From Pseudanabaena sp. FACHB-2040 (GTDB lineage Bacteria; Cyanobacteriota; Cyanobacteriia; Phormidesmidales; Phormidesmidaceae): a stretch of DNA of 64,000 bases. The notes beneath the pieces were generated by a model. It had not been told where the DNA came from. It did not search any database and saw only the letters and a list, made by a program, of their open reading frames with translations. The stretch covers positions 124,001 to 188,000 of the forward strand of contig NZ_JACJQO010000022.1 in assembly GCF_014696715.1 (NCBI RefSeq), in the 5' to 3' direction. The translations under genes were made by a program, and so were the position numbers. Shown here piece by piece: positions 1 to 64,000 of the stretch; position 1 is the first letter of the stretch, and every line of letters begins with the position of its first letter.

Positions 1-482
1 GTGAATGTAACGCCTCCCTCCTCCCAAGTGGGCAGGTCTGCTGCCGGGTGGTGGCGAAACCACGGGTCTGTTTCCTCGTGCTCATCGGGTAAGGCTACCC
101 AGGTCTGAATGCCATGCAGTGTCGATTCCTGGGTGCGGGCTGAGTCGGGGGAGCGCTCTGAGTGGACAATACCTCGCCCCGCTGTCATCCAGTTCACGGC
201 CCCCGGATGAATTTCCTGCACGCTGCCAACGCTGTCGCGGTGTAGGAAAACACCTTCAAACAGATAGGTCACAGTAGCCAGGTTGATATGGGGATGGGGC
301 CTAACATCTACCCCCTTGCCGGGAGGAAAGGTGGCCGGTCCGAGGTGATCAAAGAAGATAAAAGGACCTACCATGTCAAGAACCTCTGAGGGCAGCAGGC
401 GGCGAGCCTGAAACCCGCCTAAGTCCTGAACATGGGGCTCTATTAGGTGCTGAAGGGGTAGGTACTGAAGGGGATCAGTCAT
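1..482 (-). CDS. Pirin family protein (3' end outside window)
   Basis: A frame opens with ATG at 482 and runs off the left edge, so about 160 N-terminal residues are visible and the C-terminus is missing. Seen: an opening [11 protein letters not shown], then [12 protein letters not shown], a His-rich [15 protein letters not shown] stretch and [13 protein letters not shown]. These are the hallmarks of the N-terminal cupin of pirins, whose His/His/His/Glu side chains bind a metal. Bacterial pirins are cytosolic; some act as quercetin dioxygenases or as regulators, and the actual role here cannot be told. It is the first gene of the window, on the same strand as the zinc-finger gene that follows to the right, with about 100 bp between them. 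The family call is secure; the function is open. Confidence 0.93.
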
Positions 483-586
483 AGTGAGGTTTGAAGGGGT
501 AGGTGCGAGGTTGAGTTGCTGACGCAGACGAATGACTCAACCAATGCCAGCGGCAAAAAGCGCAGCTTGAGCTACCGCTGGCGGCT

Positions 587-913
587 TCAATAGCTCTTCA
601 TCTGCTCATCTGCAAAACACCACAGCCACTGCTCCCCAAGTTCTGCTGAGCTAATGACGGTGTGCCCTGTGGCTTCGTAGTGGCGGCGAGCATGTTGATT
701 TTCTGAGGAGTCGCAGCATAGCATCTGGCCGCAGTCTTGGCAGATACGAAGGTGCACCCAGCGGCCATTGATTCGCGTGCACTCTTCACAGCGGAATGTG
801 GGGTAGTTGGCCTTAGGAATAATATTTTCCGAAGTCAGGTGATTGAGGTGCTGGCAGGCCATAGGGGTTCCTACTGGGGTGTTAGGTGAGGCTGCTCGTT
901 GAGTGTTAACCAT
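587..913 (-). CDS. UBP-type zinc finger domain protein
   Basis: A 108-residue protein that is essentially one zf-UBP domain. Seen: FRCEECTRINGRWVHLRIC, CQDCGQMLCCDSS, then HARRHYEATGHTV and a C-terminal GEQWLWCFADE, giving the Cys/His zinc ligands in the usual order. In eukaryotic deubiquitinases this domain binds the ubiquitin C-terminus. Short stand-alone bacterial versions of this kind are common and have no settled function. The ATG at 913 gives about 20 residues before the first conserved part; a second in-frame Met at residue 18 (MACQHLNHL) is a plausible alternative start and is closer to the usual length of bacterial members. The neighbours do not suggest a pathway. Confidence 0.88.
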   Translation of the reverse strand: MVNTQRAASPNTPVGTPMACQHLNHLTSENIIPKANYPTFRCEECTRINGRWVHLRICQDCGQMLCCDSSENQHARRHYEATGHTVISSAELGEQWLWCFADEQMKSY

Positions 914-987
914 TGTAGGGGGTAGGCCAGAAATGCAGTGTAGTTAGGCCAACCTCTTAGGAAAGAGCTTGCCTCTTGGCTCTTTGC

Positions 988-1539
988 CTACGGCTCTGCG
1001 GCCCGCTGCACCAGCACCTGCACTGTCCCAATGGCAACCTGCACTAAGAGCCAACCGGGGCTACACAATGCGATCGCAGTGCGATAGCGCACGTCAAACT
1101 GCCGCTGAATTGTCACAATTGCAGCTAACAGGCTCCAAGCCGCCAGCCCAATTTCAATCGGCCTGCCCAAGAGGGGCACCACCGTCAAAAAGTTAAGCAT
1201 CTGCGGGACGTGAGCAAGCCCAATGGGAGGGAGGATCTGCCGGTAGGCGGGTGAGCGCAGTCTTAGCAGCTGACCCAGCTTCATCACCGTAAATGTCCAA
1301 ACGGGGTAGCCGGCCCAGAGGGCGGCTCCATTCACTGCAAAACCTAGCAGCAGCAGCGGCCAGGAAATCTGGTAAATCAATAGAATGACAATGCTGCCTA
1401 GAGCATGGGAAATTGCCGCCAGAATAACGACCCGTTGAGCCAAGTGCCGAGCCCGTTCAACACCTGTGGTAGTTTCGGCATAGTCAGGATCAAGCGTCAG
1501 CACCTGACACATGACTTTTCTGAGTCCCATTTTTGGCAT
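988..1539 (-). CDS. Hypothetical multi-pass membrane protein (Yip1-like)
   Basis: A 183-residue protein with about four or five hydrophobic segments: roughly residues 37-57, 59-80, 103-125 and 128-145, and one near the C-terminus. The opening RKVMCQVLTLDPDYAE followed by membrane spans resembles small bacterial Yip1-domain membrane proteins, but no diagnostic motif is present and the family is only suggested. No charged or catalytic cluster is visible in the spans. It is transcribed divergently from the hydrolase-like gene beginning at 1654, with 114 bp between the two starts. The function is unknown. Confidence 0.7.
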   Translation of the reverse strand: MPKMGLRKVMCQVLTLDPDYAETTTGVERARHLAQRVVILAAISHALGSIVILLIYQISWPLLLLGFAVNGAALWAGYPVWTFTVMKLGQLLRLRSPAYRQILPPIGLAHVPQMLNFLTVVPLLGRPIEIGLAAWSLLAAIVTIQRQFDVRYRTAIALCSPGWLLVQVAIGTVQVLVQRAAEP

Positions 1540-1653
1540 TCCTTACAGCAACATTTGCTAGCTCTGGTTTTGTGCCCTTAGGACGACGTTTTCTGGCAGA
1601 AGTTGGTTAAAGGTAGGGTCAGCCTGTTTGTCGTTCAAGGAAACTCCAGTTGA

Positions 1654-2733
1654 ATGATAAGTTTTCTGGGTAACATCCTGCGCTGGCTGCGACATGGTGG
1701 ATTTGGCTTGCTCCTGTTTGTAGCAGTGCTGCTGCTGGCCTGGGGTACCGTGGCTCCGGTAGGAACGTTGGTCTGGTGGTTGGGGGGCGGTGCTGATGCA
1801 GTGGAGAAGCGGGTTCGGCAGCTAACAAATGGGATCAATAGCGAGGCTGGCGAAGACGGCCGCGGTAGTCCCTCGGGGCCAGTCTTAAACCATCGCGCGT
1901 TTGATCCCTCCCAAGATGCTGATGGTGCCCGAACAGCCTCAGAGCCAGCCTGCTACATCGTATTTTTGACAGGCGTGGGCGATACCTCAGCCAACGAGTT
2001 GGCCTCAGGCGAAGAGAAATTCCTCCAAGGACTGGCCCAAGAGCAGGCAGGTTGCGTCGCGCTGAGCGGCGTCTTTCCCTACTCAGCTGCCAATCCAGAT
2101 GTGGGAGGGCAGCAAGTTTTTAGGTATCTGCAGGGAGTAGTGAAGAAGGCCGAGGGCTGGGTGGATTTAGCCGAGACTCTGCTACGCATCCGAAATCTCT
2201 GGCGTATGGCTATTTCTGCCGATAATCGCTACGGACCTGCCTACAATCGGGGAATTGCCCTGCAAATTGTTGAGCAGATGGATCAGCAGCAGGCTCTGCC
2301 CAGCTCTGTCGACCAGCCCATTCAGCTCATTTTGATCGGCACCAGTGGCGGTGTGCAGGTAGCTCTGGCCGCATCGCCTCACCTCGGGCAGTGGCTGCCG
2401 GTGGACATTACAGTCGTTTCCCTAGGGGGCGTATTCAATGGCGATGAGGGCTTTGAAACCGTTGACCATATGTATCACCTCAGAGGTGAGCACGACTGGG
2501 TTGAAAACATTGGTGGCATTGTTTTTCCCCACCGCTGGCGGTGGACCTTTGCCTCACCTTACAACCGAGCGCGACGTCAGAATCGCTATACAGCCATAGA
2601 GAGCGGTCCTCATGAGCACGATGGCGATCGGGGCTATTTTGGTGAAGAGGCGGTAAATGGGAAGCAGACATACTACGAGCTGACGGTTGAGCAGGTAAAT
2701 CAACTGCCGATTTGGCTGGAAACTGCCGAGTAG
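1654..2733 (+). CDS. Membrane-anchored serine-hydrolase-like protein
   Basis: A 359-residue protein with one hydrophobic segment at about residues 15-38, followed by a soluble domain, so it is probably anchored in the membrane by its N-terminus. Seen: LILIGTSGGVQVALAAS, a nucleophile-elbow-like G-x-S-x-G with Ser near residue 231 after a beta strand, and a C-terminal SGPHEHDGDRGYFGE where a catalytic His would be expected. The domain resembles the alpha/beta hydrolase fold, with the central GVGDTSANE region early in it. The substrate is unknown. An AAGGA-like ribosome site lies just before the ATG. It converges with the MFS gene, leaving 49 bp between the two stops. The fold is likely; the hydrolase activity is inferred. 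Confidence 0.72.
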   Translation: MISFLGNILRWLRHGGFGLLLFVAVLLLAWGTVAPVGTLVWWLGGGADAVEKRVRQLTNGINSEAGEDGRGSPSGPVLNHRAFDPSQDADGARTASEPACYIVFLTGVGDTSANELASGEEKFLQGLAQEQAGCVALSGVFPYSAANPDVGGQQVFRYLQGVVKKAEGWVDLAETLLRIRNLWRMAISADNRYGPAYNRGIALQIVEQMDQQQALPSSVDQPIQLILIGTSGGVQVALAASPHLGQWLPVDITVVSLGGVFNGDEGFETVDHMYHLRGEHDWVENIGGIVFPHRWRWTFASPYNRARRQNRYTAIESGPHEHDGDRGYFGEEAVNGKQTYYELTVEQVNQLPIWLETAE

Positions 2734-2782
2734 CCGTCAGCCCTGAACTCGTCTCTAACCTGCTGGAGCTGTCCTTAGCTAG

Positions 2783-4240
2783 TCAAGATTTTTCAGCGCT
2801 TTTTGACTTTTGAGCGGCATCAACCGCTTCTAAAGAAAGGCCCGTGGTTTCCAGTCGTAGAGCAAAGGTTAAAACCGCTGCTAGCAGGCAAATCAAAGCT
2901 AGAACCAAGAGCAGCCAAGACACGCCGAGGCGGTTTTCTAAAATCGGCAGGCCAAAGGTACCTAGAACGGCTCCGGCCTTTGCGATCGCAGCCGCAAACC
3001 CAGCCCCACTGGCTCGAATCGCCGTAGGAAACACCTCACCCGACAGCAAGAATGTAGTGGCGTTGGGACCGGCGTTCATCATTAGGTTAAACACCAAAAA
3101 GCCAGCAAAGACCAGACCCAGACGGATTGTGTCTGTAGACGCGCCTTGGGACGCTGCCAAAATAACTAAGCCAGCAGCCATGCCCACAAATCCCACGATT
3201 TGTAGCCGCATGCGCCCTACCCGCTCAACCAGCAGCACCGCAATTAAAAACCCAGCAATCAGGAACAGGTCCACAAAGGCTGACCCTTTGGCCGACGCGA
3301 TTGACTGATGCAGAAAATCGGTCTCCCCAGCAAAGGCCAGCGCCGCCAGAATAGTTGGGGTGAAAATACCGATACCGTAGGTAGCAATGTCTTGCAAAAA
3401 CCAGGGCACCGAGGCCAGCAAAGTACCGCGCCGATAGCGAGCAGAAAAAATAGCGCTGTAGGGCAAGGCCGGTTCGCGCTGCTGCGGATCAGTTTCAGGC
3501 GTCAGCGTCATGGGTTCATCCAGCAGCAGAGAAGCCGCTTTGGAGGCAGCTTCGTACTCGCCGCGAGCGATGTGATAGCGGGGGCTCTCCAGCAAAAAGC
3601 TGAGCCGCAGCAGGCCCACTGCGATCGCCAGCCCCAGCCCAATGCCCAGCATCCAGCGCCAGCTATAGCGCACCACCATCTCCAAAGAGCCGGGGTAGAA
3701 AACTTCAAATAGATGCAGCACAGCCAAACCTGCGATCGCACCCAGCATTGCCCCGACCGCCTGAAACGTAAACGCCCCAATTACCATGCGACCGCGCCAG
3801 CGCGACGGCACATTCTCAGTAATGTAGGCCACGCTGATGGGATAGTCTGCGCCAATGGCCACTCCCACCAGAAAGCGAAAGGCAATCAGAGAGGCCGCAT
3901 TCCAGGCTAGCGCTGTCCCTAGAGTTGCCACCACAAATAGGCCAATGTCTACCACCAGCATTCGCTGTCGCCCCACCCGATCGGTGATGGGTCCCAGCGT
4001 TAGCGAGCCGACGAGAGAACCAGCAATGGCAGAAACTGCGATCGCGCCCACCTGTCCCGGCCCCAGATCAAAATCCCGCTCCAGAAAGGGCAGTGCCACC
4101 CCAATGATGAAAAAGTCAAAGCCATCTAGGGCAATCAATCCTGCCGACAGCGCCCACAATAGCCACATCACCCGCGTAATGGGAGCTTGATCAAGGCGCT
4201 GCTCAAAGGACTGGGGCTGCACCTGAACCATGTCAGGCAT
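2783..4240 (-). CDS. MFS transporter, sugar-porter / metabolite:H+ symporter type
   Basis: A 485-residue protein with about twelve membrane segments, a usual length for the major facilitator superfamily. Seen: the loop 2-3 signature GPITDRVGRQR, the loop 4-5 motif SRWRGRM after GADYPISVAYITE, the central SPRYHIARG that recalls the sugar-porter PESPR motif, and a repeat of the loop signature in the second half (VERVGRMR). This pattern is that of the sugar-porter and NiaP/aromatic-acid symporter groups. The substrate cannot be read from sequence. The ATG at 4240 follows a purine-rich stretch. No obvious operon partner is present: the next gene on this strand starts 204 bp away and belongs to another family. 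Confidence 0.9.
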   Translation of the reverse strand: MPDMVQVQPQSFEQRLDQAPITRVMWLLWALSAGLIALDGFDFFIIGVALPFLERDFDLGPGQVGAIAVSAIAGSLVGSLTLGPITDRVGRQRMLVVDIGLFVVATLGTALAWNAASLIAFRFLVGVAIGADYPISVAYITENVPSRWRGRMVIGAFTFQAVGAMLGAIAGLAVLHLFEVFYPGSLEMVVRYSWRWMLGIGLGLAIAVGLLRLSFLLESPRYHIARGEYEAASKAASLLLDEPMTLTPETDPQQREPALPYSAIFSARYRRGTLLASVPWFLQDIATYGIGIFTPTILAALAFAGETDFLHQSIASAKGSAFVDLFLIAGFLIAVLLVERVGRMRLQIVGFVGMAAGLVILAASQGASTDTIRLGLVFAGFLVFNLMMNAGPNATTFLLSGEVFPTAIRASGAGFAAAIAKAGAVLGTFGLPILENRLGVSWLLLVLALICLLAAVLTFALRLETTGLSLEAVDAAQKSKSAEKS

Positions 4241-4444
4241 GATTTAAATCCCTCACTTCTCCTGTAGCCTTCCTCTCCAACCGTTCACTGCAAACATGCT
4301 CCTATGAGCTGCCTCACAGAGACTGCACCGTATGGAGTATAGCTGCAGTGCAAGACAACAGATTAATTGAGACGCTAGGGCCAAGTCGCCTGCCCTAAAG
4401 AGTATTAACGCTCTGCGTGGGGTTAAAGGCTCCTTTCAGCCTCT

Positions 4445-5185
4445 TTAAACAGAAGCTTTTTCAGCTTCTTGAAGCACTCCATTCTTAGGAACAGAAGCAA
4501 ATTCTAGTCGAATAGCCTTCAATTCGTATTGCGTATATGCAAGTAATCCGCTGATAAACAGACAGGTTCCTAATATCTCTAAAAACTCTTCTACAGTTGA
4601 AATGACTTCTGCCAAAAAGATCGGCTGGTGGTAAATATCTGGGAAAAAATTAACTCCTATAAACTCAATACCAGCTCCTCCGACCACAAAAGATACAGCC
4701 GCCACAAAGAACAAGCGCTTAACCCGTTGAGGCAATGCCAGGAAAAATCTAAAGTAGCTCAAGCTAACCACCGCAAACAGCATCAGGCTAAAAACATCCC
4801 AACGACCTGAGCCGGAAATGCTGTCTCCAGCCTGAGTTGTACTGTTTAATAGACCGTTGATGTTCTCGTGGAGCTGCAGCAACTCATCCACGCTCAAAAA
4901 CAGAAAAACTAGGGCAAGGCCCTGCCAATACAGCTTCTTTCGAGCGCCCCTAGCCGCCACTGCAATTGTGTACAGCAGCACTGAGCTTAGGAACAACAAA
5001 GCTGAGGAATACAGGGTGGGCACATTATTCTCAGCATCTACATTCAAATAAAATACGATTTTGGGATGAATGCTGAAGCTTGAAAAATATTGAACACCTT
5101 GAATAAATAGACTAATTAGAGATAGAGCTACTCCTAGAAGAATTAAATTGCGTACAAGCTTGTTTGAGGAAATCTGGATATTCAT
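4445..5185 (-). CDS. Hypothetical integral membrane protein
   Basis: A 246-residue protein with about six hydrophobic segments: roughly residues 12-32, 60-78, 88-105, 131-148, 158-176 and 199-218. A polar stretch with DELLQLHENINGL after the third segment and EFLEILGT in the last span are the most distinctive parts; the acidic residues near membrane edges could matter. No known family signature was recognised. The ATG at 5185 is followed by a typical positively charged start (KLVRN) before the first span. It stands alone between the MFS gene and a long gene-free stretch. The function is unknown. Confidence 0.7.
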   Translation of the reverse strand: MNIQISSNKLVRNLILLGVALSLISLFIQGVQYFSSFSIHPKIVFYLNVDAENNVPTLYSSALLFLSSVLLYTIAVAARGARKKLYWQGLALVFLFLSVDELLQLHENINGLLNSTTQAGDSISGSGRWDVFSLMLFAVVSLSYFRFFLALPQRVKRLFFVAAVSFVVGGAGIEFIGVNFFPDIYHQPIFLAEVISTVEEFLEILGTCLFISGLLAYTQYELKAIRLEFASVPKNGVLQEAEKASV

Positions 5186-6098
5186 ATTGCAGAGGTCAAC
5201 TTAAACTTTTTACAACAAGCAGTCCCTACAACTGCTGCAAAGAGCATGGCAAGCTGACCCCCTAAATAGTAGAGAGCTTGTGACTAGACTCTGTAACTCA
5301 GAATCTTTGGTGCAAGCATCCTACTTTCGTGAGGTCAGAAGCCTTCTCTGCTAAAGCGAAAGACTGTAGCTAGTGACTCAAGCCTTAGTTAAGGCGGTCA
5401 GTTCAAAAGCTTTTTAGGTAGCGAGTACCTTCTTTGACTGCTGCATTCGCTCAACTGTTCCAAAATTCTTATTCTTTCCTTAATTCAGCCTTAAACTTAG
5501 TTCAATTTCACCCCAAAAATCAATACCCTGCCCCGTAATTGGCGCATAAGCCAGATATCCGAGAGAGCCACAAGCCTCTCATCGTGCTCAGTTATCGGCT
5601 CCGAGGGGGGTAGGGATGCTGTGATTGCAACGTCTACTGGTTACAGCGGGCAGAAATAGCCTGTTTCAGGCCCCAAATACAGAATAATCAGTAGAGCTCA
5701 TCCGTAGAGGTGTAAAGATTACATATTTATTTGGGCAGTTCTACGTAGTCAAATTAACAAGTTAAGGGGAATAATCGTTAGGTAGATAAGGAGTTCATCT
5801 GACAAGATATTTATGTTCTCTGCAGGCTATAGGCTTCCCAAGCTATCTCTGGATAAGGCGATGAGGGGTCATTCCCCTCACAGAGGGGCCACTCCCCTCA
5901 CCCCATTCAGCAGTTACTAAGAATGCTGTGGATAGCTTGTGAACATGGCCTTTCAGCTTAGCAGTTTGATATTTTGTTCTGAATTTCCGCTATCTCAACA
6001 ATCAGAAAGGCTCTCATTAAATTGAGGCTCGGGTGTATGGCTCCTTGCTTCAAGCAAAAAGCAAAGAAAACCATTACTTATCAAGACAGGAAATCTTA
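5186..6098. other. Gene-free stretch with tandem GAGGGG hairpins
   Basis: No convincing coding frame in about 900 bp. At 5862-5880 TGAGGGG pairs with CCCCTCA across a 5-base loop, and at 5883-5899 GAGGGG pairs with CCCCTC across another 5-base loop, so two near-identical small hairpins stand side by side. The rest is AT-rich and presumably contains the promoter of the lipoprotein gene at 6099. Confidence 0.5.
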
Positions 6099-7553
6099 AT
6101 GCTTGCCAACTCAATAAAACAGCTTGGAAAGGCGAGCCTTCGCCTACCCACTTTTTTAGCTGCCGGAATTTCACTTAGCCTTTTAGCTTGCTACGCCGCT
6201 CCAACTCCAGCGGCTACAGAAACACCCAAGTCAGCCGATGCCTTTGTAGATTCTGTTGGCATCAACACCCGTTTGAGCTACACAGATTGGCCTACAGCCA
6301 GCAACTGGGATAACCCAGATCCGGCCCAAAACATCCGCCAACTGCTGGTTAATACGGGTATTCGCCACGTTCGCGATCGCATTCCCAACCCCAGCCTGGA
6401 GCCCAACATTACCTATGTCAATCCTCGACTGGCGCAGCTTTACCGCGACAACGGCATCCGCTTTCTCACTGGTATTGACACTCGCAACAACAATGTTTTA
6501 GACACTTCAAAAATTCAGTCCTACGTTGATTGGTTTGCCAAGGGAACCATTTCCCTCGATGGTCAGGCCATCCCTGTGCGCAGTCTACTAGAGGCCACCG
6601 AAGGGCCAAATGAGTACGACATGCACCATCACCAGAGTTCGCGCGACCCCAACTGGTCAACCAACCTCCGCGCCTATCAGGCGGCCATTCATCAAAAGGT
6701 CAGGGCCAGCTCAGTCCTAGCTTCTCTGCCAATTCTGATGCCGTCGCTGGTACATACGCCTTACTGTGGTTCCCCGCTGGGCTCTCTCAGCAACGTGTCA
6801 ACCTATGGCAATCTTCACTCCTACCCCAACTACCCTTACATGAAGCCGCCTTCCTCTAACTTAGGCTGGCACCTAGACAACGTCTCTGACTGTGTAGGCA
6901 CTAAGAAGAGTTGGGTCACAGAGACAGGCTACTTCACCAGAACCGGCAACAATAAAGAACTCAGTGAGGCGACAGCTGCCAAATACACCTCCAGGCTGAT
7001 CGCTGAGTACTTCCGTAGCGGCAAAATCTCTCGTACCTATCTCTATAACCTGGTAACAGGCGGAGTTGATGGCTGGGGCTTGATTGCCGCTCAGAAGACT
7101 TCAACTACAGTCAACGGCTGGCAGCAGTACAGCTTGCGGCCTAAGCCTAGCTATCACGCTGTAAAAAGCCTGAACAAGCTGCTGGGCGAAGCCACCTGGT
7201 CCAAGACGGAAAAACGTTGGAATGCCCCAGCAGTCAATTTGAGAGCTATTAACCTCTCGTTTGAGGGCAAAGATGCCAATACCCGTCATTTGCTGCTGCA
7301 AAAGAGCAACAATCGCTACTACCTGCTGCTGTGGCAGGAGGTAGAAAGCTTCAACCCAACTCAGGGCAACTTCACCCCTAGTCCTGATAAGGTCACTGTC
7401 GTGCTGCCTGCGGGCTCCCGACCTCAGGCGCTCCATAAGTACAACAGCCAGTTCACTTTTGGCAGACACTCCTTGGAGGGAAGCAGTTCTCGCCTCAGCA
7501 TAGACGTGCCGGATAGCGTCACCGTGTTGGAGTTTATCCCACCTGCTCAGTAA
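6099..7553 (+). CDS. Glycoside-hydrolase-like lipoprotein (TIM-barrel, clan GH-A-like)
   Basis: The frame is open from a GTG at 6033, but the ATG at 6099 is preferred because an ACAGGA ribosome site precedes it and a signal peptide begins there (484 residues). Seen: a basic start, a hydrophobic core and LSLLAC, a lipobox-like cleavage site, so the mature protein is probably lipid-anchored. The domain begins VDSVGINTRLSY. Asn-Glu in EGPNEYD near residue 171 and Glu in VTETGYFT near residue 274 have the spacing of the acid/base and nucleophile of clan GH-A barrels. A C-terminal beta-rich part follows. It could trim an envelope glycan, fitting the nearby polysaccharide loci, but the substrate is unknown. 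It ends just before a strong terminator shared with psaB. Confidence 0.72.
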   Translation: MLANSIKQLGKASLRLPTFLAAGISLSLLACYAAPTPAATETPKSADAFVDSVGINTRLSYTDWPTASNWDNPDPAQNIRQLLVNTGIRHVRDRIPNPSLEPNITYVNPRLAQLYRDNGIRFLTGIDTRNNNVLDTSKIQSYVDWFAKGTISLDGQAIPVRSLLEATEGPNEYDMHHHQSSRDPNWSTNLRAYQAAIHQKVRASSVLASLPILMPSLVHTPYCGSPLGSLSNVSTYGNLHSYPNYPYMKPPSSNLGWHLDNVSDCVGTKKSWVTETGYFTRTGNNKELSEATAAKYTSRLIAEYFRSGKISRTYLYNLVTGGVDGWGLIAAQKTSTTVNGWQQYSLRPKPSYHAVKSLNKLLGEATWSKTEKRWNAPAVNLRAINLSFEGKDANTRHLLLQKSNNRYYLLLWQEVESFNPTQGNFTPSPDKVTVVLPAGSRPQALHKYNSQFTFGRHSLEGSSSRLSIDVPDSVTVLEFIPPAQ

Positions 7554-7575
7554 GACTGAGACGGGTTGCTATTAA

Positions 7576-7610
7576 AAAACCGCTTCAGAGCTAGACTCTG
7601 AAGCGGTTTT
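7576..7610. terminator. Bidirectional rho-independent terminator between lipoprotein gene and psaB
   Basis: A perfect 15-bp inverted repeat (AAAACCGCTTCAGAG and its complement) with a 5-base loop. It has T-runs on both strands and sits between two convergent genes, 22 bp after the lipoprotein stop and 21 bp beyond the psaB stop. Confidence 0.92.
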
Positions 7611-7631
7611 CTCTATTGACCTGTAATCAGC

Positions 7632-9845
7632 CTAGCCGAAGCGACTTGCGGTTGAGGCTATCAGGAAGGCCGCGTAGGTGAGGATGTAACCCACAGTGAA
7701 GTGAGCTAGGCCCACCAGACGAGCCTGAACGATGGACAGTGCAACGGGCTTGTCCTTCCAGCGAACCAGGTTTGCCAGAGGCGTACGCTCGTGCGCCCAC
7801 ACGATGGTCTCAATCAGCTCTTGCCAGTAGCCCCGCCAAGAGATCAGGAACATGAATCCGGTAGCCCAGACCAGGTGCCCGAACAAGAACATCCAAGACC
7901 AAACGGCCAGATAGTTCATGCCATAGGGGTTGTAGCCGTTGATTAGCTGAGAGGAGTTGAGCCACAGGTAGTCCCGTAGCCAGCCCATCAGGTAGTTGGA
8001 GTTTTCGTTGAACTGGGCTAAGTTACCAGACCACAGGCTCAGGTGTTTCCAGTGCCAGTAGAAGGTGACCCAACCAATGGTGTTCAACATCCAGAACATG
8101 GCCAGGTAGAACGAATCCCACGCAGAGATGTCGCAGGTGCCGCCACGGCCAGGGCCGTCACAGGGGAAGCTGTAGCCGAAGTCTTTCTTGTCCGGCATCA
8201 GCTTGGAGCCACGAGCATCCAGCGCACCCTTGACCAAGATCAAGGTGGTGGTGTGCAGACCCAGTGCGATCGCATGGTGCACCAGGAAGTCACCAGGGCC
8301 AATAGGCAGGAACAGAGAGTTGCTGCTGTTGTTAATTGCATTTAGCCAGCCGGGCAGCCAAGCCGCACCAGTTTGGGTAATGCTATCGGGATTGGACAGC
8401 AGGGTATCCATGCCGTAGAGCAGCTTACCGTGAGCCGACTGAATCCACTGCGCAAATACCGGTTCAACCAGAATTTGCTTCTCGGGGGTACCAAAGGCAA
8501 CCACCACGTCGTTGTGGACATAAAGGCCCAGGGTATGGAAGCCCAGGAACAGAGAGACCCAGCTCAAGTGAGAGATGATCGCTTCCTTGTGCTGCAGAAC
8601 CCGATCCAGCACGTTGTTCTTATTCGCAGCCGGATCATAGTCGCGGATCAAGAAGATCGCGCCGTGGGCAAAGGCACCCACCATGATGAAGCCAGCGATG
8701 TACTGGTGGTGAGTATACAGCGCAGCCTGGGTGGTGTAGTCCCGCGCCATAAACGCATAGGGTGGCAGGGAGTACATGTGCTGAGCCACCAGAGAGGTGA
8801 CCACACCTAGAGCAGCCAGAGCCAGCGATAGCTGGAAATGCAGGGAGTTGTTCAACGTGTCATAGAGACCGTTGTGGCCTGCGCCCAGCGCACCGCCAAA
8901 GGGAGTGCCTTCGGGCGGACGGTGAGCCTTGAGGATTTCCCGGATGCTGTGGCCAATACCGAAGTTAGTCCGGTACATGTGGCCCGCAACGATGAAAATC
9001 ACCGCAATGGCCAGGTGGTGGTGGGCCATATCCGTCAGCCAGAGAGACTCCGTCTGAGGATGGAAACCACCGAGGAAGGTCAGGATCGCCGAGCCCGAGC
9101 CTTGAGCCGTGTTAAAGACATGGCTGGAGGTATCGGGGTCTGCGGCGTACACACCCCAGTTGCCGGTAAAGAACGGAGCTAGACCAGCCGGGTGAGGCTT
9201 GACGGACAGAAAGTTGTCCCAACCCACATGCTGACCACGAGACTCAGGAATCGCCACGTGAATCAGGTGACCGGCCCAAGCTAGAGAGCTGACACCGAAC
9301 AGACCCGCCAAGTGGTGGTTCAGTCGAGATTCAGCATTCTTAAACCAGGACAGGCTAGGGCGGAACTTGGGCTGGAGGTGCAGCCAACCTGCAAACAGGA
9401 AGACTGCAGACAGGATCAGCAGGAACACAGCACCAGCATAAAGCTCGCTGCTAGTCCGCATACCGATCGTGTACCACCAGTGGTACACCCCGGAATAAGC
9501 GATGTTAACAGGGTTGGAAGCGCCAGCCCGGGTGAACGCGTCCACCGCAGGCTGACCAAAGTGAGGGTCCCAAATCGCGTGGGCGATGGGTCTAACATTG
9601 AGCGGATCTTTGACCCACTGCTCGAAGTTGCCTTGCCAGGCGACGTGGAACAGGTTGCCGGAAGTCCACAGGAAGATGATTGCCAGGTGGCCGAAGTGGG
9701 AGGCGAAGATCTTCTGGTAAAGATTCTCCTCCGTCATGCCATCGTGGCTTTCAAAGTCGTGGGCTGTGGCAATCCCGTACCAGATCCGACGAGTGGTCGG
9801 ATCTGCTGCCAATCCCTGGCTAAATTTCGGGAACTTAGTTGCCAT
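7632..9845 (-). CDS. psaB: Photosystem I P700 chlorophyll a apoprotein A2
   Basis: A 737-residue protein, within the usual range for PsaB. With PsaA it forms the heterodimeric core of photosystem I in the thylakoid membrane, binding P700, the A0 and A1 cofactors, most antenna chlorophylls and the shared iron-sulfur centre FX. Seen: the opening [16 protein letters not shown], many His residues in eleven predicted spans (for example [16 protein letters not shown]), and the FX loop [12 protein letters not shown] near residue 560, whose two Cys ligate the cluster. The C-terminus STASRFG is typical. It follows psaA by 26 bp, so the two are almost certainly one transcript. No truncation or odd residue was noticed. 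Confidence 0.99.
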
Positions 9846-9871
9846 AGTCTCTTAAGGATTCCTCCGCGCTC

Positions 9872-12139
9872 TTATCCTACTGCAATAATTCGAGCCAGGA
9901 AGAAGGCCCACGTAGTGGCGATTCCCCCTAGGAGGTAATGGGCTACTCCCACTGCCCGACCCTGAGTAATGCTCAGAGCACGAGGCTGGATCGCAGGAGC
10001 GACTTTCAGCTTGTTGTGAGCCCAAACAATAGACTCAATTAGCTCTTGCCAGTAGCCACGGCCGCTGAACAGGAACATCAGGCTGAAGGCCCAGATAAAG
10101 TGAGCACCTAGGAACAGCAGGCCGTAGGCCGATAGCGCTGAACCGTAGGAGCCGATAACCTGAGAAGCTTGCGCCCACAGGAAGTCACGCAACCAACCGT
10201 TGATGGTGATAGCGCTTTGGGCAAAGTTGCCAGCGGTGATGTGAGACACCGTGCCGTCGGGGTTGACTGTGCCCCAGACGTCAGACTGCATCTTCCAGCT
10301 GAAGTGGAAAATTGCAATTGAAAGGGAGTTGTACATCCAGAACAATCCCAGGAAGACGTGGTCCCAACCAGAAACCTGGCAGGTGCCGCCCCGGCCCGGA
10401 CCATCACAGGGGAAGCGGAAGCCCAGTTCACCTTTGTCTGGAATCAGGCGGGAGCTGCGAGCAAACAGCACGCCCTTCAGGAGAATCAGTACGGTCACGT
10501 GAATCGTGAACGCATGGATGTGGTGCACCATAAAGTCAGCGGTGCCCAAGGTAATCGGCATCATCGCCACTTTGCCAGCCACAGCAACCACACCGCCGCC
10601 GAAGGCATAGCTAGCAGGCTCTAGCGCGTTGGGCGCGGTTGCGCCACCTGCTGCTAAAGTGTGCAGGCCTTGTACCCACTGAGCAAAGATGGGCTGAAGC
10701 TGAATCGCGGAGTCTGAGAACATGTCCTGGGGACGGCCCAGAGCCCGCATGGTGTCGTTGTGAACGTATAGACCAAAGCTATGGAAGCCGAGGAAAATAC
10801 AAACCCAGTTGAGGTGGGAAATGATGGCATCGCGAGAGCGGATCATGCGATCCAGCGCGTTGTCCATATTTACCGCCGGATCGTAGTCACGCACCATGAA
10901 GATAGCGGCGTGAGCACCAGCACCGACAATCAGGAAGCCGCCAATCCACATATGGTGGGTGAAGATCGACAGCTGAGTTGGGTAGTCGGTAGCCAGGTAC
11001 GGGTAGGGCGGCATGGCATACATATGCTGTGCCACGATGATGCTCAGAGAGCCTACCATGGCCAGGTTTACTGCCAGCTGAGCATGCCAAGAGGTGGTCA
11101 GGTTATGGAACAGACCCTCGTGACCCCGACCGCCAAACAGGAGCGGATCGCCCTTGTGGTTGTCGAGAATCTCCTTCATGCTGTGACCGATACCCCAATT
11201 GGTGCGGTACATTTGACCGGCAATAATAAGGAGTACAGCCAGAGCTAGGTGGTGGTGAGCGGTGTCAGACAGCCAGAGGCCGCCAGTTACCGGGTTTAGA
11301 CCACCCTTGAAGGTGAGGAAATCTGCATAAGCAGACCAGTTGAGGCTAAAGAAGGGAGTGAGTCCCTGATTAAAGCTGGGGTACAGCTCAGCCATCAGGC
11401 TCTTATCCAAGATGAACTCATGGGGCAGGGGAATATCCTGCGGAGCCACACCGGAATCGAGCAGCTTGTTGATGGGTAGAGACACGTGAATTTGGTGTCC
11501 TGCCCAGCTCAAGGAGCCCAAGCCCAGCAGACCTGCCAGGTGGTGGTTCATCATGGATTCCACGTTCTGGAACCACTCCAGTTTGGGAGCCCGCTTGTGG
11601 TAGTGGAACCAGCCAGCAAACAGCATCAGGCCAGCCATGACAAGAGCGCCAATGGCAGTGACGTAGAGCTGGAAGCTGTTGGTAATACCGGCAGCCCGCC
11701 AAATGTGGAAGAAACCAGAGGTGATCTGAATGCCGTGGAAGCCACCGCCCACGTCACCATTCAGAATTTCCTGACCAAAGATTGGCCAAACGACTTGTGC
11801 ACTAGGCTTGATCCCCGTGGGATTAGACATCCAGGCTTCGTAGTTCGAAAAACGAGCGCCATGGAAATACATGCCGCTCAGCCAGATGAATATGACTGCT
11901 AGGTGGCCGAAGTGTGCACTAAAGATCTTGCGCGAAATGTCTTCTAAGTCACTGGTATGACTGTCGAAATCGTGAGCGTCGGCATGGAGGTTCCAAATCC
12001 AGGCGGTGGTTTTGGGGCCTCGAGCCAAAGTGCGGTCAAAGTGTCCTGGCTTACCCCACTTCTCGAAAGAAGTTGGTACCGGGTCTTTATCTACCACGAC
12101 TTTAGCTTTTGCCTCCCGCTCGCGCGGGGTAGTTGTCAT
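9872..12139 (-). CDS. psaA: Photosystem I P700 chlorophyll a apoprotein A1
   Basis: PsaA is the partner of PsaB in the photosystem I reaction centre. The start at 12139 gives 755 residues and the typical opening [19 protein letters not shown]; the frame is open eight codons further upstream, but a good ribosome site (AGGAGAGT) lies directly before 12139. Seen: the early [18 protein letters not shown], repeated His-containing spans, and the FX loop [12 protein letters not shown] near residue 576, equivalent to that in PsaB. The final part, [12 protein letters not shown], is the usual C-terminus. First gene of the psaA-psaB operon, with a leader of roughly 120 nt if the TATAAT box at 12268-12273 is used. 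It lies divergent to the lipoprotein gene at 12831. Confidence 0.99.
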
Positions 12140-12267
12140 GGAGACTCTCCTCTCTCTAGACAAGAACGAACAAACCGAGGAATTGTCGCTGATTTCTCAA
12201 AATCATACCCTCCCTTGTTTTGTAACGGTCGGGTAAGACCAATTCTCAGCGGTGATTGCTCTTGAGC

Positions 12268-12273
12268 ATTATA
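12268..12273 (-). promoter_or_regulatory. Candidate -10 box of the psaA promoter
   Basis: Read on the minus strand this is a perfect TATAAT. It would place the transcript start near 12261, about 120 nt before the psaA start codon. No convincing -35 hexamer is seen at the standard distance; TTAAAA at about 19 bp is the nearest. Cyanobacterial psaA promoters are usually light-controlled through RpaB sites, and an AT-rich tract at 12440-12480 containing ATTACATTTATT on the minus strand only half matches the HLR1 consensus. Confidence 0.5.
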
Positions 12274-12830
12274 GTCTCGCAGTTTGGTCGTTTTTAAGCA
12301 CAGTTAACAATATTTCAACCTGTGAAATGCCTGATCCTGTCTAGGTTCCGGCCAAAGCTAAAGCAAAAAATTGGACTTCAGCATAGGCTTCATTAACAAA
12401 TCTCAACAAGAAAGTAACGGTTAGTTATTCAAAAGGGGAGAAATAGACAATTTATTATTAATAAATGTAATAAAACGTTCACAAAAGAGCTTTGGCTCTG
12501 GCAAAAAGCCTTATTTTAGGCAGCTGCGCTCGATCTTTAAGCTGGATCCATAGAAACTGATTGGGCCTGTTAATGATTTGCTTCCAGAATTTTGAATAGC
12601 GTTTGAGTTTTAGACAGTGCGGCAGATTATAGAAACTGAGTTAATTTCTGAGAATTTGACTGCGAAGTGTGGAGAACTGTAACGGTTTCCTGGGATCAGG
12701 GACACGAGGACACGGAAACATGGGGCAGAGGAATGAGAGAGAGCTGGGGTGATTTCAGCTTGGGGACTGTATAAGCGGACTCGGGCTTTCTTCTCATTTA
12801 TATAAGGCGATTTGGAGCCGAAAGTGACCT
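12274..12830. other. Intergenic control region between psaA and the divergent lipoprotein gene
   Basis: No coding frame is supported. The stretch is AT-rich around 12440-12480 and should hold the upstream control sites for psaA and the promoter of the plus-strand gene at 12831. No further clear motif was recognised. Confidence 0.5.
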
Positions 12831-14693
12831 ATGTTAATAGGTGCGAGTTTATGGACGAAACAAGCAGTCATGGGCGTGTACAAGGGCTTGGCTGGTATCG
12901 GGCGTGGCATCGTCGCTGTTATCTTGGCAGGTGCTCTGAGTTTGGGGGTGTTTGGCTGTGCTAAGCCAACTGCTCCTAAGGCATTGCTGACTGAGCCCAC
13001 GACTCAACCCAATCGGCTAAGCGGGCCGATGGAGGAGGTTTCGCCGCCAGAAACGCTGCAAACGCTGAAGCAGATCGTTGATGCCTATGATCCCCAGGTG
13101 CGAATTCTCAGTCCGCGCCCTGGGGAAGTGGTGGAAAGCACCACGGTTTCGGTGCGATTTCAGGTGCGCGGACTGCCTATATTTAAAGATCCGAAGTGGG
13201 AACTAGGACCGCACCTGCATGTGTTTCTCGATGATGAGCCTTACCGAGCTGTTTACGATCTGACAGAGCCTCTGATGTTGTCGGATCTGGCTCCGGGGAC
13301 TCACACGCTGCGGGTTTTTGCCTCGCGTCCTTGGCACGAGAGTTTTAAGAACCAGGGCGCTTTTGACCAGCGCACCTTCCATATATTTGCTCAAACGCCT
13401 CAAAAAGCACTAGACAAAAACCAGCCGCTGTTGACCTACAGCCGACCTCAGGGCAGCTACGGGGCAGAGCCGATCATGCTGGATTTTTATCTGACCAATG
13501 CACCGCTTCATGCGATCGCACAGGAAAACAGTCAAGACAGCATTTCTGACTGGCGCATCCGCTGTACGGTAAACGGGCAGAGCTTTGTTTTTGACCAGTG
13601 GCAGCCAGTCTATTTAAAGGGCTTTAAGCCAGGGCAGAACTGGGTTCAGCTGGAGCTGATCGATGAGAACGGCGAGCTAATTGACAACGCCTTTAACAAT
13701 ACAGTGCGGGTAATTAACTACGAGCCAGGGGGCGAAGATACGCTGTCTCAGCTGGTGCGAGATGAGCTGAGTCTGCAGACAGTAGCAGGCATTATCGATC
13801 CCACCTATATTGCGCCCGAGGAGACAGCTCCGGGGATCGCGCCGCCAGCAATTGAATCGGCAGAACCTGAATCCTTACCAGAGCTTTTACCTGAGGCGGG
13901 AGAACCAGAACCGGCACCGGCACCTGCAGTTCTTCCCCCAACAGCTGAAGAAGAACCGTCGATCGAAGCGCCCTCCATTGAGGAACTCCCCAAAGAGGAA
14001 CCACTAGAACGTGAGCCGATGCCGCAGGTTGAAGAACCAGCCCCTGAGGTAAAAGCTCTAGAGGAACCAGTGGAGGAAGAACCAGCCCTCAAAGAACTCA
14101 TTCCAGAAGAAAACGCTTTAGAGGATCTCGCCTCTGAAGAACTGGCTCCCGCTCCAGAGGTTGAAGCAGAGCCAGCTGAGCCATTGCTGCCTGACCAAAC
14201 CGTCCCAATACTGCCAGCCCCCATCGATCTGCCCCAAATATTGGAGCCGCCGCTAACCGATAGTAAACCTGTCCCGGACGTGTTGGAGGGGCTGCCCGAA
14301 GCCGAGCAACCTCTCTCGCCACCACCTCAAATTCCGGATGTGTTGGATTCTGCGCCAACCTCTAGCCGCTTCTTCAAAGATTTCAAGCAGTGGCGGCAGC
14401 AGCACCAGCAGCCCAAAGTGCCGCCTGAGATGGCTCCTTCCTCAGGTCTGCGAGAGCTGCCTGACGCTCTCAGTGTCCCTGTCCCTGATCCCGAAGTCGA
14501 GCCGCTGCCGCTGCCGCCAGACAACAGCCTAGAATCCCCGGCTCAGATACTGCCGGAGATTGTGGTGCCGCCCGATAGCAAAGATATAGGGGAGCCGCTC
14601 GACTTAGTTGAGCCAGAGCCTCAGATAGACAAGCCCGATCAGCCCGATAGGGCTCGACCGACCCCGGCCAGCCCAGAGCAACTCTTTATATAG
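12831..14693 (+). CDS. Lipoprotein with long Pro/Glu-rich C-terminal region
   Basis: A 620-residue protein. A hydrophobic N-terminal segment ends in GVFGC near residue 43, a good lipobox, so it is probably a lipid-anchored envelope protein. Residues about 70-300 form an apparently folded part: VRILSPRPGEVV, a beta-rich stretch with GPHLHVFLDDEPY and a second half with NWVQLELIDENGELI. Both halves read like Ig-like beta domains. From about residue 330 to the end the sequence is dominated by Pro, Glu, Ala and Leu, suggesting an extended spacer across the periplasm. It converges on the Wza-like gene with only 13 bp between stops. A second Met at residue 14 is an equally possible start. No family was recognised; a role at the cell envelope is inferred. 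Confidence 0.78.
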   Translation: MLIGASLWTKQAVMGVYKGLAGIGRGIVAVILAGALSLGVFGCAKPTAPKALLTEPTTQPNRLSGPMEEVSPPETLQTLKQIVDAYDPQVRILSPRPGEVVESTTVSVRFQVRGLPIFKDPKWELGPHLHVFLDDEPYRAVYDLTEPLMLSDLAPGTHTLRVFASRPWHESFKNQGAFDQRTFHIFAQTPQKALDKNQPLLTYSRPQGSYGAEPIMLDFYLTNAPLHAIAQENSQDSISDWRIRCTVNGQSFVFDQWQPVYLKGFKPGQNWVQLELIDENGELIDNAFNNTVRVINYEPGGEDTLSQLVRDELSLQTVAGIIDPTYIAPEETAPGIAPPAIESAEPESLPELLPEAGEPEPAPAPAVLPPTAEEEPSIEAPSIEELPKEEPLEREPMPQVEEPAPEVKALEEPVEEEPALKELIPEENALEDLASEELAPAPEVEAEPAEPLLPDQTVPILPAPIDLPQILEPPLTDSKPVPDVLEGLPEAEQPLSPPPQIPDVLDSAPTSSRFFKDFKQWRQQHQQPKVPPEMAPSSGLRELPDALSVPVPDPEVEPLPLPPDNSLESPAQILPEIVVPPDSKDIGEPLDLVEPEPQIDKPDQPDRARPTPASPEQLFI

Positions 14694-14706
14694 AAGAGTC
14701 TGTCAC

Positions 14707-15864
14707 TTAGAAGATCCGGCGGAAGCCAAAGATGGCATTCAGGATTTGGGTGAAGGGGCTAAGCAGAATGCTGGTAGTTTCGCCAAAGGCAGCGACGCCA
14801 GAGCGGCCCACGACGACAACATCCTGGTTCATTAAAATGGGGTTGCCTTCATCGTTGATGCCCTGGTTAAAGTCCACCGGTACATCTCGTTGGGCAACTG
14901 AGCCATCGGGGTTGAGGCGAACCAGGCTGACTGAGCGCTGATTGGCGCGATTGGTAAATCCACCGGCTACTAGGAGGGCCTGATTTAGAGGTGTGTTGAG
15001 AGGCACCTCCACTAGGCCGGGTCGATCGACTTCTCCAGCAACATATATCTGAATTGAGTCGGGGGCAAAGCTGGCAGTGGCTAGCTCGGTTGCCTCTGCC
15101 GGGGAAAGCGTTTGGGCTATAGGGATGTAGACTTCATCCCCCCCTTGCAAAACAATATCCTGAGCCAGATCGCCAGACCGCACCAGATCCCACAAATTAA
15201 TAGTGGCAACCTGCTTCTGACCAGCCCCAACGGAGCGGCGAATTTCGACGTCTTTTAAGTTGGCGCGGGCGGTGATCCCACCAGCTTGGGAAATCGCCTG
15301 AGTGAGGCTAGGGAACGTCAAGATCTGATTGTCGTTAGTCGATTCAATCGTGTAGGTACCAGGGCGATTGACTTGACCTGAAATGGCAACGCGAATAGGA
15401 CGCAGCCTGACTGGAGTCACGGTGATCAGCGGGCGGCGAATGTAGGGGGCATAGGCAGTTGCGATCGCAGCTGACGCCCCCTGGAAGGTCAGTCCCTCCA
15501 CCATAACCCGGTCAATCCGAGGTAGATTGATAGCGCCATCTTGAAGCACAATCACTTGACCGCTGTACTCCTCAGCCCCAAACACACTGATATTGATGAC
15601 ATCGCCTGGTCCAAGTCGATAGTCAACATTCACAGAATAGCTACTGCTTGTTGCAAACGGCTCGGTTGCATCAAACCCCATAGAAGGTTGAGACAGAGGC
15701 TGCACCGGAGGCTGTAAAAGTGTCTCTGTCACAGGGGTTGACTGACCCCGCACAGCACCTGACATAGACTGAGCTGCGGCAGGCTGCACGAGCGTTGTCA
15801 GCAGTATTGCAGTCGATAGGCTGACAGGAGTCCAGTGGTAGAGAAAGGGGTGCAAATCAACCAT
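14707..15864 (-). CDS. Polysaccharide export protein, Wza-like (PES and SLBB domains)
   Basis: A 385-residue protein with an N-terminal signal peptide ending around VQPAAAQS. Seen: the polysaccharide-export domain starting YRLGPGDVINISVFG at about residue 81, then VAISGQVNRPGTYTIE and IYVAGEVDRPGLVEV, which open two SLBB domains. Proteins of this type form the outer-membrane channel for capsular or released polysaccharide and partner an inner-membrane Wzc-like protein; the gene at 17773 is the obvious partner. The C-terminus (SPFTQILNAIFGFRRIF) could be the amphipathic helix that lines the outer-membrane pore in Wza. No lipobox Cys was seen, unlike E. coli Wza. It is transcribed away from the plus-strand locus across a 769-bp gap that may hold the promoters for both. 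Confidence 0.93.
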   Translation of the reverse strand: MVDLHPFLYHWTPVSLSTAILLTTLVQPAAAQSMSGAVRGQSTPVTETLLQPPVQPLSQPSMGFDATEPFATSSSYSVNVDYRLGPGDVINISVFGAEEYSGQVIVLQDGAINLPRIDRVMVEGLTFQGASAAIATAYAPYIRRPLITVTPVRLRPIRVAISGQVNRPGTYTIESTNDNQILTFPSLTQAISQAGGITARANLKDVEIRRSVGAGQKQVATINLWDLVRSGDLAQDIVLQGGDEVYIPIAQTLSPAEATELATASFAPDSIQIYVAGEVDRPGLVEVPLNTPLNQALLVAGGFTNRANQRSVSLVRLNPDGSVAQRDVPVDFNQGINDEGNPILMNQDVVVVGRSGVAAFGETTSILLSPFTQILNAIFGFRRIF

Positions 15865-16633
15865 GATTTTAGAGCAATGAAAAAATAGTGGGAACTCGTA
15901 TCAAAGAAAGTCGTCCTAACCTTCTATAAACGCTGTAGATTTACGGATATCTTCGCTTAATTGTGAAGAAGCCTGAGCGTCTGAAATGTTCCCTCAGAGG
16001 GAGTCTCGTCTTCCGAGCACAGCTTATCCTACTGAGTAAACTCATTTAGGTTCCTGTGACTTTAGATACAAAGATCTACGGCTAAATACTAGTAAATACT
16101 GAATCAAGAGCATGCCAATTTAAGCTGATTTGAAGATAGCTGGGTGAGTCTTTTCCGTAATTGAGTAAAAACCGCTGGAAGTTCCATAAATTGGCAAATT
16201 CTTTCGGAAATTTATGAAATATTAGATGTACTGTACTGAACCACCTCGACTATGCATTGCTCTTTTTTACGTATTTTTTCAATGTAATGTATTGATATTG
16301 ACTAATCGCTGCCCGAGATTTTCGTATTTTTTTGGTGAAGTTGAAACAGTAATCTCTCGCTTGCGTCTAGCTTATTATGGGTTGGGCGTCACTCCCTGGG
16401 GGCTTTCGGCCGACCAGTGGGAGACTACAATTCAGGGCAAGAAGCCTGAGGACAGTCTTAGCGGCAAAGGAATTGATTAGTTGGGAGGCCGACCTCCTAA
16501 TTATTTAGACCTGAGAATTCTCCTTTGAGTCGGACTGATTCACCGCCCAAAGATGTCATCGGGTAAGTGCTTTTACCCGCCTGAGCCAACGAATTTTGCA
16601 GGGTCAGTAATTTATAGGGGAAAGCGCTGAACT
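15865..16633. other. Divergent intergenic region upstream of the plus-strand polysaccharide locus
   Basis: About 770 bp between the export-protein gene and the first plus-strand glycosyltransferase gene. A frame at 16226-16480 (84 codons) is open but has no recognisable domain, no ribosome site and odd composition, so it is not called. The stretch is AT-rich up to about 16360 and is the natural place for the two divergent promoters. Confidence 0.5.
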
Positions 16634-17767
16634 ATGAAAATTGCGCTAGTGCACGATTATCTCACCCAACGAGGGGGAGCTGAACGAGTCTTCGAACTGC
16701 TCTGTAGACGATTTCCAGAGGCAGGCATCTTTACGTCGCTGTATGATCCCGAGCGAACTATTGACCTTCGCAATCGGATTGTTAACACTACAAGTTTGCA
16801 GAGCATACCAGGTGCTGCCCGTTATTTCCGGCTGTTTGCGCCACTGTATTTTCCGGCCTTTCGAGCCTTGGACCTGCAGGATTATGACCTGATCTTGAGC
16901 AGCACAACCAGCTTTGCCAAAGCCGTGCGCAAAGCCCCCAATGCACTGCACATTTGTTTTTGTCACAACGTCACTCGATTTCTGTGGGATACGGAAACGT
17001 ATCTTCGAGGTTACAAGGAATATCAGATTCTGTATCCACTGCTGGAGCCAGTCTTTCAGCAGCTGCGTAAGCTGGATTTGGAATATGCCGACGAACCCGA
17101 CGTTTACGTGGCTAACTCTAGTACCGTTGCTGAACGCATCAACCGATTTTATAACCGGCCGGCAACGACGATTAACTACCCAATTGAGGATGGCCGTTTC
17201 GTCTTTTCTGACCAAAAAGAGGATTACTGCCTGGTTTCCTGTCGGCTGCTGAGCTACAAGCGCGTAGATATCATTGTAGAAGCGTTTAACTGGCTGGGCT
17301 GGCCACTGATAATTACTGGTGATGGCCCCGAACGCGAGCGGCTAGAGGCTATGGCCCTTGAGAACGTTCGCTTTTTGGGCCACGTCAGCGATGACGAAAG
17401 GGCGAAGCTGATGTCAAAAGCCCGTATGGTTATTGTGGCAGCGTTGGAAGATTACGGACTGGTGCCGGTTGAGGCCAACGTCAGCGGCACACCGGTTATT
17501 GCCTACGGTGCGGGGGGCGTGCTCGACACCCAGGTGCCAGGGGTGACTGGGCTTTTCTTCAACCGTCAGACACCCGATGCGCTGCAGGCTGCACTTCAAG
17601 AAGCTGCGAACCAAAACTGGGATTATCACAAAATCCGAGAACATGCGATCGCAAACTTCACTGAAACCGCTTTTTTCGACAAGCTCAATGATTTTTTGTC
17701 CACCGTCCTCGACGAATTTTCCGCCAAGGAAATTGGACTGGATCTTTGCATCTCGAACAGGGGGTAA
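16634..17767 (+). CDS. GT4 family glycosyltransferase (WbaZ-like)
   Basis: A 377-residue GT-B fold transferase. Seen: the opening MKIALVHDYLTQRGGAERVF, FCHNVTRFLW in the middle of the N-terminal domain, YCLVSCRLLSYKRVDIIVEAF at the start of the nucleotide-sugar domain, ITGDGPERERLE, and the catalytic E-x7-E in EDYGLVPVE. This is the pattern of retaining GT4 mannosyl- or galactosyl-transferases from capsule and O-antigen loci. It should act at the cytoplasmic face of the inner membrane on a lipid-linked sugar. First gene of the long plus-strand locus; its stop lies five bases before the GTG of the next gene, so the two are probably translated together. Confidence 0.92.
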   Translation: MKIALVHDYLTQRGGAERVFELLCRRFPEAGIFTSLYDPERTIDLRNRIVNTTSLQSIPGAARYFRLFAPLYFPAFRALDLQDYDLILSSTTSFAKAVRKAPNALHICFCHNVTRFLWDTETYLRGYKEYQILYPLLEPVFQQLRKLDLEYADEPDVYVANSSTVAERINRFYNRPATTINYPIEDGRFVFSDQKEDYCLVSCRLLSYKRVDIIVEAFNWLGWPLIITGDGPERERLEAMALENVRFLGHVSDDERAKLMSKARMVIVAALEDYGLVPVEANVSGTPVIAYGAGGVLDTQVPGVTGLFFNRQTPDALQAALQEAANQNWDYHKIREHAIANFTETAFFDKLNDFLSTVLDEFSAKEIGLDLCISNRG

Positions 17768-17772
17768 ACACC

Positions 17773-19977
17773 GTGACCAGTGACATCATGCAACCTGCAG
17801 GCGAACAGGAATTTGGCTACGGCCAGCTTCTCGGAGTCTTGCTACGGCGCTGGGTTTGGCTGGCCGGATCGTTGAGCCTAGCAATGGCTGGAGCCGTGTA
17901 TGTGGCGTCACAACAAGAGCCAACCTATCAAAGCTCTATGCAGCTCATTGTCGAACCCAACTTCCAGCAAGACCTGCGCAGCGAAGATCTGACAGGCATT
18001 GCCACGACTCAGGTCAATGAGACCGACTATGCCACTCAGCTCACCCTGATGCGCAGCAAACAGTTCATCGAAGAGGCCGTCGCCTCTCTTCAAGAAGAAT
18101 ATCCAGAGCTAGACCCAGACTCTGTTGCCCGCGCCTACTCCCTAGGACGCATTAAAGAGGATAAAAACGCCACTCGCATTTTCCAGGCCACCTACGTTGA
18201 CGACGATCCAACCAGAACTCAGCGAGTTTTGCAGGCCATGCAGGCTGTTTACCTGCGCTACAACGAAGAGCGGCAGGAAGATCGCCTGAATCGGGGACTC
18301 AACCACGTCAATGAGCAGCTCAAAAGAACGCGAGGAAATCTACAGACAGCCCAATCCTCTTTAGAACAGTTTCGCCAGGGCCAAAACCTGCTCGATCCAG
18401 CGGTGCAGGGCCAAGCCGTAGTTGAAGCCCTAAACCAGGTTCAAAGCGAGCAGCGGCAGCTTTTGGCCGACTTTAGTGGAGTAGAAAGCCGTTACCAAGT
18501 ACTCCAGCAGCAGCTCGCTCTCTCACCTCAAAACGCTCAGCTCGCCGCTCGCCTAAGCCAGTCTGGACGAGTCCAGGCTCTACTCACCAGCCTTCAGGAA
18601 GCCAATCTGGCTCTCGCTGATCGTCGCATTATCTTCACCGATCAAGACGAAGAAGTGCAGGTGCTGATCGAACAGCGCGATAACCAGTTGGCAGAGCTGC
18701 GGCAGGAAATTAGCTCCATTGCCCGACGCCCTGTCGAAGACTTGGATCCTACCATCCAATCTTTGCTGCAGTTAGGGCCAATAGACCTGAACCTGGTCGG
18801 CAGCCTGTTAGAGGCCGATTCTTCCCTGCAGAGCCTGCAGGCCCGCTGGCAAAGCCTAACCGAGATGGAAGAACTGCTGCTGCAGGAGTTGCAGCGCTAT
18901 CCTAGCCTGATTGCCGAGTACGATCGCCTGCAGCCCAACGTGGAAATCGAGCGCACCACGCTCCAGCAGCTCCTGGAGCAGCGAGAGCAACTCAGCTCTG
19001 AGCTGGCTCGAGGCGGCTTCACCTGGGAAGTGATTGAGCAGCCCCAACTGGGGTACCAGATTGGGCCTGATACGACGCGTCCGCTGGCTTTAGGAGTAGT
19101 TGCCGGTCTTTTTGTTGGGGGAGCACTGGCTTTTGTCCGAGAGAGCATGGACAAAGTCGTGCGCACCTCAGACGATCTGAAAAAGCAGGTGCCGCTGCCG
19201 TTACTCGGTATTTTGCCGACCCAGGTGGTGCGGCGTGGGTTTGCTATGCCCACCCTGAAGCGAGATCAGCCGCCGCTGCCAGGTAGCCTGCACCCAGAAC
19301 TGGCCGGTTCAGAGCTGATGCAGACCATCTTGTGTCCCCCTTTTCGAGACTCCCTGGACCTGATCGCCAACCAGATTCAGCTTCTACAAAAGGACCATGT
19401 ACCAAAAGCGCTGGCAATTACCTCTGGATTACCAGGAGAGGGTAAGACCACCTTGACCCTGGGCCTGGCCATCAGCCTATCGCGCATGAACCAACGAGTT
19501 CTAGTGATCGATGCAGACTTGAGACGCTCCGGCATTCAGGCTCAACTAGGGCTAGCGTTAGAAAGTGGTCTCTCTACCCTGTTATCAGTGGGATCGGGCT
19601 TCAACCGCCCTCATCGGCTCGACTTTTCTACCACCCATATCGACATTCTGCCAGCCGGCCCTGCTCCAGCAGATCCCATCACGCTCTTAAGTTCTCCCCG
19701 GTTCCGTAACCTGATTGCCAAATGCAAAGACCACTACGACCTAGTTCTGATCGATACTCCTCCAGTCTTGGGAATGGCAGATGCGCTCAAGGTAGGAGCC
19801 GCTTGCGACAGTACTGTGCTGGTAACGCGCCTAGATCGCATTACTCAGCCAGAACTGACAGAGGTGCTGGCACTCTTGACACCGCTTGAGGTGCTTGGCA
19901 TTATCGCCAACGGTGCCAAGAGCACTTCATCCCGATACACAAGTTATGCAAATCAGCCCTATGTAGCGGCACCTTGA
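17773..19977 (+). CDS. Chain-length regulator / BY-kinase (Wzz-Wzc type)
   Basis: The frame opens from a TTG at 17746 but the GTG at 17773, preceded by CAGGGGG, is the better start (734 residues). Seen: a Wzz-type N-terminal part with a membrane segment after LLGVLLRRWVW, a long periplasmic coiled-coil-like Gln/Leu-rich region (about residues 140-420), a second span near residue 440, then a cytoplasmic ATPase with Walker A GLPGEGKTT (about 552), Walker A' VIDADLRR (about 579) and Walker B LVLIDTPP (about 660). The tail has three closely spaced Tyr (RYTSYANQPY), a short version of the autophosphorylated cluster of bacterial tyrosine kinases. Such proteins control polymer length and gate export with a Wza protein. 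Confidence 0.95.
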   Translation: MTSDIMQPAGEQEFGYGQLLGVLLRRWVWLAGSLSLAMAGAVYVASQQEPTYQSSMQLIVEPNFQQDLRSEDLTGIATTQVNETDYATQLTLMRSKQFIEEAVASLQEEYPELDPDSVARAYSLGRIKEDKNATRIFQATYVDDDPTRTQRVLQAMQAVYLRYNEERQEDRLNRGLNHVNEQLKRTRGNLQTAQSSLEQFRQGQNLLDPAVQGQAVVEALNQVQSEQRQLLADFSGVESRYQVLQQQLALSPQNAQLAARLSQSGRVQALLTSLQEANLALADRRIIFTDQDEEVQVLIEQRDNQLAELRQEISSIARRPVEDLDPTIQSLLQLGPIDLNLVGSLLEADSSLQSLQARWQSLTEMEELLLQELQRYPSLIAEYDRLQPNVEIERTTLQQLLEQREQLSSELARGGFTWEVIEQPQLGYQIGPDTTRPLALGVVAGLFVGGALAFVRESMDKVVRTSDDLKKQVPLPLLGILPTQVVRRGFAMPTLKRDQPPLPGSLHPELAGSELMQTILCPPFRDSLDLIANQIQLLQKDHVPKALAITSGLPGEGKTTLTLGLAISLSRMNQRVLVIDADLRRSGIQAQLGLALESGLSTLLSVGSGFNRPHRLDFSTTHIDILPAGPAPADPITLLSSPRFRNLIAKCKDHYDLVLIDTPPVLGMADALKVGAACDSTVLVTRLDRITQPELTEVLALLTPLEVLGIIANGAKSTSSRYTSYANQPYVAAP

Positions 19978-20075
19978 GCCAAGCATAGGGGTCGGCATCT
20001 ACAGCTGCATCTACAGCTATCGACTGTAAGCACTCAATCATCACACTCTAAGTACCATCGGAGTTGATTTCCCCC

Positions 20076-21005
20076 ATGCTTTCTGACAACAGCCTGCTTG
20101 ACTTTAAGCTAACCGAGGAGCCGCTAGTTAGCTGCTCCGTGACACCTAAATTGTCCTGTTCCTTACGCTGGCGGCAGGGTAAGCTGTGGGTCAGCCAAGC
20201 CTACGGTAGCCGAGACATTCCGCTGCCGGCGCTGGCTAGCGAAGAGTGGTTTCGGGCCTGTTTGAATCGTTCACGGGCCAAGGCAGTCTGTATCGACCCT
20301 ACCTTAGGCAATGCCGCCGTGACCCTGTGGGCCAAAGCCTGTAAGGAGGCGGGCAAGCCTCTCTATGTACGCATCCCATCTACATCGGCTCTACCCCACA
20401 AACAAAATCCGCTGGGGTGGATGGCAAAGCGGTTGTGCGATCAGGCAGCAACGGCTTTGCTGCTAGTAATCTTGAGCCCGCTGATGCTGGTGCTGGCAGG
20501 CCTCATTAAGCTGCAGGATGGCGGCCCAATCTTTTACTGCCAGTGGCGGGTAGGGCAAAGGGGTAAGCTGTTCCGCATTTTCAAGTTTCGCTCCATGGTA
20601 GTGAATGCAGAGAACCTGCACTACAAACTCATGGCTGACCAACGGGGGCTGCATAAGCTACAAGACGACCCTCGAGTAACCCCTCTGGGCAAGTGGATAC
20701 GTAAGTTTAGTCTGGATGAACTGCCCCAGTTGTTGAATGTGTGGCGCGGAGAGATGAGCCTGGTAGGCCCACGCCCCTGGGCGATTTATGATGCTGTGCG
20801 CATCGCGCCGGAACTGCGTCACCGGTTAAATGCTTTGCCGGGCATGACTGGTGCCTGGCAGGTAGAAGCCCGTTCGACCGAAGTTGATCTCACTACCGTA
20901 AACCGTCGGGACTTGGCTTACTTGAAAAACTGGACAGTTTGGCAAGACCTAAAATTCCTGCTACTGACGGTGCCTAAGGTCCTGCTGGGCTCTGGGGCCT
21001 ACTAG
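20076..21005 (+). CDS. Initiating sugar-phosphate transferase (polyprenyl-P, WbaP/WcaJ-type catalytic domain)
   Basis: A TTG at 20064 is in frame, but the ATG at 20076 after a GGAG site is preferred (309 residues). The first about 110 residues are a soluble region of unknown role. From about residue 117 comes a hydrophobic membrane segment followed by the catalytic part: FKFRSM, DELPQLLNVWRGEMSLVGPRP and PGMTGAWQVEARS. These define the family that transfers a sugar-1-phosphate from a nucleotide sugar to the lipid carrier, the first step of exopolysaccharide repeat-unit assembly. Lacking the four extra N-terminal spans of WcaJ, it is a short, single-span type. It follows the BY-kinase by about 100 bp, a usual arrangement. 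Confidence 0.94.
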   Translation: MLSDNSLLDFKLTEEPLVSCSVTPKLSCSLRWRQGKLWVSQAYGSRDIPLPALASEEWFRACLNRSRAKAVCIDPTLGNAAVTLWAKACKEAGKPLYVRIPSTSALPHKQNPLGWMAKRLCDQAATALLLVILSPLMLVLAGLIKLQDGGPIFYCQWRVGQRGKLFRIFKFRSMVVNAENLHYKLMADQRGLHKLQDDPRVTPLGKWIRKFSLDELPQLLNVWRGEMSLVGPRPWAIYDAVRIAPELRHRLNALPGMTGAWQVEARSTEVDLTTVNRRDLAYLKNWTVWQDLKFLLLTVPKVLLGSGAY

Positions 21006-21146
21006 AGTCCGCACAGTATTTCTCCCTGTGTGTTCCCTGTATCAACCTGAAAAGCACTGCTTGCCTGCCATAGCTGAACTTGCCTAGAAGGTGAAGCATT
21101 AATTTGGGCAAACAGATTCCTCTGAGCCATTGAATTGAGATTACAG

Positions 21147-22973
21147 ATGTTTCCAAAACCGATCCGTAGGCTCATTAAATCTACTGGAGTGTGGAAGGGA
21201 AATGCGCTCATTCTGAGTGAGCTAAGACATTTCCCTAAAATCTTGACTCTTGCGATTGTCTTCCCGCTGATTGCTGCCCTGTTCGAAGGATTTGGCATCG
21301 GGTTCTTGCTAGGTTTTTTGCAAAACTTAGTCAATTCCACTGGAGAACCTTTTCAGACAGGAATCGGTTGGTTTGATAACTATATTTTAGGGATTCAAGA
21401 GCCTGAATTGAATCAGCTCTACCGAATTTCAGCATTAATCTTAATATCTACCTGGGTACGAGCGGTCTTTAACTACCTCGCTGGTGTGTACGTCAGAAAG
21501 GCTGAGGTTAGTTTGACCAGTCGGCTCTACAAAAAAGCTTTTGAGCAGCTTCAAGCTGTTAGCCTCCGCTTTTTTAGCAAGGTTAGAGGCGGAGACTTGC
21601 TCAATACCATGACAACTGAAGTCAATCAGCTTCAGGTAGCTATTGGCCAGTTGGGGTTTGTGCTGTCTAAGGGATCTGTGGTTTTGGTGTATGCCTTTAT
21701 CGCGCTCTGGATCTCTTGGCCGCTAACTCTAACAGCGATTTTGCTGTTTAGCCTAACTGCGACTGGCCTATCAACTCTCAATAAGAAGATTAGAGAAGCT
21801 AGCTTTCCAGTCTCGGCAGCCCGGGGGCAGTTAACAGCTACTACCAGTGAATTTATCAGCGGCATTCGAACCGTACAGGCTTTTGCCACTCAAGATTTTG
21901 AGCGCCGCCGCTTTTACAAAGCCTGTGACAACTATGTAAATGCGGCCATCGCCGTTGTCAAAAGAACCAATATCGTTCGACCTTTGGCCGAGGCGATTGG
22001 CTCCACTATTTTGATCGGCATGATTATTGTAGGGATGTCTATTTTTGTAGCGGATGGAACGCTACAGGTAGCCTCGCTTTTGACCTTCCTATTCATCCTG
22101 TTTCGCATGGTGCCTGCTATCCAGGAACTGAATGGGGTAGCTGCCAGCTTAAGCTCGATTCAGGGATCTATTAGTAATATCCAAGACCTGCTAAGAACCG
22201 ACAACAAGCCTTACCTACAAAACGGCTACAAACCCTTCCCAGGGCTACAGCGCTCAATCGAGCTGGTTTCCGTGGATTTTAGCTATGACCCAGACGTACC
22301 CATTCTGCAAGACATTACGCTGACTATCGAAAAAGGCCAGACAGTAGCCTTAGTGGGTACTTCAGGGGCAGGAAAAAGTACGCTTGCGGATTTGATTGCT
22401 CGGTTCTATGACGTCACCCAAGGGGAAATCCTGCTGGACGGAACGAACTTGATGGAATTTGACATCAGTTCTGTGCGTAGGCGAATGGCGATTGTCAGCC
22501 AAGACACGTTCATCTTCAATGCCTCTGTGCGAGACAACATTGCCTATGGCTCTGAGGGCGCAACTGATGAAGAAGTCATCGACGCAACCAGATTAGCCAA
22601 TGCAGAAGAATTTATCAGAGCTATGCCAGAAGGGTTTAGCACTGTGCTGGGTGATCGGGGCGTGCGTCTGTCTGGGGGGCAACGACAACGAATTGCCATT
22701 GCGCGTGCTCTTCTGCGTAACCCTGAGATTCTAATTTTGGATGAGGCGACCAGCGCTCTAGACTCTGTTTCTGAAAGGTTGATCCAGCAGTCTATTGAGA
22801 AATTGTCTGTAGGGCGAACTGTGATTGCGATCGCACACCGACTCTCTACCATTTCCAATGCCCATAAAGTGGTCGTTATGGAGCAGGGCCGTATAGTTGA
22901 ACAGGGAAGCTACAAAGACCTGCTGGAGAAACGCGGCAAGCTTTGGAAGTTCCACAAAATGCAAAATGCGTAG
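21147..22973 (+). CDS. ABC exporter with fused membrane and ATPase domains (HepA/MsbA-like)
   Basis: ATG at 21147 is preferred over the in-frame TTG at 21135 (608 residues). The first about 340 residues hold six membrane segments (ABC exporter type 1 fold). The ATPase domain shows Walker A GTSGAGKST at about 405, the signature LSGGQRQRIAIARA at about 508, Walker B EILILDEATSALD and the H-loop AHRLSTI. Half-transporters of this kind work as homodimers and export lipids or lipid-linked glycans; cyanobacterial HepA is needed for heterocyst polysaccharide. In this setting it is the likely flippase or exporter for the locus, as no Wzx-like gene is seen in the window. Confidence 0.95.
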   Translation: MFPKPIRRLIKSTGVWKGNALILSELRHFPKILTLAIVFPLIAALFEGFGIGFLLGFLQNLVNSTGEPFQTGIGWFDNYILGIQEPELNQLYRISALILISTWVRAVFNYLAGVYVRKAEVSLTSRLYKKAFEQLQAVSLRFFSKVRGGDLLNTMTTEVNQLQVAIGQLGFVLSKGSVVLVYAFIALWISWPLTLTAILLFSLTATGLSTLNKKIREASFPVSAARGQLTATTSEFISGIRTVQAFATQDFERRRFYKACDNYVNAAIAVVKRTNIVRPLAEAIGSTILIGMIIVGMSIFVADGTLQVASLLTFLFILFRMVPAIQELNGVAASLSSIQGSISNIQDLLRTDNKPYLQNGYKPFPGLQRSIELVSVDFSYDPDVPILQDITLTIEKGQTVALVGTSGAGKSTLADLIARFYDVTQGEILLDGTNLMEFDISSVRRRMAIVSQDTFIFNASVRDNIAYGSEGATDEEVIDATRLANAEEFIRAMPEGFSTVLGDRGVRLSGGQRQRIAIARALLRNPEILILDEATSALDSVSERLIQQSIEKLSVGRTVIAIAHRLSTISNAHKVVVMEQGRIVEQGSYKDLLEKRGKLWKFHKMQNA

Positions 22974-23049
22974 AGTTTTAGACCACTAAGGCACATAGAA
23001 ACTAGCACCCTTCAATTGTCTAGCTTGATTCTTCAAAGGAGTCATAATT

Positions 23050-24354
23050 GTGAAAATTTTAGTGGAAAATAGCGGCTACTACCTAAAAAACATGGGAGAT
23101 TTAGCCATGCTGCAGGTAGGAGTAAGTCGGTTAGAGAAACTTTTCCCAGGTGCTTCAATCAACGTGTTTACACTTGATCCAAAGGAACTGAAGAAGAGTT
23201 TGCCGGGTACCAATCCAATTTCACCAAGAGGTCGCGACACGTGGGTTTGGCCGCTTGTCCACAAACTACACAACTCACAGCACTCTTCCCTAAGACAAAA
23301 ATGGCAGGGCATAGAGAGATATCTAATTCAGCACCAGCCCCAACTGAGAAGTTTTGTCTTGAAGTTGAAACTTCAGCGGTTCCCAGATGAATCCATAGAA
23401 ATGGAGCGGTTCTTAGGATTGCTCCGGGAAGCAGATTTGGTGGTTGCAACCGGAGGGGGATTTGTCACAGATACTTTCATGAAAATAACGTCCCCTAAGT
23501 TAGACACGCTCGCTTATGCTGCCAAACTTGGGAAAAAAACGGCATTTCTTGGTCAGGGGCTAGGTCCTTTAGAAAATCCTGCAAATTATAGGAAGGCTAA
23601 GGAAGCGTTGGCTATGGCAGACCTAATTTTCCTTAGAGAAAAAAGGGTAGGGCTGCCCTTACTTACAGAAATGGGCGTTGAATCAAACAAAATTGCTGTT
23701 ACTGGTGACGATGCAATTGAACTGGCTTTCAATGCTCGGCAACCTAACGTGGGTAGCGCCATCGGCATCAATTTGAGAATGGCTAGCTACTCTAGCGTTA
23801 ATCATGACTATGTTGATAACCTGCGGAGTGTTCTTCACAGGGTCGCTCTTGAAAAAAGCGCTGATCTCTTGCCTATACCGATCGAGCACGCTGCTAACAA
23901 TCAATCAACTCATGCTGACAGCAATTCTATTAAGAGCCTCCTATGCGGATATGACAACTCCTCTGATGGAGGAGCATCTTTAAATACTCCACTCAAGGTC
24001 ATTCAACAAGTTAGTAAGTGTCGATTCGTCATTACAGGAAGCTACCATGCAGGTGTTTTTGCTTTGTCACAAGGCATCCCTGTTCTTGGATTAGCAAAAT
24101 CAAAATACTATATTGATAAATTTTCAGGTCTTGCCGAGCAGTTCCCAGGCGGTTGTGAAGTAATTCTCCTCAGCGATCAGGAATTTAAAGAAACCCTAGA
24201 GCTTAAGATGAATAACCTCTGGGAGAATGCCGAAAAGCTGAGGCCTCAGCTTTTAGCATCTGCCCAGGAGCAAATTGAGCTTGGGCACTTAGCCTATAAG
24301 CGAATTTATGACCTTTGTACTCCTACAGACCAGCGCCTGGCTATCGCTGTGTAG
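23050..24354 (+). CDS. Polysaccharide pyruvyl transferase family protein
   Basis: A 434-residue protein with a GTG start after a clear AAAGGAG site. Seen: the opening ENSGYYLKNMGDLAMLQVG, ATGGGFVTDTF, GQGLGPLENPANY, IFLREKRVGLPLL, TGDDAIELAF, and near the C-terminus FVITGSYHAGVFALSQGIP. These match the pyruvyl transferase family (PssM/WcaK/CsaB), which moves pyruvate from phosphoenolpyruvate onto a sugar as a ketal and so adds negative charge to the polymer. It lies about 75 bp after the ABC exporter gene and 38 bp before the next glycosyltransferase, in a run of same-strand genes. Confidence 0.9.
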   Translation: MKILVENSGYYLKNMGDLAMLQVGVSRLEKLFPGASINVFTLDPKELKKSLPGTNPISPRGRDTWVWPLVHKLHNSQHSSLRQKWQGIERYLIQHQPQLRSFVLKLKLQRFPDESIEMERFLGLLREADLVVATGGGFVTDTFMKITSPKLDTLAYAAKLGKKTAFLGQGLGPLENPANYRKAKEALAMADLIFLREKRVGLPLLTEMGVESNKIAVTGDDAIELAFNARQPNVGSAIGINLRMASYSSVNHDYVDNLRSVLHRVALEKSADLLPIPIEHAANNQSTHADSNSIKSLLCGYDNSSDGGASLNTPLKVIQQVSKCRFVITGSYHAGVFALSQGIPVLGLAKSKYYIDKFSGLAEQFPGGCEVILLSDQEFKETLELKMNNLWENAEKLRPQLLASAQEQIELGHLAYKRIYDLCTPTDQRLAIAV

Positions 24355-24392
24355 CTTTCTCCTTTCCATCAGGTTGTCATTCATTAGAACTG

Positions 24393-25535
24393 ATGTCTGT
24401 TCCTACAGTTAGCGTCTTAATGCCCGTTTATAATGGCTCTGATTATCTGCAAGAGTCTATAGACAGCATATTAAATCAAACCTACTCTGATTTTGAGTTT
24501 GTTATCATTGACGATTGCTCCACGGATAACACGTGGGAAATATTAAATTTCAATGCTCAAAGAGACCATCGCATCAAACTGCTGCAAAACCCTGAAAATT
24601 TAGGTCTTATCAAGACTCTAAACAAGGGAATTAAGGCAGCTCAGGGAAAATACATAGCTCGACAAGACGCAGATGATATATCACTGCCAGAACGCTTAGA
24701 GCGAGAGGTTGAAGTTTTAGACAGGCAGCCTGATTGCATCCTGGTTTCCTCAAATATTCAGGTAATAAAAGGCAGTAATAAAAAGATCATCGAGATCATG
24801 CGAAAGGCATGCAAACCCGAACTTCTTCCCTGGTATCTCTTGTTCTACAACCGCATAGGCGGGCATAGCCAAGTCATGTATAGGCAAGATGTTGTAGTGG
24901 CTATGGGTGGTTACTCAGAAGTTCGTCCTCACGTCGAAGATTATGAGCTCTGGTGTCGCTTCTCTAGGACCGGAAAGATGATGGTTATTATACCTGAGAT
25001 CTTTTTAACATACCGCAGACACGGTCAAAGCATTTCTGCAAAAAAGAGTAAGGAACAAGAGAGCAATAGATATAAGCAGGTCAAGGAGAATATTGATCAT
25101 CTCACCGAGAAGGACATTTCCATAGAAGAAGCTAAGACTCTAATGGGGTTCTGGAAAGGAAATAGGGAAAGTATTTTTGAGGTCTGGCACCATAGATTCC
25201 CTTCTGCTTCTCAAGTTGAGTTTGTCCACGAATCCCTTACTGAGCTCAAAAAATGTTTCGTGGAAAAATACCAGGATTTATTTCCTACGGTAAATTTATC
25301 GGACGAATTAAATCATCTAATTGGGGAGCAGTTTTTGTTTTGGCTGCGGTCTCCATTAACCAAGGACCACAACATAGCCTCCAAAATTAAGATCACACCT
25401 TACGTATTGTTGTGGAATCCTAACATTCTTGTTGTAGTAGTCAACTGGCTGCTGTGGCTTTTGAGATTTCCTATTGATTCACTTATTTCCCTTTATCGAA
25501 AAGCGTTCGCTAAAGGTATCTCGCAAGACCTCTAA
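24393..25535 (+). CDS. GT2 family glycosyltransferase
   Basis: ATG at 24393 is chosen because the GT2 core starts directly after it (MSVPTVSVLMPVYNG); the open frame upstream overlaps the preceding gene and has no similarity (380 residues). Seen: LNQTYSDFEFVIIDDCSTDNTWEIL, RIKLLQNPENLGL, the Asp motif ARQDADDISLPERLE that binds metal and nucleotide sugar, and GGYSEVRPHVEDYELWCRF, which carries the acceptor-side ED. An inverting GT-A enzyme. It is a close paralogue of the next gene over the first about 110 residues (shared Q-T-x-S-D-F-E-F and D-D-C-S-T-D), pointing to a tandem duplication. The donor sugar is unknown. Confidence 0.92.
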   Translation: MSVPTVSVLMPVYNGSDYLQESIDSILNQTYSDFEFVIIDDCSTDNTWEILNFNAQRDHRIKLLQNPENLGLIKTLNKGIKAAQGKYIARQDADDISLPERLEREVEVLDRQPDCILVSSNIQVIKGSNKKIIEIMRKACKPELLPWYLLFYNRIGGHSQVMYRQDVVVAMGGYSEVRPHVEDYELWCRFSRTGKMMVIIPEIFLTYRRHGQSISAKKSKEQESNRYKQVKENIDHLTEKDISIEEAKTLMGFWKGNRESIFEVWHHRFPSASQVEFVHESLTELKKCFVEKYQDLFPTVNLSDELNHLIGEQFLFWLRSPLTKDHNIASKIKITPYVLLWNPNILVVVVNWLLWLLRFPIDSLISLYRKAFAKGISQDL

Positions 25536-25608
25536 AAATAGATCGGTCAACGTCGCCCAAGAAATCTTTGTATCTGTAGAATCTGTTTTTTGATGTAGCG
25601 GTGTAAAT

Positions 25609-26778
25609 ATGCCTTCTCCCAAAGTTAGCGTAGTCATGACCGCTTTCAACAGCTCCGCCTACTTGTCTGAAGCGGTTGAAAGTATACTCAACCAAACTTT
25701 CTCTGATTTCGAGTTTATTGTCATTGATGATTGTTCAACAGACGATACTTGGGAAATCCTTTCAAGCTACGCCGCTCGCGATGAGAGGATAAGCCTGGTC
25801 AGGAATGAAGAGAATCTTGGCACTGCGAAATCATCCAATAAAGGCCTTTGCCTGGCAAAGGGAGAATATATTGCTCGATTTGACTCAGATGATATCGCTT
25901 TACCCAACCGTTTACAGGAGCAGGTGAAGTACATGGAGTCCAACCCATCAGTAGCATTAATTACAACACCTGTTGAATACATCAATATTAAGGGCGAAGG
26001 AATTGGGTATTACTTCCCTCCAGCAGAATCAATCTTGCTTTCCTGGAGGCATATTTTTTGTAGTCCCCTGCGTCATCCAACAGCATTTTGGCGACGGCAG
26101 CTAGTTGAGTCAGCTGTTGGTCAGTATAATCCTGAGTTTAGATACACACTGGATTATGATTTCTTTGTTCGTGTTTCTGAGGCCCTTAAAGTAGAAACGC
26201 TTCCTTCGATTCTTTTAAAGATGCGGCAAAACCCTAAATCAATCACGTTCTCTAAAGGGAATGTGCAAGATGAATTTGCTGCTAGAGTTACCTATCGACA
26301 AATAGATCGAATTTTGTGGAGATACCCTCTGGCTGAAGAAGAGAAATTTGAGTTAAGAGCCCTACTCCGGCGATACTCCCCCATTCAAAGAGAACAGTTT
26401 GCCGCACTCGCCAAAAGCCAGGTTGAGAGAGCGCTGCGAAATTATTTGAACCTATTCGAAAATTTTTATTCCAGCCAAGAAGATGCCATGAGCCCTAGAG
26501 ACAGTGGTTTTCTTCACAAAGAGATTGAAGATAACATTCCAAAGTTACTAAGCCACTGTATCAAGCAAAAATGGGACAAATTAGGGTGGGAGTTTTTGGT
26601 GGAATATCTCAAGAAATATCCTTCTAGGTTTGCCGCTGTCACAAAAACGATAATCTTCTACTTCTCCTATTGCAAACTACAGGAGATTGGCTTTAAGGAG
26701 GGGCTTCAGAAGTTTCGCACGGTTTATGGCAAATACTTGAGCCGGAGGATGCTGGCTCAATCCAAAGAAACAATTTAG
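25609..26778 (+). CDS. GT2 family glycosyltransferase
   Basis: A 389-residue inverting GT-A transferase. Seen: VSVVMTAFNSSAYL, NQTFSDFEFIVIDDCSTDDTW, NLGTAKSSNKGL, the donor-binding ARFDSDDIALPNRL, and YTLDYDFFVRVSE in the acceptor half. The remaining about 170 residues form a polar helical tail shared in outline with the preceding gene, whose closest relative in the window this is. The two differ well outside the catalytic core, so they probably use different sugars or acceptors. It is followed by a 112-bp AT-rich gap before the next gene. Confidence 0.92.
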   Translation: MPSPKVSVVMTAFNSSAYLSEAVESILNQTFSDFEFIVIDDCSTDDTWEILSSYAARDERISLVRNEENLGTAKSSNKGLCLAKGEYIARFDSDDIALPNRLQEQVKYMESNPSVALITTPVEYINIKGEGIGYYFPPAESILLSWRHIFCSPLRHPTAFWRRQLVESAVGQYNPEFRYTLDYDFFVRVSEALKVETLPSILLKMRQNPKSITFSKGNVQDEFAARVTYRQIDRILWRYPLAEEEKFELRALLRRYSPIQREQFAALAKSQVERALRNYLNLFENFYSSQEDAMSPRDSGFLHKEIEDNIPKLLSHCIKQKWDKLGWEFLVEYLKKYPSRFAAVTKTIIFYFSYCKLQEIGFKEGLQKFRTVYGKYLSRRMLAQSKETI

Positions 26779-26890
26779 TAAAATAGCTTGACATAGTTTT
26801 GACAGCACTAAAGATTGTTTTAATACAAGATATTTTGGTCGATTTTTCAAAACATATTTTATTAGAAGTTCCAAAGATATGTGAATTGCT

Positions 26891-28177
26891 ATGAAAATCG
26901 CCTTTCTAGTTGGCAACTTTCCATCTCTATCTGAAACTTTTGTTCTGAACCAAATTACAGGTTTGATAGATCTGGGTCATGAAATAGATATCTACGCTAC
27001 AAGGCCCTTCAACCTTGAAGCGGTTCATAGGGACGTCGAAAAATACGATTTACTGAGTCGTACTTTCTACTATCCGGTTTTGCCTTCAAACTATTGGCTA
27101 CGGATTATCAAAGGGATTGGCATCTTGTTAACTTGGGGAGTTCGATATCCCTTTATTTGGAAAACCCTCAATTTCTTCCAGTTTCAGCGATACGCTTCAT
27201 CCTTCAGATTCTTGTATCAAACAGTTCCTTTTCTTAAGCAAAGGTTGCCCAAGTACGACTTTATTCTTTGCCATTTCGGCCATGTTGGCAAAAAGGGAAA
27301 CTGCCTCAGAAAAATAGGGGCCGTTCAGGGCAAGTTGGGCACCGTTTTTCATGGCTGGGATCTGACTGAGTACATCCAGGAAGAAGGAAAGCAGGTCTAT
27401 GATGAGCTTTTTTCTGAAGGCGATCTGTTTTTGCCTATTAGCAATCGTTGGAAAAATCTTCTCGTTGATTTAGGCTGCCCAAAGGACAAAACTTTTGTCC
27501 ATCGCATGGGAATTGATTGCGAGCAGTTCAAATTTAAGCCACACCAGCCCAACTCCTCTGAAACTATTCACATTGCCACTGTTGCTCGTCTCACAGAAAA
27601 AAAGGGTATCGAATACGGTATCAGGGCAGCCGCCAAGATTAAGCAGGCTTACCCAAACTTTAGTTACACCATTGTGGGTGACGGTCCACTCAAAGCAGAC
27701 TTAGAGAGCCTAATTCAACAGCTGCATGTTGAGAATGTCGTTAAGCTGTTGGGGTGGAAGCAGCGTGATGATGTAATCGCTATTTTGAACCGAGCAGTTT
27801 TTCTCTTAGCTCCCAGTGTTACAGCCCGTAATGGAGATCAGGAAGGTATTCCGGTTGCCATTATGGAGGCGATGGCAATGGGCTTGGTTGTAGTCAGTAC
27901 TCAGCACAGCGGCATTCCGGAATTGGTGGTGGACAAGGTTTCCGGCTTTTTGGCTGCAGAGCGAGATGCCGATGCACTGGCAGAGTTAGTGATTTGCCTT
28001 ATCCAGCAACCCGAACTTTGTAGAGAGATCAGCCAAAGAGGACGAACACAGGTCGAGGAAAATTATGACATCCAGCAATTAAACCTTCGGTTATCCAAAC
28101 TCCTTGAGGAGGCTGTTGCATCTCCTCAGAAGAGGAATCCCACAATAGCTGTTGGGAATAGCTTAAGGGCTATCTGA
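26891..28177 (+). CDS. GT4 family glycosyltransferase (WcaL/AmsK-like)
   Basis: A 428-residue GT-B transferase. Seen: KIAFLVGNFPSLSETFVLNQI, the opening of the colanic-acid WcaL subgroup; FILCHFGHVGKKG; VFHGWDLTEYIQE; HIATVARLTEKKGIEYGI at the start of the C-terminal domain; IVGDGPLKADLE; and SVTARNGDQEGIPVAIMEAMAMG, which holds the E-x7-E pair. Related enzymes add a late sugar (often galactose) in exopolysaccharide assembly. It continues the plus-strand run, with about 50 bp to the next gene. Confidence 0.92.
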   Translation: MKIAFLVGNFPSLSETFVLNQITGLIDLGHEIDIYATRPFNLEAVHRDVEKYDLLSRTFYYPVLPSNYWLRIIKGIGILLTWGVRYPFIWKTLNFFQFQRYASSFRFLYQTVPFLKQRLPKYDFILCHFGHVGKKGNCLRKIGAVQGKLGTVFHGWDLTEYIQEEGKQVYDELFSEGDLFLPISNRWKNLLVDLGCPKDKTFVHRMGIDCEQFKFKPHQPNSSETIHIATVARLTEKKGIEYGIRAAAKIKQAYPNFSYTIVGDGPLKADLESLIQQLHVENVVKLLGWKQRDDVIAILNRAVFLLAPSVTARNGDQEGIPVAIMEAMAMGLVVVSTQHSGIPELVVDKVSGFLAAERDADALAELVICLIQQPELCREISQRGRTQVEENYDIQQLNLRLSKLLEEAVASPQKRNPTIAVGNSLRAI

Positions 28178-28227
28178 CTCCGTCAGCAGCCAAATCAGAT
28201 GTCTAGCCTTTCCTTTACTCCAAAATT

Positions 28228-29394
28228 ATGAACATTCTGTTAGCGCTTCATTACGATTTAGGCCCCAATGCAGGGGCTGCTGGCAGTACTTACAATTTGG
28301 GCCATTACTATCGGAAGTTGGGGCATCAGGTCTATTTCTACTCAACCAGTGATCAGCCTCGGAGAATGATCTCTGGTAAGCTAAGACGGGCAACTTTTTC
28401 AATATTTCTTGCCCGGCATATCTCTTCACTGTTGGCAAAAGTTCCCATTGATGTCATTGATGCCTCAACTGGGGATGCTTGGATTTGGGGCCAATTTCTA
28501 CGTAAGCAAAACTCGCAACACCCTTTGCTTGTTACTCGTAGCCACGGCTTAGAGCATCTAGAACACATGGCTCGCTTAGATGAGGTCAAGAAAGGCAATC
28601 TTAAATTGAGCTGGAAATATCCGCTGTACTACGGTGGCTTTAAGCTTTGGGAAGAGGCTGCCTCTTTTCGCTGTGCTGATTTGGCTTTTGCACTTAACCA
28701 GGAAGAAGCCAACTACATCACTAACGGGTTTGGACTCGATCGTGCCCAGGTTTATGTTTTTCCTAACGGCATTCCTGAATCATTTCTCAATCGACCCTTC
28801 TCCCCGCTACCAACGGAAGAATCAGTGCCGATTCGAATTGCTCAAATCGGCACCTACATTGCCAGGAAAGGGATTCAATATGCTAAGCCTGCTATTAACC
28901 ACATACTCAAACGCCATCCCAATGTTGAGTTTACCTTTCTCGGCACTCAATGCCCGGAATGTCCGACGGCAGAGCAGGTCTATCAAGACTTTGAGCCTGA
29001 TCTGCATGAGCGCATTCGGGTAATCCCTCGGTATGACCACGACCAACTCCCTGAACTGCTCGAAGGACACCATATCAAGCTCTTTCCGACAATTTCTGAG
29101 GGTTTTGGCAAAGCTCTGATTGAAGCCATGGCCTGTGGGTTAGCGCCGGTAACTAGTGCCGCATCAGGTCCCCTAGAGATCGTAAAGGATGGTCACGACG
29201 GCCTTGTTGTCCCCATTGCAGATAGCCAGGCGATCGAGCAGGCGCTAGAGAAGCTGATTTGCGATCGCACTTTCCTAGAGCAGCTCCGTAAAAATGCTTA
29301 CCTCAGTGCTCAAGAATATAGCTGGGAAAAAATCGCCCGCAGAAGAACTGAAGCCTACGAGAAAGCGCTAGCGACAACTACTGCCGGCTCGTAG
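28228..29394 (+). CDS. GT4 family glycosyltransferase
   Basis: A 388-residue GT-B transferase. Seen: LALHYDLGPNAGAAGST at the N-terminus, TRSHGLEHLEHM, YVFPNGIPESFLN, PIRIAQIGTYIARKGIQYAK, and FPTISEGFGKALIEAMACG with the catalytic E-x7-E, followed by GHDGLVVP. A Cys pair (TQCPECPTAEQ) in the C-terminal domain is unusual, though a role for it is unknown. Donor and acceptor cannot be read. The gene is followed by a broken GT2 fragment at 29431. Confidence 0.9.
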   Translation: MNILLALHYDLGPNAGAAGSTYNLGHYYRKLGHQVYFYSTSDQPRRMISGKLRRATFSIFLARHISSLLAKVPIDVIDASTGDAWIWGQFLRKQNSQHPLLVTRSHGLEHLEHMARLDEVKKGNLKLSWKYPLYYGGFKLWEEAASFRCADLAFALNQEEANYITNGFGLDRAQVYVFPNGIPESFLNRPFSPLPTEESVPIRIAQIGTYIARKGIQYAKPAINHILKRHPNVEFTFLGTQCPECPTAEQVYQDFEPDLHERIRVIPRYDHDQLPELLEGHHIKLFPTISEGFGKALIEAMACGLAPVTSAASGPLEIVKDGHDGLVVPIADSQAIEQALEKLICDRTFLEQLRKNAYLSAQEYSWEKIARRRTEAYEKALATTTAGS

Positions 29395-29430
29395 CCCAGT
29401 TTTAAACAACTCTAACTAACTTGAAATAGT

Positions 29431-29634
29431 ATGTCTGCTCCATTGGTTTCCATTCTAATTAGTAACTATAACTATGGCTGTTATATTGCTGCCGCTATAG
29501 ATAGTGCCTTGGCCCAAACTTACCAAAATACTGATTTAAGAATTTACGACAGCAATCAGGGTAGCCGTAGACAGGATAAGCCACTCGTTAAAGCAGTCAG
29601 AAGTACAACTATGGCTTATCCAGTGGTTAACTAA
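29431..29634 (+). pseudogene. Remnant of a GT2 glycosyltransferase (N-terminal about 40 residues only)
   Basis: The 67-codon frame opens VSILISNYNYGCYIAAAIDS followed by ALAQTYQNTDL, which matches the first strand and helix of GT2 enzymes and most resembles the gene at 34837 (ASILICNYNYGGFIQRAIDS). After this the similarity stops: the expected VVDDGSTD strand is replaced by unrelated residues and a stop. The catalytic Asp motifs are absent, so it cannot be an active transferase. It looks like debris left by a deletion between two glycosyltransferase genes. Confidence 0.8.
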
Positions 29635-29696
29635 GATACTAAGCCATTCAGCTGTTTCTGTTGGTGTAAGCCCCTTTCTTCAATCTGAGGTAAATC

Positions 29697-30833
29697 ATGA
29701 GCAAACCACACCTCCATCTTAGTTTTTTCTTGCCTCCTCTAATTGGCGCAGGCGGAGAGCGAGTTGTTTTAAGCCTAGCCAAGGTTTTTGTTGATTGGGG
29801 CTTTAAGGTCGATCTTGTAGTTCCAGAGACATCTGGGCGTCACGCAAAATTCATGAAAACCGTTCCTGAAAAGGTGCGGGTAATTGATTTGGCAACTCCA
29901 AAGACCAAAACCGTATATCTCAAAAAGCTTTTTAAGCTCAAGCAGTACCTAGAGGCTGAGAAGCCAGATGTGATGCTAGCAAATGTAGACTATGTGGGAG
30001 TTGCCAACTTCGCTAGACAGATTTCTAAATCTCAAACCAAGATTATCCAAGTCGTACACTCCAACTTGTCTCGTGAGTTTGGCACTATCCCCGGCATTGG
30101 GCAGAAAGTAAAGCCCCTGTTTGTCAAATGGTTTTATCCTTCCTCCGATGCAACGGTGGCGGTTTCTAGGGGAGTTGCTGAGGATTTAGCTGAAATGTCG
30201 GGTATTGCCCTAGACGATATTCAGGTGATCTATAACCCTGTCGTTACCGCAGAACTACCGGTTCAAGCTCTTGAACCCATTGACCACCCCTGGTTCCAGT
30301 CTAACGAGGTGCCGATTGTTCTGGGGGCAGGGCGTTTGATGTATCAAAAAGATTTTGCCACCTTAATTCGGGCTTTTGCCAAAGTACGTCAAGATCGGCC
30401 TTGCCGACTGGTCATTATTGGAGGAGAAGATGAATTAAGGCCCGAATTGGAGGGGCTGATCCGCGAATTGGGTTTAGAAGCTGACGCCCAGTTGCCAGGA
30501 TTTGCAGCCAACCCTTATGCCTACATGGCAAAAGCTTCTGTCTTTGTCTTGTCCTCCCGGTATGAAGGATTTGGCAATGTTTTGGTTGAAGCGATGGCAA
30601 CCGGTACCCCCGTGGTGTCAACCGATTGCAAAGATGGCCCAGCAGAAATCTTAAAAGACGGCGAGTTTGGCAGGTTAGTTCCTGTTGCTGACCCTGATGC
30701 CTTAGCGACAGCAATCTTGCACACGCTAAATCATCCGCTGAGTGCTGACATTCTCAAGAACCGGGCTCAAGAGTTTTCTGCTGAGAGAATTGCTGGCATC
30801 TATTTAAGCGCTATCGAAAAGACCTTGGCATAA
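29697..30833 (+). CDS. GT4 family glycosyltransferase
   Basis: A 378-residue GT-B transferase; the ATG has a GAGG ribosome site seven bases before it. Seen: HLSFFLPPLIGAGGERVVLSL (Gly-rich donor-side loop), IQVVHSNLSREFG, VIYNPVV, VLGAGRLMYQKDFATLIRAF, IIGGEDELRPEL, and SSRYEGFGNVLVEAMATGTP with the E-x7-E pair, then CKDGPAEIL. It is a typical capsule-locus GT4 of the WbaZ/PglA-like breadth group. It follows the GT2 remnant directly and precedes the polymerase gene by about 100 bp. Confidence 0.92.
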   Translation: MSKPHLHLSFFLPPLIGAGGERVVLSLAKVFVDWGFKVDLVVPETSGRHAKFMKTVPEKVRVIDLATPKTKTVYLKKLFKLKQYLEAEKPDVMLANVDYVGVANFARQISKSQTKIIQVVHSNLSREFGTIPGIGQKVKPLFVKWFYPSSDATVAVSRGVAEDLAEMSGIALDDIQVIYNPVVTAELPVQALEPIDHPWFQSNEVPIVLGAGRLMYQKDFATLIRAFAKVRQDRPCRLVIIGGEDELRPELEGLIRELGLEADAQLPGFAANPYAYMAKASVFVLSSRYEGFGNVLVEAMATGTPVVSTDCKDGPAEILKDGEFGRLVPVADPDALATAILHTLNHPLSADILKNRAQEFSAERIAGIYLSAIEKTLA

Positions 30834-30934
30834 GCCCAAAGCTTGCATTTATCTACTTCCAATTTATCAGGGCGAAACCCAAATTAGATGATAGGGTAAA
30901 TCTTGAACAGCGCAAGAAATCTAAGAGCCAGCCC

Positions 30935-32356
30935 ATGAGTCAGACTCTCTCTTCGCCTGCTGCTAAACTTCCTAAATCTTTACCCACTCTTGGGGAAAAA
31001 CAGGGCAAAGCACTCCTCTTTGCCTGGGTTATTTTTCTGACGCTAGGTCTTTTGGTAAAAGCAGGCAGTGTACTTGCGCCTATTTTTATGGCGGGCTCAG
31101 TAGCAGTTGGCTTATTTCTCTATTTTAGAGCGCCTGTTCTATACGTAAGCTTCACCTGGTGGATGATTTTTCTAGGGTCCTTAATCCGAAAAATCATTGA
31201 TTATCACAGCGGTTTCGTTACCTTTGGCAGATGGGGCTTGCCTGCACTGTTGGTTGCCTCCATTTCCATAATTACTCTCTGTAGAGAATTGCCTAGGGTT
31301 CATAGGCAGGGTGGTCTCCCTTTTATATTGTCTCTGTTAGGGCTGGCCTATGCCTTCTTAATTGGCATCACCTATGGACGATTGGATCTCAGATATATTT
31401 TGACGCTTTTGGAGTGGCTAGCGCCGTTGGCTTTTGGATTTCATCTCTTTATGCAGTGGCGCGCCTATCCAGAATACCGGCGGAGTATCTCTAACACCTT
31501 CGTTTGGGGTACTGCAGTAATGGGAGCCTATGGGCTCTACCAATACTGGATGGTTCCTGCTTGGGATGCATTTTATCTTAGATACCTAGAGGTATCTTCT
31601 TTTGGCCAAGCTACTCGGTTCGGGTTGCGGGTCTGGGGTACATCTACCTCTCCCCAAGAATTTGCAGCCATTCTTTTAGCCGGGGGAATTGTAGTTTTTA
31701 GCGGCAAGGGTTTAAGTCAAATAGTATCGGCGGGAGCGGGATATCTTGGGTTTCTCTTGACAATGGCTAGAGCTGGTTGGCTCGGCTGGTGTGTTTCCTT
31801 CCTAATGTTCTTGCCCTCTATCAGCCTACGCCTTCAAATTCGTCTGCTCATTAGTATCATAGCCATCTCTCTAGTTGTCACACCATTTGCCAGTTCGGGC
31901 CCCCTTGGAGATGCAGTTAACCAGCGGATAGAATCGTTTAGCAATGGCCAAGACGATACCAGTCTGGAAGCCCGAAGAGAAGGGTACAACGACCTTATGG
32001 ATGAGGCGCTTTCGCAGGTGGTGGGCCAAGGGTTTGGTGCTGGCATTCAAAGCGACAGTATTGGCGGCAGTGATACTGCAATTTTGCCGCTGCTGTTTTC
32101 CTTTGGCTGGATTGGCAGCCTACCTTTTTTGAGCGGCATTGTCTTAATGCTCCTCAAGATCTTTCAAGCCAATCAACTTCGGTTTGATGCTTTTGGGAGT
32201 GCTTCAAGGGCGATCGCACTTGGCATATTTTCTCAGATTGCCTTTAACCAAATTTTCTCAAACGTATTTGCCTTCACACTATGGGGCTTCTTAGGTATCA
32301 GCATGGCAGCGGCTAACTATTATCAGTTTAGAGGCTCAAACAGTTTGCTCAGATAG
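30935..32356 (+). CDS. O-antigen ligase / Wzy-like polymerase family membrane protein
   Basis: A 473-residue protein with about eleven to twelve hydrophobic segments and a long extracytoplasmic loop between the last third and the C-terminus. Seen: WGTSTSPQEFAAILLAGG, MARAGWLGWCVSFLMF and GQGFGAGIQSDSIGGSDTAILPLLFSFGW, which resemble the Wzy_C/WaaL region in position and composition. Such proteins polymerise lipid-linked repeat units or ligate them to an acceptor on the outer face of the inner membrane. It is the only polymerase candidate in the plus-strand locus. Sequence conservation in this family is poor, so polymerase versus ligase cannot be decided. Confidence 0.85.
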   Translation: MSQTLSSPAAKLPKSLPTLGEKQGKALLFAWVIFLTLGLLVKAGSVLAPIFMAGSVAVGLFLYFRAPVLYVSFTWWMIFLGSLIRKIIDYHSGFVTFGRWGLPALLVASISIITLCRELPRVHRQGGLPFILSLLGLAYAFLIGITYGRLDLRYILTLLEWLAPLAFGFHLFMQWRAYPEYRRSISNTFVWGTAVMGAYGLYQYWMVPAWDAFYLRYLEVSSFGQATRFGLRVWGTSTSPQEFAAILLAGGIVVFSGKGLSQIVSAGAGYLGFLLTMARAGWLGWCVSFLMFLPSISLRLQIRLLISIIAISLVVTPFASSGPLGDAVNQRIESFSNGQDDTSLEARREGYNDLMDEALSQVVGQGFGAGIQSDSIGGSDTAILPLLFSFGWIGSLPFLSGIVLMLLKIFQANQLRFDAFGSASRAIALGIFSQIAFNQIFSNVFAFTLWGFLGISMAAANYYQFRGSNSLLR

Positions 32357-32429
32357 CAAGCTGACATAGAGAAAACTTTGCTGTAGCCAATTGCCGTTCA
32401 ATAATTACTATTCAGTATGAGTGAATTCT

Positions 32430-33596
32430 ATGCAAACTCCTGTCTCTCTTGCCAAGGTAAGCATTGTCGGTAACCATTGGTTTCCTAGTGTGCCTGGTGG
32501 GCTTGATCGATATATTTATGAGCTTGCTTATGCCTTGATTGATCTTGGGTGTGAAGTTGATCTTGCAGGCATTGGGCTGCCTACGCAATCTCCAGTTCCT
32601 GGCCTGAAGCTGACAAATTTAGCTTCGCCCGATCAATCCCTGCCAAAACGGCTTTGGTCTGCTGGCCAGACCTACCGGAAAGAGAGAGACGCCACTGTTG
32701 ATGTCGTAAATCTCCATTTTGCGCTCAACAGTTTTCCTCTACTGCCCTATCTACCTGCTGAGGTACCTGTCGTTGCAACGTTTCACGGCCCCTGGTTTCA
32801 GGAGAGCCAGCAGGAGGGAGATCGGCAACTAGTTGTTTTTCTAAAGAAGCAGCTTGAGCGCCTGGTTTACCGCAAGTGCGATCGCTTTATTGTCTTGAGC
32901 AAAGCCTTTGGCGAAATCCTGCACCAGGAGTTTGGCATTGCCTGGGACCAGATTAATGTGATCCCAGGGGGCGTAGACACCCGCCGATTCTGCATTAGCC
33001 TGAGTCGGCAGCAGGCTCGTGAGCAGTTGGGCTGGCCGCAGGACCGCTTTATTCTGTTTACGCCCCGGCGACTGGTACAGCGCATGGGACTGGGGCAACT
33101 GCTTGATGCGATCGCACCCCTAGCCACCCAAGGCCAAGACATCTGGCTGGCAATCGCCGGTAAAGGCCCCCTCAAAGACCGGTTAGAGGAGCAAGTGAGG
33201 GAACTGAATCTGCAGAATCAGGTCAAGTTTCTTGGTTTCCTGCCCGATGATGACCTGCCCATTGCCTACCAGGCCGCTGATCTAACAGTCATGCCCAGCC
33301 AGTCTCTAGAGGGGTTTGGCCTGGTGCTGCTGGAGTCTTTAGCCTGCGGCACCCCTGTTCTCTGTACCCCTATTGGTGGAATGCCCGAGGTGATCCAGGC
33401 GTTTTCGCCGGAGCTGATTACGACAAATGCTACTGCAGTAGGACTGCAAAATTCCCTTGATAAAATTCTGACGGGCGCAATTGCCCTGCCTAGCCGAGAG
33501 GCCTGTCGCACCTATGCTGAGACGAACTTCAACTGGACCCAGATTGTGCAACGGGTGCAAAGCGTTTTAGTTGGGAGTAACAGTAGCACTTTCTAA
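32430..33596 (+). CDS. GT4 family glycosyltransferase
   Basis: ATG at 32430 is chosen over a GTG nine bases upstream (388 residues). Seen: NHWFPSVPGGLDRYIYELA, VVATFHGPWFQESQ, FIVLSKAFGEIL, NVIPGGVDTRRF, FTPRRLVQRMGLGQLLDA, IAGKGPLKDRLE, and LEGFGLVLLESLACGTP carrying the E-x7-E pair. This is the common PimA/WaaG-like GT4 arrangement. Several HIP1 sites inside the gene fit the host genome, unlike the AT-rich transferase genes at 23-29 kb. Confidence 0.92.
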   Translation: MQTPVSLAKVSIVGNHWFPSVPGGLDRYIYELAYALIDLGCEVDLAGIGLPTQSPVPGLKLTNLASPDQSLPKRLWSAGQTYRKERDATVDVVNLHFALNSFPLLPYLPAEVPVVATFHGPWFQESQQEGDRQLVVFLKKQLERLVYRKCDRFIVLSKAFGEILHQEFGIAWDQINVIPGGVDTRRFCISLSRQQAREQLGWPQDRFILFTPRRLVQRMGLGQLLDAIAPLATQGQDIWLAIAGKGPLKDRLEEQVRELNLQNQVKFLGFLPDDDLPIAYQAADLTVMPSQSLEGFGLVLLESLACGTPVLCTPIGGMPEVIQAFSPELITTNATAVGLQNSLDKILTGAIALPSREACRTYAETNFNWTQIVQRVQSVLVGSNSSTF

Positions 33597-33721
33597 ATCT
33601 GCTGAGGGATAAGTTTAGGATCCCTCGTTGCCCACCTTAGTGAGGGATTATCAGAAGAGCTTTACCGAGGGGACTGGGGGATCTTACAAACGCAACTATT
33701 GTTTAACATCTATAAGGTTTT

Positions 33722-34774
33722 ATGCTTAGCTTTGCTGCCGTTGTTTGTACCTACAATCGCTATGCTCTCCTAGAGCAAAGCCTGAGCCACTGGAGCCAGG
33801 CTAGTCGACTGCCCGATCAGTTCATTGTGGTCGATGCCACTGAAAATGCTGCCAGCTACCGCGATCGCCTGGTCGAAAAGTTTCCTCAGCTGTTTTCCCA
33901 GCCCGAGAGTCAGTACATTGTGACTGACCGGCCCGGCCTCACCCGCCAGCGCAACGTTGGCCTAGATGCGGTCAAAACCGATATTGTCTGTTTTGCTGAC
34001 GACGATACATTCATCACGCCCAGCTACATTGACAAAATCTTGGAGGTTTTTGAAAAAGACACAGCCGGTTCCATTGGCGGTGTCAATGGGGTGGCTGAAG
34101 GTCAGTTTGACAACTGGCCCCAGAGAACCTACCGAGAGTTTCGCAACTATGTGCGCCACCACTATGGGGGGCAGCTGCAGCGCATTCACCTGCCTCAGCA
34201 CTACACTCACCTGTTTGACCCCATCCCCACGCCGCTGAAGGCTCTGCCGCTGATCCATATCGATCGGCTGTGGGGAGCCAATATGAACTACCGCACTGAG
34301 GCTCTCAAAGGGCTGCGGTTTGATGAGAATTTTCAGCGCTACGGCCTGTTTGAGGATGTGGATCTGTCAATCCAGGTCGGCCAACGTTATAAGCTGGTGT
34401 GCCGCCTAGACGCGGAGCTAAGCCACGACTTTAAGCTGGGAGAAAGCACCCGGCCCAACGACGCCAAATATTTTCTCTTCTCGTGGCTCAACTCGGCCTA
34501 CATCATTGAAAAGCTGCTGCCCTACGACGAGAGCAGACAGGCCCACCGCAACCTCTTCAACTTAACTCGTTTCCTTGCCAAGGCTGCTCCCAAGCGACTC
34601 TCCGCAGGCCGGCTTAAAACGTTGGGAAACGACCCGCTTATTAGCTCAGCAGAGCAGCTGATCAAATCGCTTCAGGCTTGCAATAGCAAGGAGCAACTTG
34701 AGGAGACCTTTGTTCACCTCCAGAGAGAGGTTAGCCAAGTTGACAGGCTCCAGGAACTTGTTAATTCCCCTTAG
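33722..34774 (+). CDS. GT2 family glycosyltransferase
   Basis: A 350-residue GT-A type transferase. Seen: FAAVVCTYNRYALLEQSL, FIVVDATENA in place of the usual DDGS, PGLTRQRNVGLDAVKTDIVCFADDDTF with an Asp triplet at the donor site, and a C-terminal half with GANMNYRTEAL and GLFEDVDLSIQV, the ED acceptor motif. The divergent VVDATEN segment is also known in Hps-type cyanobacterial GT2 proteins, but this resemblance is from memory. The start ATG sits two bases after TTTT with no clear ribosome site. About 60 bp separate it from the next gene. Confidence 0.9.
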   Translation: MLSFAAVVCTYNRYALLEQSLSHWSQASRLPDQFIVVDATENAASYRDRLVEKFPQLFSQPESQYIVTDRPGLTRQRNVGLDAVKTDIVCFADDDTFITPSYIDKILEVFEKDTAGSIGGVNGVAEGQFDNWPQRTYREFRNYVRHHYGGQLQRIHLPQHYTHLFDPIPTPLKALPLIHIDRLWGANMNYRTEALKGLRFDENFQRYGLFEDVDLSIQVGQRYKLVCRLDAELSHDFKLGESTRPNDAKYFLFSWLNSAYIIEKLLPYDESRQAHRNLFNLTRFLAKAAPKRLSAGRLKTLGNDPLISSAEQLIKSLQACNSKEQLEETFVHLQREVSQVDRLQELVNSP

Positions 34775-34836
34775 TTAATTCTCCTTGAAAGAACACACGG
34801 CGATTTCTAGTTTAATGAGGTGAAAGGAGCCACAGA

Positions 34837-35769
34837 ATGGAATATCCACTCGCTTCGATTTTGATCTGCAACTATAACTATGGCGGGTTTATTCAGCGAG
34901 CCATCGACAGCGCTCTTGGGCAGACTTACCCAAACTTTGAAGTCATTGTTGTAGACGATGGCTCAACCGATAATTCCCGGCAAGTGATTGCAGGCTACGG
35001 GGATAAAGTAGTCGCCGTGTTTAAGGAAAACGGGGGCCAGGCATCCGCTTTTAACGAAGGATTTGAGCGCAGCAAAGGCGATATTGTCTTCCTGCTAGAC
35101 TCTGATGACTGGTTTTTGCCCAACAAGGTGGAGCGGGTAATCGAAACCTTTAAAAGCAATCCGGAGATTGGATGGTGCTTTAACTCGCAGGTTGAAGTGG
35201 ATGTCTTAACCGATCAGGTGATTAAGCGAACTGCAGCGCCTGAGACCGGGGAACCCGTTGACCTGCGGGCAGCGATTATTCAATTAGGTCGAAAGCCCTA
35301 TTTTGCGCCTGCAACCTCTTGCACCAGCTTTAAGCGCACTGTTCTGAGCTCAATTCTGCCGATGCCAACTGGACAATCTGTGGTGCTGAGCGATAACTAC
35401 ATTAAGTTTGCTGCCGTCTCATTAGCCAAGGGGTACTTCTTAAATGAGGACTTAACCTGCATGGGAATACACGGCAGCAATATCTATACCCGTAGCAATA
35501 CCAAAGACCTAATTCACGCTAAAGTCGATATCTTGACGGCTTTTTGGCTACGGCAGAACTTTCCAAATATTAAAAACTTTACCAACCGGCTGTTTAGAAC
35601 GGGGCTGGCCTACTATTGGCGCTGTGGCAAGCAGGATGAAGACTGCCGATCTATCGTGAAGCAGTATCTATCTCTAACCCAGATCCCGGAGAGAATTGAA
35701 ATTTTGGCAGTTGCGCTTCTACATTACAGCAACGCGATGGGTGTGCTGCGACGCTTAAAGGCTTCGTGA
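34837..35769 (+). CDS. GT2 family glycosyltransferase
   Basis: A 310-residue GT-A transferase. Seen: ASILICNYNYGGFIQRAI, QTYPNFEVIVVDDGSTDNS, KENGGQASAFNEGF, and FLLDSDDWFLPNKVERV, the Asp motif that binds the nucleotide sugar. The second half carries LSDNYIKFAAVSL, a weaker version of the acceptor motif. A GAAAGGAG site precedes the ATG. Its stop overlaps the GTG start of the next gene in the sequence GTGA, so the two are translationally coupled and probably act in succession. Confidence 0.93.
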   Translation: MEYPLASILICNYNYGGFIQRAIDSALGQTYPNFEVIVVDDGSTDNSRQVIAGYGDKVVAVFKENGGQASAFNEGFERSKGDIVFLLDSDDWFLPNKVERVIETFKSNPEIGWCFNSQVEVDVLTDQVIKRTAAPETGEPVDLRAAIIQLGRKPYFAPATSCTSFKRTVLSSILPMPTGQSVVLSDNYIKFAAVSLAKGYFLNEDLTCMGIHGSNIYTRSNTKDLIHAKVDILTAFWLRQNFPNIKNFTNRLFRTGLAYYWRCGKQDEDCRSIVKQYLSLTQIPERIEILAVALLHYSNAMGVLRRLKAS

Positions 35770-36956
35770 CTACCAGTTTTCGTAGAGGGGATCGACACAC
35801 CTTGAAGCTTTTCTTTATTGATCAGAGTGGCAACCTAGGGGGCGCGGAGCTGTGCCTAGCCGATATTGCTCAGTCTTTTGAAACGCCCGTGCTGATTGGG
35901 CTGCTGCAGGATGGCCCCTTTCGCGAGCGGCTTGAGTCGCTGCAGGTGCCAGTGCAGGTGCTCACAAAGCAGGCCTTACAGGTACGCAAAGAGAGTGGTC
36001 TGGCGGCGGGTCTAAAAAGCCTGCAGCAGCTCATTCCCCTGATTCAAAAAGCGGCTCGAACGGCGGCTGACTACGATGCGATCTACGCCAACACGCCTAA
36101 GGCGTTAGTAGTAGGGGCGTTGGCCAGCGCCCTCAGTCGCCGCCCGCTGGTCTACCACCTGCACGACATTATTGCTCCTGAGCATTTCAGTAAAACCAAC
36201 CGGCAGCTGCTGATCTTTTTGGCCAATCGCTTTGCCCGTCTAGTGATTGCCAACTCCAACGCCAGCAAGGCAGCTTTTATTGAGGCGGGAGGACAGGCCG
36301 ACAAGGTTGAGGTGGTCTATAACGGCTTTGACCTGGATGCGTATCCGGTAGCGGTGGCCCTAGAGGAGCCGAGGGCGGCGCTGCGGCAGGAGTTGGGGCT
36401 GAGCAATCGCTTTGTGGTTGGCCACTTTAGCCGCCTAGCTCCCTGGAAGGGCCAGCATATCTTGCTAGAAGCGCTCACCCATCTACCGGAAGATGTGGTG
36501 GCGCTATTTGTGGGCGATGCTCTGTTTGGCGAAGATGCCTATGTTGAAGCGCTGCACCAACAAGTCAAGGACCAAGGCCTGAGCGATCGCATTCGCTTTT
36601 TGGGCTTTCAGTCAGACATTCCCCGGCTGATGGCGGCCTGCGACTTGGTGGCCCACACCTCTACTGCGCCAGAGCCATTTGGTCGGGTGATTGTGGAGGC
36701 TATGCTGTGCGCTCGGCCAGTAATTGCGGCAGCGGCGGGTGGGGCAGTGGAGCTGGTGGAGCCGGGCCAGACAGGGTGGCTGTGCCCGCCGGGGGATGCT
36801 GACAAGCTAGCAGCGCTGATCTTGAGCTGCCGGGATCAGCCTGAGTTTACTCAAGCGGTAGCGCAGCGGGCAGACCAAACGGCCCGGCAGCGGTTTAACT
36901 TAACTGAAACTAATCAGCAAATTCGGTCTCATCTGCAGGCTCTTTTGGAGCGTTAA
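35766..36956 (+). CDS. GT4 family glycosyltransferase
   Basis: A 396-residue GT-B transferase starting with GTG inside the stop of the previous gene (4-bp overlap). Seen: LKLFFIDQSGNLGGAELCLADIA, IYANTPKALVVGA, VYHLHDIIAPEHF, LVIANSNASKAAF, VVYNGFDLDAYP, VGHFSRLAPWKGQHILLEAL, and EPFGRVIVEAMLCARP with the E-x7-E pair. Coupling with the GT2 gene suggests that the two enzymes work on the same oligosaccharide. It is followed 28 bp later by the first of two duplicated GT-C membrane proteins. Confidence 0.93.
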   Translation: MTTSFRRGDRHTLKLFFIDQSGNLGGAELCLADIAQSFETPVLIGLLQDGPFRERLESLQVPVQVLTKQALQVRKESGLAAGLKSLQQLIPLIQKAARTAADYDAIYANTPKALVVGALASALSRRPLVYHLHDIIAPEHFSKTNRQLLIFLANRFARLVIANSNASKAAFIEAGGQADKVEVVYNGFDLDAYPVAVALEEPRAALRQELGLSNRFVVGHFSRLAPWKGQHILLEALTHLPEDVVALFVGDALFGEDAYVEALHQQVKDQGLSDRIRFLGFQSDIPRLMAACDLVAHTSTAPEPFGRVIVEAMLCARPVIAAAAGGAVELVEPGQTGWLCPPGDADKLAALILSCRDQPEFTQAVAQRADQTARQRFNLTETNQQIRSHLQALLER

Positions 36957-36984
36957 TTCACAGTAGAGTCTCGTTCTAATCACC

Positions 36985-38217
36985 ATGATAGAAAATCAGT
37001 CTCTTTTAAAGGTGAAGCCCGCTTTTTTGTTTCTGCTGCTGGTCGCATTTACCTACACGGTTCTCTTTTTTGCGATGGACCAGCTGCGCGGTCCGTTTTG
37101 GATTGATGAGGCGTGGTTTTGGGAAACGAGCCAACAGTTTAGCCAAAGCCTGATCCCAACGCTGGATCAGCTGCGCAACTACAACGAGCTGAATACGCCG
37201 CTGCCGTTTATCCTCTACGGCATGCTGGAGTATTTGTTTGATGATGGCCTGTTTGCGGGCAGGCTTCTAAACTTTTTGCTGTCGATAGCAATTGTGTTTT
37301 TGATTGGCTGGCCAGGGCAAGGCAAGCGCTTTAAGCCAATTCTCGCTGTGCTGGGCCTATTTTTATTTCCCTATTTTTTGTGGCTAAGCGCCAGATTTTA
37401 TACAGACCTGATTGCCTCTATCTTCGCGCTGCTGGGCGTTGTGTTTTACCTGCGCAAGCAGCCCATCGTTAGCGGGCTGGTTTTTATTCTGGCGATCGCA
37501 TCTCGGCAATACATGGTGGCGTTTCCGGTTGCGATCGCAGCCCATGAGCTAGTCATTGCCATTCGTTATCGGCAGCGGCCTAGCCTCAGCTTTTTTCTGC
37601 CCTTTTTTGCGGCGCTGTCGCTGCTGGGGTGGTTTGTGCTATTTGGCGGGCTGGCCCCGCAAAATGCACTGGCTTCGCGGCCGGCTCCAGATGTGCAGTA
37701 TTCGTTCTGGGCCTTGTTGCCAAGCAGCAGCATATTTTTTCTATCCAGCATTGGGCTATCTTTTGTGATTCCAGAGTTTCTGCTGCTTTACCGCAGGCTC
37801 GACTGGAGCGCTGTTTTTTCTAAAAAGTCGCTGCTGATTGCAGGCGGGCTGCTGCTGCTGTTTATCATCTTTCCGCCGCCCGAATCAGCTAAGGGATTGG
37901 TGTGGCGGGTGGCCGAGGCTCCAGATGGAGTGCTGTTCATTCCCCGCCTGACAATTCAGCGGGGCGTGTATTATGGGCTGGCGCTCTTGACCTGCCTGCG
38001 GTTCTCTAATTTAGGCTTGGGGGGGTGGATGGTGCTTTTCAACGCCCTGATCATGCTCAAAGCTTTTCCTTGGGACCGCTATTCGCTGCCGCTGATCATT
38101 GTCCTGTGGTATTTACAGTCAAAGAACCAGCTAGATCATCCTCTCGCAAGATCTCCAGTGCCTGCCCCTGAGAGGGTAGAGGAAGCGCCCCCTCCAGCCA
38201 AGACTGGAATCGCGTGA
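36985..38217 (+). CDS. GT-C (GT39/ArnT-like) membrane glycosyltransferase, copy 1
   Basis: A 410-residue protein with about ten hydrophobic segments. Seen: after the first span GPFWIDEAWFWETSQQFSQ, an acidic Asp-Glu in the first periplasmic loop, the place where GT-C enzymes keep their catalytic acid; YNELNTPLPFILYG, GRLLNFLLSIAIVFLIGW and ASRQYMVAFPVAIAAHEL in later loops and spans. This is the outline of dolichyl/undecaprenyl-phosphate-sugar dependent transferases that act on the outer face of the inner membrane. The first about 225 residues are almost identical to the next gene, while the C-terminal half differs clearly. It has a 28-bp gap to the preceding GT4 gene. Activity and acceptor are inferred. 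Confidence 0.8.
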   Translation: MIENQSLLKVKPAFLFLLLVAFTYTVLFFAMDQLRGPFWIDEAWFWETSQQFSQSLIPTLDQLRNYNELNTPLPFILYGMLEYLFDDGLFAGRLLNFLLSIAIVFLIGWPGQGKRFKPILAVLGLFLFPYFLWLSARFYTDLIASIFALLGVVFYLRKQPIVSGLVFILAIASRQYMVAFPVAIAAHELVIAIRYRQRPSLSFFLPFFAALSLLGWFVLFGGLAPQNALASRPAPDVQYSFWALLPSSSIFFLSSIGLSFVIPEFLLLYRRLDWSAVFSKKSLLIAGGLLLLFIIFPPPESAKGLVWRVAEAPDGVLFIPRLTIQRGVYYGLALLTCLRFSNLGLGGWMVLFNALIMLKAFPWDRYSLPLIIVLWYLQSKNQLDHPLARSPVPAPERVEEAPPPAKTGIA

Positions 38218-38241
38218 GGGACAGGAGCGTGCGAATCGGTT

Positions 38242-38266
38242 AATGGTGCTGGCAGCCAGCGCCATT
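38242..38266 (+). other. Stem-loop between the duplicated GT-C genes
   Basis: AATGGTGCTGG and CCAGCGCCATT form an 11-bp stem (one U-G pair in RNA) with a three-base loop, 25 bp after the stop of copy 1. A run of five T occurs 9 bp later, so it may weakly terminate or stabilise the transcript end. Confidence 0.5.
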
Positions 38267-38369
38267 ACAGCCATTTTTGCCTGCATTCGCCACCTGTGCA
38301 CCCATCCACGCCATCCACCCTAGCCTGTAGCTTACTGATCTGATTTTGTAGAATCTCGTTCTGGTCATC

Positions 38370-39587
38370 ATGATAGAAAATCAGCCTCTCTTAAAGGTCA
38401 AGCCCGCCTTTTTATTTCTGCTGCTGATTGCATTTACCTACACGGTTCTCTTTTTCGCGATGGACCAGCTGCGCGGTCCGTTTTGGATCGATGAGGCGTG
38501 GTTTTGGGAAACGAGCCAGCAGTTTAGCCAAAGCCTGATCCCAACGCTGGATCAGCTGCGCAACTACAACGAGCTGAATACGCCGCTGCCGTTTATCCTC
38601 TACGGCATGCTGGAGTATTTGTTTGACGATGGCCTGTTTGCGGGCAGGCTCCTAAATTTTTTGCTGTCGATAGCAATTGTGTTTTTAATTGGCTGGCCGG
38701 GGCAAGGCAAGCACTTTAAGCCGATTCTCGCCGTGCTAGGCCTATTTTTATTTCCCTATTTTTTGTGGCTAAGCGCCAGATTTTATACAGACCTGATTGC
38801 CTCTATCTTCGCGCTGCTGGGCGTTGTGTTTTATCTACGCAAGCAGCCCATCGTTAGCGGGCTGGTTTTTATTCTGGCGATCGCATCTCGGCAGTATATG
38901 GTGGCGTTTCCGGTTGCGATCGCAGCCCATGAGCTGGTCATCGCCATTCGTCATCGGCAGCGGCCTAGCCTCAGCTTTTTTCTGCCCTTTTTTGCGGCGC
39001 TGTCGTTGCTGGGGTGGTTTGTACTGTTTGGCGGGCTGACCCCGCAAAATGCACTGGCGGCGCGGCCTGCCCCAGAGGTGCAGCAGTCACTTTGGGCCTT
39101 GTTGCCGAACAGCGGCCTATTTTTTCTATCCGGCCTCGGGCTGGCTTTTGTGATTCCAGAGTTTTTGCTGTTTTACCGCAGGCTGGATTGGAAAGCGGTG
39201 TTTAGCAAGAAGTCGCTGCTGATCGCGGTCGGGCTGCTAGTGCTGTTTATTGTCTTTCCGCCACCTGACTTTGCGCGCGGGCTAGCGTGGCGGGTAGGGG
39301 GGCTAATGCCGCTGCTGCCCCTGCGACAGGCGTTGTTTTATGGTCTGGCGGTTTTGACGTGCTTACGGTTTGCCAATCTCAGCCTGGCCTCGTGGATGGT
39401 GCTTTTCAACGCTTTGATTATGATGAAGGCGTTTCCCTGGGATCGCTATGCACTGCCGCTGCTGATTGTCCTGTGGTATCTGCAGGCGAGGAACCAGATG
39501 GACCATCCGCTGGCGGGGATGCGATCGCACCCCTCCGATCGCGCAGCAGCAGGGGCCGAAGATACCGAAGCGATTGAGATGGCCTGA
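38370..39587 (+). CDS. GT-C (GT39/ArnT-like) membrane glycosyltransferase, copy 2
   Basis: A 405-residue paralogue of the preceding gene. The first about 225 residues differ at only about five positions (for example Ser6 to Pro and Tyr to His near residue 196), and even the 25 bases before the ATG are similar, so this is a recent tandem duplication. After about residue 225 the proteins diverge: PEVQQSLWALLPNSG against PDVQYSFWALLPSSS, and a rewritten loop after FPPPDFARGLAWRV. The tail after NQMDHPLAG is unrelated. The conserved first-loop Asp-Glu (WIDEAWFW) is kept, so both copies could be active but with different acceptor specificity. Last gene of the plus-strand locus. Confidence 0.8.
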   Translation: MIENQPLLKVKPAFLFLLLIAFTYTVLFFAMDQLRGPFWIDEAWFWETSQQFSQSLIPTLDQLRNYNELNTPLPFILYGMLEYLFDDGLFAGRLLNFLLSIAIVFLIGWPGQGKHFKPILAVLGLFLFPYFLWLSARFYTDLIASIFALLGVVFYLRKQPIVSGLVFILAIASRQYMVAFPVAIAAHELVIAIRHRQRPSLSFFLPFFAALSLLGWFVLFGGLTPQNALAARPAPEVQQSLWALLPNSGLFFLSGLGLAFVIPEFLLFYRRLDWKAVFSKKSLLIAVGLLVLFIVFPPPDFARGLAWRVGGLMPLLPLRQALFYGLAVLTCLRFANLSLASWMVLFNALIMMKAFPWDRYALPLLIVLWYLQARNQMDHPLAGMRSHPSDRAAAGAEDTEAIEMA

Positions 39588-39707
39588 GGTGCTGCTGTTG
39601 GCAGTAGGTGGGGGTGGGCAGAGTGGATGGGCGGATGAGTAGCGGCTATTTGGAGAACCGGTATTGCCTGAAGTGAGGGGATTTAGTCAGAAAAGAATTT
39701 AGCGCAG

Positions 39708-39733
39708 AAAAAAACCGGAGTAGAATGCTCCGG
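39708..39733 (-). terminator. Rho-independent terminator of exosortase cassette A
   Basis: Read on the minus strand, CCGGAG and CTCCGG form a 6-bp stem with a 7-base loop followed by seven T. It stands about 105 bp after the stop of the PTPA-CTERM gene at 39839. Confidence 0.85.
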
Positions 39734-39838
39734 CTGATGGATATGGCTCTCTAGGTCTTTTGAAACCAGGATGGGCTTCAAGCAGCTAGAGGATTAGGAG
39801 GGTTCGATCGATCTTCTCCTCGCAACGGGTCTGGTGAA

Positions 39839-40441
39839 TTAGTCTTCGGCAGACTCTTCAGAGTCATCCCGGCGCTTCCGCAGGGCGGTTAGGCCCATAC
39901 CGATGAGGCCGGGCAGCAGGGCTGGGGTCGGCACTGCGGTAACGCTGCCTTCGAGGGGGAACAGGAAGGCTGCACTACCCCGGAAGGGGAAGGGAGCGGG
40001 AGTCTCTACACCTTCAAAGCTATCGAGATTTCCGCCGCCGACTAGGCTAATGGTGTCACCAAACCGAGCGCTTCCCAAGTTAGAAGCAAACTCTAGCTTC
40101 AGGAGGCTCTGAAGCGAAGGGGTGCTTTCACTGGTAGAAAACCAGGCTTTAACGCCGTTAGAGGCTAAGCCAGGAACTAGACCATCGTAATCGCGATCCA
40201 AAAGATCAGAGGTGATCTTGATGTTGGAGTATCCATTGACATCATCGTAATCAAATGAGCCTGTGAGCTTACCTACAGAGGTGGTTGGGCTCAGGGAAGA
40301 TTCGAAGATGTTGGCATTGATCTTAAAGGTCAGGGCCGAAGCGGGGTCTGCTCCCATCAGCACCATGCTGGCGGCGGTACCCGCCATGGTGACGGACAGT
40401 GCAAGATTTTTGAAAGATTGAGTTGTAGACATCATTGCCAT
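39839..40441 (-). CDS. PTPA-CTERM sorting-signal protein, cassette A (exosortase substrate)
   Basis: A 200-residue predicted secreted protein. Seen: an N-terminal signal peptide with a hydrophobic core and a cleavage site near ASA-LTF (about residue 37); a Ser/Gly-rich, low-Cys mature part with short beta-like stretches; and a C-terminal VPTPALLPGLIGMG, hydrophobic residues and LRKRR, which is the tripartite PEP-CTERM layout with PTPA as the recognition motif. An acidic tail (DDSEESAED) follows the basic cluster. Exosortases cut such tails and may attach the protein to a membrane or glycan. The function of the mature part is unknown. It is preceded by a conserved leader and by an exosortase gene, and followed by a terminator. 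Start choice among Met 1, 3 and 4 is uncertain. Confidence 0.88.
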   Translation of the reverse strand: MAMMSTTQSFKNLALSVTMAGTAASMVLMGADPASALTFKINANIFESSLSPTTSVGKLTGSFDYDDVNGYSNIKITSDLLDRDYDGLVPGLASNGVKAWFSTSESTPSLQSLLKLEFASNLGSARFGDTISLVGGGNLDSFEGVETPAPFPFRGSAAFLFPLEGSVTAVPTPALLPGLIGMGLTALRKRRDDSEESAED

Positions 40442-40556
40442 TACCTTTGTTTAGATTGCAGGTATGTCTTGGTAGATTCCCTGTTCAGGTAGATGACTGG
40501 GTAGATGTCCTATGGCTGATTCCTATAGTCGCCGATACAATGCCTCGGGCGCGGGC
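40442..40556 (-). promoter_or_regulatory. Conserved leader of PTPA gene A with GGTAGAT iterons
   Basis: This stretch matches the leader of the second PTPA gene (43305-43420) along about 115 bp, far more than the flanks. It includes GATACAATGCCTCGG, GCGGGCAG and GGCTGATTC. GGTAGAT (plus-strand reading) occurs at 40471-40477, 40488-40494 and 40500-40506. Direct repeats of this kind are typical of regulator-binding sites; which regulator binds is unknown. Confidence 0.65.
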
Positions 40557-40562
40557 AGAACG

Positions 40563-41477
40563 CTAGATCTGTTTTGTGGGTCGGCGTTTGATTAGCGTCA
40601 TCACGGTGTAGTGAAAAACAGTCAACAAAATACTAGAAAAGATTTGGCCGCCCCAGGTTCCATGCCAGAAGTTAAATGATTCTTTGCCCCAATAGACGGC
40701 AGCAATGGCTAACAGCATGATCCGAGGAACGTTGAAGATGAGGGCCAGCACGATACCCATGGCCATGATAGCTAATGTGGTGTGCCAGCGCTGTTGATAA
40801 AACAGGCCCATAATCAGTCCGGCGGCGGCCATGGTAAAGGCCATGTTGAAGCCGTTGCAGCCCCACCCCACTTCTACGGCTCCGTTAGGCGGCAAAAAGA
40901 CAAGGATGCCCTTCGCAACGGCGGGTCTGCCAACGGCGCTTAAGGCGGCAGCTCCGGCCTGGGCCATGATTTGCTCTAGAAATAGGGGGGGTGTGAGGGC
41001 TTCCCAGAGGATGCGGGCAAACAGGCCAGGTTTGGGATAGGCAGTGATGACAAACAGCAGGGTCGGTAGGGGGTAGCAGGTAAAGAACTGAATGCCCCAA
41101 GAGCTGACGGTGATGCCTGCCAAAATCAATAGCCACAGGATGGCCTGGGGCCAGACGGCAAAGCGACAGAGGGGAAAGGCTGCAACGCTGCAGAGGATCA
41201 ACAGGTGACCGATGACCTGATCTGGCTCGGAGGCTTCGAGCTGGGCGATTTTTTGTCGGTTGGTCCAGATCTGTTTGAGGCCTAGGGCTAGGGCGGCTCC
41301 AATTAGGGGCAACCCAGCGGAGCCGTGTTGCAGTCGACCGACGAGGGCGGGCAGCCAGGTCTGTAGATAGACCAGACCCATACATAGCCCCATCAATACA
41401 AACCGACCATGCCAGTCTCTAACTGCAGCTTTGAGATAAGACAGGCCCCACTGTCTAAACAGCAAGGTCTGCTTCAT
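40563..41477 (-). CDS. Cyanoexosortase, cassette A
   Basis: A 304-residue membrane protein with about eight hydrophobic segments. Exosortases are membrane cysteine transpeptidase-like enzymes that process PEP-CTERM-type tails. Seen: VEVGWGCNGFNMAFTMAAAG with the catalytic Cys at about residue 204, FNVPRIMLLAIAAVYW with the conserved Arg at about 245, and FWHGTWGGQIFSS with the His at about 265. ILWEALTPP before the core and a basic C-terminus (KRRPTKQI) complete the outline. The start codon overlaps the stop of the HpsJ-like gene by one base (TAATG), so the two are coupled. The substrate is most likely the PTPA-CTERM protein encoded 121 bp downstream. Subtype (cyanoexosortase C) is suggested from its HpsJ partner, from memory. 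Confidence 0.92.
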   Translation of the reverse strand: MKQTLLFRQWGLSYLKAAVRDWHGRFVLMGLCMGLVYLQTWLPALVGRLQHGSAGLPLIGAALALGLKQIWTNRQKIAQLEASEPDQVIGHLLILCSVAAFPLCRFAVWPQAILWLLILAGITVSSWGIQFFTCYPLPTLLFVITAYPKPGLFARILWEALTPPLFLEQIMAQAGAAALSAVGRPAVAKGILVFLPPNGAVEVGWGCNGFNMAFTMAAAGLIMGLFYQQRWHTTLAIMAMGIVLALIFNVPRIMLLAIAAVYWGKESFNFWHGTWGGQIFSSILLTVFHYTVMTLIKRRPTKQI

Positions 41478-42088
41478 TACCGCCTCTTGCGGGAGCCGCT
41501 GCTAGAGGAGAGGGCTGTGCGCCCGAGGCTGATGAGCCCAATGCCAACGACGACCAGGTTGCTGGTGCTGGCAATTCCGGTGCGGGTAATGGTGGTTTTG
41601 GCGTTTTGCTTGAGGGCTTCTGCCTGGGAGGTGATTTGCTGGGTGGCCTGCTCTAGCTGCTCGGGAGAGGGTGGGGCGGCCAGGTCTGGGTTGGTCTGGC
41701 TCTGCTCTACTTGGGTCTGCAGCTGGGCGGCCTGTTGGCCGATGTTGGTGAGGGCTTGGGCCTGGAGGGTAAGGCTGTCGCGGATGACGACGATGGAGGT
41801 GAGCAGAAATAATACGCCGATGCTGAGGGCGGCATAGGAGAGGAGTTTGCGAATTTGGGGAATGTCCCAAATGCTGTAGGCGAATAGGGCCATGCCAAAC
41901 AGCAGGATGATGCTGCGATCGCTCATCTGCTGCAGGAGGCCAGCTCGCCAGGCGGCTCCTGCACTCGGCGGTAGGGCCAGCACGGCCATATCGATGAAGA
42001 AGCCGATGAGGCAGGCTAGCCCGACGATGCGGCAGAGTATTGGCCCGCTGAAGGAGCTAGGGGAGGCTTGATTTGGAAAGCTAACCAT
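41477..42088 (-). CDS. HpsJ-like exosortase-associated membrane protein, cassette A
   Basis: ATG at 42088 is preferred over an in-frame ATG at 42196 because the second copy in this window starts at the same point (203 residues). Seen: an N-terminal membrane span in CRIVGLACLIGFFIDMAVLAL, the conserved SAGAAWRAGLLQQMSDRSIILLFGMAL, a third span ending SYAALSIGVLFLL, a Gln-rich coiled-coil-like stretch (about residues 105-165) and a last span in NLVVVGIGLISLG before a basic end. This is the layout of HpsJ-type proteins known from hormogonium polysaccharide genes and found next to cyanoexosortases. Its biochemical role is not known. It is coupled to the exosortase by a TAATG overlap. Confidence 0.85.
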   Translation of the reverse strand: MVSFPNQASPSSFSGPILCRIVGLACLIGFFIDMAVLALPPSAGAAWRAGLLQQMSDRSIILLFGMALFAYSIWDIPQIRKLLSYAALSIGVLFLLTSIVVIRDSLTLQAQALTNIGQQAAQLQTQVEQSQTNPDLAAPPSPEQLEQATQQITSQAEALKQNAKTTITRTGIASTSNLVVVGIGLISLGRTALSSSSGSRKRR

Positions 42089-42576
42089 AAGGACAACCTG
42101 TTGCAGAGGGTTGGGTGTGAATGGTTGAGTGCAGGTATAGAACAACCGGTAGGGCACCTCTGCGAAACCGGGCGATTTATCTTTTGCTTGAGCCAATGCT
42201 TTGGGAGCAAGTGATAAAGGGCCGGTGGCTTGAAATGTCTGCTTTGCAAAGCAGGGTTCAAACTGAAGGCATCTTAAGTAAAGGTTTTGCTTTCCACCAA
42301 TAGTCTTTAAGGGGTTTTACACAAGCTTTACTGTTTTGGGGATCTGTTTGGTTTTATTTGAGGTAAGCGTTTTTTGGGGAACTTGGTGACTCTATAGGGG
42401 TCGTAGGGTGAAGGCGTACTTGATAGTTTTGGCTGGGCCTAGCGATTGATCGCGGGCATGGGAACTCGGTTTGTTGTGGTGTCTTCTAGTTGAATAGGTT
42501 TGCCCCTGGCTAGGTGAGGTGAGGTGGGGCTAATGTTTGAATTTGAAAGAAAAAAACTGAACGGGGAAATTTGGGC
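42089..42576. other. Intergenic region upstream of cassette A
   Basis: About 490 bp without a supported gene, between the HpsJ start of cassette A and the terminator of cassette B. It should contain the cassette A promoter. A sequence like TGTAAAACCCCTTA on the minus strand (about 42307-42321) has a counterpart upstream of the other HpsJ gene (about 45014-45030). Confidence 0.45.
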
Positions 42577-42608
42577 AAAAAAAAAGGCCGGAGTGAAACA
42601 CTCCGGCC
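42577..42608 (-). terminator. Rho-independent terminator of exosortase cassette B
   Basis: On the minus strand GGCCGGAGTG and CACTCCGGCC form a perfect 10-bp stem with a 3-base loop, followed by nine T. It shares the CCGGAG/CTCCGG core with the terminator of cassette A and lies about 100 bp after the stop of the PTPA-CTERM gene at 42708. Confidence 0.93.
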
Positions 42609-42707
42609 AGATCTTTGAAGAAGTTGTTTAACGCTCTAAGCCTTGTTGGCATTAGAGGGTTATGAGGTTAGGCAATTGTGAGGCTCTGTTGCAGAAGATT
42701 GCTTGGA

Positions 42708-43304
42708 CTAGGCTTCTGCAGAGTCTTCGGAACCCTCCTTACGCTTGCGCAGCGCTGCAACGCCCATGCCGATGAGGCCGGGGAGCAGGGCTGGGGTGGG
42801 AACGGCTGTGAAATCCCCGGTAAAGGTGTTGTTAAGGGAAGTGAATGCAACTTGTCCTACACCCTGGGTACCATTGCCAAAGAAACCCTTAAAGTTGAAC
42901 CGCATGTCTGCGTCGAAGATCGCAGAAGTGGCGAAGAAGTCAAAGTCATCACCGTTAACATCCACAAGTTTAAAGGGGGAAAATGCACTGATGCTGCTAA
43001 CGTCTGTGACATTAGCAAATTGAATGTTAACCCGTCTAGGGTTGTTAGGGTCTGGTGCTGGTGCCAGTGAAGTAAAGCCAAGGTTGGCAAAAGTAATGAA
43101 AGCCGTCTCGTCAAAACCAGGCAAACCAGGAATAGGAGAAGTGAAGTTAATTGAGTTTGGGGTAAAAACTCCTTGTCCAGAGATTGAGTACGTGCTGCCG
43201 ATTTGAACAGCTTCTGCAGGGGCAGATATCGCTAGAAAAGCGGTAGCGACCACGCTTACCGCAGCAAAGTTTTTGAGCGATTGAGTTACAGACATCGTTG
43301 CCAT
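42708..43304 (-). CDS. PTPA-CTERM sorting-signal protein, cassette B (exosortase substrate)
   Basis: A 198-residue predicted secreted protein. Seen: an N-terminal signal peptide (MSVTQSLKN, hydrophobic core, cleavage near AEA-VQI at about residue 33), a mature part rich in Phe, Asn, Thr and Gly with no Cys, and the C-terminal signal VPTPALLPGLIGMG, hydrophobic residues, LRKRK and an acidic tail EGSEDSAEA. The N-terminal TQSxKN and the whole C-terminal signal match the cassette A protein, but the mature parts between are not alignable by eye, so these are two different substrates sharing one export and sorting package. It should be processed by one of the window's exosortases; the nearest one upstream is truncated. 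Confidence 0.88.
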   Translation of the reverse strand: MATMSVTQSLKNFAAVSVVATAFLAISAPAEAVQIGSTYSISGQGVFTPNSINFTSPIPGLPGFDETAFITFANLGFTSLAPAPDPNNPRRVNIQFANVTDVSSISAFSPFKLVDVNGDDFDFFATSAIFDADMRFNFKGFFGNGTQGVGQVAFTSLNNTFTGDFTAVPTPALLPGLIGMGVAALRKRKEGSEDSAEA

Positions 43305-43420
43305 TACCTTTTTTTGAAATTAGTGGGTATAAATTGGTAGATACCCTAAGTAGGTAGATGACTAGTAAATGTCACAGGCTGATTCTAGGTTCACCGATAC
43401 AATGCCTCGGACGCGGGCAG
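43305..43420 (-). promoter_or_regulatory. Conserved leader of PTPA gene B with GGTAGAT iterons
   Basis: It aligns with the cassette A leader along about 115 bp. GGTAGAT (plus-strand reading) stands at 43336-43342 and 43353-43359, with a degenerate AGTAAAT at 43364-43370, at the same 17 and about 12 base spacings as in copy A. CACCGATACAATGCCTCGG marks the outer end. A regulator site or a shared promoter is inferred. Confidence 0.65.
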
Positions 43421-43512
43421 CTCACAGGTCCCTAGTATTATTAGAAAGAGTTTTTAATCAGACGATGCCATTGTTTTTTGGGTTTCTGATATCTATGCTA
43501 GGTATAAGTTTT

Positions 43513-43594
43513 GTAGGATGGGCAAAGCAAAGCGTGCCCATCACAGTACGGCTCTAAACGATGGGCACGGGCTATCGCCCTTTGCCCATCCTAC
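43513..43594. repeat. MITE-like palindromic repeat, copy 1
   Basis: An 82-bp element opening GTAGGATGGGCAAAG and closing with the inverted CTTTGCCCATCCTAC. The same opening recurs at 59756 and 61012 with different inner sequence. It lies between the truncated exosortase and the PTPA gene leader. Confidence 0.85.
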
Positions 43595-43632
43595 TAGCTA
43601 CGTATAAGTGCAGCTCTTTACAATTGCTGCCT

Positions 43633-44037
43633 CTACCTTGCTGGTTGGCGATTGATTAAGGCCATCACAGCATAGTAGAAGACGGTAAACAATACGCTGG
43701 AAAAGAGCTGTCCACCCCAGTGGCCATGCCAGAACTTAAATGAGGCTTCGCCCCAATAGACTGACGCAATGGTGAGCAGCATAATTCTAGGAACGTTGAA
43801 GATGAGGGCTAGAACGGTGCCAACCGCCATAATCGACAGGGTGTTGTACCAGCGCTGCTTGTAGAAAAGGCCCATAATTAGTCCGGCAGCGGCCATGGTA
43901 AAGGCCATGTTGAAGCCGTTGCAACCCCAGTCAACATTTACGGCTCCGGCTGGGGGCAGGGCGACGATGCTGCCTTCTGCGATCGCAGGTTGCCCAATTA
44001 CTCTTAAAGCGGCGGCTCCTGCGTGGGCCATGATCAC
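43633..44037 (-). pseudogene. N-terminally truncated cyanoexosortase, cassette B
   Basis: The frame codes for 134 residues that match only the C-terminal half of the cassette A exosortase. Seen: VNVDWGCNGFNMAFTMAAAG with the catalytic Cys, FNVPRIMLLTIASVYW with the Arg, and FWHGHWGGQLFSS with the His, so all three key residues are intact and no frameshift occurs. About 170 N-terminal residues, including roughly five membrane spans, are missing. Similarity reaches upstream of the GTG at 44037 (codons FLEV line up with FLEQ in copy A) and stops at the TAA of the HpsJ gene at 44059-44061, so a deletion removed the 5' part cleanly after HpsJ. It may be a dead gene or a half-size protein working with another copy. 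Confidence 0.85.
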
Positions 44038-44058
44038 TTCAAGAAATTCACAAGGGCT

Positions 44059-44676
44059 TTATCTCCTCTGACGGGGTCTACCTGCGGTGCCGCTAGAAGT
44101 CATGGAGGCTCGGCCCAAGCTAATGAGACCAATGCCAACAACGACGAAGTTGCTAGTACTGGCGATGCTGGCTCGGGTAATGGTGGTTTTAGCGTTTTGC
44201 TTGAGGGTTTCTGCCTGAGCGTTGATTTGTTGAGTAGCCTGCTCAAACTGCTCATTGGTGACTGAGGCTGCGTCCGGGTTGGTGCGGCTCTCTTCAACTT
44301 GAGTCTGTAACTCGGCTGCTTGTTGGCCGATGTTTTCAAGGGTTTGACTTTGAAGCATGAGACTGTCGCGGATGACCAAAATGCAGAATAGCAGGAACAA
44401 AACGCCAATACTGAGGGCAGCGTAGGAGAGGATCTTGCGGATTTGGGAGATCTCCCAAACACTGTAGGCGATTAGGGCAATGCCAAAGAGCAGGATGATG
44501 CTGCGATCGCCCATCTGCTGCAAAATGCCTACGCGCCAGGCAGCGCCAGCACTAGGAGGGAGGGCCAGCACGGTCATATCGACGAGGAAGCCGACAATAC
44601 AAGCTAAGCCGACGATGCGGCAAAGTACTTGACTGCCAAACGAACTGGAAGAAATTTGATTTGAAATGCTAACCAT
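44059..44676 (-). CDS. HpsJ-like exosortase-associated membrane protein, cassette B
   Basis: A 205-residue paralogue of the cassette A HpsJ-like protein, with the start set at 44676 because the alignable region begins there (MVSISNQISSSSFGSQ). Seen: CRIVGLACIVGFLVDMTVLAL, SAGAAWRVGILQQMGDRSI, a span ending SYAALSIGVLFLLFCIL, a coiled-coil-like QQAAELQTQVEESRTNPDA stretch, and a last span NFVVVGIGLISLGRA before a basic end. Well over half of the residues are the same in the two copies. The gene is intact although the exosortase gene after it has lost its 5' part, which suggests that HpsJ is still in use or that the deletion is recent. Confidence 0.85.
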   Translation of the reverse strand: MVSISNQISSSSFGSQVLCRIVGLACIVGFLVDMTVLALPPSAGAAWRVGILQQMGDRSIILLFGIALIAYSVWEISQIRKILSYAALSIGVLFLLFCILVIRDSLMLQSQTLENIGQQAAELQTQVEESRTNPDAASVTNEQFEQATQQINAQAETLKQNAKTTITRASIASTSNFVVVGIGLISLGRASMTSSGTAGRPRQRR

Positions 44677-45144
44677 ATCAACAACTTGACCCAAAGGATT
44701 TAGACGCGAATAAGTGAATGAAGAGCAAGTACTCAAGGCAGTGGCTGAGATTTGAGTACCACCATGAGCTAAGTTAGTTTGAGGGGCCGCCCCAAACCAA
44801 AATTAAGCAGATAATACGGTGGCAACTGCCTCAAGCAGCAAAATTAAGAAGTAGAAGGATTGGCGGCTCTACGTTGGCACGGGTTGTGGAACGAGTAGCT
44901 AGGTAGGGCACCACTGCTGCACCAAATCACCCTTTTTTCTGAGGATTTAGCTAATTCAGCAGCACTGAAACTGAAATAATCATAGAAGGCTAATTGGCAA
45001 TGCTGCAAGAAGTTCTAAGGGATTTTTACAGCAGTTCTATTGATTAGAGAGATCCTGTAGGTTGAAGCGAAACAGCATGCCAAGGAATTGTAGGCAAGCA
45101 GACTAGCCGAGCGAGGCCAAGTTAAGAACGTATCGACAAAACGG
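44677..45144. other. Intergenic region between exosortase copy 3 and cassette B
   Basis: About 470 bp without a supported gene. It presumably carries the promoter of cassette B. A TGTAAAAATCCCTTA-like sequence (minus strand, about 45014-45030) resembles one upstream of the cassette A HpsJ gene. Confidence 0.45.
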
Positions 45145-46059
45145 CTAGGCTAACTTTCGGGAACGGTGTTTGATAATAGCCATCACAGCGTAGTAATAAA
45201 CAGTGAACAACGCTCCAGAGAAAATTTGCCCTCCCCAAGTCCCATGCCAGAAGTTGAAGGAAGCTTCTCCCCAATGAATCGATGCAACTGTTAATAGCAT
45301 GATTCGAGGAATGTTAAAAATCAATGCCATAACTGCACCAACAATGGTCATGATAAAAACAGTAGGGCCACGCTGCTTAAGTAAAATGCCAAGGAAAAAA
45401 CCAGTTGCAGCCATGGTGCAGGCCATACTAAAGCCATTGCAGCCCCAGTCTACATGAACAGAACCTTCAGGTGGCAAAACTACGAGACTACCTTCTGAGA
45501 TTGCGGGCAGGCCAATTAGCCTAAGTCCGAATGCTCCACTCCAAGCCATAAACCGATTTAAGTAGTCATGGGGAGTCAGCGTTTCCCAAAGGACTCGAGC
45601 AAGGATACCAGGTTTGGGATAAACCGTAACAGCAATGAGCAAGCTAGGGAGGGGAAAATGCTTAAAAAAGACAATCCCCCACGTACTAATAACGATACCG
45701 CTGAGAGCGCAGAACCATAGTATGCTTTGCGCCCACACGGCGAAGCTGCAGAAAGGAAACAGAACAACACTGCATAGGATCAGCAGATGGCCTAAAAATT
45801 CATCCGATTCAGATACTTGCAGTTGAACTATTGCCTGACGACTTTTCCAAAGTTGCCAAAGACCCATGGCTACACAGCCTAAAATTAGAGGCATGGCACC
45901 TGAACCTTGAAGAGTTCGGGTACCTAAGTGGAAAAGCCAAATTGGAAAATAGATTAACCCTACGGTGAGTCCAGCTAAGACAAATCGGCCATGCCAGGAT
46001 TTAAAGGAGTTTCTCAAATAGGCCGGGCTCTGTTTCACGTTTCCTAAAAAAGTATTCAT
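45145..46059 (-). CDS. Cyanoexosortase, third copy (stand-alone)
   Basis: A 304-residue full-length paralogue of the cassette A exosortase, with about eight membrane segments. Seen: VHVDWGCNGFSMACTMAATG with the catalytic Cys, FNIPRIMLLTVASIHW with the Arg and FWHGTWGGQIFSGA with the His, plus TVYPKPGILARVLWETLTP before the core. The catalytic part shares DWGCNGF and LLT-AS with the truncated copy, while the truncated copy is otherwise nearer to cassette A. No HpsJ or PTPA gene is attached; the next gene downstream on this strand is the cassette B HpsJ gene, 468 bp away, so it could serve as the exosortase of that cassette. It sits beside the second polysaccharide locus. Confidence 0.9.
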   Translation of the reverse strand: MNTFLGNVKQSPAYLRNSFKSWHGRFVLAGLTVGLIYFPIWLFHLGTRTLQGSGAMPLILGCVAMGLWQLWKSRQAIVQLQVSESDEFLGHLLILCSVVLFPFCSFAVWAQSILWFCALSGIVISTWGIVFFKHFPLPSLLIAVTVYPKPGILARVLWETLTPHDYLNRFMAWSGAFGLRLIGLPAISEGSLVVLPPEGSVHVDWGCNGFSMACTMAATGFFLGILLKQRGPTVFIMTIVGAVMALIFNIPRIMLLTVASIHWGEASFNFWHGTWGGQIFSGALFTVYYYAVMAIIKHRSRKLA

Positions 46060-46130
46060 TTTATCTTGCTTATTTATGCTGCTCTTCTCACCAGTATTTT
46101 TTTTAGGGAGAGTTACACAAATGTTGTGAA

Positions 46131-47402
46131 TCAGGAAGTGCCTTTATCTTTTACTTCTTCATAAAAAGCAGCCATTGACTTTGCCTTTTCCTCCCAAGAA
46201 AAGCTCTTTACGAAGAGAAATCCTGCCTTTCCCATCTCTATGCGTTTCTCTGGGTTCTCAAACATATACTCAACTGCTTGAGCCATTTTTTGAACAGTTT
46301 CATTTGGATCTTTTGCGGGAACTTTAATAGCAACTGTAGATGGCAGAAAATCTCTTGCGCCGTGGTGATCTAAAGCAATGATTGGCAATCCATGAGCCAT
46401 CGCTTCCAATAATTGAGAGCCAAAAGTATCTCTCAAGCTCGAGAAAAGAAAAACATCGTTCTGAAGATACTCCTCTTTTACTTTTAGCCATGGTAGATAA
46501 CCACGGTACTCGACTTTATCTTCTAGCTGAAATTCTTGCAGCCAGGCTGAAATATGAGGCTTTAAGGGGCCATCGCCAAGGATGGTCATTTTATAGAAAA
46601 CCGTAGACTTTACTGCAGCTAGTGCTTGCAAAGCGAGACGCAGTCCCTTTCTAGGAGAAAGACGAGCGACCCAAAGCAACCTTAAAACTGTTGAGGGTTC
46701 TCTAATTGGAAAATCTTTTGAAAAATACTCAGGCGGTAGCCCGCAAGAAAGATGTGGTTTGGTTCGCTTTGCTCCCCCCATTTTATTTAGTAGGTCTAGG
46801 GTTTCTCGATTTTCTATTAAAACTAAGTCTGCATTCTTAACTGTTCGTGCAGCAATAAAATTAAACCTCGCAAGATTTTTGACCATGAAGCTTCTTCGCT
46901 CCTCTGCCTTCCAAGCATCAAGAAAAAAATCTTTGAATGCTGGTGGAGCAGTCTGACCTGCACCTACTGGACCAAAAATAAAAGGTTTATTGACTCGCCA
47001 AAGCTCAGAACCGAAAACTAAGCTGCCATAGTTAACATGATGAATCACATCAAAATCATGTTTTAGGTTCAGCCCTTCTGCAACTTTATATGCTTTTTTT
47101 TGCCACAATAGGTAGTGCAGGTATACTCCGACTTTATTACTAATCCTATCTTCCTTTATGTTAATCAACCGCTTTAGTAAAGCTTGAATATCAACGTAAA
47201 CAAAATGAAGGTTTGGGAGAGGATTGTCCCTTAAAGCTTCTTCAATAGAACTTTTATTGTTTTTATAGCTAGCTGTAAAGGGAGAAGTCAGGACCCAAAC
47301 CTCATGTCCTAACTTTGCAACATTTAAAGGGAAATTCCAGCCCTTACCATCTTCAGAACCTCGGCCTGGGTTAGAAGCATACGCAGACATCAAAATTTTC
47401 AT
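46131..47402 (-). CDS. GT4 family glycosyltransferase
   Basis: A 423-residue GT-B transferase. Seen: MKILMSAYASNPGRGSEDGKG, with the acidic Gly-rich loop; HHVNYGSLVFGSELWRV and FIFGPVGAGQTAPP in the N-terminal domain; LRLLWVARLSPRKGLRLALQAL, ILGDGPLKPHI, and SSLRDTFGSQLLEAMAHGLP with the catalytic pair in D-x7-E form (Asp for the first Glu). This variant is known in active GT4 subgroups. Last gene of the minus-strand polysaccharide locus, 71 bp from the start of exosortase copy 3, which lies downstream on the same strand, so the two may be co-transcribed. Confidence 0.9.
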   Translation of the reverse strand: MKILMSAYASNPGRGSEDGKGWNFPLNVAKLGHEVWVLTSPFTASYKNNKSSIEEALRDNPLPNLHFVYVDIQALLKRLINIKEDRISNKVGVYLHYLLWQKKAYKVAEGLNLKHDFDVIHHVNYGSLVFGSELWRVNKPFIFGPVGAGQTAPPAFKDFFLDAWKAEERRSFMVKNLARFNFIAARTVKNADLVLIENRETLDLLNKMGGAKRTKPHLSCGLPPEYFSKDFPIREPSTVLRLLWVARLSPRKGLRLALQALAAVKSTVFYKMTILGDGPLKPHISAWLQEFQLEDKVEYRGYLPWLKVKEEYLQNDVFLFSSLRDTFGSQLLEAMAHGLPIIALDHHGARDFLPSTVAIKVPAKDPNETVQKMAQAVEYMFENPEKRIEMGKAGFLFVKSFSWEEKAKSMAAFYEEVKDKGTS

Positions 47403-47537
47403 TTCAAGGTTCTCAACAAACCAACAAAAATAGGAATGACACCAATACTCACTGAGAAGATTAAGAGAGAGTTAAGAAAAGATTAGTTTCACTGAAATAA
47501 TTTAGTAAGCAGTATTCTTCCACTACTTCAAGGAAAA

Positions 47538-48428
47538 TCAGTTACTGCCTTTAAAGGCAAATAAGCTTGTCAACAGTCTTCTATATGGTAAAAGCCAAAA
47601 AATGGGCCACAGTAATCCTCCGTGACGTTGAGAAAAAACTTTCCACTCTGTAAAAGGATGCAGCGTGACATTATCTAAAGCTAAACCTTTAGGATGATTT
47701 ACTTTACTTAGTCTTTGATCGATGGAGCTTAGACTTTTATCCATACGACTACTATGTGGGTTTGGTGGGCAAGTGCCTATATATCCAGGAGTTATCCATA
47801 TTGAGCATTGCTGCCGCTTCGCCCTTAAACCATAGTCATAATCTCCTAAGTCATGGTCAAAAGCTGGATCTAGATTACCAACGACTTCAATGACTGCTTT
47901 AGACAAAAGGACACAATTGCCATTCATAGTGTCGCAGGCTTTGACTTGATCACTAGGCACTTCTAAGGAAAACTGTAATGGTCGCCACCAGCAGCGTTGA
48001 CGAATCCCTCCATAGGTAAGAGCACCCGTTTTAGGATCTTGAGTTGATCCAATGACAATTGATCGAGATTTCCCTCGCTCATACAATAAGTGAGCAGTAT
48101 CTAATAAACGACAGATAGCATCTGGATAGAGGTGCGTATCATCATTTAACCAAAGATAAAAGTCATAGGCTTGTTTACTAGCTTCGGCAAATGCAAGACG
48201 CATGCCGCCATTCCAGAAAAGGTTACCACTTCCATAAATGATGTTGACTTCGGGAAATGCCTCTTTGACAGCTACTGCTGTACCATCAGTACTGCCGTCG
48301 TCAACCAAGTAAACCAGTAAGGAAACCGCCTCTGTCAATTCCTGGTTGTAGATTGCTCTAAGGCAAGATAAGGTTTTTTCACGCCGGTTGAAGCATGTTA
48401 GAAGTACTGCTAGAGATTCTTGTTTCAT
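47538..48428 (-). CDS. GT2 family glycosyltransferase (rhamnosyltransferase-like)
   Basis: A 296-residue inverting GT-A transferase. Seen: LAVLLTCFNRREKTLSCL, LVYLVDDGSTDGTA, IYGSGNLFWNGGMRLAFAEA, the Asp pair in FYLWLNDDTHLYPDA, MNGNCVLLSKAVIEVVG and HDLGDYDYGLRAK. The LFWNGGM and NGNCVLL stretches recall rhamnosyltransferases of O-antigen loci, which use dTDP-rhamnose, though this is a family-level guess. It is 9 bp downstream of the next upstream gene (48438), so it is in a tight operon. Confidence 0.9.
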   Translation of the reverse strand: MKQESLAVLLTCFNRREKTLSCLRAIYNQELTEAVSLLVYLVDDGSTDGTAVAVKEAFPEVNIIYGSGNLFWNGGMRLAFAEASKQAYDFYLWLNDDTHLYPDAICRLLDTAHLLYERGKSRSIVIGSTQDPKTGALTYGGIRQRCWWRPLQFSLEVPSDQVKACDTMNGNCVLLSKAVIEVVGNLDPAFDHDLGDYDYGLRAKRQQCSIWITPGYIGTCPPNPHSSRMDKSLSSIDQRLSKVNHPKGLALDNVTLHPFTEWKVFSQRHGGLLWPIFWLLPYRRLLTSLFAFKGSN

Positions 48429-48437
48429 AGAAGGTTC

Positions 48438-49610
48438 TCAGTTTTCACTAATTTCGTTAAGAGCTTCTCTTATGTCCCTCAAAAAGATTTGCTTTCGCTC
48501 TTTAGACCAATCTAAGGCCTCCTTAGCTGCCGAAGAAGTTGACTGATTAGAGTCAATACCGGCCACAAGCAAATCAGCAAACTTTTTTGGATCGTTCGTA
48601 ACTTTTACGAATGAAGGTGGATTCGAAATTCCTCGCATGGCAAATGGAGTAGCTACAATAGGCAAACCTAAGCCGATAGAGTTTAATGTTTTAATTTGAA
48701 TGCCTCCTCCACAAATAGAAGGAATAGCAATGACTTTAGATTGAGCCATAAATACTTTGGCGTCTGGAGCAAATCCTTGATAATTCACATTCGGATACTG
48801 CCCATCTAGCCACTCCGCCCCTCGACCAGCAACTTCAATCCTTAACCTCTTAGGGAGATATGGGTAGACTTCTTTAAAGAACCAGCGTAGACCGTCACCG
48901 TTGGGCTTCCATATCCAACTACCAATTAAGCCAATATCAAAGGTTTTCTCTATGGAGCTGTCCGGAAGATCTCCTAAACTTGACGGCAAACCCATTACTC
49001 TTATTTTTCCAGCCCCTTCGATGCCTGAAAAGTACTTAGCGTCATTATCCGTCAATGCCCAAGTTTCTTTTGAGGTCCGGGTCAGATGTTCCTCGGTAGA
49101 TTGAATAAGTTTCGCCTCTCGACTATACAGCCATTTTGCAGCTATATTTTTAGCGTCTTTAACGCGGTCAGCATAGACTTCGCATTCTATATTTTGGGCA
49201 ATGGAAACTATCTTGTGCTTTTCTGCTATGAAAGGCTCAAGCCAAGCTATTTGGTAGGAATGGTCCAAAATGATAGCTTCGTATGAGTTTTGGCTAAGCA
49301 GCTCCTGAACCTTCTTAATGTATTGTTTAGAGTAATATCGGGCTGAGGTGTAAGGAAGGTTCCTAAGAAAACTTTTACTAGCCCAAAGCAGGGGGTATAA
49401 CTTGGCTTCTTTAGTCTCGACATGGCAAGAACCAACTGAGATAAACTCTTCGTTAGGCTGAGGCAAGGATTCTCCAATCCTCAGAAAGCCTACTGTGGTT
49501 ACTGTATAGCCGTTTTCCTGTAAGGCTTTAGTAAAGGCTTGCAAACAGATATCTGCGCCTGTCTGCTTTTGAGTTGATGGCAGAGAAGGAGTTAGGATGA
49601 GGATTTTCAT
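48438..49610 (-). CDS. GT4-like glycosyltransferase
   Basis: A 390-residue GT-B protein. Seen: MKILILTPSLPSTQKQTGADI, EAIILDHSYQIAWLEPF, DIGLIGSWIWKPNGDGLRWFF at the start of the C-terminal domain, IEVAGRGAEWLDG, and AIPSICGGGIQIKTLNSIGLGLP, where the usual E-x7-E is replaced by a G-G-I-x-x-K-x-L pattern. This last pattern is typical of the Glyco_trans_1_4 group found in many polysaccharide loci. No clear ribosome site precedes the start. It lies 26 bp after the stop of the upstream gene at 49637. Confidence 0.88.
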   Translation of the reverse strand: MKILILTPSLPSTQKQTGADICLQAFTKALQENGYTVTTVGFLRIGESLPQPNEEFISVGSCHVETKEAKLYPLLWASKSFLRNLPYTSARYYSKQYIKKVQELLSQNSYEAIILDHSYQIAWLEPFIAEKHKIVSIAQNIECEVYADRVKDAKNIAAKWLYSREAKLIQSTEEHLTRTSKETWALTDNDAKYFSGIEGAGKIRVMGLPSSLGDLPDSSIEKTFDIGLIGSWIWKPNGDGLRWFFKEVYPYLPKRLRIEVAGRGAEWLDGQYPNVNYQGFAPDAKVFMAQSKVIAIPSICGGGIQIKTLNSIGLGLPIVATPFAMRGISNPPSFVKVTNDPKKFADLLVAGIDSNQSTSSAAKEALDWSKERKQIFLRDIREALNEISEN

Positions 49611-49636
49611 TATAGTAAGTAAAAATGAGAACTAGG

Positions 49637-50878
49637 CTAACGATTCAAAATTTCCGAGTAGAGAGCTTTGTAGTGGTGTGCCTGTAGCTCAAGGGCAAAT
49701 GCCTTCTCAGCCTTATCACGAGCATTGAGTCGTAGTTGGTTATTCTGGATTGAGTTTTCCAACACCCAGGTAATGCCTCGAGCCAAATCTTCAATTTCGT
49801 AAGGGGTAGCTAAATAACCGTTTTTGCAGTGGTCAACAATATCCATTAATCCTGTAGCGTTAAAGGCAACAACGGGAGTTCCGCAAGCTAAGGCTTCTGA
49901 GGCAGTCTGTCCGAAGGATTCTTGAACTGACGGCACAACCATAACAGTGGCAGCCGAGTAAGCCAATGCCAACGAAAGATCGTCATAAAGATGACCTAGA
50001 TAGTAAGTATCACAACCTAGGTCAACGGGATTTTCGGGTTTAGATGACCCAAAGACAACAAAGGCAATCTGATCGCTTAACTTAGATTGACTGATTTTTT
50101 GCAAGGCTGGTTGTAATAAATGAAATCCCTTTCTATAGTCATCTGTAGCTCTTAATGCCCCAAACAAAATAAGTAGCTTGTCTTGGGGTAGACGAAGTAC
50201 CTGTCTAGCAACAGACGGTTCAGTTGGTCGATATAGATCTGTATCGAGAGTAAAAGAAATAGTCTCTACACGTCGGTCTTTCAAAAGAGCACTTGTACGA
50301 GCGCATTGAGATATCCAGGAACTAGGTCCGACGACAGTGAGGTTTAGATCCTTCCAAGTATCAGCTTTACGCTGCCAAACAACAGAAGAAAGGTCATGCT
50401 GTTTGTCTCCTACGAGCTGTGGGCAATTTCCACAGGAATGTACATACTTTTGGCAACCTTGGTTGTAGTGGCATCCCCCTGTGAAAGGCCACATGTCTTG
50501 AAGCGTCCAGACCAAAGGCGTGTTTAATTTACGTAATTCCTCAATTCTAATAAACTCCGATCCAACCCAATGCAGATTAATAATATCAGGCTGCAAATCT
50601 TTGATTTGGCCTAACAAAAGGGAAGGAGTAATATTAATTGAGAAGAAATCAGCCTTTTCGGCTAATCGCTTGTTTAAAAACTTATTCACTAGTAGATATT
50701 CAAGCTCGGTCAGCCTAGCTGATCGAAGTTTGGCCTTAATAACAGACCTAAGAGCAGATTTCTTTTCATCTACCAGTGCCTGAGAATTAGCTCCAATTTT
50801 TAACAGGCCTTGATGCAGACGTAAAGCAGCACGACCTGCGCCGCTGTTTTCATGCTTCGCTAAATGTAAAATACGCAT
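49637..50878 (-). CDS. GT4 family glycosyltransferase (WcaC-like, with Cys motif)
   Basis: A 413-residue GT-B transferase. Seen: ILHLAKHENSGAGRAALRLH, NLHWVGSEF, LVWTLQDMWPFTGGCHYNQG followed by CQKYVHSCGNCPQL, whose four Cys and one His form a small motif characteristic of the WcaC/WbdM-like subgroup; then TVVGPSSWIS, ILFGALRATDDYRKGFHLL, and VQESFGQTASEALACGTP with the catalytic pair. The ATG at 50878 is three bases beyond the stop of the upstream gene. The donor sugar is unknown. Confidence 0.92.
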   Translation of the reverse strand: MRILHLAKHENSGAGRAALRLHQGLLKIGANSQALVDEKKSALRSVIKAKLRSARLTELEYLLVNKFLNKRLAEKADFFSINITPSLLLGQIKDLQPDIINLHWVGSEFIRIEELRKLNTPLVWTLQDMWPFTGGCHYNQGCQKYVHSCGNCPQLVGDKQHDLSSVVWQRKADTWKDLNLTVVGPSSWISQCARTSALLKDRRVETISFTLDTDLYRPTEPSVARQVLRLPQDKLLILFGALRATDDYRKGFHLLQPALQKISQSKLSDQIAFVVFGSSKPENPVDLGCDTYYLGHLYDDLSLALAYSAATVMVVPSVQESFGQTASEALACGTPVVAFNATGLMDIVDHCKNGYLATPYEIEDLARGITWVLENSIQNNQLRLNARDKAEKAFALELQAHHYKALYSEILNR

Positions 50879-50881
50879 TGC

Positions 50882-51718
50882 TTAAATCCAAGATTGCAGT
50901 TCATGGTTAAATCTAAATAGATGTTCCTGATTAAACTTTTTCTTGAGTCTTCCTGGCATATACCAGAGAAGGCTATCAATCTTGGCCTGTATATAATTTC
51001 TCATACTAGGCTTAGCAGTAATGAGTTGATCGACTTCATGGTAATAAGCAGATTTGTCTCCCGAGATCTGTCCTTTATGAACTCGAAAACCACCAATATA
51101 TGACTGAACGATGGAGAGCTGATACTCTTTGGCAAACTGCAACCAGAGATAATAGTCCCCAGCGTATTTCAAACTTGCGAGGAAGTCGTAATCAATTAAG
51201 TTCAATAAAGAACTAGCCCAAAAGGTAGATTCTTGCTGCAGAGGCGGCAAGGTGCGACCGTAGAAACCACAAGTAATCAGCTCTCTGCGGTACCGATAGG
51301 GTAATTCTACAGAGACGATGCTTGAATTTTCGTTGTAAACAGTGTTGTAGCCAGTGAGCCAATTAACTTTTTTAGAAGCAAAGATATCAAGAACAATATC
51401 AAAAGCACTGCTATGGTAATAATCTCCAGCATTTATATAAGCAACAATATCTCCTGAGCATTGTTTTAATCCTTTCGCCAAAGCATCGTACATACCTCTA
51501 TCAGGCTCAGAAATTAACTTGATTTTGCTCGCTTGAGAGTGCTCTCTAAAGGATTGAGACTTCAGAATAGTTTCGTCAGTTGAGCCGCCATCAACGATAA
51601 TGTATTCTAGTTCGCATCTAGCCTGTAATATCGCTTTTTGATTAATGACTGACTCTATGGTTTCCTCAATATAAGATTGAGCATTAAAGCAAGGAGTAAC
51701 AATGGATATTTTTTTCAC
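50882..51718 (-). CDS. GT2 family glycosyltransferase (WcaA-like)
   Basis: The open frame starts with TTG at 51739, but the GTG at 51718 gives the normal GT2 opening MKKISIVTPCFNAQSYIEE (278 residues). Seen: ESVINQKAILQARCELEYIIVDGGSTDETI, SEPDRGMYDALAKGL, VAYINAGDYYHSSAFDIV, where the usual D-x-D is N-A-G-D as in the WcaE/WcaA type, and QQESTFWASSLL plus GDYYLWLQFAK in the acceptor half. It is followed directly by a GT4 gene. No ribosome site is obvious at either start. Confidence 0.9.
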   Translation of the reverse strand: MKKISIVTPCFNAQSYIEETIESVINQKAILQARCELEYIIVDGGSTDETILKSQSFREHSQASKIKLISEPDRGMYDALAKGLKQCSGDIVAYINAGDYYHSSAFDIVLDIFASKKVNWLTGYNTVYNENSSIVSVELPYRYRRELITCGFYGRTLPPLQQESTFWASSLLNLIDYDFLASLKYAGDYYLWLQFAKEYQLSIVQSYIGGFRVHKGQISGDKSAYYHEVDQLITAKPSMRNYIQAKIDSLLWYMPGRLKKKFNQEHLFRFNHELQSWI

Positions 51719-51855
51719 GACAGTAATTAGAGGAAGCAAGTAAAAATCTAGAGTTTATACTCTTCGAAGTTAAGCAATGCTAATCTACTAGAGGACTATG
51801 TTTGTGATATCACCCCATACCTATTCATCGGGAAAGCTCAACAATATAGACTGTA

Positions 51856-52797
51856 TTAACTGAAAGATCTCTTTAAGGACCGAAAATTTCCTTTCAAAGC
51901 TTCCTTTAGGGAAATTTTTAGTCTTCTCATTGAGTCTGGCACATGAAATTTCGTCAATTCCTCGTAACAATCGGCTTCAATATTCGGTATTACCAAAGGA
52001 TTGTGATGGATTGGAAACTCGATTGGGTGAGTTCCTACGTTAGCAAACATACTACTCTGATCGTACGTATGTGTTGCATTAGCCCCAAAGCCAATATTAG
52101 ATATTAGGTTAACTTGAGGAATAATGCTCAATCCTCCTTGAGTAAAGCTATTAAATATCCATTGGTAATCCCAGCAAGTACTTATGTTGCCGTCATAGAC
52201 ATCTTGAAAAAGGTTTTTCCAGTGACGTTCGACCCAAAAATCTGTAAATAAGCTTTGAAACTCTTTTGAGTTTTTTGCTTTGGGCCACAGTTTCATCTCA
52301 ATATCATAATTTTGCCAAGCTCGCCTCCAAGTAGCCCAGCCCCAACCGTGAAAATAGCGCGAGAAATAGTAACTATATTCAGTGACCTCACGACCAAATT
52401 GAGCATTTTCACCGCAAATGCTTGTAATTCTAGTATCGTCTCGATAGTACTCAAGCAGTTCTGCACAGTAGGGAAAGAAGGAAGGATGAGGGCAACAATC
52501 ATCTTCAAGAATGATGGCTCTATCAACTATGCTAAAAACCCAGCTAAGGCCGGTGTACACACGTTTTTTACAGCCTAGATTCACATCAGAAAAGCTGGTA
52601 AGTAATTCGCAATCCCAATCAACTTTTTGAACTATATCTCGAGCTTGTTGACACCTTTCTAAGTCATTAGGCTTGTCTAATCGTGGTCCATCGGCAATCA
52701 CCAGTAGCTTACTAGGCTTGGCCTGTCTGATAGCATCAAAGACTACTTGAGTTGTTTCTGGGCGATTAAAAATTAGTAAAGCAACAGGTACTTGCAT
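51856..52797 (-). CDS. GT2-like glycosyltransferase (HlpA-type)
   Basis: A 313-residue protein. Seen: VPVALLIFNRPETTQVVFDAI, KLLVIADGPRLDKPND, FSDVNLGCKKRVYTGLSWVF, AIILEDDCCPHPSFF with an E-D-D metal motif, and GWGWATWRRAWQNYD in the acceptor half. This set is that of the proteins annotated as hemolytic-protein HlpA-like, which are GT-A fold transferases of sugar-nucleotide type. The opening ATG is 48 bp after the stop of the Wzy-like gene. Donor and acceptor are unknown. It is more AT-rich than the plus-strand locus, like its neighbours. Confidence 0.88.
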   Translation of the reverse strand: MQVPVALLIFNRPETTQVVFDAIRQAKPSKLLVIADGPRLDKPNDLERCQQARDIVQKVDWDCELLTSFSDVNLGCKKRVYTGLSWVFSIVDRAIILEDDCCPHPSFFPYCAELLEYYRDDTRITSICGENAQFGREVTEYSYYFSRYFHGWGWATWRRAWQNYDIEMKLWPKAKNSKEFQSLFTDFWVERHWKNLFQDVYDGNISTCWDYQWIFNSFTQGGLSIIPQVNLISNIGFGANATHTYDQSSMFANVGTHPIEFPIHHNPLVIPNIEADCYEELTKFHVPDSMRRLKISLKEALKGNFRSLKRSFS

Positions 52798-52845
52798 ATC
52801 AATTAATTCTTAGTCTATTAAAGTAAAATGCTAGGTTAGAGAAAT

Positions 52846-54246
52846 CTAACTCTTAAGATATGGGTTGTAAGCGGTTATGCTTCGACGATCTTGTTTAGGA
52901 TTCAACTTTATGGCTAGGATGACAAGAATAAAAAGGTTGATGTTGGGGCCAATCATACCTAATTGAAAGGTTTCACCGATATTAGAAAATATCAAAAACG
53001 TAATTAAAAGTAGGGGCAAGCGTTGCTCCTTGCCTTTAGCAGAATATGCTTTTTGAACGGCTTTATACGAAGTTTGTAGAAATAGTAGAATGAAGATAAT
53101 GAGACCAAGATAACCAAGTTGAATAAAAACTTCTACAAATCCATTATGGGCGTGGGGAGCTACATAGTCGCCAAGTAGATCTGGCTTAATGTTATAGCCT
53201 GGGCTATCACTTCCTCTCCACACTTGCCAAAACCCGTTGTAACCGTAACCTAATAAAGCATTGTAGTTATTAACTTTTTCTATAAGCACCTCCCATATTA
53301 AAGTGCGCCCTGTAAAAGTAGGATCTTTGCCAAAGAAGATAGCAACTCGAGGAAAATTTGAAATAAATATCGATACAACAAAAATAGAAATAGGTCCTAA
53401 AACCGATAATATACGTAGCGATTCTTTTCTCTTTAAAAAGCGAGATGAACTAGTAAGAAAAAGAGCATAGAGGCAAGCCATTAGGGTAATTAATCCCGTA
53501 ATACTATTACCCAAAATTACAAATATTGAGAAGAAACAAGCACATATAGGCGATAGCCAGTCAGCTTTTTTAGAGCCAAGCCAGTTAAGCAGCCATAGAG
53601 AAGTAATAAGGCCACATAAAATACCAAAATTTTTTCTGCCACCTATGAGCGCTCCCCATGGTTCAGTCGTGAAATAAGACGATGGTGATAAAGCAGCAGA
53701 TACTAAAGTGAGAACGCCAACAACGCTAAGGCCAATCCTTAAAATTTCATCCAATTCTAGCCAGGTATATTTCTCCGCCATCTGTACAGTTATGAGGAGA
53801 GCTAGAAGGTAGCCAATGCTAGCTGTTAGCCCTACAATCGGCATTTCGGACCAAGCTGGTGATAATAGAATTATTAAAGATAGAGCAATCAGTAAAGGAT
53901 TTTTAGAAATTATTCCAATAAAGCGATTAATTCTCATAAGTCCAATTTCCTGCAGAAAAAACAAGCAGAAAAAGTTTATAGAAAAAGTTGTAATGTAACT
54001 TGTTAAAGTTCCACCGTATCTTATCCATCTATCAAGAAAAGACAACGTCATGCCAATTAAGGATATTTGGAAAAGACATACGACAAATAAGTATGTGATA
54101 CTTTTTTTTACAACCTGTATTTTATAAAGCCCTTTTAATATAGGACTTCCTATTAAAATAAAAATGTAAAAACAAAAGCAGATTAGTATTAAGGGCAATA
54201 TAATAGGATTTCCAATAAAGTCTTGAATAAAATCTTTTGTTGACAT
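52846..54246 (-). CDS. O-antigen ligase / Wzy-like polymerase family membrane protein
   Basis: A 466-residue protein with about twelve membrane segments. Seen: GGRKNFGILCGLITSLWLLNW, FTGRTLIWEVLI, LLGYGYNGFWQVWRGSD and the motif VAPHAHNGFVEVFIQLGYLG, in which the His-Asn pair marks the periplasmic loop of the WaaL/Wzy_C family. It is the polymerase or ligase of the second polysaccharide locus and is clearly different from the one at 30935. Position between a transferase gene and the ABC exporter fits a role in repeat-unit assembly on the outer face of the inner membrane. Confidence 0.9.
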   Translation of the reverse strand: MSTKDFIQDFIGNPIILPLILICFCFYIFILIGSPILKGLYKIQVVKKSITYLFVVCLFQISLIGMTLSFLDRWIRYGGTLTSYITTFSINFFCLFFLQEIGLMRINRFIGIISKNPLLIALSLIILLSPAWSEMPIVGLTASIGYLLALLITVQMAEKYTWLELDEILRIGLSVVGVLTLVSAALSPSSYFTTEPWGALIGGRKNFGILCGLITSLWLLNWLGSKKADWLSPICACFFSIFVILGNSITGLITLMACLYALFLTSSSRFLKRKESLRILSVLGPISIFVVSIFISNFPRVAIFFGKDPTFTGRTLIWEVLIEKVNNYNALLGYGYNGFWQVWRGSDSPGYNIKPDLLGDYVAPHAHNGFVEVFIQLGYLGLIIFILLFLQTSYKAVQKAYSAKGKEQRLPLLLITFLIFSNIGETFQLGMIGPNINLFILVILAIKLNPKQDRRSITAYNPYLKS

Positions 54247-54508
54247 TTACTTCCTCAAAAAATTGCTTCAATCACTTAAACGCCGCTAGAAAATGGGCAG
54301 ATGCGTAGGTTAGTTTCGATTAGTAGTAACTGTAAGCGTCAGCTAAAACGAAAACAACCTACTTTTACACTGTGATTGATTCGAAACCAACAGTATGCTC
54401 CAATTTATATAAGCTCATAAATGTGTTCTTTACTAGTGGTAGAACTTATTCATTAGCAGGTTTTGAAAAGCAAATTGTCAGGGCTAATCTTTTGATGTTC
54501 TTTTATTT

Positions 54509-56296
54509 TTAGGAAGCCATTACATCTATAAAGCTACCCGACTTTACTACCATTCCTTTCTCTAGCAAATAAACTCGATTACAGTGCTCTACCGTAGACA
54601 AACGATGAGCAATCATAATCACGCTCTTCTTTCCCGAAAGATTTTGAATCGCTGCAGTAATTTGTTTCTCCGTTTCATTGTCCAGAGCAGACGTAGCTTC
54701 ATCTAAAACTAGAATCTCTCGTTCGTGGTATAAAGCTCGCGCAATACCGATTCGCTGCCTTTGTCCTCCCGAAAGCATTACCCCTCTTTCCCCTACTCGA
54801 GTATGAATGCCATTGGGCAGTTGGGTCACTACTTCCTCAAGCTGAGCAGCAGCGACAGCTGCTTCTAATTTTTGGTAGTCAATTAGATGGTCTGGGACAC
54901 CAAACGCAATATTTCTCTCAACCGTGTCATCTAAGAGAAAGATAGATTGAGGGATATAGCCTATCAGATTCTGCCAAGCGCGTAGGTCGTTGTAAATCGA
55001 TTCTCCATCAACTGTTATCCCCCCCTTTTGAGGAACTAGCAGTCCCAAGATTACATCGACTAGGGTAGTTTTTCCAGCCCCCGACTTACCAATAAAAGCA
55101 ACTGACTCACCCTTGTTAATTTCAAGCGAGATTCCATTAATAGCGGGGTTGAGCTCTTGAGAATACTGATAGAAAACCTTCGAAAGCTGAATTTTATTAT
55201 TGAAACTTATTTTCGAAGCCACTGAGCCGGCTTCTTTGCTAGCTCTTTCGGCTATAGAAGAACTATGTAACGAGAGCTGCTTTTCTGATTCCTTTAGATC
55301 AGCGTACAAAATGTCTACTACGTGCCTAGTACTTTGGAGATTGCCTACTGCAGATATAATTTGACTAGCCGCAGGCAGCAAACGGATGGAGGCGACTGCA
55401 AATACACTTAGACTAGAAATCAATTGTTCTGTAGAGTTAGACAGAACAATTTGTGAGATTGCGACAAATGAAACAATAAAAATTACCAGAGATGCCTCGA
55501 TTAAAACCCGAGGCATCATTTCAAAACTACCAACCAAGGATGCTGTGCGAGCATATTGCTGTGCATAACCTGTCATTTGGGTTTCAAAGTAGGGCGCAGC
55601 ACCAATTACGCGGGTTTCCTTAAAGCCTCCTAAGCCTTGATTTAGGGTTTGGATCACTTTCTGCGTGGCCTCTGACAGTGTTTGCCCCCAAACCTTTAAC
55701 TTATTTTTTAAGCCATATATTAGAAGAATGACAGGTAATAGAGAAGCTAAAATCGCTGTTAGGAGTAGCGAGTTTGCGGTATACATGAGCCAGCATAAGA
55801 GAGCTAGAGTAATACAATTTGAAATCCCATATAGTAGTGAAAGCAAAACACTTGAGCAAAATGCTTGGGTTTCACTAATGATGTTTTTAGTAAGACCAGA
55901 AGAATTTTTACTTATGAAGTAGTTGTAGTCGCTATTAAGATAAGCCCTATTTAGTTTTTGAACGATTTTTGCACGATGAGAATGGCTGAATTTTAAAATA
56001 TAGAATTTAGAAAGAAGATAAGCAATAGATTTGATGACAAAAACAACAGCAATTAAAATACAAAGAAAAATGATGAATGTCTCGTTAGACGATACATTTA
56101 GAACATTGTATACCTGCTGTAAAATCGGTACTCGTTGAATTAAGGCTGGGTCGGAGACAACTGCAAAGAATGGACCCAGCATGCCAATGCCAAAAGTTTC
56201 TAAGACTGAAGAAAAAATGAAAAATAGAAATAATGACGGCAGTTTCCTGCCTGAGTCTCCAAGAATGAACCAAATCTTTTTGAAGTATTGAAGCAT
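54509..56296 (-). CDS. ABC exporter with fused membrane and ATPase domains (second copy type)
   Basis: A 595-residue half-transporter. The first about 340 residues hold six spans; the ATPase domain shows Walker A GKSGAGKTTLVD at about 404, the signature LSGGQRQRIGIARA at about 507, Walker B EILVLDEATSALD and the H-loop AHRLSTVEHC. It is of the same HepA/MsbA class as the gene at 21147, but the membrane part differs widely, so the two should move different glycans or lipids. It likely serves the minus-strand locus as flippase or exporter. A 262-bp AT-rich gap separates it from the Wzy-like gene. Confidence 0.95.
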   Translation of the reverse strand: MLQYFKKIWFILGDSGRKLPSLFLFFIFSSVLETFGIGMLGPFFAVVSDPALIQRVPILQQVYNVLNVSSNETFIIFLCILIAVVFVIKSIAYLLSKFYILKFSHSHRAKIVQKLNRAYLNSDYNYFISKNSSGLTKNIISETQAFCSSVLLSLLYGISNCITLALLCWLMYTANSLLLTAILASLLPVILLIYGLKNKLKVWGQTLSEATQKVIQTLNQGLGGFKETRVIGAAPYFETQMTGYAQQYARTASLVGSFEMMPRVLIEASLVIFIVSFVAISQIVLSNSTEQLISSLSVFAVASIRLLPAASQIISAVGNLQSTRHVVDILYADLKESEKQLSLHSSSIAERASKEAGSVASKISFNNKIQLSKVFYQYSQELNPAINGISLEINKGESVAFIGKSGAGKTTLVDVILGLLVPQKGGITVDGESIYNDLRAWQNLIGYIPQSIFLLDDTVERNIAFGVPDHLIDYQKLEAAVAAAQLEEVVTQLPNGIHTRVGERGVMLSGGQRQRIGIARALYHEREILVLDEATSALDNETEKQITAAIQNLSGKKSVIMIAHRLSTVEHCNRVYLLEKGMVVKSGSFIDVMAS

Positions 56297-56337
56297 TTTT
56301 GTTCAACCTAAATATTTTCTATTGTCTGTACCTGCTC

Positions 56338-57318
56338 TTAAAATTCTGGCGGTTTTGCATCTTTTAGATTTAGATGAGCTCTTACCATTTCTGTCACAAC
56401 TTCTGGCATTCTAGACTGAGCTTTCCAACCTAAGATTTTTTCTGCTTTAGCAGGATTACCACAACTCCAAGCAATTTCTGAAGGTCGAAACAAGCTTCGA
56501 TCAATTACTACATGTTCCTGCCAATTTAAGTTGACCGCCTTAAATGCTAAATCAACAAATTGTTGTAAGGTGTAGGATTTTCCAGTGGCAATTACATAAT
56601 CGTCAGGCACTTCATGTTGTAGCATAAGGTGCATTGCGTTTACGTATTCTAAAGCCCACCCCCAGTCGCGCTGAATATCAATGTTGCCGAGATATAGCTT
56701 CTCATTGCTGCCTGTAGCAATACGACAAACTGTTGAAACAATCTTTTGTGTTACAAATCGCTGAGGCCGTAACGGCGATTCATGATTAAATAGAATGCCT
56801 GAACAAGCAAACAGATTATAAGCTTCCCTGTAGTTAGCAACTTCCCAGAAAGCAGCAGCCTTAGCTACTCCGTAAGGGCTACGAGGCCGAAAGGGAGTTT
56901 CTTCATTAGCAGCTTCGCCTTTTGTGTCACCAAAGCATTCACTAGAGCTAGCGTTGTAAAGCTTAATTGGTTTCTCCAGAAAGCGGATGACCTCTAGCAA
57001 GTTCAAAGTGCCGATTGCAAAACTCTCCATTGTCTCAACCGGCAGTTCAAAGGACAACCCTACAGAACTCTGTCCTGCCAAGTTGTAGACTTCATCTGGC
57101 TCAATTTTCGTAAATACCTGTAATACACTTCGAAAGTCAGTTAAAGACATTGATACTAGCTTGACTTGATTCCAAATACCCAGCCTCTTTAGGTTTTGGA
57201 AAGATGATATTTGTGCATCTCTAGAAGTGCCGCAAACAGCATAGCCAAGCTCCAGCAAGTGCTTAGCAAGATATGCACCATCTTGACCCGAAATGCCACA
57301 GATAAGAGCTTGTTTCAT
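56338..57318 (-). CDS. GDP-mannose 4,6-dehydratase-like (NAD-dependent epimerase/dehydratase)
   Basis: A 326-residue short-chain dehydrogenase-type protein. Seen: CGISGQDGAYLAKHLLELGY with the nucleotide-binding glycines, NLAGQSSVGLSFELP, the catalytic Ser region ASSSECFG, Tyr-x3-Lys in SPYGVAKAAAFW, and RDWGWALEYVNAMHLMLQ. These are the Gmd signatures, and the protein is about 35 residues shorter than the canonical Gmd at 59862. It may make another 4-keto-6-deoxy sugar nucleotide or be a second Gmd serving this locus. First gene of the minus-strand polysaccharide set, with 41 bp to the exporter gene. Confidence 0.88.
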   Translation of the reverse strand: MKQALICGISGQDGAYLAKHLLELGYAVCGTSRDAQISSFQNLKRLGIWNQVKLVSMSLTDFRSVLQVFTKIEPDEVYNLAGQSSVGLSFELPVETMESFAIGTLNLLEVIRFLEKPIKLYNASSSECFGDTKGEAANEETPFRPRSPYGVAKAAAFWEVANYREAYNLFACSGILFNHESPLRPQRFVTQKIVSTVCRIATGSNEKLYLGNIDIQRDWGWALEYVNAMHLMLQHEVPDDYVIATGKSYTLQQFVDLAFKAVNLNWQEHVVIDRSLFRPSEIAWSCGNPAKAEKILGWKAQSRMPEVVTEMVRAHLNLKDAKPPEF

Positions 57319-57480
57319 TGGGAAAAGGTGTTGAAAAATAAGTATGGATTATTGTGTTTTAGCTTTATTACTAAAGATCAAGTATTAGCAAAAACTAGCT
57401 ACACTTTATTCTTCATCTCTCCAGCTATTTAACGGCTTCTAAGCGGAGCCAAATGGCGTTATTAAGATATAAGACTTATA

Positions 57481-57520
57481 AACAAAAACGGTTGCTTGAA
57501 TTCAAGCAACCGTTTTTGTT
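57481..57520. terminator. Perfect 40-bp palindrome, bidirectional terminator
   Basis: AACAAAAACGGTTGCTTGAA is followed directly by its reverse complement. The stem is GC-containing with T-runs at both ends. It lies 31 bp beyond the stop of the small gene at 57551 and should end its transcript before the Gmd-like gene. Confidence 0.88.
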
Positions 57521-57550
57521 ATCAAACTATTCGAATGTCCAGCCAAGAGA

Positions 57551-57919
57551 TTAGGCTACTGGCTCTACCACTTCTGTCACTGTCCGTCGCGCTCGCCGCC
57601 GTTCCGATCGCCTCACCCCACCAGCCATCTCATACTCAGTGCTATTGCGGCCGAATTTTACCTTCACAGCACTCAGCATATTCTCCGACAGCTCTCCCAG
57701 GCTCCGCTCCTCTTCCAGCAACTCGTTATAGATCTGGTCTATGCTCGACAGCAGCGTGTTATAACGATTTTGCCGCTCGCGCAAGCTATCCAGGGCCGCT
57801 TGATACGACTTCAGCGTCATACCGTTACCCAGGTCTAAACTCGCATCAATCGACCGCATTCCAGACGCCCGACGCTCTGCCTTTTCCAACAAAAGAGATG
57901 ACCTTTTTCTTCTGGTCAT
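57551..57919 (-). CDS. Small basic hypothetical protein
   Basis: A 122-residue protein with a strong GGAGG ribosome site before the ATG. Seen: a basic start (MTRRKRSS), a helical middle part with coiled-coil-like periodicity (SYQAALDSLRERQNRYNTLL and DQIYNELLEEERSLGELSE), then a Lys/Arg-rich segment RRSERRRARR and an acidic end. No membrane segment and no Cys. It resembles no family I can name; the basic tail could bind nucleic acid or acidic partners. It is closed by its own terminator. Confidence 0.8.
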   Translation of the reverse strand: MTRRKRSSLLLEKAERRASGMRSIDASLDLGNGMTLKSYQAALDSLRERQNRYNTLLSSIDQIYNELLEEERSLGELSENMLSAVKVKFGRNSTEYEMAGGVRRSERRRARRTVTEVVEPVA

Positions 57920-58132
57920 AGTTTATGCCTCCCCAATGGGATGAAATGAACAGCTAGGCTCTGTGCCCAACCTGTTTTCAAATTTACCCGAGGCAATACA
58001 GCAGCCATCACCGTGCATCTAGCGAAAGTTTTTAGCAGCTTTATAGAGACCGCCAGAGATTTCAGCATTTTTCCTTAGGGCAGCAGCCGTGACTTTTGGG
58101 AATAAGCGGTGGTCTTGGCAATTGCGAGGATT

Positions 58133-58170
58133 GGATCCCCCCTGCCCCCCTTAATAAGGGGGGGAAGAGG
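58133..58170. repeat. Palindromic repeat GGATCCCCCCTGCCCCCC/TTAATAAGGGGGG, copy 1
   Basis: A short GC-rich palindrome built on CCCCCTTAATAAGGGGG; the opposite orientation is found at 59591 and 59719. Repeats of this type are widespread in cyanobacteria. Confidence 0.75.
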
Positions 58171-58310
58171 GTGCCGCTACTGGCATCTAAATTAAAGGGC
58201 TTCCTCCTACTCACCATTCTCAAGGGAGCAAGAGGGAGCGATTAACCCTCATAACTTCTCCACTACCCTTTAATAGATAAGCCCAAAGTACAAAGCGATC
58301 GCAGCTCTCC

Positions 58311-58500
58311 AATAAGCATTCATCCTGTTTGCTTATACCTTAAGCGCTAGCCTATAAAGCAAAGCTGCTACGCAATAAGCATTCATCCTGTTTGCTCATA
58401 CCCCAAGCGCTAGCCTATAAAGCGAAGCTGCTACGCAATGAGTACTCATCCTGTTTACTTATGCCCTAAGCACTCACCTATAAACCGTTGCTCTTAAGCA
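58311..58500. repeat. 63-bp tandem repeat, three units plus partial fourth
   Basis: Units begin at 58311, 58374 and 58437 (AATAAGCATTCATCC, AATAAGCATTCATCC and AATGAGTACTCATCC), with exact 63-base periods; a further start at 58500 (AACGAGCATTA) begins a diverged remnant. Units 1 and 2 are nearly identical and unit 3 has drifted. No coding frame of note runs through. Confidence 0.88.
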
Positions 58501-58503
58501 ACG

Positions 58504-58543
58504 AGCATTAACGGCTTTTGCTGATTGCTTAGCCGTTAATGCT
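58504..58543. other. Perfect 13-bp stem-loop after the GDP-fucose synthase gene
   Basis: AGCATTAACGGCT (58504-58516) and AGCCGTTAATGCT (58531-58543) with a 14-base loop, 13 bp beyond the stop of the gene at 58557. Without a T-run on the minus strand it is at best a weak or processing-type terminator. Confidence 0.6.
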
Positions 58544-58556
58544 TAAGCCATTGAAA

Positions 58557-59510
58557 CTAAGCTGCTGCCCGTCCGCGAATCTGCCCATAGCTTTCAACAA
58601 ACCAGCCATAGGTCTTCTCGATTCCCTCCTTGAGCGAGGTCTTGGCCTGCCACCCAGCCTCGTGCAGCCTCGACACATCCAGCAGCTTGCGCGGCGTGCC
58701 GTCTGGCTTATCCGCATCAAACACCAGTTCGCCTTCATAGCCCACCACCGCCTTCATCGTCAGCGCCAGCTCCTTAATCGACACCTCATCGCCTGTGCCC
58801 ACGTTGACAAACTGAGGCTCGTTGTAGTGCTGCATCAAAAACAGCAGCGCATCCGCCAAGTCATCCACATAGAGAAACTCGCGCAGCGGCGTGCCCGATC
58901 CCCACACCGTCACCGTCGGCGCACCGCTCACCTTAGCCTCATGAAACTTGCGCATGAGTGCAGGCAGCACGTGGGAGTTGGCCAGGTCAAAATTGTCGTT
59001 AAAGCCATAGAGGTTCGTCGGCATCGCCGAGATAAAGTTCACCCCATACTGGCGGCAGTAGTTTTCGCAGAGCTTGAGGCCCGCAATTTTTGCGATCGCA
59101 TAGGGCTCATTCGTCGGCTCCAAAAACCCAGTGAGCAGATAGTCTTCCTTCATCGGCTGCGGGCACAGCTTGGGATAAATGCAGGAAGAGCCCAAAAACA
59201 GCAGCTTCTTCACCCCATTGAGATAGGCGCTGTGAATCACATTCGCCTCAATCATCAGGTTTTCGTAGATAAACTCAGCCCGATAGACATTGTTGGCCTG
59301 AATGCCGCCCACCTTAGCCGCCGCTAAAAACACATACTCCGGCTGCTCCGCCGCAAAGAAAGCCTCCACCGCCTCCTGCCGCCGCAGGTCTAGCTCCTGG
59401 CTCGACTTCAGCACTAGGTTGGTGTAGCCATTCGCCATCAGCGCCCGCACAATCGCGCTACCCGCTAAGCCCCGATGCCCAGCCACGTAGATCTTCGCAT
59501 TCTTTTCCAT
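58557..59510 (-). CDS. fcl: GDP-L-fucose synthase
   Basis: A 317-residue NADP-dependent epimerase/reductase that turns GDP-4-keto-6-deoxy-mannose, the product of Gmd, into GDP-L-fucose. Seen: [20 protein letters not shown] (nucleotide-binding glycines), [36 protein letters not shown] with the catalytic Ser, Tyr-x3-Lys in [15 protein letters not shown], and [13 protein letters not shown]. The residues agree with known fucose synthases. It lies near gmd on the same strand, with a 351-bp gap filled by short repeats. Together they supply GDP-fucose to the glycosyltransferases. Confidence 0.96.
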
Positions 59511-59590
59511 AGCTCAGATTTCGATAGTCAGAATAAATAAGACTGTACCCACCCGGTCAAACACTCACCCCTACAAAATAACCCCTCCAC

Positions 59591-59620
59591 TCCCCCTTAA
59601 TAAGGGGGGCAGGGGGGATC
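59591..59620. repeat. Palindromic repeat, copy 2
   Basis: TCCCCCTTAATAAGGGGGGC followed by AGGGGGGATC, the same element as at 58133 in opposite orientation. Confidence 0.75.
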
Positions 59621-59668
59621 AAAATCTATGCACCATTCAAGCCAATGCACAAACCGGCTTAGGGGGTT

Positions 59669-59695
59669 GTTGGGTGGCGCTGCGCTTGACCCAAC
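59669..59695. repeat. GTTGGGT/ACCCAAC palindromic repeat
   Basis: GTTGGGT, a GGCGCTGCGC-type loop and ACCCAAC, followed by CTACG. This is a short dispersed repeat form common in cyanobacterial genomes, standing between two other repeat families. Confidence 0.7.
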
Positions 59696-59718
59696 CTACG
59701 GGAATTGGGCACTTTTCA

Positions 59719-59748
59719 CCCCCCTTAATAAGGGGGGCAGGGGGGATC
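59719..59748. repeat. Palindromic repeat, copy 3
   Basis: CCCCCCTTAATAAGGGGGGC plus AGGGGGGATC; it repeats the element at 59591. Confidence 0.75.
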
Positions 59749-59755
59749 AAAAACC

Positions 59756-59841
59756 GTAGGATGGGCAAAGCAAAGCGTGCCCATCAAACCAAACCTGGTG
59801 GCATGAAGATGGGCAAAGGGCGAGCCCTTTGCCCATCCTAC
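59756..59841. repeat. MITE-like palindromic repeat, copy 2
   Basis: An 86-bp element opening GTAGGATGGGCAAAG and closing CTTTGCCCATCCTAC. It ends 21 bp before the stop codon of gmd. The inner bases differ from copy 1, as expected for a mobile non-coding element rather than a gene. Confidence 0.85.
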
Positions 59842-59861
59842 GTGATAGGCCCGTATGCGCC

Positions 59862-60947
59862 TTAGCCTACCTGGAGGCCCGTTTCGCCAAACATGCGGAG
59901 CGTCGCTCGGTCTGTCACAGCCTGCCCTTGGCTACCATTCAGCGGCACCAGGCCCACCCCTCTCAGGTCAGCATCAACCATCAGCTTGACCAGCTCATCA
60001 AACGTGACAGAGGGCTCCCAGCCCAGCTTAGTCTTGGCCTTGGTTGGGTCGCCAATCAACAGCTCCACCTCAGCCGGTCGCAGATAGCGCTCGTCAAAGG
60101 CCACATGGTCTTCCCAGTTTAGATTGACATAGCCAAAGGCAATATCTAGAAACTCTCGTACCGAGTGCATCTCACCCGTGGCCACTACATAGTCATCGGG
60201 CTCTTCCTGCTGCAGCATCAGCCACATCGCCTTGACGTAGTCTTTGGCATAGCCCCAATCGCGCTGGGCATCTAGATTGCCCATATAAATCTGCTTTTGC
60301 TTGCCTGCCACAATGCGAGCCACCGCCCGCGTAATCTTGCGGGTGACAAACGTCTCACCCCGACGCGGCGACTCATGGTTAAACAAAATGCCGTTGCAGG
60401 CAAACATGCCGTAAGACTCGCGGTGGTTTACCGTTTGCCAGTGGCCGTAGACCTTGGCACAGGCATAGGGGCTGCGAGGGTAAAAAGGCGTCGTTTCCTT
60501 CTGCGGAATTTCCTGCACCTTACCAAACATCTCAGACGATCCGGCCTGGTAGTAGCGCACCTCCAGCCCCGTGCGGTGCTGGTAGTCACGAATGGCTTCC
60601 AGCAGCCGCAGCGTGCCCATACCCACCGTATCGGCAGTGTATTCTGGCGAGTCAAAGCTCACCCGTACATGAGACTGGGCCCCTAGGTTATAGACCTCTT
60701 CGGGCTTCACCTCTTCTAAAATGCGCCGCAGCGTTACCCCATCAGTCAAATCGCCATAGTGCAGAAACAGACGCGCCGAATCGCTATGGGGGTCTTCATA
60801 GATATGGTCGATGCGGTCAGTATTAAAGGTAGAGGTGCGGCGAATAATGCCGTGAACTTCATAGCCTTTTTCTAATAGCAGTTCACTTAAATAAGAACCG
60901 TCTTGTCCGGTTACGCCAGTAATTAAACATTTTTTAGCAGCGGTCAT
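59862..60947 (-). CDS. gmd: GDP-mannose 4,6-dehydratase
   Basis: A 361-residue protein, a canonical Gmd by size. It removes water from GDP-mannose to give GDP-4-keto-6-deoxy-mannose, the precursor of GDP-fucose. Seen: [77 protein letters not shown] with the catalytic Thr/Ser and Glu region, Tyr-x3-Lys in [12 protein letters not shown], and [20 protein letters not shown]. It lies upstream of fcl on the same strand, beyond a repeat nest. Confidence 0.97.
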
Positions 60948-61372
60948 AAGTCAAGCCTTTAGTAAATAACTGTGAGCTGAAGGAAATACCCTATAGACAA
61001 CAGAAAGCTTTGTAGGATGGGCAAAGCAAAGCGTGCCCATCAAAACATATAACTGCAGCTACAAAGGATTAATTTTAGATACACCTTCTCTACCATTCGG
61101 CCTTTTGGATTGCAACAATTCAAAAGGCTACGGTGAAGGGACTGAGATCTCAAGGACCGTCAAAGCCCACTTCTAGAAAAGGTGGAACTTAGTTTAGCAA
61201 CTCAGGCCAGTTGACAGCTAAAAGCGGAGTGTCTAGTGGGTAGTTTACGCTTCTTTTTGCCTGACTGCTTAGCTCTTTCAAAGTATAGATCAAAGAAATA
61301 TCGTTTAACAGATTTAATCGTTTTCTTCACGCTATTAATGTTATTAACCCTCTTCTATCTATCAATCTTTAA
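60948..61372. other. Intergenic region upstream of gmd
   Basis: No supported gene. It holds a partial MITE-like copy (61012-61042, opening arm only) and a T-rich promoter-like stretch around 61250-61370. No other structure was recognised. Confidence 0.45.
61012..61042. repeat. MITE-like repeat, opening arm only
   Basis: GTAGGATGGGCAAAGCAAAG and the following CGTGCCCATCA are identical to the opening of the copies at 43513 and 59756, but no closing arm follows, so this is a broken or half copy. Confidence 0.75.
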
Positions 61373-61798
61373 CTAACTAATTCTCCGAAAATCCTTGATG
61401 CCGTTAAAGCCCACCATGCGAGACTGGCGGCGAGTAAATTCGCCTACCGTTGGGTTGCCTTGAGGGTTCACCACGCCAGTTGCCTGTCGCCACAGCCCTT
61501 CAGCAGCTGGAGAGACGGTGTAATTGCGATCGCGTCTGCAGACGTGATACCAAGTAGTTTCCTGACAGTCGGAGCACCAAAAGGCCTCTATCCACTCACC
61601 CTGCAGGGGCACCGCTGCCCGCTCTGCTGTCAACAGCATTGCCGTTTTGCGGCCCATGCCCCGCTGCTGCAGATGCTCAGGCTTACTGGCAAACAGCGGA
61701 TACTTCTGGCTGACGCTATCTAAAAGGCATTGGTGAATAGGGCAGCAAATAGCCCGACGCTTAGAACGGTTACGGTTTCGGCTCTGTCGCTGTGTCAT
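61373..61798 (-). CDS. Small hypothetical protein with Cys motifs
   Basis: The start at 61798 (MTQRQSRNRN) is preferred over an open in-frame start at 61819 (141 residues). Seen: a basic head (RNRNRSKRRAICCPIHQC), then KTAMLL and EAFWCSDCQETTWYHVCRRD; the CCPIHQC and CSDC pairs look like zinc ligands. No membrane segment. It is transcribed with the CpsF-type gene, whose stop lies 56 bp upstream. A nucleic-acid or protein-binding role is possible; no family was recognised. Confidence 0.75.
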   Translation of the reverse strand: MTQRQSRNRNRSKRRAICCPIHQCLLDSVSQKYPLFASKPEHLQQRGMGRKTAMLLTAERAAVPLQGEWIEAFWCSDCQETTWYHVCRRDRNYTVSPAAEGLWRQATGVVNPQGNPTVGEFTRRQSRMVGFNGIKDFRRIS

Positions 61799-61854
61799 GG
61801 TTTCAGATAGTTTGCACAAGGGGTCTTAACAGAAGGGGGGTAACCCGGCAAAGG

Positions 61855-62655
61855 CTAGCTGTGTGGCTTCAGATACTCCAACACGCGAGAAACCTTTACA
61901 GTCATGAGCTGCTTGAGCGACAGAAAAACAAAGGGTGGAATGGTGCTGGCATAGCGCTTCCACAGCCGAGTTGGCTCCTGCGTTAGGCGAAACAGCCACT
62001 CTAGGCCCGACTCGCGCACCCAGTCGGGAGCTAGCTGCAACACCCCAGCATAAATCGGAAAAACACCCCCCAAGCCAATCATCACGGCCTGCACTTTGCC
62101 CTTATGCTGGTGCATCCAGGTTTCCTGCTTAGGACACCCCAACGCTAGAAATAAGATGCCTGCCCCACTATCGTTAATCTGCTGGATGATCTCTCTATCT
62201 TCCTGCTCAGTGAGCGGGCGAAAGGGCAGTGGCTGCATGTCGGCTATTTCCAGGTTAGGAAACTCCCGCTGCAGCCGCTGCCGCATCAGGTCCAGCGTGG
62301 AGGCATCGGTACCTAAAAAGAAGATTGGAACTTTCTCAGCAGAGGCTCGCTGGCACACTGCCAAGAAAATATCCATACCCGCAACCCGGTCATGACAATA
62401 GCCCCGAATCAGGTTTAGCATCCAGACCAGGGGCATGCCGTCAGGCGTTATCAAATCAGCGTTGAGCAATACCTTGGAGAACGGCTCGTTCCAGCGGGCC
62501 TCCATCAGCATGTGGACGTTTGAGACGCAGACGAATCGACTGGAGTGCTCTCTAGCCCAATCAAAAATCAGGTCAATCTGAGCCTCAAAGGGAAGGGCGG
62601 AAACAGGAAACCCAAGAACATTCTCTTGGCAGGGAACTAATTCCAGAGTAGTCAT
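61855..62655 (-). CDS. WecG/TagA/CpsF family glycosyltransferase (GT26)
   Basis: A 266-residue cytoplasmic-side transferase. Seen: LGFPVSALPFEAQIDLI, VCVSNVHMLMEARWNEPF, DLITPDGMPLVWMLNL, RVAGMDIFLAVCQ, PIFFLGTDASTLDLM, ILFLALGCPKQETWMHQHKG with the family Lys/Gln residues, and a C-terminal YAGVLQLAPDWVRESGLEWLFRL, the classic final signature. Enzymes of this family add ManNAc or N-acetylmannosaminuronic acid to a polyprenyl-linked GlcNAc in enterobacterial common antigen and teichoic-acid synthesis. The acceptor here is unknown. First gene of its short operon, reading away from the long gene-free stretch to the right. Confidence 0.93.
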   Translation of the reverse strand: MTTLELVPCQENVLGFPVSALPFEAQIDLIFDWAREHSSRFVCVSNVHMLMEARWNEPFSKVLLNADLITPDGMPLVWMLNLIRGYCHDRVAGMDIFLAVCQRASAEKVPIFFLGTDASTLDLMRQRLQREFPNLEIADMQPLPFRPLTEQEDREIIQQINDSGAGILFLALGCPKQETWMHQHKGKVQAVMIGLGGVFPIYAGVLQLAPDWVRESGLEWLFRLTQEPTRLWKRYASTIPPFVFLSLKQLMTVKVSRVLEYLKPHS

Positions 62656-64000
62656 TTCTATGGAACAGGTAAGAGGAACGGGAAAAGACGACTAACAGGC
62701 GTCCTAAGAGATCAACCGGGGATCACTTAAATGCAGGATTTACTCAGAGTCAACTCTGCCCGAAGCGCCCTTAACACTCCACACAAAAGCAACCTGTTCT
62801 GCACCCACACAGAGTTGCTCCTGTTAGCGGCAGGGCTGAAAATACTAAACACACAATTCCTCGAAAAACACTGGTGGCAAGAGAGTGAAACGTCTCATCA
62901 CCACAAAGTAACCCTTCATCAAACAATCTCTAGCTACAAAAGCCCTTTGAGAAACATCAGACAGCTAGTATCTAACGTCCCAAACTGAATATTGTTTGAG
63001 GATAGGTGCCTTACTACCCACAGGTAGGAAGGTTTTCGAGTTTTATGTGATTCAAACAGAGCTAAAGATTAAGACTGAGAAACTTCCTCCAAAACGTTTT
63101 CAGGCGTCAACAAGCCTTTGTATCCCTTATAGATCGTCCCCTACAAAAGGCAGAATATCGCCCGAAAACCGACATAGCCGTAACTTATTGACCTGGCTAT
63201 GCCATCGGTAGAACCCACTTTACCGGCAACCCTGTTTAAGCTGCTTCAGCACACGCAAATGTACTTTTAGCAAACTTTGCAACAAAAGTCCCCTCCATGT
63301 CTACCCAAATTTGCACAAAATCTTGAATCTGGCAAGAAGGGTGTCTCTTCTATCGTTCCGACGTTCCCACTGGGGGAACATCGTTATCAGAGATTTATGC
63401 TTGGGTTAACATCCTCAACAATGCCATAGCAGGCGACAAATACGTAAAAGTACGGATTTGGTTTCAAAGTCTCTTCATTGTTGGCTCTATTTTTACAAGC
63501 TAGTACGTAAACCTCTCACAATTATCCGGATAGGCTGCCTGCACCTCTGAAAGAAAGGAGCAACTTATCAGCTTTAGCCAGATCTCAGGCTCCGCGAACA
63601 TTCTTTCAGCCACAGTCAAAATCTCTACAACCTAGAATAGGCAATGGTTACCTCCCCCTTCAGAGCTAGACAATGCCTGTGTAGGCTGGACCTATCCCTA
63701 TCCCTTCCAGAGCACATTAAAACAACAGGCAAGCCCTTTAAAGAGTCTCTAGCAATACAGTTTCTTCTATTGCCCCCTCTCTATGAAGAAGCCAACGATA
63801 TTCGAGCTAGCGCGGCTCTGTAAAAGAGTATACTGATTCTTCGATAGGAGCACTGTACAGGTATTGGTGTTCACTTCAATGAGCCTGGCCTGTAGCCTAA
63901 GATTCAATTCCTAGGCGCAAGCAACTCCAATTGGCAAAAGATCTACAAGATCTACAGCAAAATCTATATCTATAGGGTTCTGAGTTCTGAACTAGCCTCG
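62656..64000. other. Gene-free stretch at right edge
   Basis: About 1.3 kb without a supported gene. Frames at 62731-62988 and 62996-63211 are open but have no recognisable domain, ribosome site or codon bias. A short inverted repeat GTTCCCACTGGGGGAAC lies near 63364-63380. No tRNA cloverleaf or partial gene at the edge was found. Confidence 0.5.

Follow-up and report, generated by a model that had tools for sequence, protein, structure and literature searches.

The window, a 64,000-nucleotide stretch of the Pseudanabaena sp. FACHB-2040 genome, contains a minus-strand island of sorting genes that is flanked by two groups of glycosyltransferase genes and lies in a surface-polysaccharide region (Table 1). 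Read 5' to 3', the island comprises a full-length cyanoexosortase C (CrtC) gene (copy 3), HpsJ copy 1, a half CrtC gene, PTPA-CTERM substrate 1 and a terminator, followed by HpsJ copy 2, CrtC copy 2, PTPA-CTERM substrate 2 and a second terminator. A previous sequence-only reading had placed here, between polysaccharide loci, two HpsJ/exosortase/PTPA-CTERM sets in the same order, each closed by a terminator with a common core, as well as an additional full-length exosortase. Our analysis confirmed this layout, except that set 1 contains only the C-terminal half of an exosortase while that of set 2 is full length. The accompanying claim that every exosortase has its own HpsJ does not hold for CrtC copy 3.

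Table 1. Features of the CrtC island, listed in the direction of transcription.
Feature	Position	Strand	Remarks
Full-length cyanoexosortase C (CrtC), copy 3, 304 aa	45145..46059	-	No HpsJ directly upstream
HpsJ-like protein, cyanoexosortase C-associated, copy 1	44059..44736	-	Start likely at 44676
CrtC C-terminal half, 134 aa, N-terminal half deleted	43633..44037	-	CrtC model 151-278 only
Conserved substrate leader, copy 1: upstream region and first codons, two ATCTACC repeats	43264..43420	-	
PTPA-CTERM substrate 1, 198 aa: signal peptide, unrelated body, sorting tail	42708..43304	-	NF033465 E 7.7e-15
Conserved sorting-tail coding segment, substrate 1	42709..42809	-	78% identical over 101 nt to 39840-39940
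Terminator-like hairpin, set 1	42586..42608	-	GGCCGGAGTGTTTCACTCCGGCC then nine T
HpsJ-like protein, cyanoexosortase C-associated, copy 2	41477..42196	-	Start likely at 42088
Full-length CrtC, copy 2, 304 aa	40563..41477	-	NF033464 E 5.9e-113, 377 bits
Conserved substrate leader, copy 2: three ATCTACC repeats	40401..40558	-	79% identical over 160 nt to copy 1
PTPA-CTERM substrate 2, 200 aa	39839..40441	-	NF033465 E 9.4e-14
Conserved sorting-tail coding segment, substrate 2	39840..39940	-	Matches segment of substrate 1
Terminator-like hairpin, set 2	39713..39735	-	AGCCGGAGCATTCTACTCCGGTT then T-rich tail

Every part of the island is covered by an NCBIfam family, namely NF033464 (cyanoexosortase C), NF050019 (HpsJ-like C) and NF033465 (PTPA-CTERM), in agreement with the earlier statement that the PTPA and HpsJ families were known, and all matches other than that of the half CrtC exceed the curated cut-offs. 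CrtC copy 3 scored 367.9 bits (E 3.6e-110; cut-off 225), and the HpsJ-like proteins scored 233.8 bits (copy 1, E 1.1e-69) and 236.9 bits (copy 2, E 1.3e-70) against a cut-off of 140. The two substrates scored 51.3 and 54.8 bits (cut-off 29), and both display the C-terminal PTPA motif, hydrophobic stretch and basic end that define PTPA-CTERM proteins, with 32-aa tails of the form VPTPALLPGLIGMG...RKR. The motifs GCNGF, N[VI]PRIM and FWHG, which hold the conserved Cys, Arg and His, are present in all three CrtC copies (GCNGF, NIPRIM and FWHGTWGG in copy 3). The AlphaFold2 model of CrtC copy 2 was confident (pLDDT 92.8), and a fold search with this model returned no usable match among solved structures. 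Both terminators contain a CCGGAG...CTCCGG core.

The half CrtC of set 1 scored 209.2 bits against the cut-off of 225 and covers only the end of the 278-position model. Alignment of the two cassettes displayed a gap in set 1 extending from the HpsJ stop to approximately CrtC codon 160, and about 160-170 N-terminal residues are absent. Because the set 1 exosortase consists of the C-terminal half only, the island has just two CrtC genes of full length, plus one half, rather than three. The open frame of this half is intact, retains the Cys, Arg and His motif regions, and opens directly after the TAA of HpsJ copy 1, so that one frame is common to both with a single TAA between them. Given that exosortase families of only 150-190 aa exist, the half could be a working short exosortase, perhaps expressed by read-through or restart past the HpsJ stop codon. 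However, it is smaller even than the short exosortases XrtX, XrtR and XrtG, to which it aligns only from positions 40 of 168, 71 of 160 and 88 of 187, respectively (all below the cut-offs), and it has 4 hydrophobic segments compared to 9 in the full-length copies. Moreover, the missing part accounts for approximately half the helices of the CrtC copy 2 model, and an internal half CrtC was not found in any other genome searched. We therefore consider a working short enzyme quite improbable, and the half is probably a decayed, inactive copy; as such, it would provide a natural example of a decayed exosortase next to intact copies. As to selection on the half CrtC, dS between the exosortase halves was mostly saturated. 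Two other half matches, in genomes G347 and G130, were rejected as further cases, both being cut by contig ends.

At the DNA level, the two sets are 77% identical in HpsJ, 76% in the common part of CrtC, 79% in the substrate leader (160 nt) and 78% in the substrate tail (101 nt). The HpsJ copies are 75% identical in amino acid sequence and formed sister branches in two trees (SH-aLRT 91 and 94). These sequence comparisons indicate that the two sets go back to one HpsJ-CrtC-PTPA unit that was duplicated locally, as had been proposed. The duplicate origin of the CrtC copies themselves is less clear, and is not proven by the tree. The half CrtC is closest to strain J069 (80% amino acid identity) compared to 73% for the neighbouring CrtC copy 2, the nearest relative of copy 2 is a family member other than J069, and copy 3 is more diverged and groups with genome G026. 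Such differing nearest relatives would be consistent with three separate acquisitions in place of local duplication. On the other hand, the sister relationship of the HpsJ copies, the leader and tail DNA common to both sets and the identical gene order all argue against separate acquisition, and a sister relationship between the half and CrtC copy 2 was not rejected by the AU test (p 0.43), leaving this alternative unlikely.

The sequence-only reading had also presented the repeated cassette as a duplicating module whose layout might be new. Among the 83 CrtC-bearing genomes of the 390 in the class, no other case of multiple CrtC genes within 10 kb was found, which does not support duplication as a general mode. 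Compared to the NCBIfam CrtC system, in which HpsJ beside CrtC is usual, the window is unique among the CrtC-bearing genomes searched in having three CrtC genes in 6.4 kb, one of them N-terminally deleted. The trio of families is already named in NCBIfam, and the proposed novelty of one-to-one modules is unsupported.

Each set has its own leader and terminator, ATCTACC repeats precede both window substrates, and in relatives the regions upstream of PTPA genes are enriched in this 7-mer. It is conceivable that two cassettes have been kept for separate expression, with the same many-to-one chemistry placed under different control regions and terminators for use under different conditions. Yet the leaders are so alike that they point to shared rather than different control, and the SigJ J-box of hormogonium genes (GGGNATNCT) was absent upstream of the PTPA genes, making this explanation doubtful, though it retains some plausibility. 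An ATCTACC-N10-ATCTACC direct repeat was rejected as a genome-wide site, with exact matches in the genome limited to the two cassette copies, and a 20-nt de novo motif search yielded only noisy, unstable motifs.

The partnership between HpsJ and CrtC extends beyond the window. Outside the order, 40 loci were counted by hand from locus maps, and in 36 of them HpsJ lies directly upstream of CrtC. Tree distances for the two proteins were correlated (rho 0.58 for 56 pairs, a value that still includes species relatedness), and none of 2000 permutations gave a correlation as high. The pairing thus holds, since the trees match, and the proposed tree check came out in favor of partners that track each other. 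It is not strictly one to one, because genomes of clade g7 carry an additional HpsJ of the type found in the window, standing alone at approximately 4-5 kb from a CrtC that is of a different type. The position of the PTPA gene also differs by clade, being mostly upstream of HpsJ-CrtC outside the order and downstream in g7.

The physical layout of the window and the HpsJ/CrtC tree match are both consistent with the claim of the sequence-only reading that each CrtC, together with its HpsJ, sorts only the adjoining PTPA-CTERM protein. Dedicated enzyme-target pairs have previously been described for sorting enzymes (PMC3237569): in the rhombosortase/GlyGly-CTERM system, targets adjoin the sorting enzyme, and one genome has two enzymes each adjoining a target. 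That enzyme is unrelated to CrtC, however, and here substrates also occur in trans. The genome encodes four PTPA-CTERM proteins alongside two full-length CrtCs and one half CrtC, instead of one enzyme with a single target. The suggested check for PTPA-CTERM genes away from the cassettes found two, one 7 kb past the window and one on another contig, neither with an enzyme of its own, and this weighs against a one-to-one relationship. Across the 390 genomes, CrtC and PTPA-CTERM occur together in 81, CrtC alone in 2, PTPA-CTERM alone in 13 and neither in 294 (Fisher p 6e-67, which overstates independence because the genomes are related). A single CrtC is accompanied by one or more PTPA-CTERM proteins in 68 genomes, and in 60 of these the number of such proteins is 2-10. 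Additional CrtC copies bring no more substrates, with a median of 3 PTPA proteins per genome for two or more CrtC genes compared to 4 for a single CrtC. Furthermore, three of the genome's own PTPA-CTERM tails were aligned and found to be near-identical (VPTPALLPGLIGMG..ALRKR), so that no cassette-specific sorting code is visible among them. Together with the presence of only a half exosortase in set 1 and of differing substrate bodies next to orthologous CrtC genes, described below, these results make dedicated sorting very improbable. The best reading of the gene counts is a many-to-one CrtC system, in which the four-protein substrate pool would be shared by the two full-length CrtCs, although these two enzymes might still have different substrate preferences.

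The two window substrates are alike only at the export and sorting ends, as had been noted: their bodies are unrelated (z -0.9), whereas the leader and tail DNA is about 78-79% identical. A similar pattern was observed at eight g7 loci with the conserved order CrtC, substrate slot, DUF4347 beta-helix surface protein and HpsJ. The orthologous CrtC proteins of these loci are 77-92% identical, while 24 of the 28 pairs have unrelated substrate bodies. Related bodies were found mutually among G032, G037 and G047, and in G033 and G041, and those of G030 and G033 may be remotely related (z 4.2). The G041 slot has two tandem PTPA genes, both of which were used in the comparison. Among close pairs in other clades, orthologous bodies are retained in some (CrtC 89%, bodies 84-86% identical) and not in others, indicating that passenger replacement is not universal.

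In the g7 slots, DNA similarity returns no more than a few bases from the PTPA codons and extends downstream. Since conservation of the tail extends to all PTPA proteins, the return of similarity there cannot by itself fix the border of an exchange, and tail similarity partly reflects constraint, with strong selection on the tail at the protein level. In g7 pairs with unrelated bodies, tail similarity tracks similarity of the downstream flank (rho 0.66, permutation p 0.003). Only for G033 and G041 was the border between body and tail marked by a clean drop, with DNA identity of 89% in the body, 69% in the tail and 50% downstream; the G041 copy concerned has no in-frame start. Given the tandem genes of G041, one possible route would be tandem gain followed by tail-to-tail deletion. 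Based on these patterns, we tentatively suggest that the substrate slot by CrtC may be a cargo-exchange site, at which recombination through the sorting-tail DNA, and in the window also through the leader, swaps the exported body and leaves the enzyme, its partner and the tail in place. This passenger exchange is the best remaining novelty of the locus, although the evidence is suggestive rather than proof, and we found no description of body replacement at the level of the slot in the literature searched. If true, related strains would present differing surface proteins by means of a single, unchanged sorting apparatus, and the slot would reveal at which site and by what route exosortase substrates diversify, which has been an open question since PEP-CTERM proteins were first found to be alike in their tails only.

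Taken together, we consider it likely that the island is a CrtC sorting locus in a surface-polysaccharide region, in which a many-to-one system has undergone tandem duplication, decay of one CrtC and turnover of passenger domains. Going by their families, the PTPA-CTERM proteins would use their signal peptide for export and stay anchored in the membrane through the C-terminal tail (PTPA motif, hydrophobic helix and basic end), CrtC with the neighbouring HpsJ-like C would cut at this tail, and the cut protein would be passed to the cell surface or slime layer by release or attachment. Local duplication of one HpsJ-CrtC-PTPA unit, along with the more diverged third CrtC, would have produced the present layout; after the duplication, the CrtC of one copy would have lost its N-terminal half, and substrate bodies would have been swapped between the conserved leader and the conserved sorting tail. 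Since bodies appear to be exchanged between these conserved ends, CrtC presumably recognises the tail and not the body or the cassette. The odd-looking array is thereby placed in an already named, ordinary sorting system with an unusual local arrangement, and the view of one enzyme for one substrate is corrected.

The literature searched contained no paper naming PTPA-CTERM, or HpsJ together with an exosortase. The PEP-CTERM/EpsH system (Haft 2006, PMC1569441) resembles the one described here in its signal peptide, variable body and short C-terminal sorting tail, in the use of one enzyme for many substrates, and in its link to exopolysaccharide genes. Haft and colleagues also noted frequent gain and loss of PEP-CTERM substrates, likewise a feature here, and the tail as a module (PMC1569441). 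In contrast, the motif here is PTPA and not PEP, and it was at one orthologous slot that replacement was observed, the sequences becoming similar again from the sorting tail. Nostoc punctiforme has cyanoexosortase B (PMC12188702), a member of a subfamily other than CrtC; it is also a cyanobacterial exosortase linked to surface polysaccharide, and additionally to motility. In the genome analyzed here, another, non-CrtC exosortase sits apart from the island, at C22:235003.

The 7-mer ATCTACC occurred in 16 regions upstream of genes for PTPA-CTERM proteins, the presumed sorting substrates, those of relatives included, compared to 1.5 expected, an excess that derives in part from orthology, and direct repeats of this 7-mer precede both substrates in the window (conserved leaders 43264-43420 and 40401-40558).

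At both places in the genome, the window and L012, which carries the third PTPA-CTERM gene, multi-pass membrane protein genes face a PTPA-CTERM gene. The three membrane proteins resemble one another, and in the tandem pair in the window the first 300 nt are 95% identical at the DNA level. The third PTPA-CTERM gene is separated by approximately 1.3 kb from a gene for a PEP-CTERM-like protein (L012:9215-9946, minus strand), with a C-terminal PEP motif, a hydrophobic stretch and an RRRK end.

Multi-pass membrane protein genes facing PTPA-CTERM genes
Feature	Coordinates	Strand	Location
Protein 1	36985-38217	+	window
Protein 2	38370-39587	+	window
Protein 3	L012:5653-6822	+	own genome

In relatives, a protein of ~440 aa is encoded directly upstream of a PTPA-HpsJ-CrtC or HpsJ-CrtC set at L177, L182, L183, L190, L193, L195 and L196; at L177, where its family was checked, it is a WcaI-like glycosyltransferase. 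A single open frame of 1253 aa in the related genome G022 (L118:9121-12879, minus strand) fuses CrtC (cyanoexosortase C) to a WcaI-like glycosyltransferase; it also contains an EAL domain (c-di-GMP phosphodiesterase) and the receiver domain of a response regulator. In G041, a PTPA-CTERM gene lacking an in-frame start (L132:11537-12079, minus strand), in tandem with an intact one, is probably decaying.

Follow-up and report, generated by a model that had tools for sequence, protein, structure and literature searches.

The window analysed here is a stretch of 64,000 nucleotides (G000:C22:124001-188000) from a cyanobacterial genome of 6.3 Mb, and its minus strand carries one cassette as two tandem copies, A and B. 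In order, the cassette encodes an HpsJ-like C protein and cyanoexosortase C (crtC), followed by the leader, a PTPA-CTERM gene and a terminator-like hairpin. In cassette A these lie at 41477-42088 (HpsJ-like C, NF050019), 40563-41477 (crtC, NF033464), 39839-40441 (PTPA-CTERM gene, NF033465, 51.3 bits) and 39713-39735 (hairpin). The counterparts in cassette B are found at 44059-44676 (NF050019), 43633-44037, 42708-43304 (NF033465, 54.8 bits) and 42586-42608, all on the minus strand. The PTPA-CTERM tail, CrtC and HpsJ-like C of this PTPA-CTERM/cyanoexosortase C system exceed their curated cut-offs, with the exception of CrtC B, which is truncated to its C-terminal half (134 amino acids) and falls below its cut-off. 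PTPA genes A and B encode exported, exosortase-sorted proteins; no paper naming PTPA-CTERM was found in the literature searched. Although crtC is cut in cassette B, leader B and PTPA gene B are intact. About 200 bp of additional DNA (43430-43632) separates crtC-B from leader B, and this insert, which contains a perfect 15-nt inverted repeat (GTAGGATGGGCAAAG/CTTTGCCCATCCTAC, 43513-43594), resembles a small mobile repeat. No such leader follows a third, intact crtC (45145-46059).

Leader A (40442-40562, minus strand) extends from the stop codon of crtC-A to PTPA gene A, while leader B (43305-43430, minus strand) lies 5' of PTPA gene B. As proposed in the earlier note, the two align end to end: over 121 and 126 nt there are 97 identities, 17 mismatches and 19 gap positions (78% identity, z 16.6 relative to shuffles), and BLASTN likewise returns 78% identity (E 4.8e-15). 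The coordinates and spacings previously given for the word GGTAGAT, which reads ATCTACC on the minus strand, were reproduced in both leaders. Leader A holds three copies, at 40500-40506, 40488-40494 and 40471-40477, the last of which is preceded by CAGGG. Leader B holds copies at 43353-43359 and 43336-43342, the latter preceded by TAGGG, and a degenerate third copy at 43364-43370 (AGTAAAT as read on the plus strand). The GGTAGAT copies are spaced by 17 and 12 nucleotides from start to start in A, and by 17 and 11 in B when the degenerate copy is included. The shared block at the outer end is present as well, although it is longer than had been noted (CTGCCCGCG(C/T)CCGAGGCATTGTATCGG, minus strand). 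The mature coding parts fail to align, as had been claimed (proteins A and B share 40% identity when aligned globally with gaps, with 0.32 identity at fourfold sites). Alignment is seen, however, at the signal-peptide start and at the PTPA tail, and the conservation between A and B extends past the leader into the first codons.

The cassette has been duplicated whole, with DNA identities of 76% for HpsJ, 75% for CrtC and 77% for the PTPA tail. In comparison to the 78% identity of the leader, identity at the fourfold-degenerate sites of the duplicated crtC and hpsJ is 0.49-0.53. The DNA 5' of hpsJ is barely alignable between the copies (z 2.5), and downstream of the cassettes mainly the terminator stem is retained (z 5.7). 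A recent duplication, with equal identity in neighbouring non-coding DNA, had been named as a possible source of the leader similarity, and no such equal identity was found. With fourfold sites near 50% and hardly any alignment of the other non-coding DNA, the leader has been selected and is not merely recent. Judging from these comparisons, the cassette duplication is old and the leader has been kept since.

The repeat pair itself has a limited reach. This genome encodes four PTPA-CTERM genes, and the pair is absent at two of them (C22:195286 and C5:1074048), one of which has a single CTACC within GCATCCTACCTTCC; the proposal that one site serves all PTPA substrates therefore does not hold. 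Two exact words at fixed spacing, previously suggested as a diagnostic, gave 33 matches in 63 genomes with 4-6 spacer bases, compared with 28 for a reversed control, and the exact ATCTACC pair was rejected as a genome-wide marker, being at background level in these family genomes. An exception among word pairs is the PTPA gene beside crtC in genome G046, where ATCTACCCAGTAATCTACC is nearly identical to ATCTACCCAGTCATCTACC of leader A. Outside this genome, a BLASTN search with leader A in 143 relatives returned one chance match, within a coding gene.

The enriched unit is a single TCTACC with variable companions: AGGG upstream, GTGCACTRCC downstream, or the complementary Shine-Dalgarno strand. 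A first set, comprising PTPA genes of the 34 among 63 family genomes that have them and a small number taken at crtC loci outside the family, was reduced to 65 non-redundant upstream regions, and the upstream regions of neighbouring genes served as controls. In an unbiased scan of all hexamers, TCTACC ranked first (30/65 compared with 24/287, p 1e-11); among 100 random splits of the controls, the best hexamer reached p 2.4e-6. TCTACC was again the top hexamer in a second, independent set of 52 non-redundant genes absent from the first, drawn from 25 genomes of other families (21/52 compared with 4/74, p 1.5e-6), and pooling both sets gave 51/117 compared with 28/361 (p 4e-17). The second-ranked hexamer of the first set, AGGTAG (17 compared with 9), is complement-like to the word and is enriched close to the start, with 11 occurrences within 20 nt of the ATG; CTACCA ranks after it. 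Additionally, an EM motif search converges on cATCTACC. Selection on the leader goes together with word enrichment at PTPA genes in each of the two independent sets. The recurrence of the word in front of such genes across many related cyanobacteria points to an undescribed shared control element. A candidate second conserved word, GAATCAG, showed weak enrichment in the family set (p 0.001), failed to replicate in other families and was rejected. Cyanobacterial PEP-CTERM genes (TIGR04155), taken as an outside control, yielded a single match in 16 genomes, too few for a comparison.

Both window leaders contain YAGGG-N(0-14)-CTACC (CAGGGAATCTACC and TAGGGTATCTACC), which is enriched in the first set (14/65 compared with 3/287, p 7e-9) and in the second (12/52 compared with 2/74, p 4e-4). 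Two sharpened patterns were modelled on sequences belonging to the same set, and part of their matches is therefore expected: TCTACCN4GTGCACTACC with at most one mismatch had 13 matches in 63 genomes compared with 5 for the reversed control, and CAGGGN(1-2)CTCCTACCRNTCA had 7 in 388 genomes compared with 0. Five matches of the former lie within coding genes, and the other eight are all upstream of PTPA-type genes, of which seven are in the PTPA gene list and one, close to the end of a contig, encodes an exported protein. The matches of the latter, seven in all, lie 41-51 nt 5' of the ATG of genes for signal-peptide proteins, and the PTPA tail is intact in five of these. The informative part of these searches is the absence of other intergenic matches.

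The leaders fall into classes. L217, L232, L235, L247, L248, L263 and L281 form a compact class whose consensus, TTCAGGG-N(0-2)-CTCCTACC, precedes the start by about 40-50 nt and in which ACUCCUA complements a UAGGAGU ribosome site. In other families, the PTPA leaders L223, L238, L245 and L252 have a GGTAG-C-CTACC palindrome 5' of the ATG, and most of them carry GGTAGGTT or a similar sequence at the ribosome site; the palindrome may provide arms for two mutually exclusive pairings or else act as a DNA dyad. A group of 15 PTPA leaders (L133 and 14 related ones) uses CATCTGCCTCTC, which is predicted to pair with GGAG...GCAGATG, start codon included.

Leaders A and B are predicted to share the same local fold, with an outer helix (GACAUC/U with GAUGUC), an inner helix and an apical hairpin. 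In both, a TCATCTACCT copy is predicted to pair with AAAGGTAATGGC, comprising the ribosome site and start, and the hairpin would extend into the first codons. The 3' arm AGGUAAUGGC of A (40437-40446, minus strand), which spans the ribosome site and the annotated AUG, would pair with GUCAU(C)UACCU (40487-40497), and GAUGUCU in codons 3-5 (40427-40433, minus strand), with its in-frame downstream AUG, would pair with 40504-40510. In B, the predicted partners of AGGUAAUGGC (43300-43309) and GAUGUC (43291-43296), both on the minus strand, are 43352-43362 and 43368-43373, respectively. The innermost C-G pair of the outer helix in A is U-G in B, so the pair is retained. In this predicted fold, copy 1 of ATCTACC in A adjoins the 5' arm of the outer helix; copy 2 and the copy at 43353-43359 in B lie within the arm pairing with the ribosome-binding site; and the apical hairpin holds copy 3 in A and the copy at 43336-43342 in B. 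Folding z-scores are -2.79 for A and -2.01 for B, and the two-sequence consensus reaches -4.4 against column shuffles, in windows picked after the structure had been seen. Longer folds including the upstream block are not significant (z -0.46 and 0.14).

Pairing of the ribosome site with an upstream strand is also predicted elsewhere, with other partners (CCUUCGU:ACGAAGG, GUACUCC:GGAGUAC, GCUCCUA:UAGGAGC and AGCCUACC:GGUAGGUU). Among CTACC-bearing leaders, complementarity between the Shine-Dalgarno and the leader is higher for own than for swapped partners (15.5 compared with 13.4, p<0.0005), with p 0.59 in control leaders and no significance in the family set alone (p 0.61). When shared stems are collapsed, p is 0.03 in the motif-bearing leaders, and the signal is gone over all PTPA leaders. 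Related leaders that group into classes account for part of the swap-test result, which lowers confidence in an RNA-level role. An eight-sequence class contains two covarying pairs, a score of compensatory change reached by 42 of 500 shuffles, and mean folding energy does not differ between all PTPA leaders and controls (p 0.1). Furthermore, many word copies sit 100-200 nt upstream, where masking of the start site is not obvious.

Together, these data suggest that the leader serves PTPA-CTERM genes as a cis-regulatory element under selection, most likely acting in the mRNA to mask the start, with a probability of about one half. Of the earlier note's interpretation, a structured leader under regulation finds support in selection that goes beyond the duplication, the shared hairpin and word enrichment in two sets, but one site for all substrates does not. 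The 5' UTR would bear one or more (C)AUCUACC words, often directly after YAGGG. In the window, one copy would pair with the Shine-Dalgarno and start region (UCAUCUACCU with AGGUAAUGGC) and GAUGUC, which contains the in-frame AUG further downstream, would pair with GACAUC/U in the outer helix; together, both helices would mask initiation by default. A signal, protein or sRNA competing for the CUACC words would then open the hairpin and turn on translation of the surface protein. The fold in the cell, its repressive effect and the existence of a trans-acting factor are inferred. More doubtful is a family-wide translational switch, in which undescribed CUACC leader RNAs that mask the start site would govern many PTPA-CTERM substrates of cyanoexosortase C in several cyanobacterial families through one common opening factor; if true, the cargo of a sorting system would be controlled jointly at translation.

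Such masking would resemble that of translational riboswitches, thermometers and autoregulated leaders, in which an upstream arm lies on the Shine-Dalgarno or start, and a helix over both in homologous leaders is predicted for A and B. Unlike in those systems, the arm here is a repeated 7-base word, and Rfam gave zero matches at gathering score for the window and 19 related loci.

The ATCTACC words may, tentatively, be read instead as direct-repeat operator half-sites for a DNA-binding regulator, such as a response regulator, which would make the PTPA genes a transcriptional regulon. The repeats at 12 and 17 bp spacing, the ATCTACC-N4-GTGCACTACC direct repeats (14 bp) far upstream of several genes and the GGTAG-C-CTACC palindromes of other families would suit an operator, as would the comparable shared site of proteobacterial PEP-CTERM genes (Haft et al., 2006; PMC1569441). 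However, the spacing of the repeats and how far they lie from the start are highly variable, the orientation bias is strong, and both the conservation and the predicted pairing extend into codons 3-5. In addition, leader A begins a few bases past the crtC stop, where no sigma-70-like promoter was found; the sigma-70 promoter scan gave nothing above chance. CTACC and AGGG as a -10/-35 pair were rejected because the gap between them varies from 0 to 14 bases. The collapse of stem classes, the average folding energies and the longer folds keep the mRNA reading at about one half and leave the operator a smaller share.

The proteobacterial site is a sigma-54/PrsR motif shared upstream of PEP-CTERM genes and stated as common to Proteobacteria only (Haft et al., 2006; PMC1569441). 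The element described here is likewise conserved, non-coding, located before a large share of exosortase substrates and taken as the mark of a dedicated regulon. Taxon, sequence and sorting tag are different, however, and this element overlaps both ribosome site and start and would probably be read at the RNA level. It would be the cyanobacterial counterpart of the PrsR site, probably at another level. The sigma-54 -24 GG/-12 GC elements are not conserved in the leaders, with GG-N10-GC in A (GGCATTGTATCGGC) and GT in B. Sigma-54 is known to be absent from Cyanobacteria.

The SigJ J-Box of hormogonium gene promoters (GGGaAtacT) has an almost invariant final T (PMC6495340). It shares with this element an association with cyanobacterial surface-polysaccharide genes and, in many leaders here, a GGG word before the motif. 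However, A has GGGAATCTA and B GGGTATCTA, the final T is missing and the AGGG-CTACC gap is variable; no J-Box with the conserved A and final T was found in leaders A and B. Nostoc co-expresses several PEP-CTERM genes that lack the J-Box, the promoter expected for them (CrtB study, PMC12188702). A common word found ahead of almost half of the PTPA-CTERM genes sampled is a handle on their regulator and signal.

It is improbable that the words are docking sites for a GGUAG-loop sRNA or an RNA-binding protein without a self-masking hairpin. Leaders carry multiple CUACC copies, more than one ribosome site can pair with, and there is no uniform fold across leaders; nevertheless, no sRNA or protein candidate was identified, and Rfam gave no match. 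That the leader similarity is a functionless remnant of the duplication is highly improbable: the entire cassette is duplicated and a gene-conversion tract may span leader and signal peptide, but the remaining non-coding cassette DNA is less identical, synonymous sites are near 50%, and the word recurs upstream of unrelated PTPA genes in other families.

Cassette A is adjoined by genes for two near-identical tandem membrane proteins (36985-39587) with a weak ALG10-like match. A relative also adjoins the third PTPA gene (L016), which suggests that PTPA genes have a recurring partner here.
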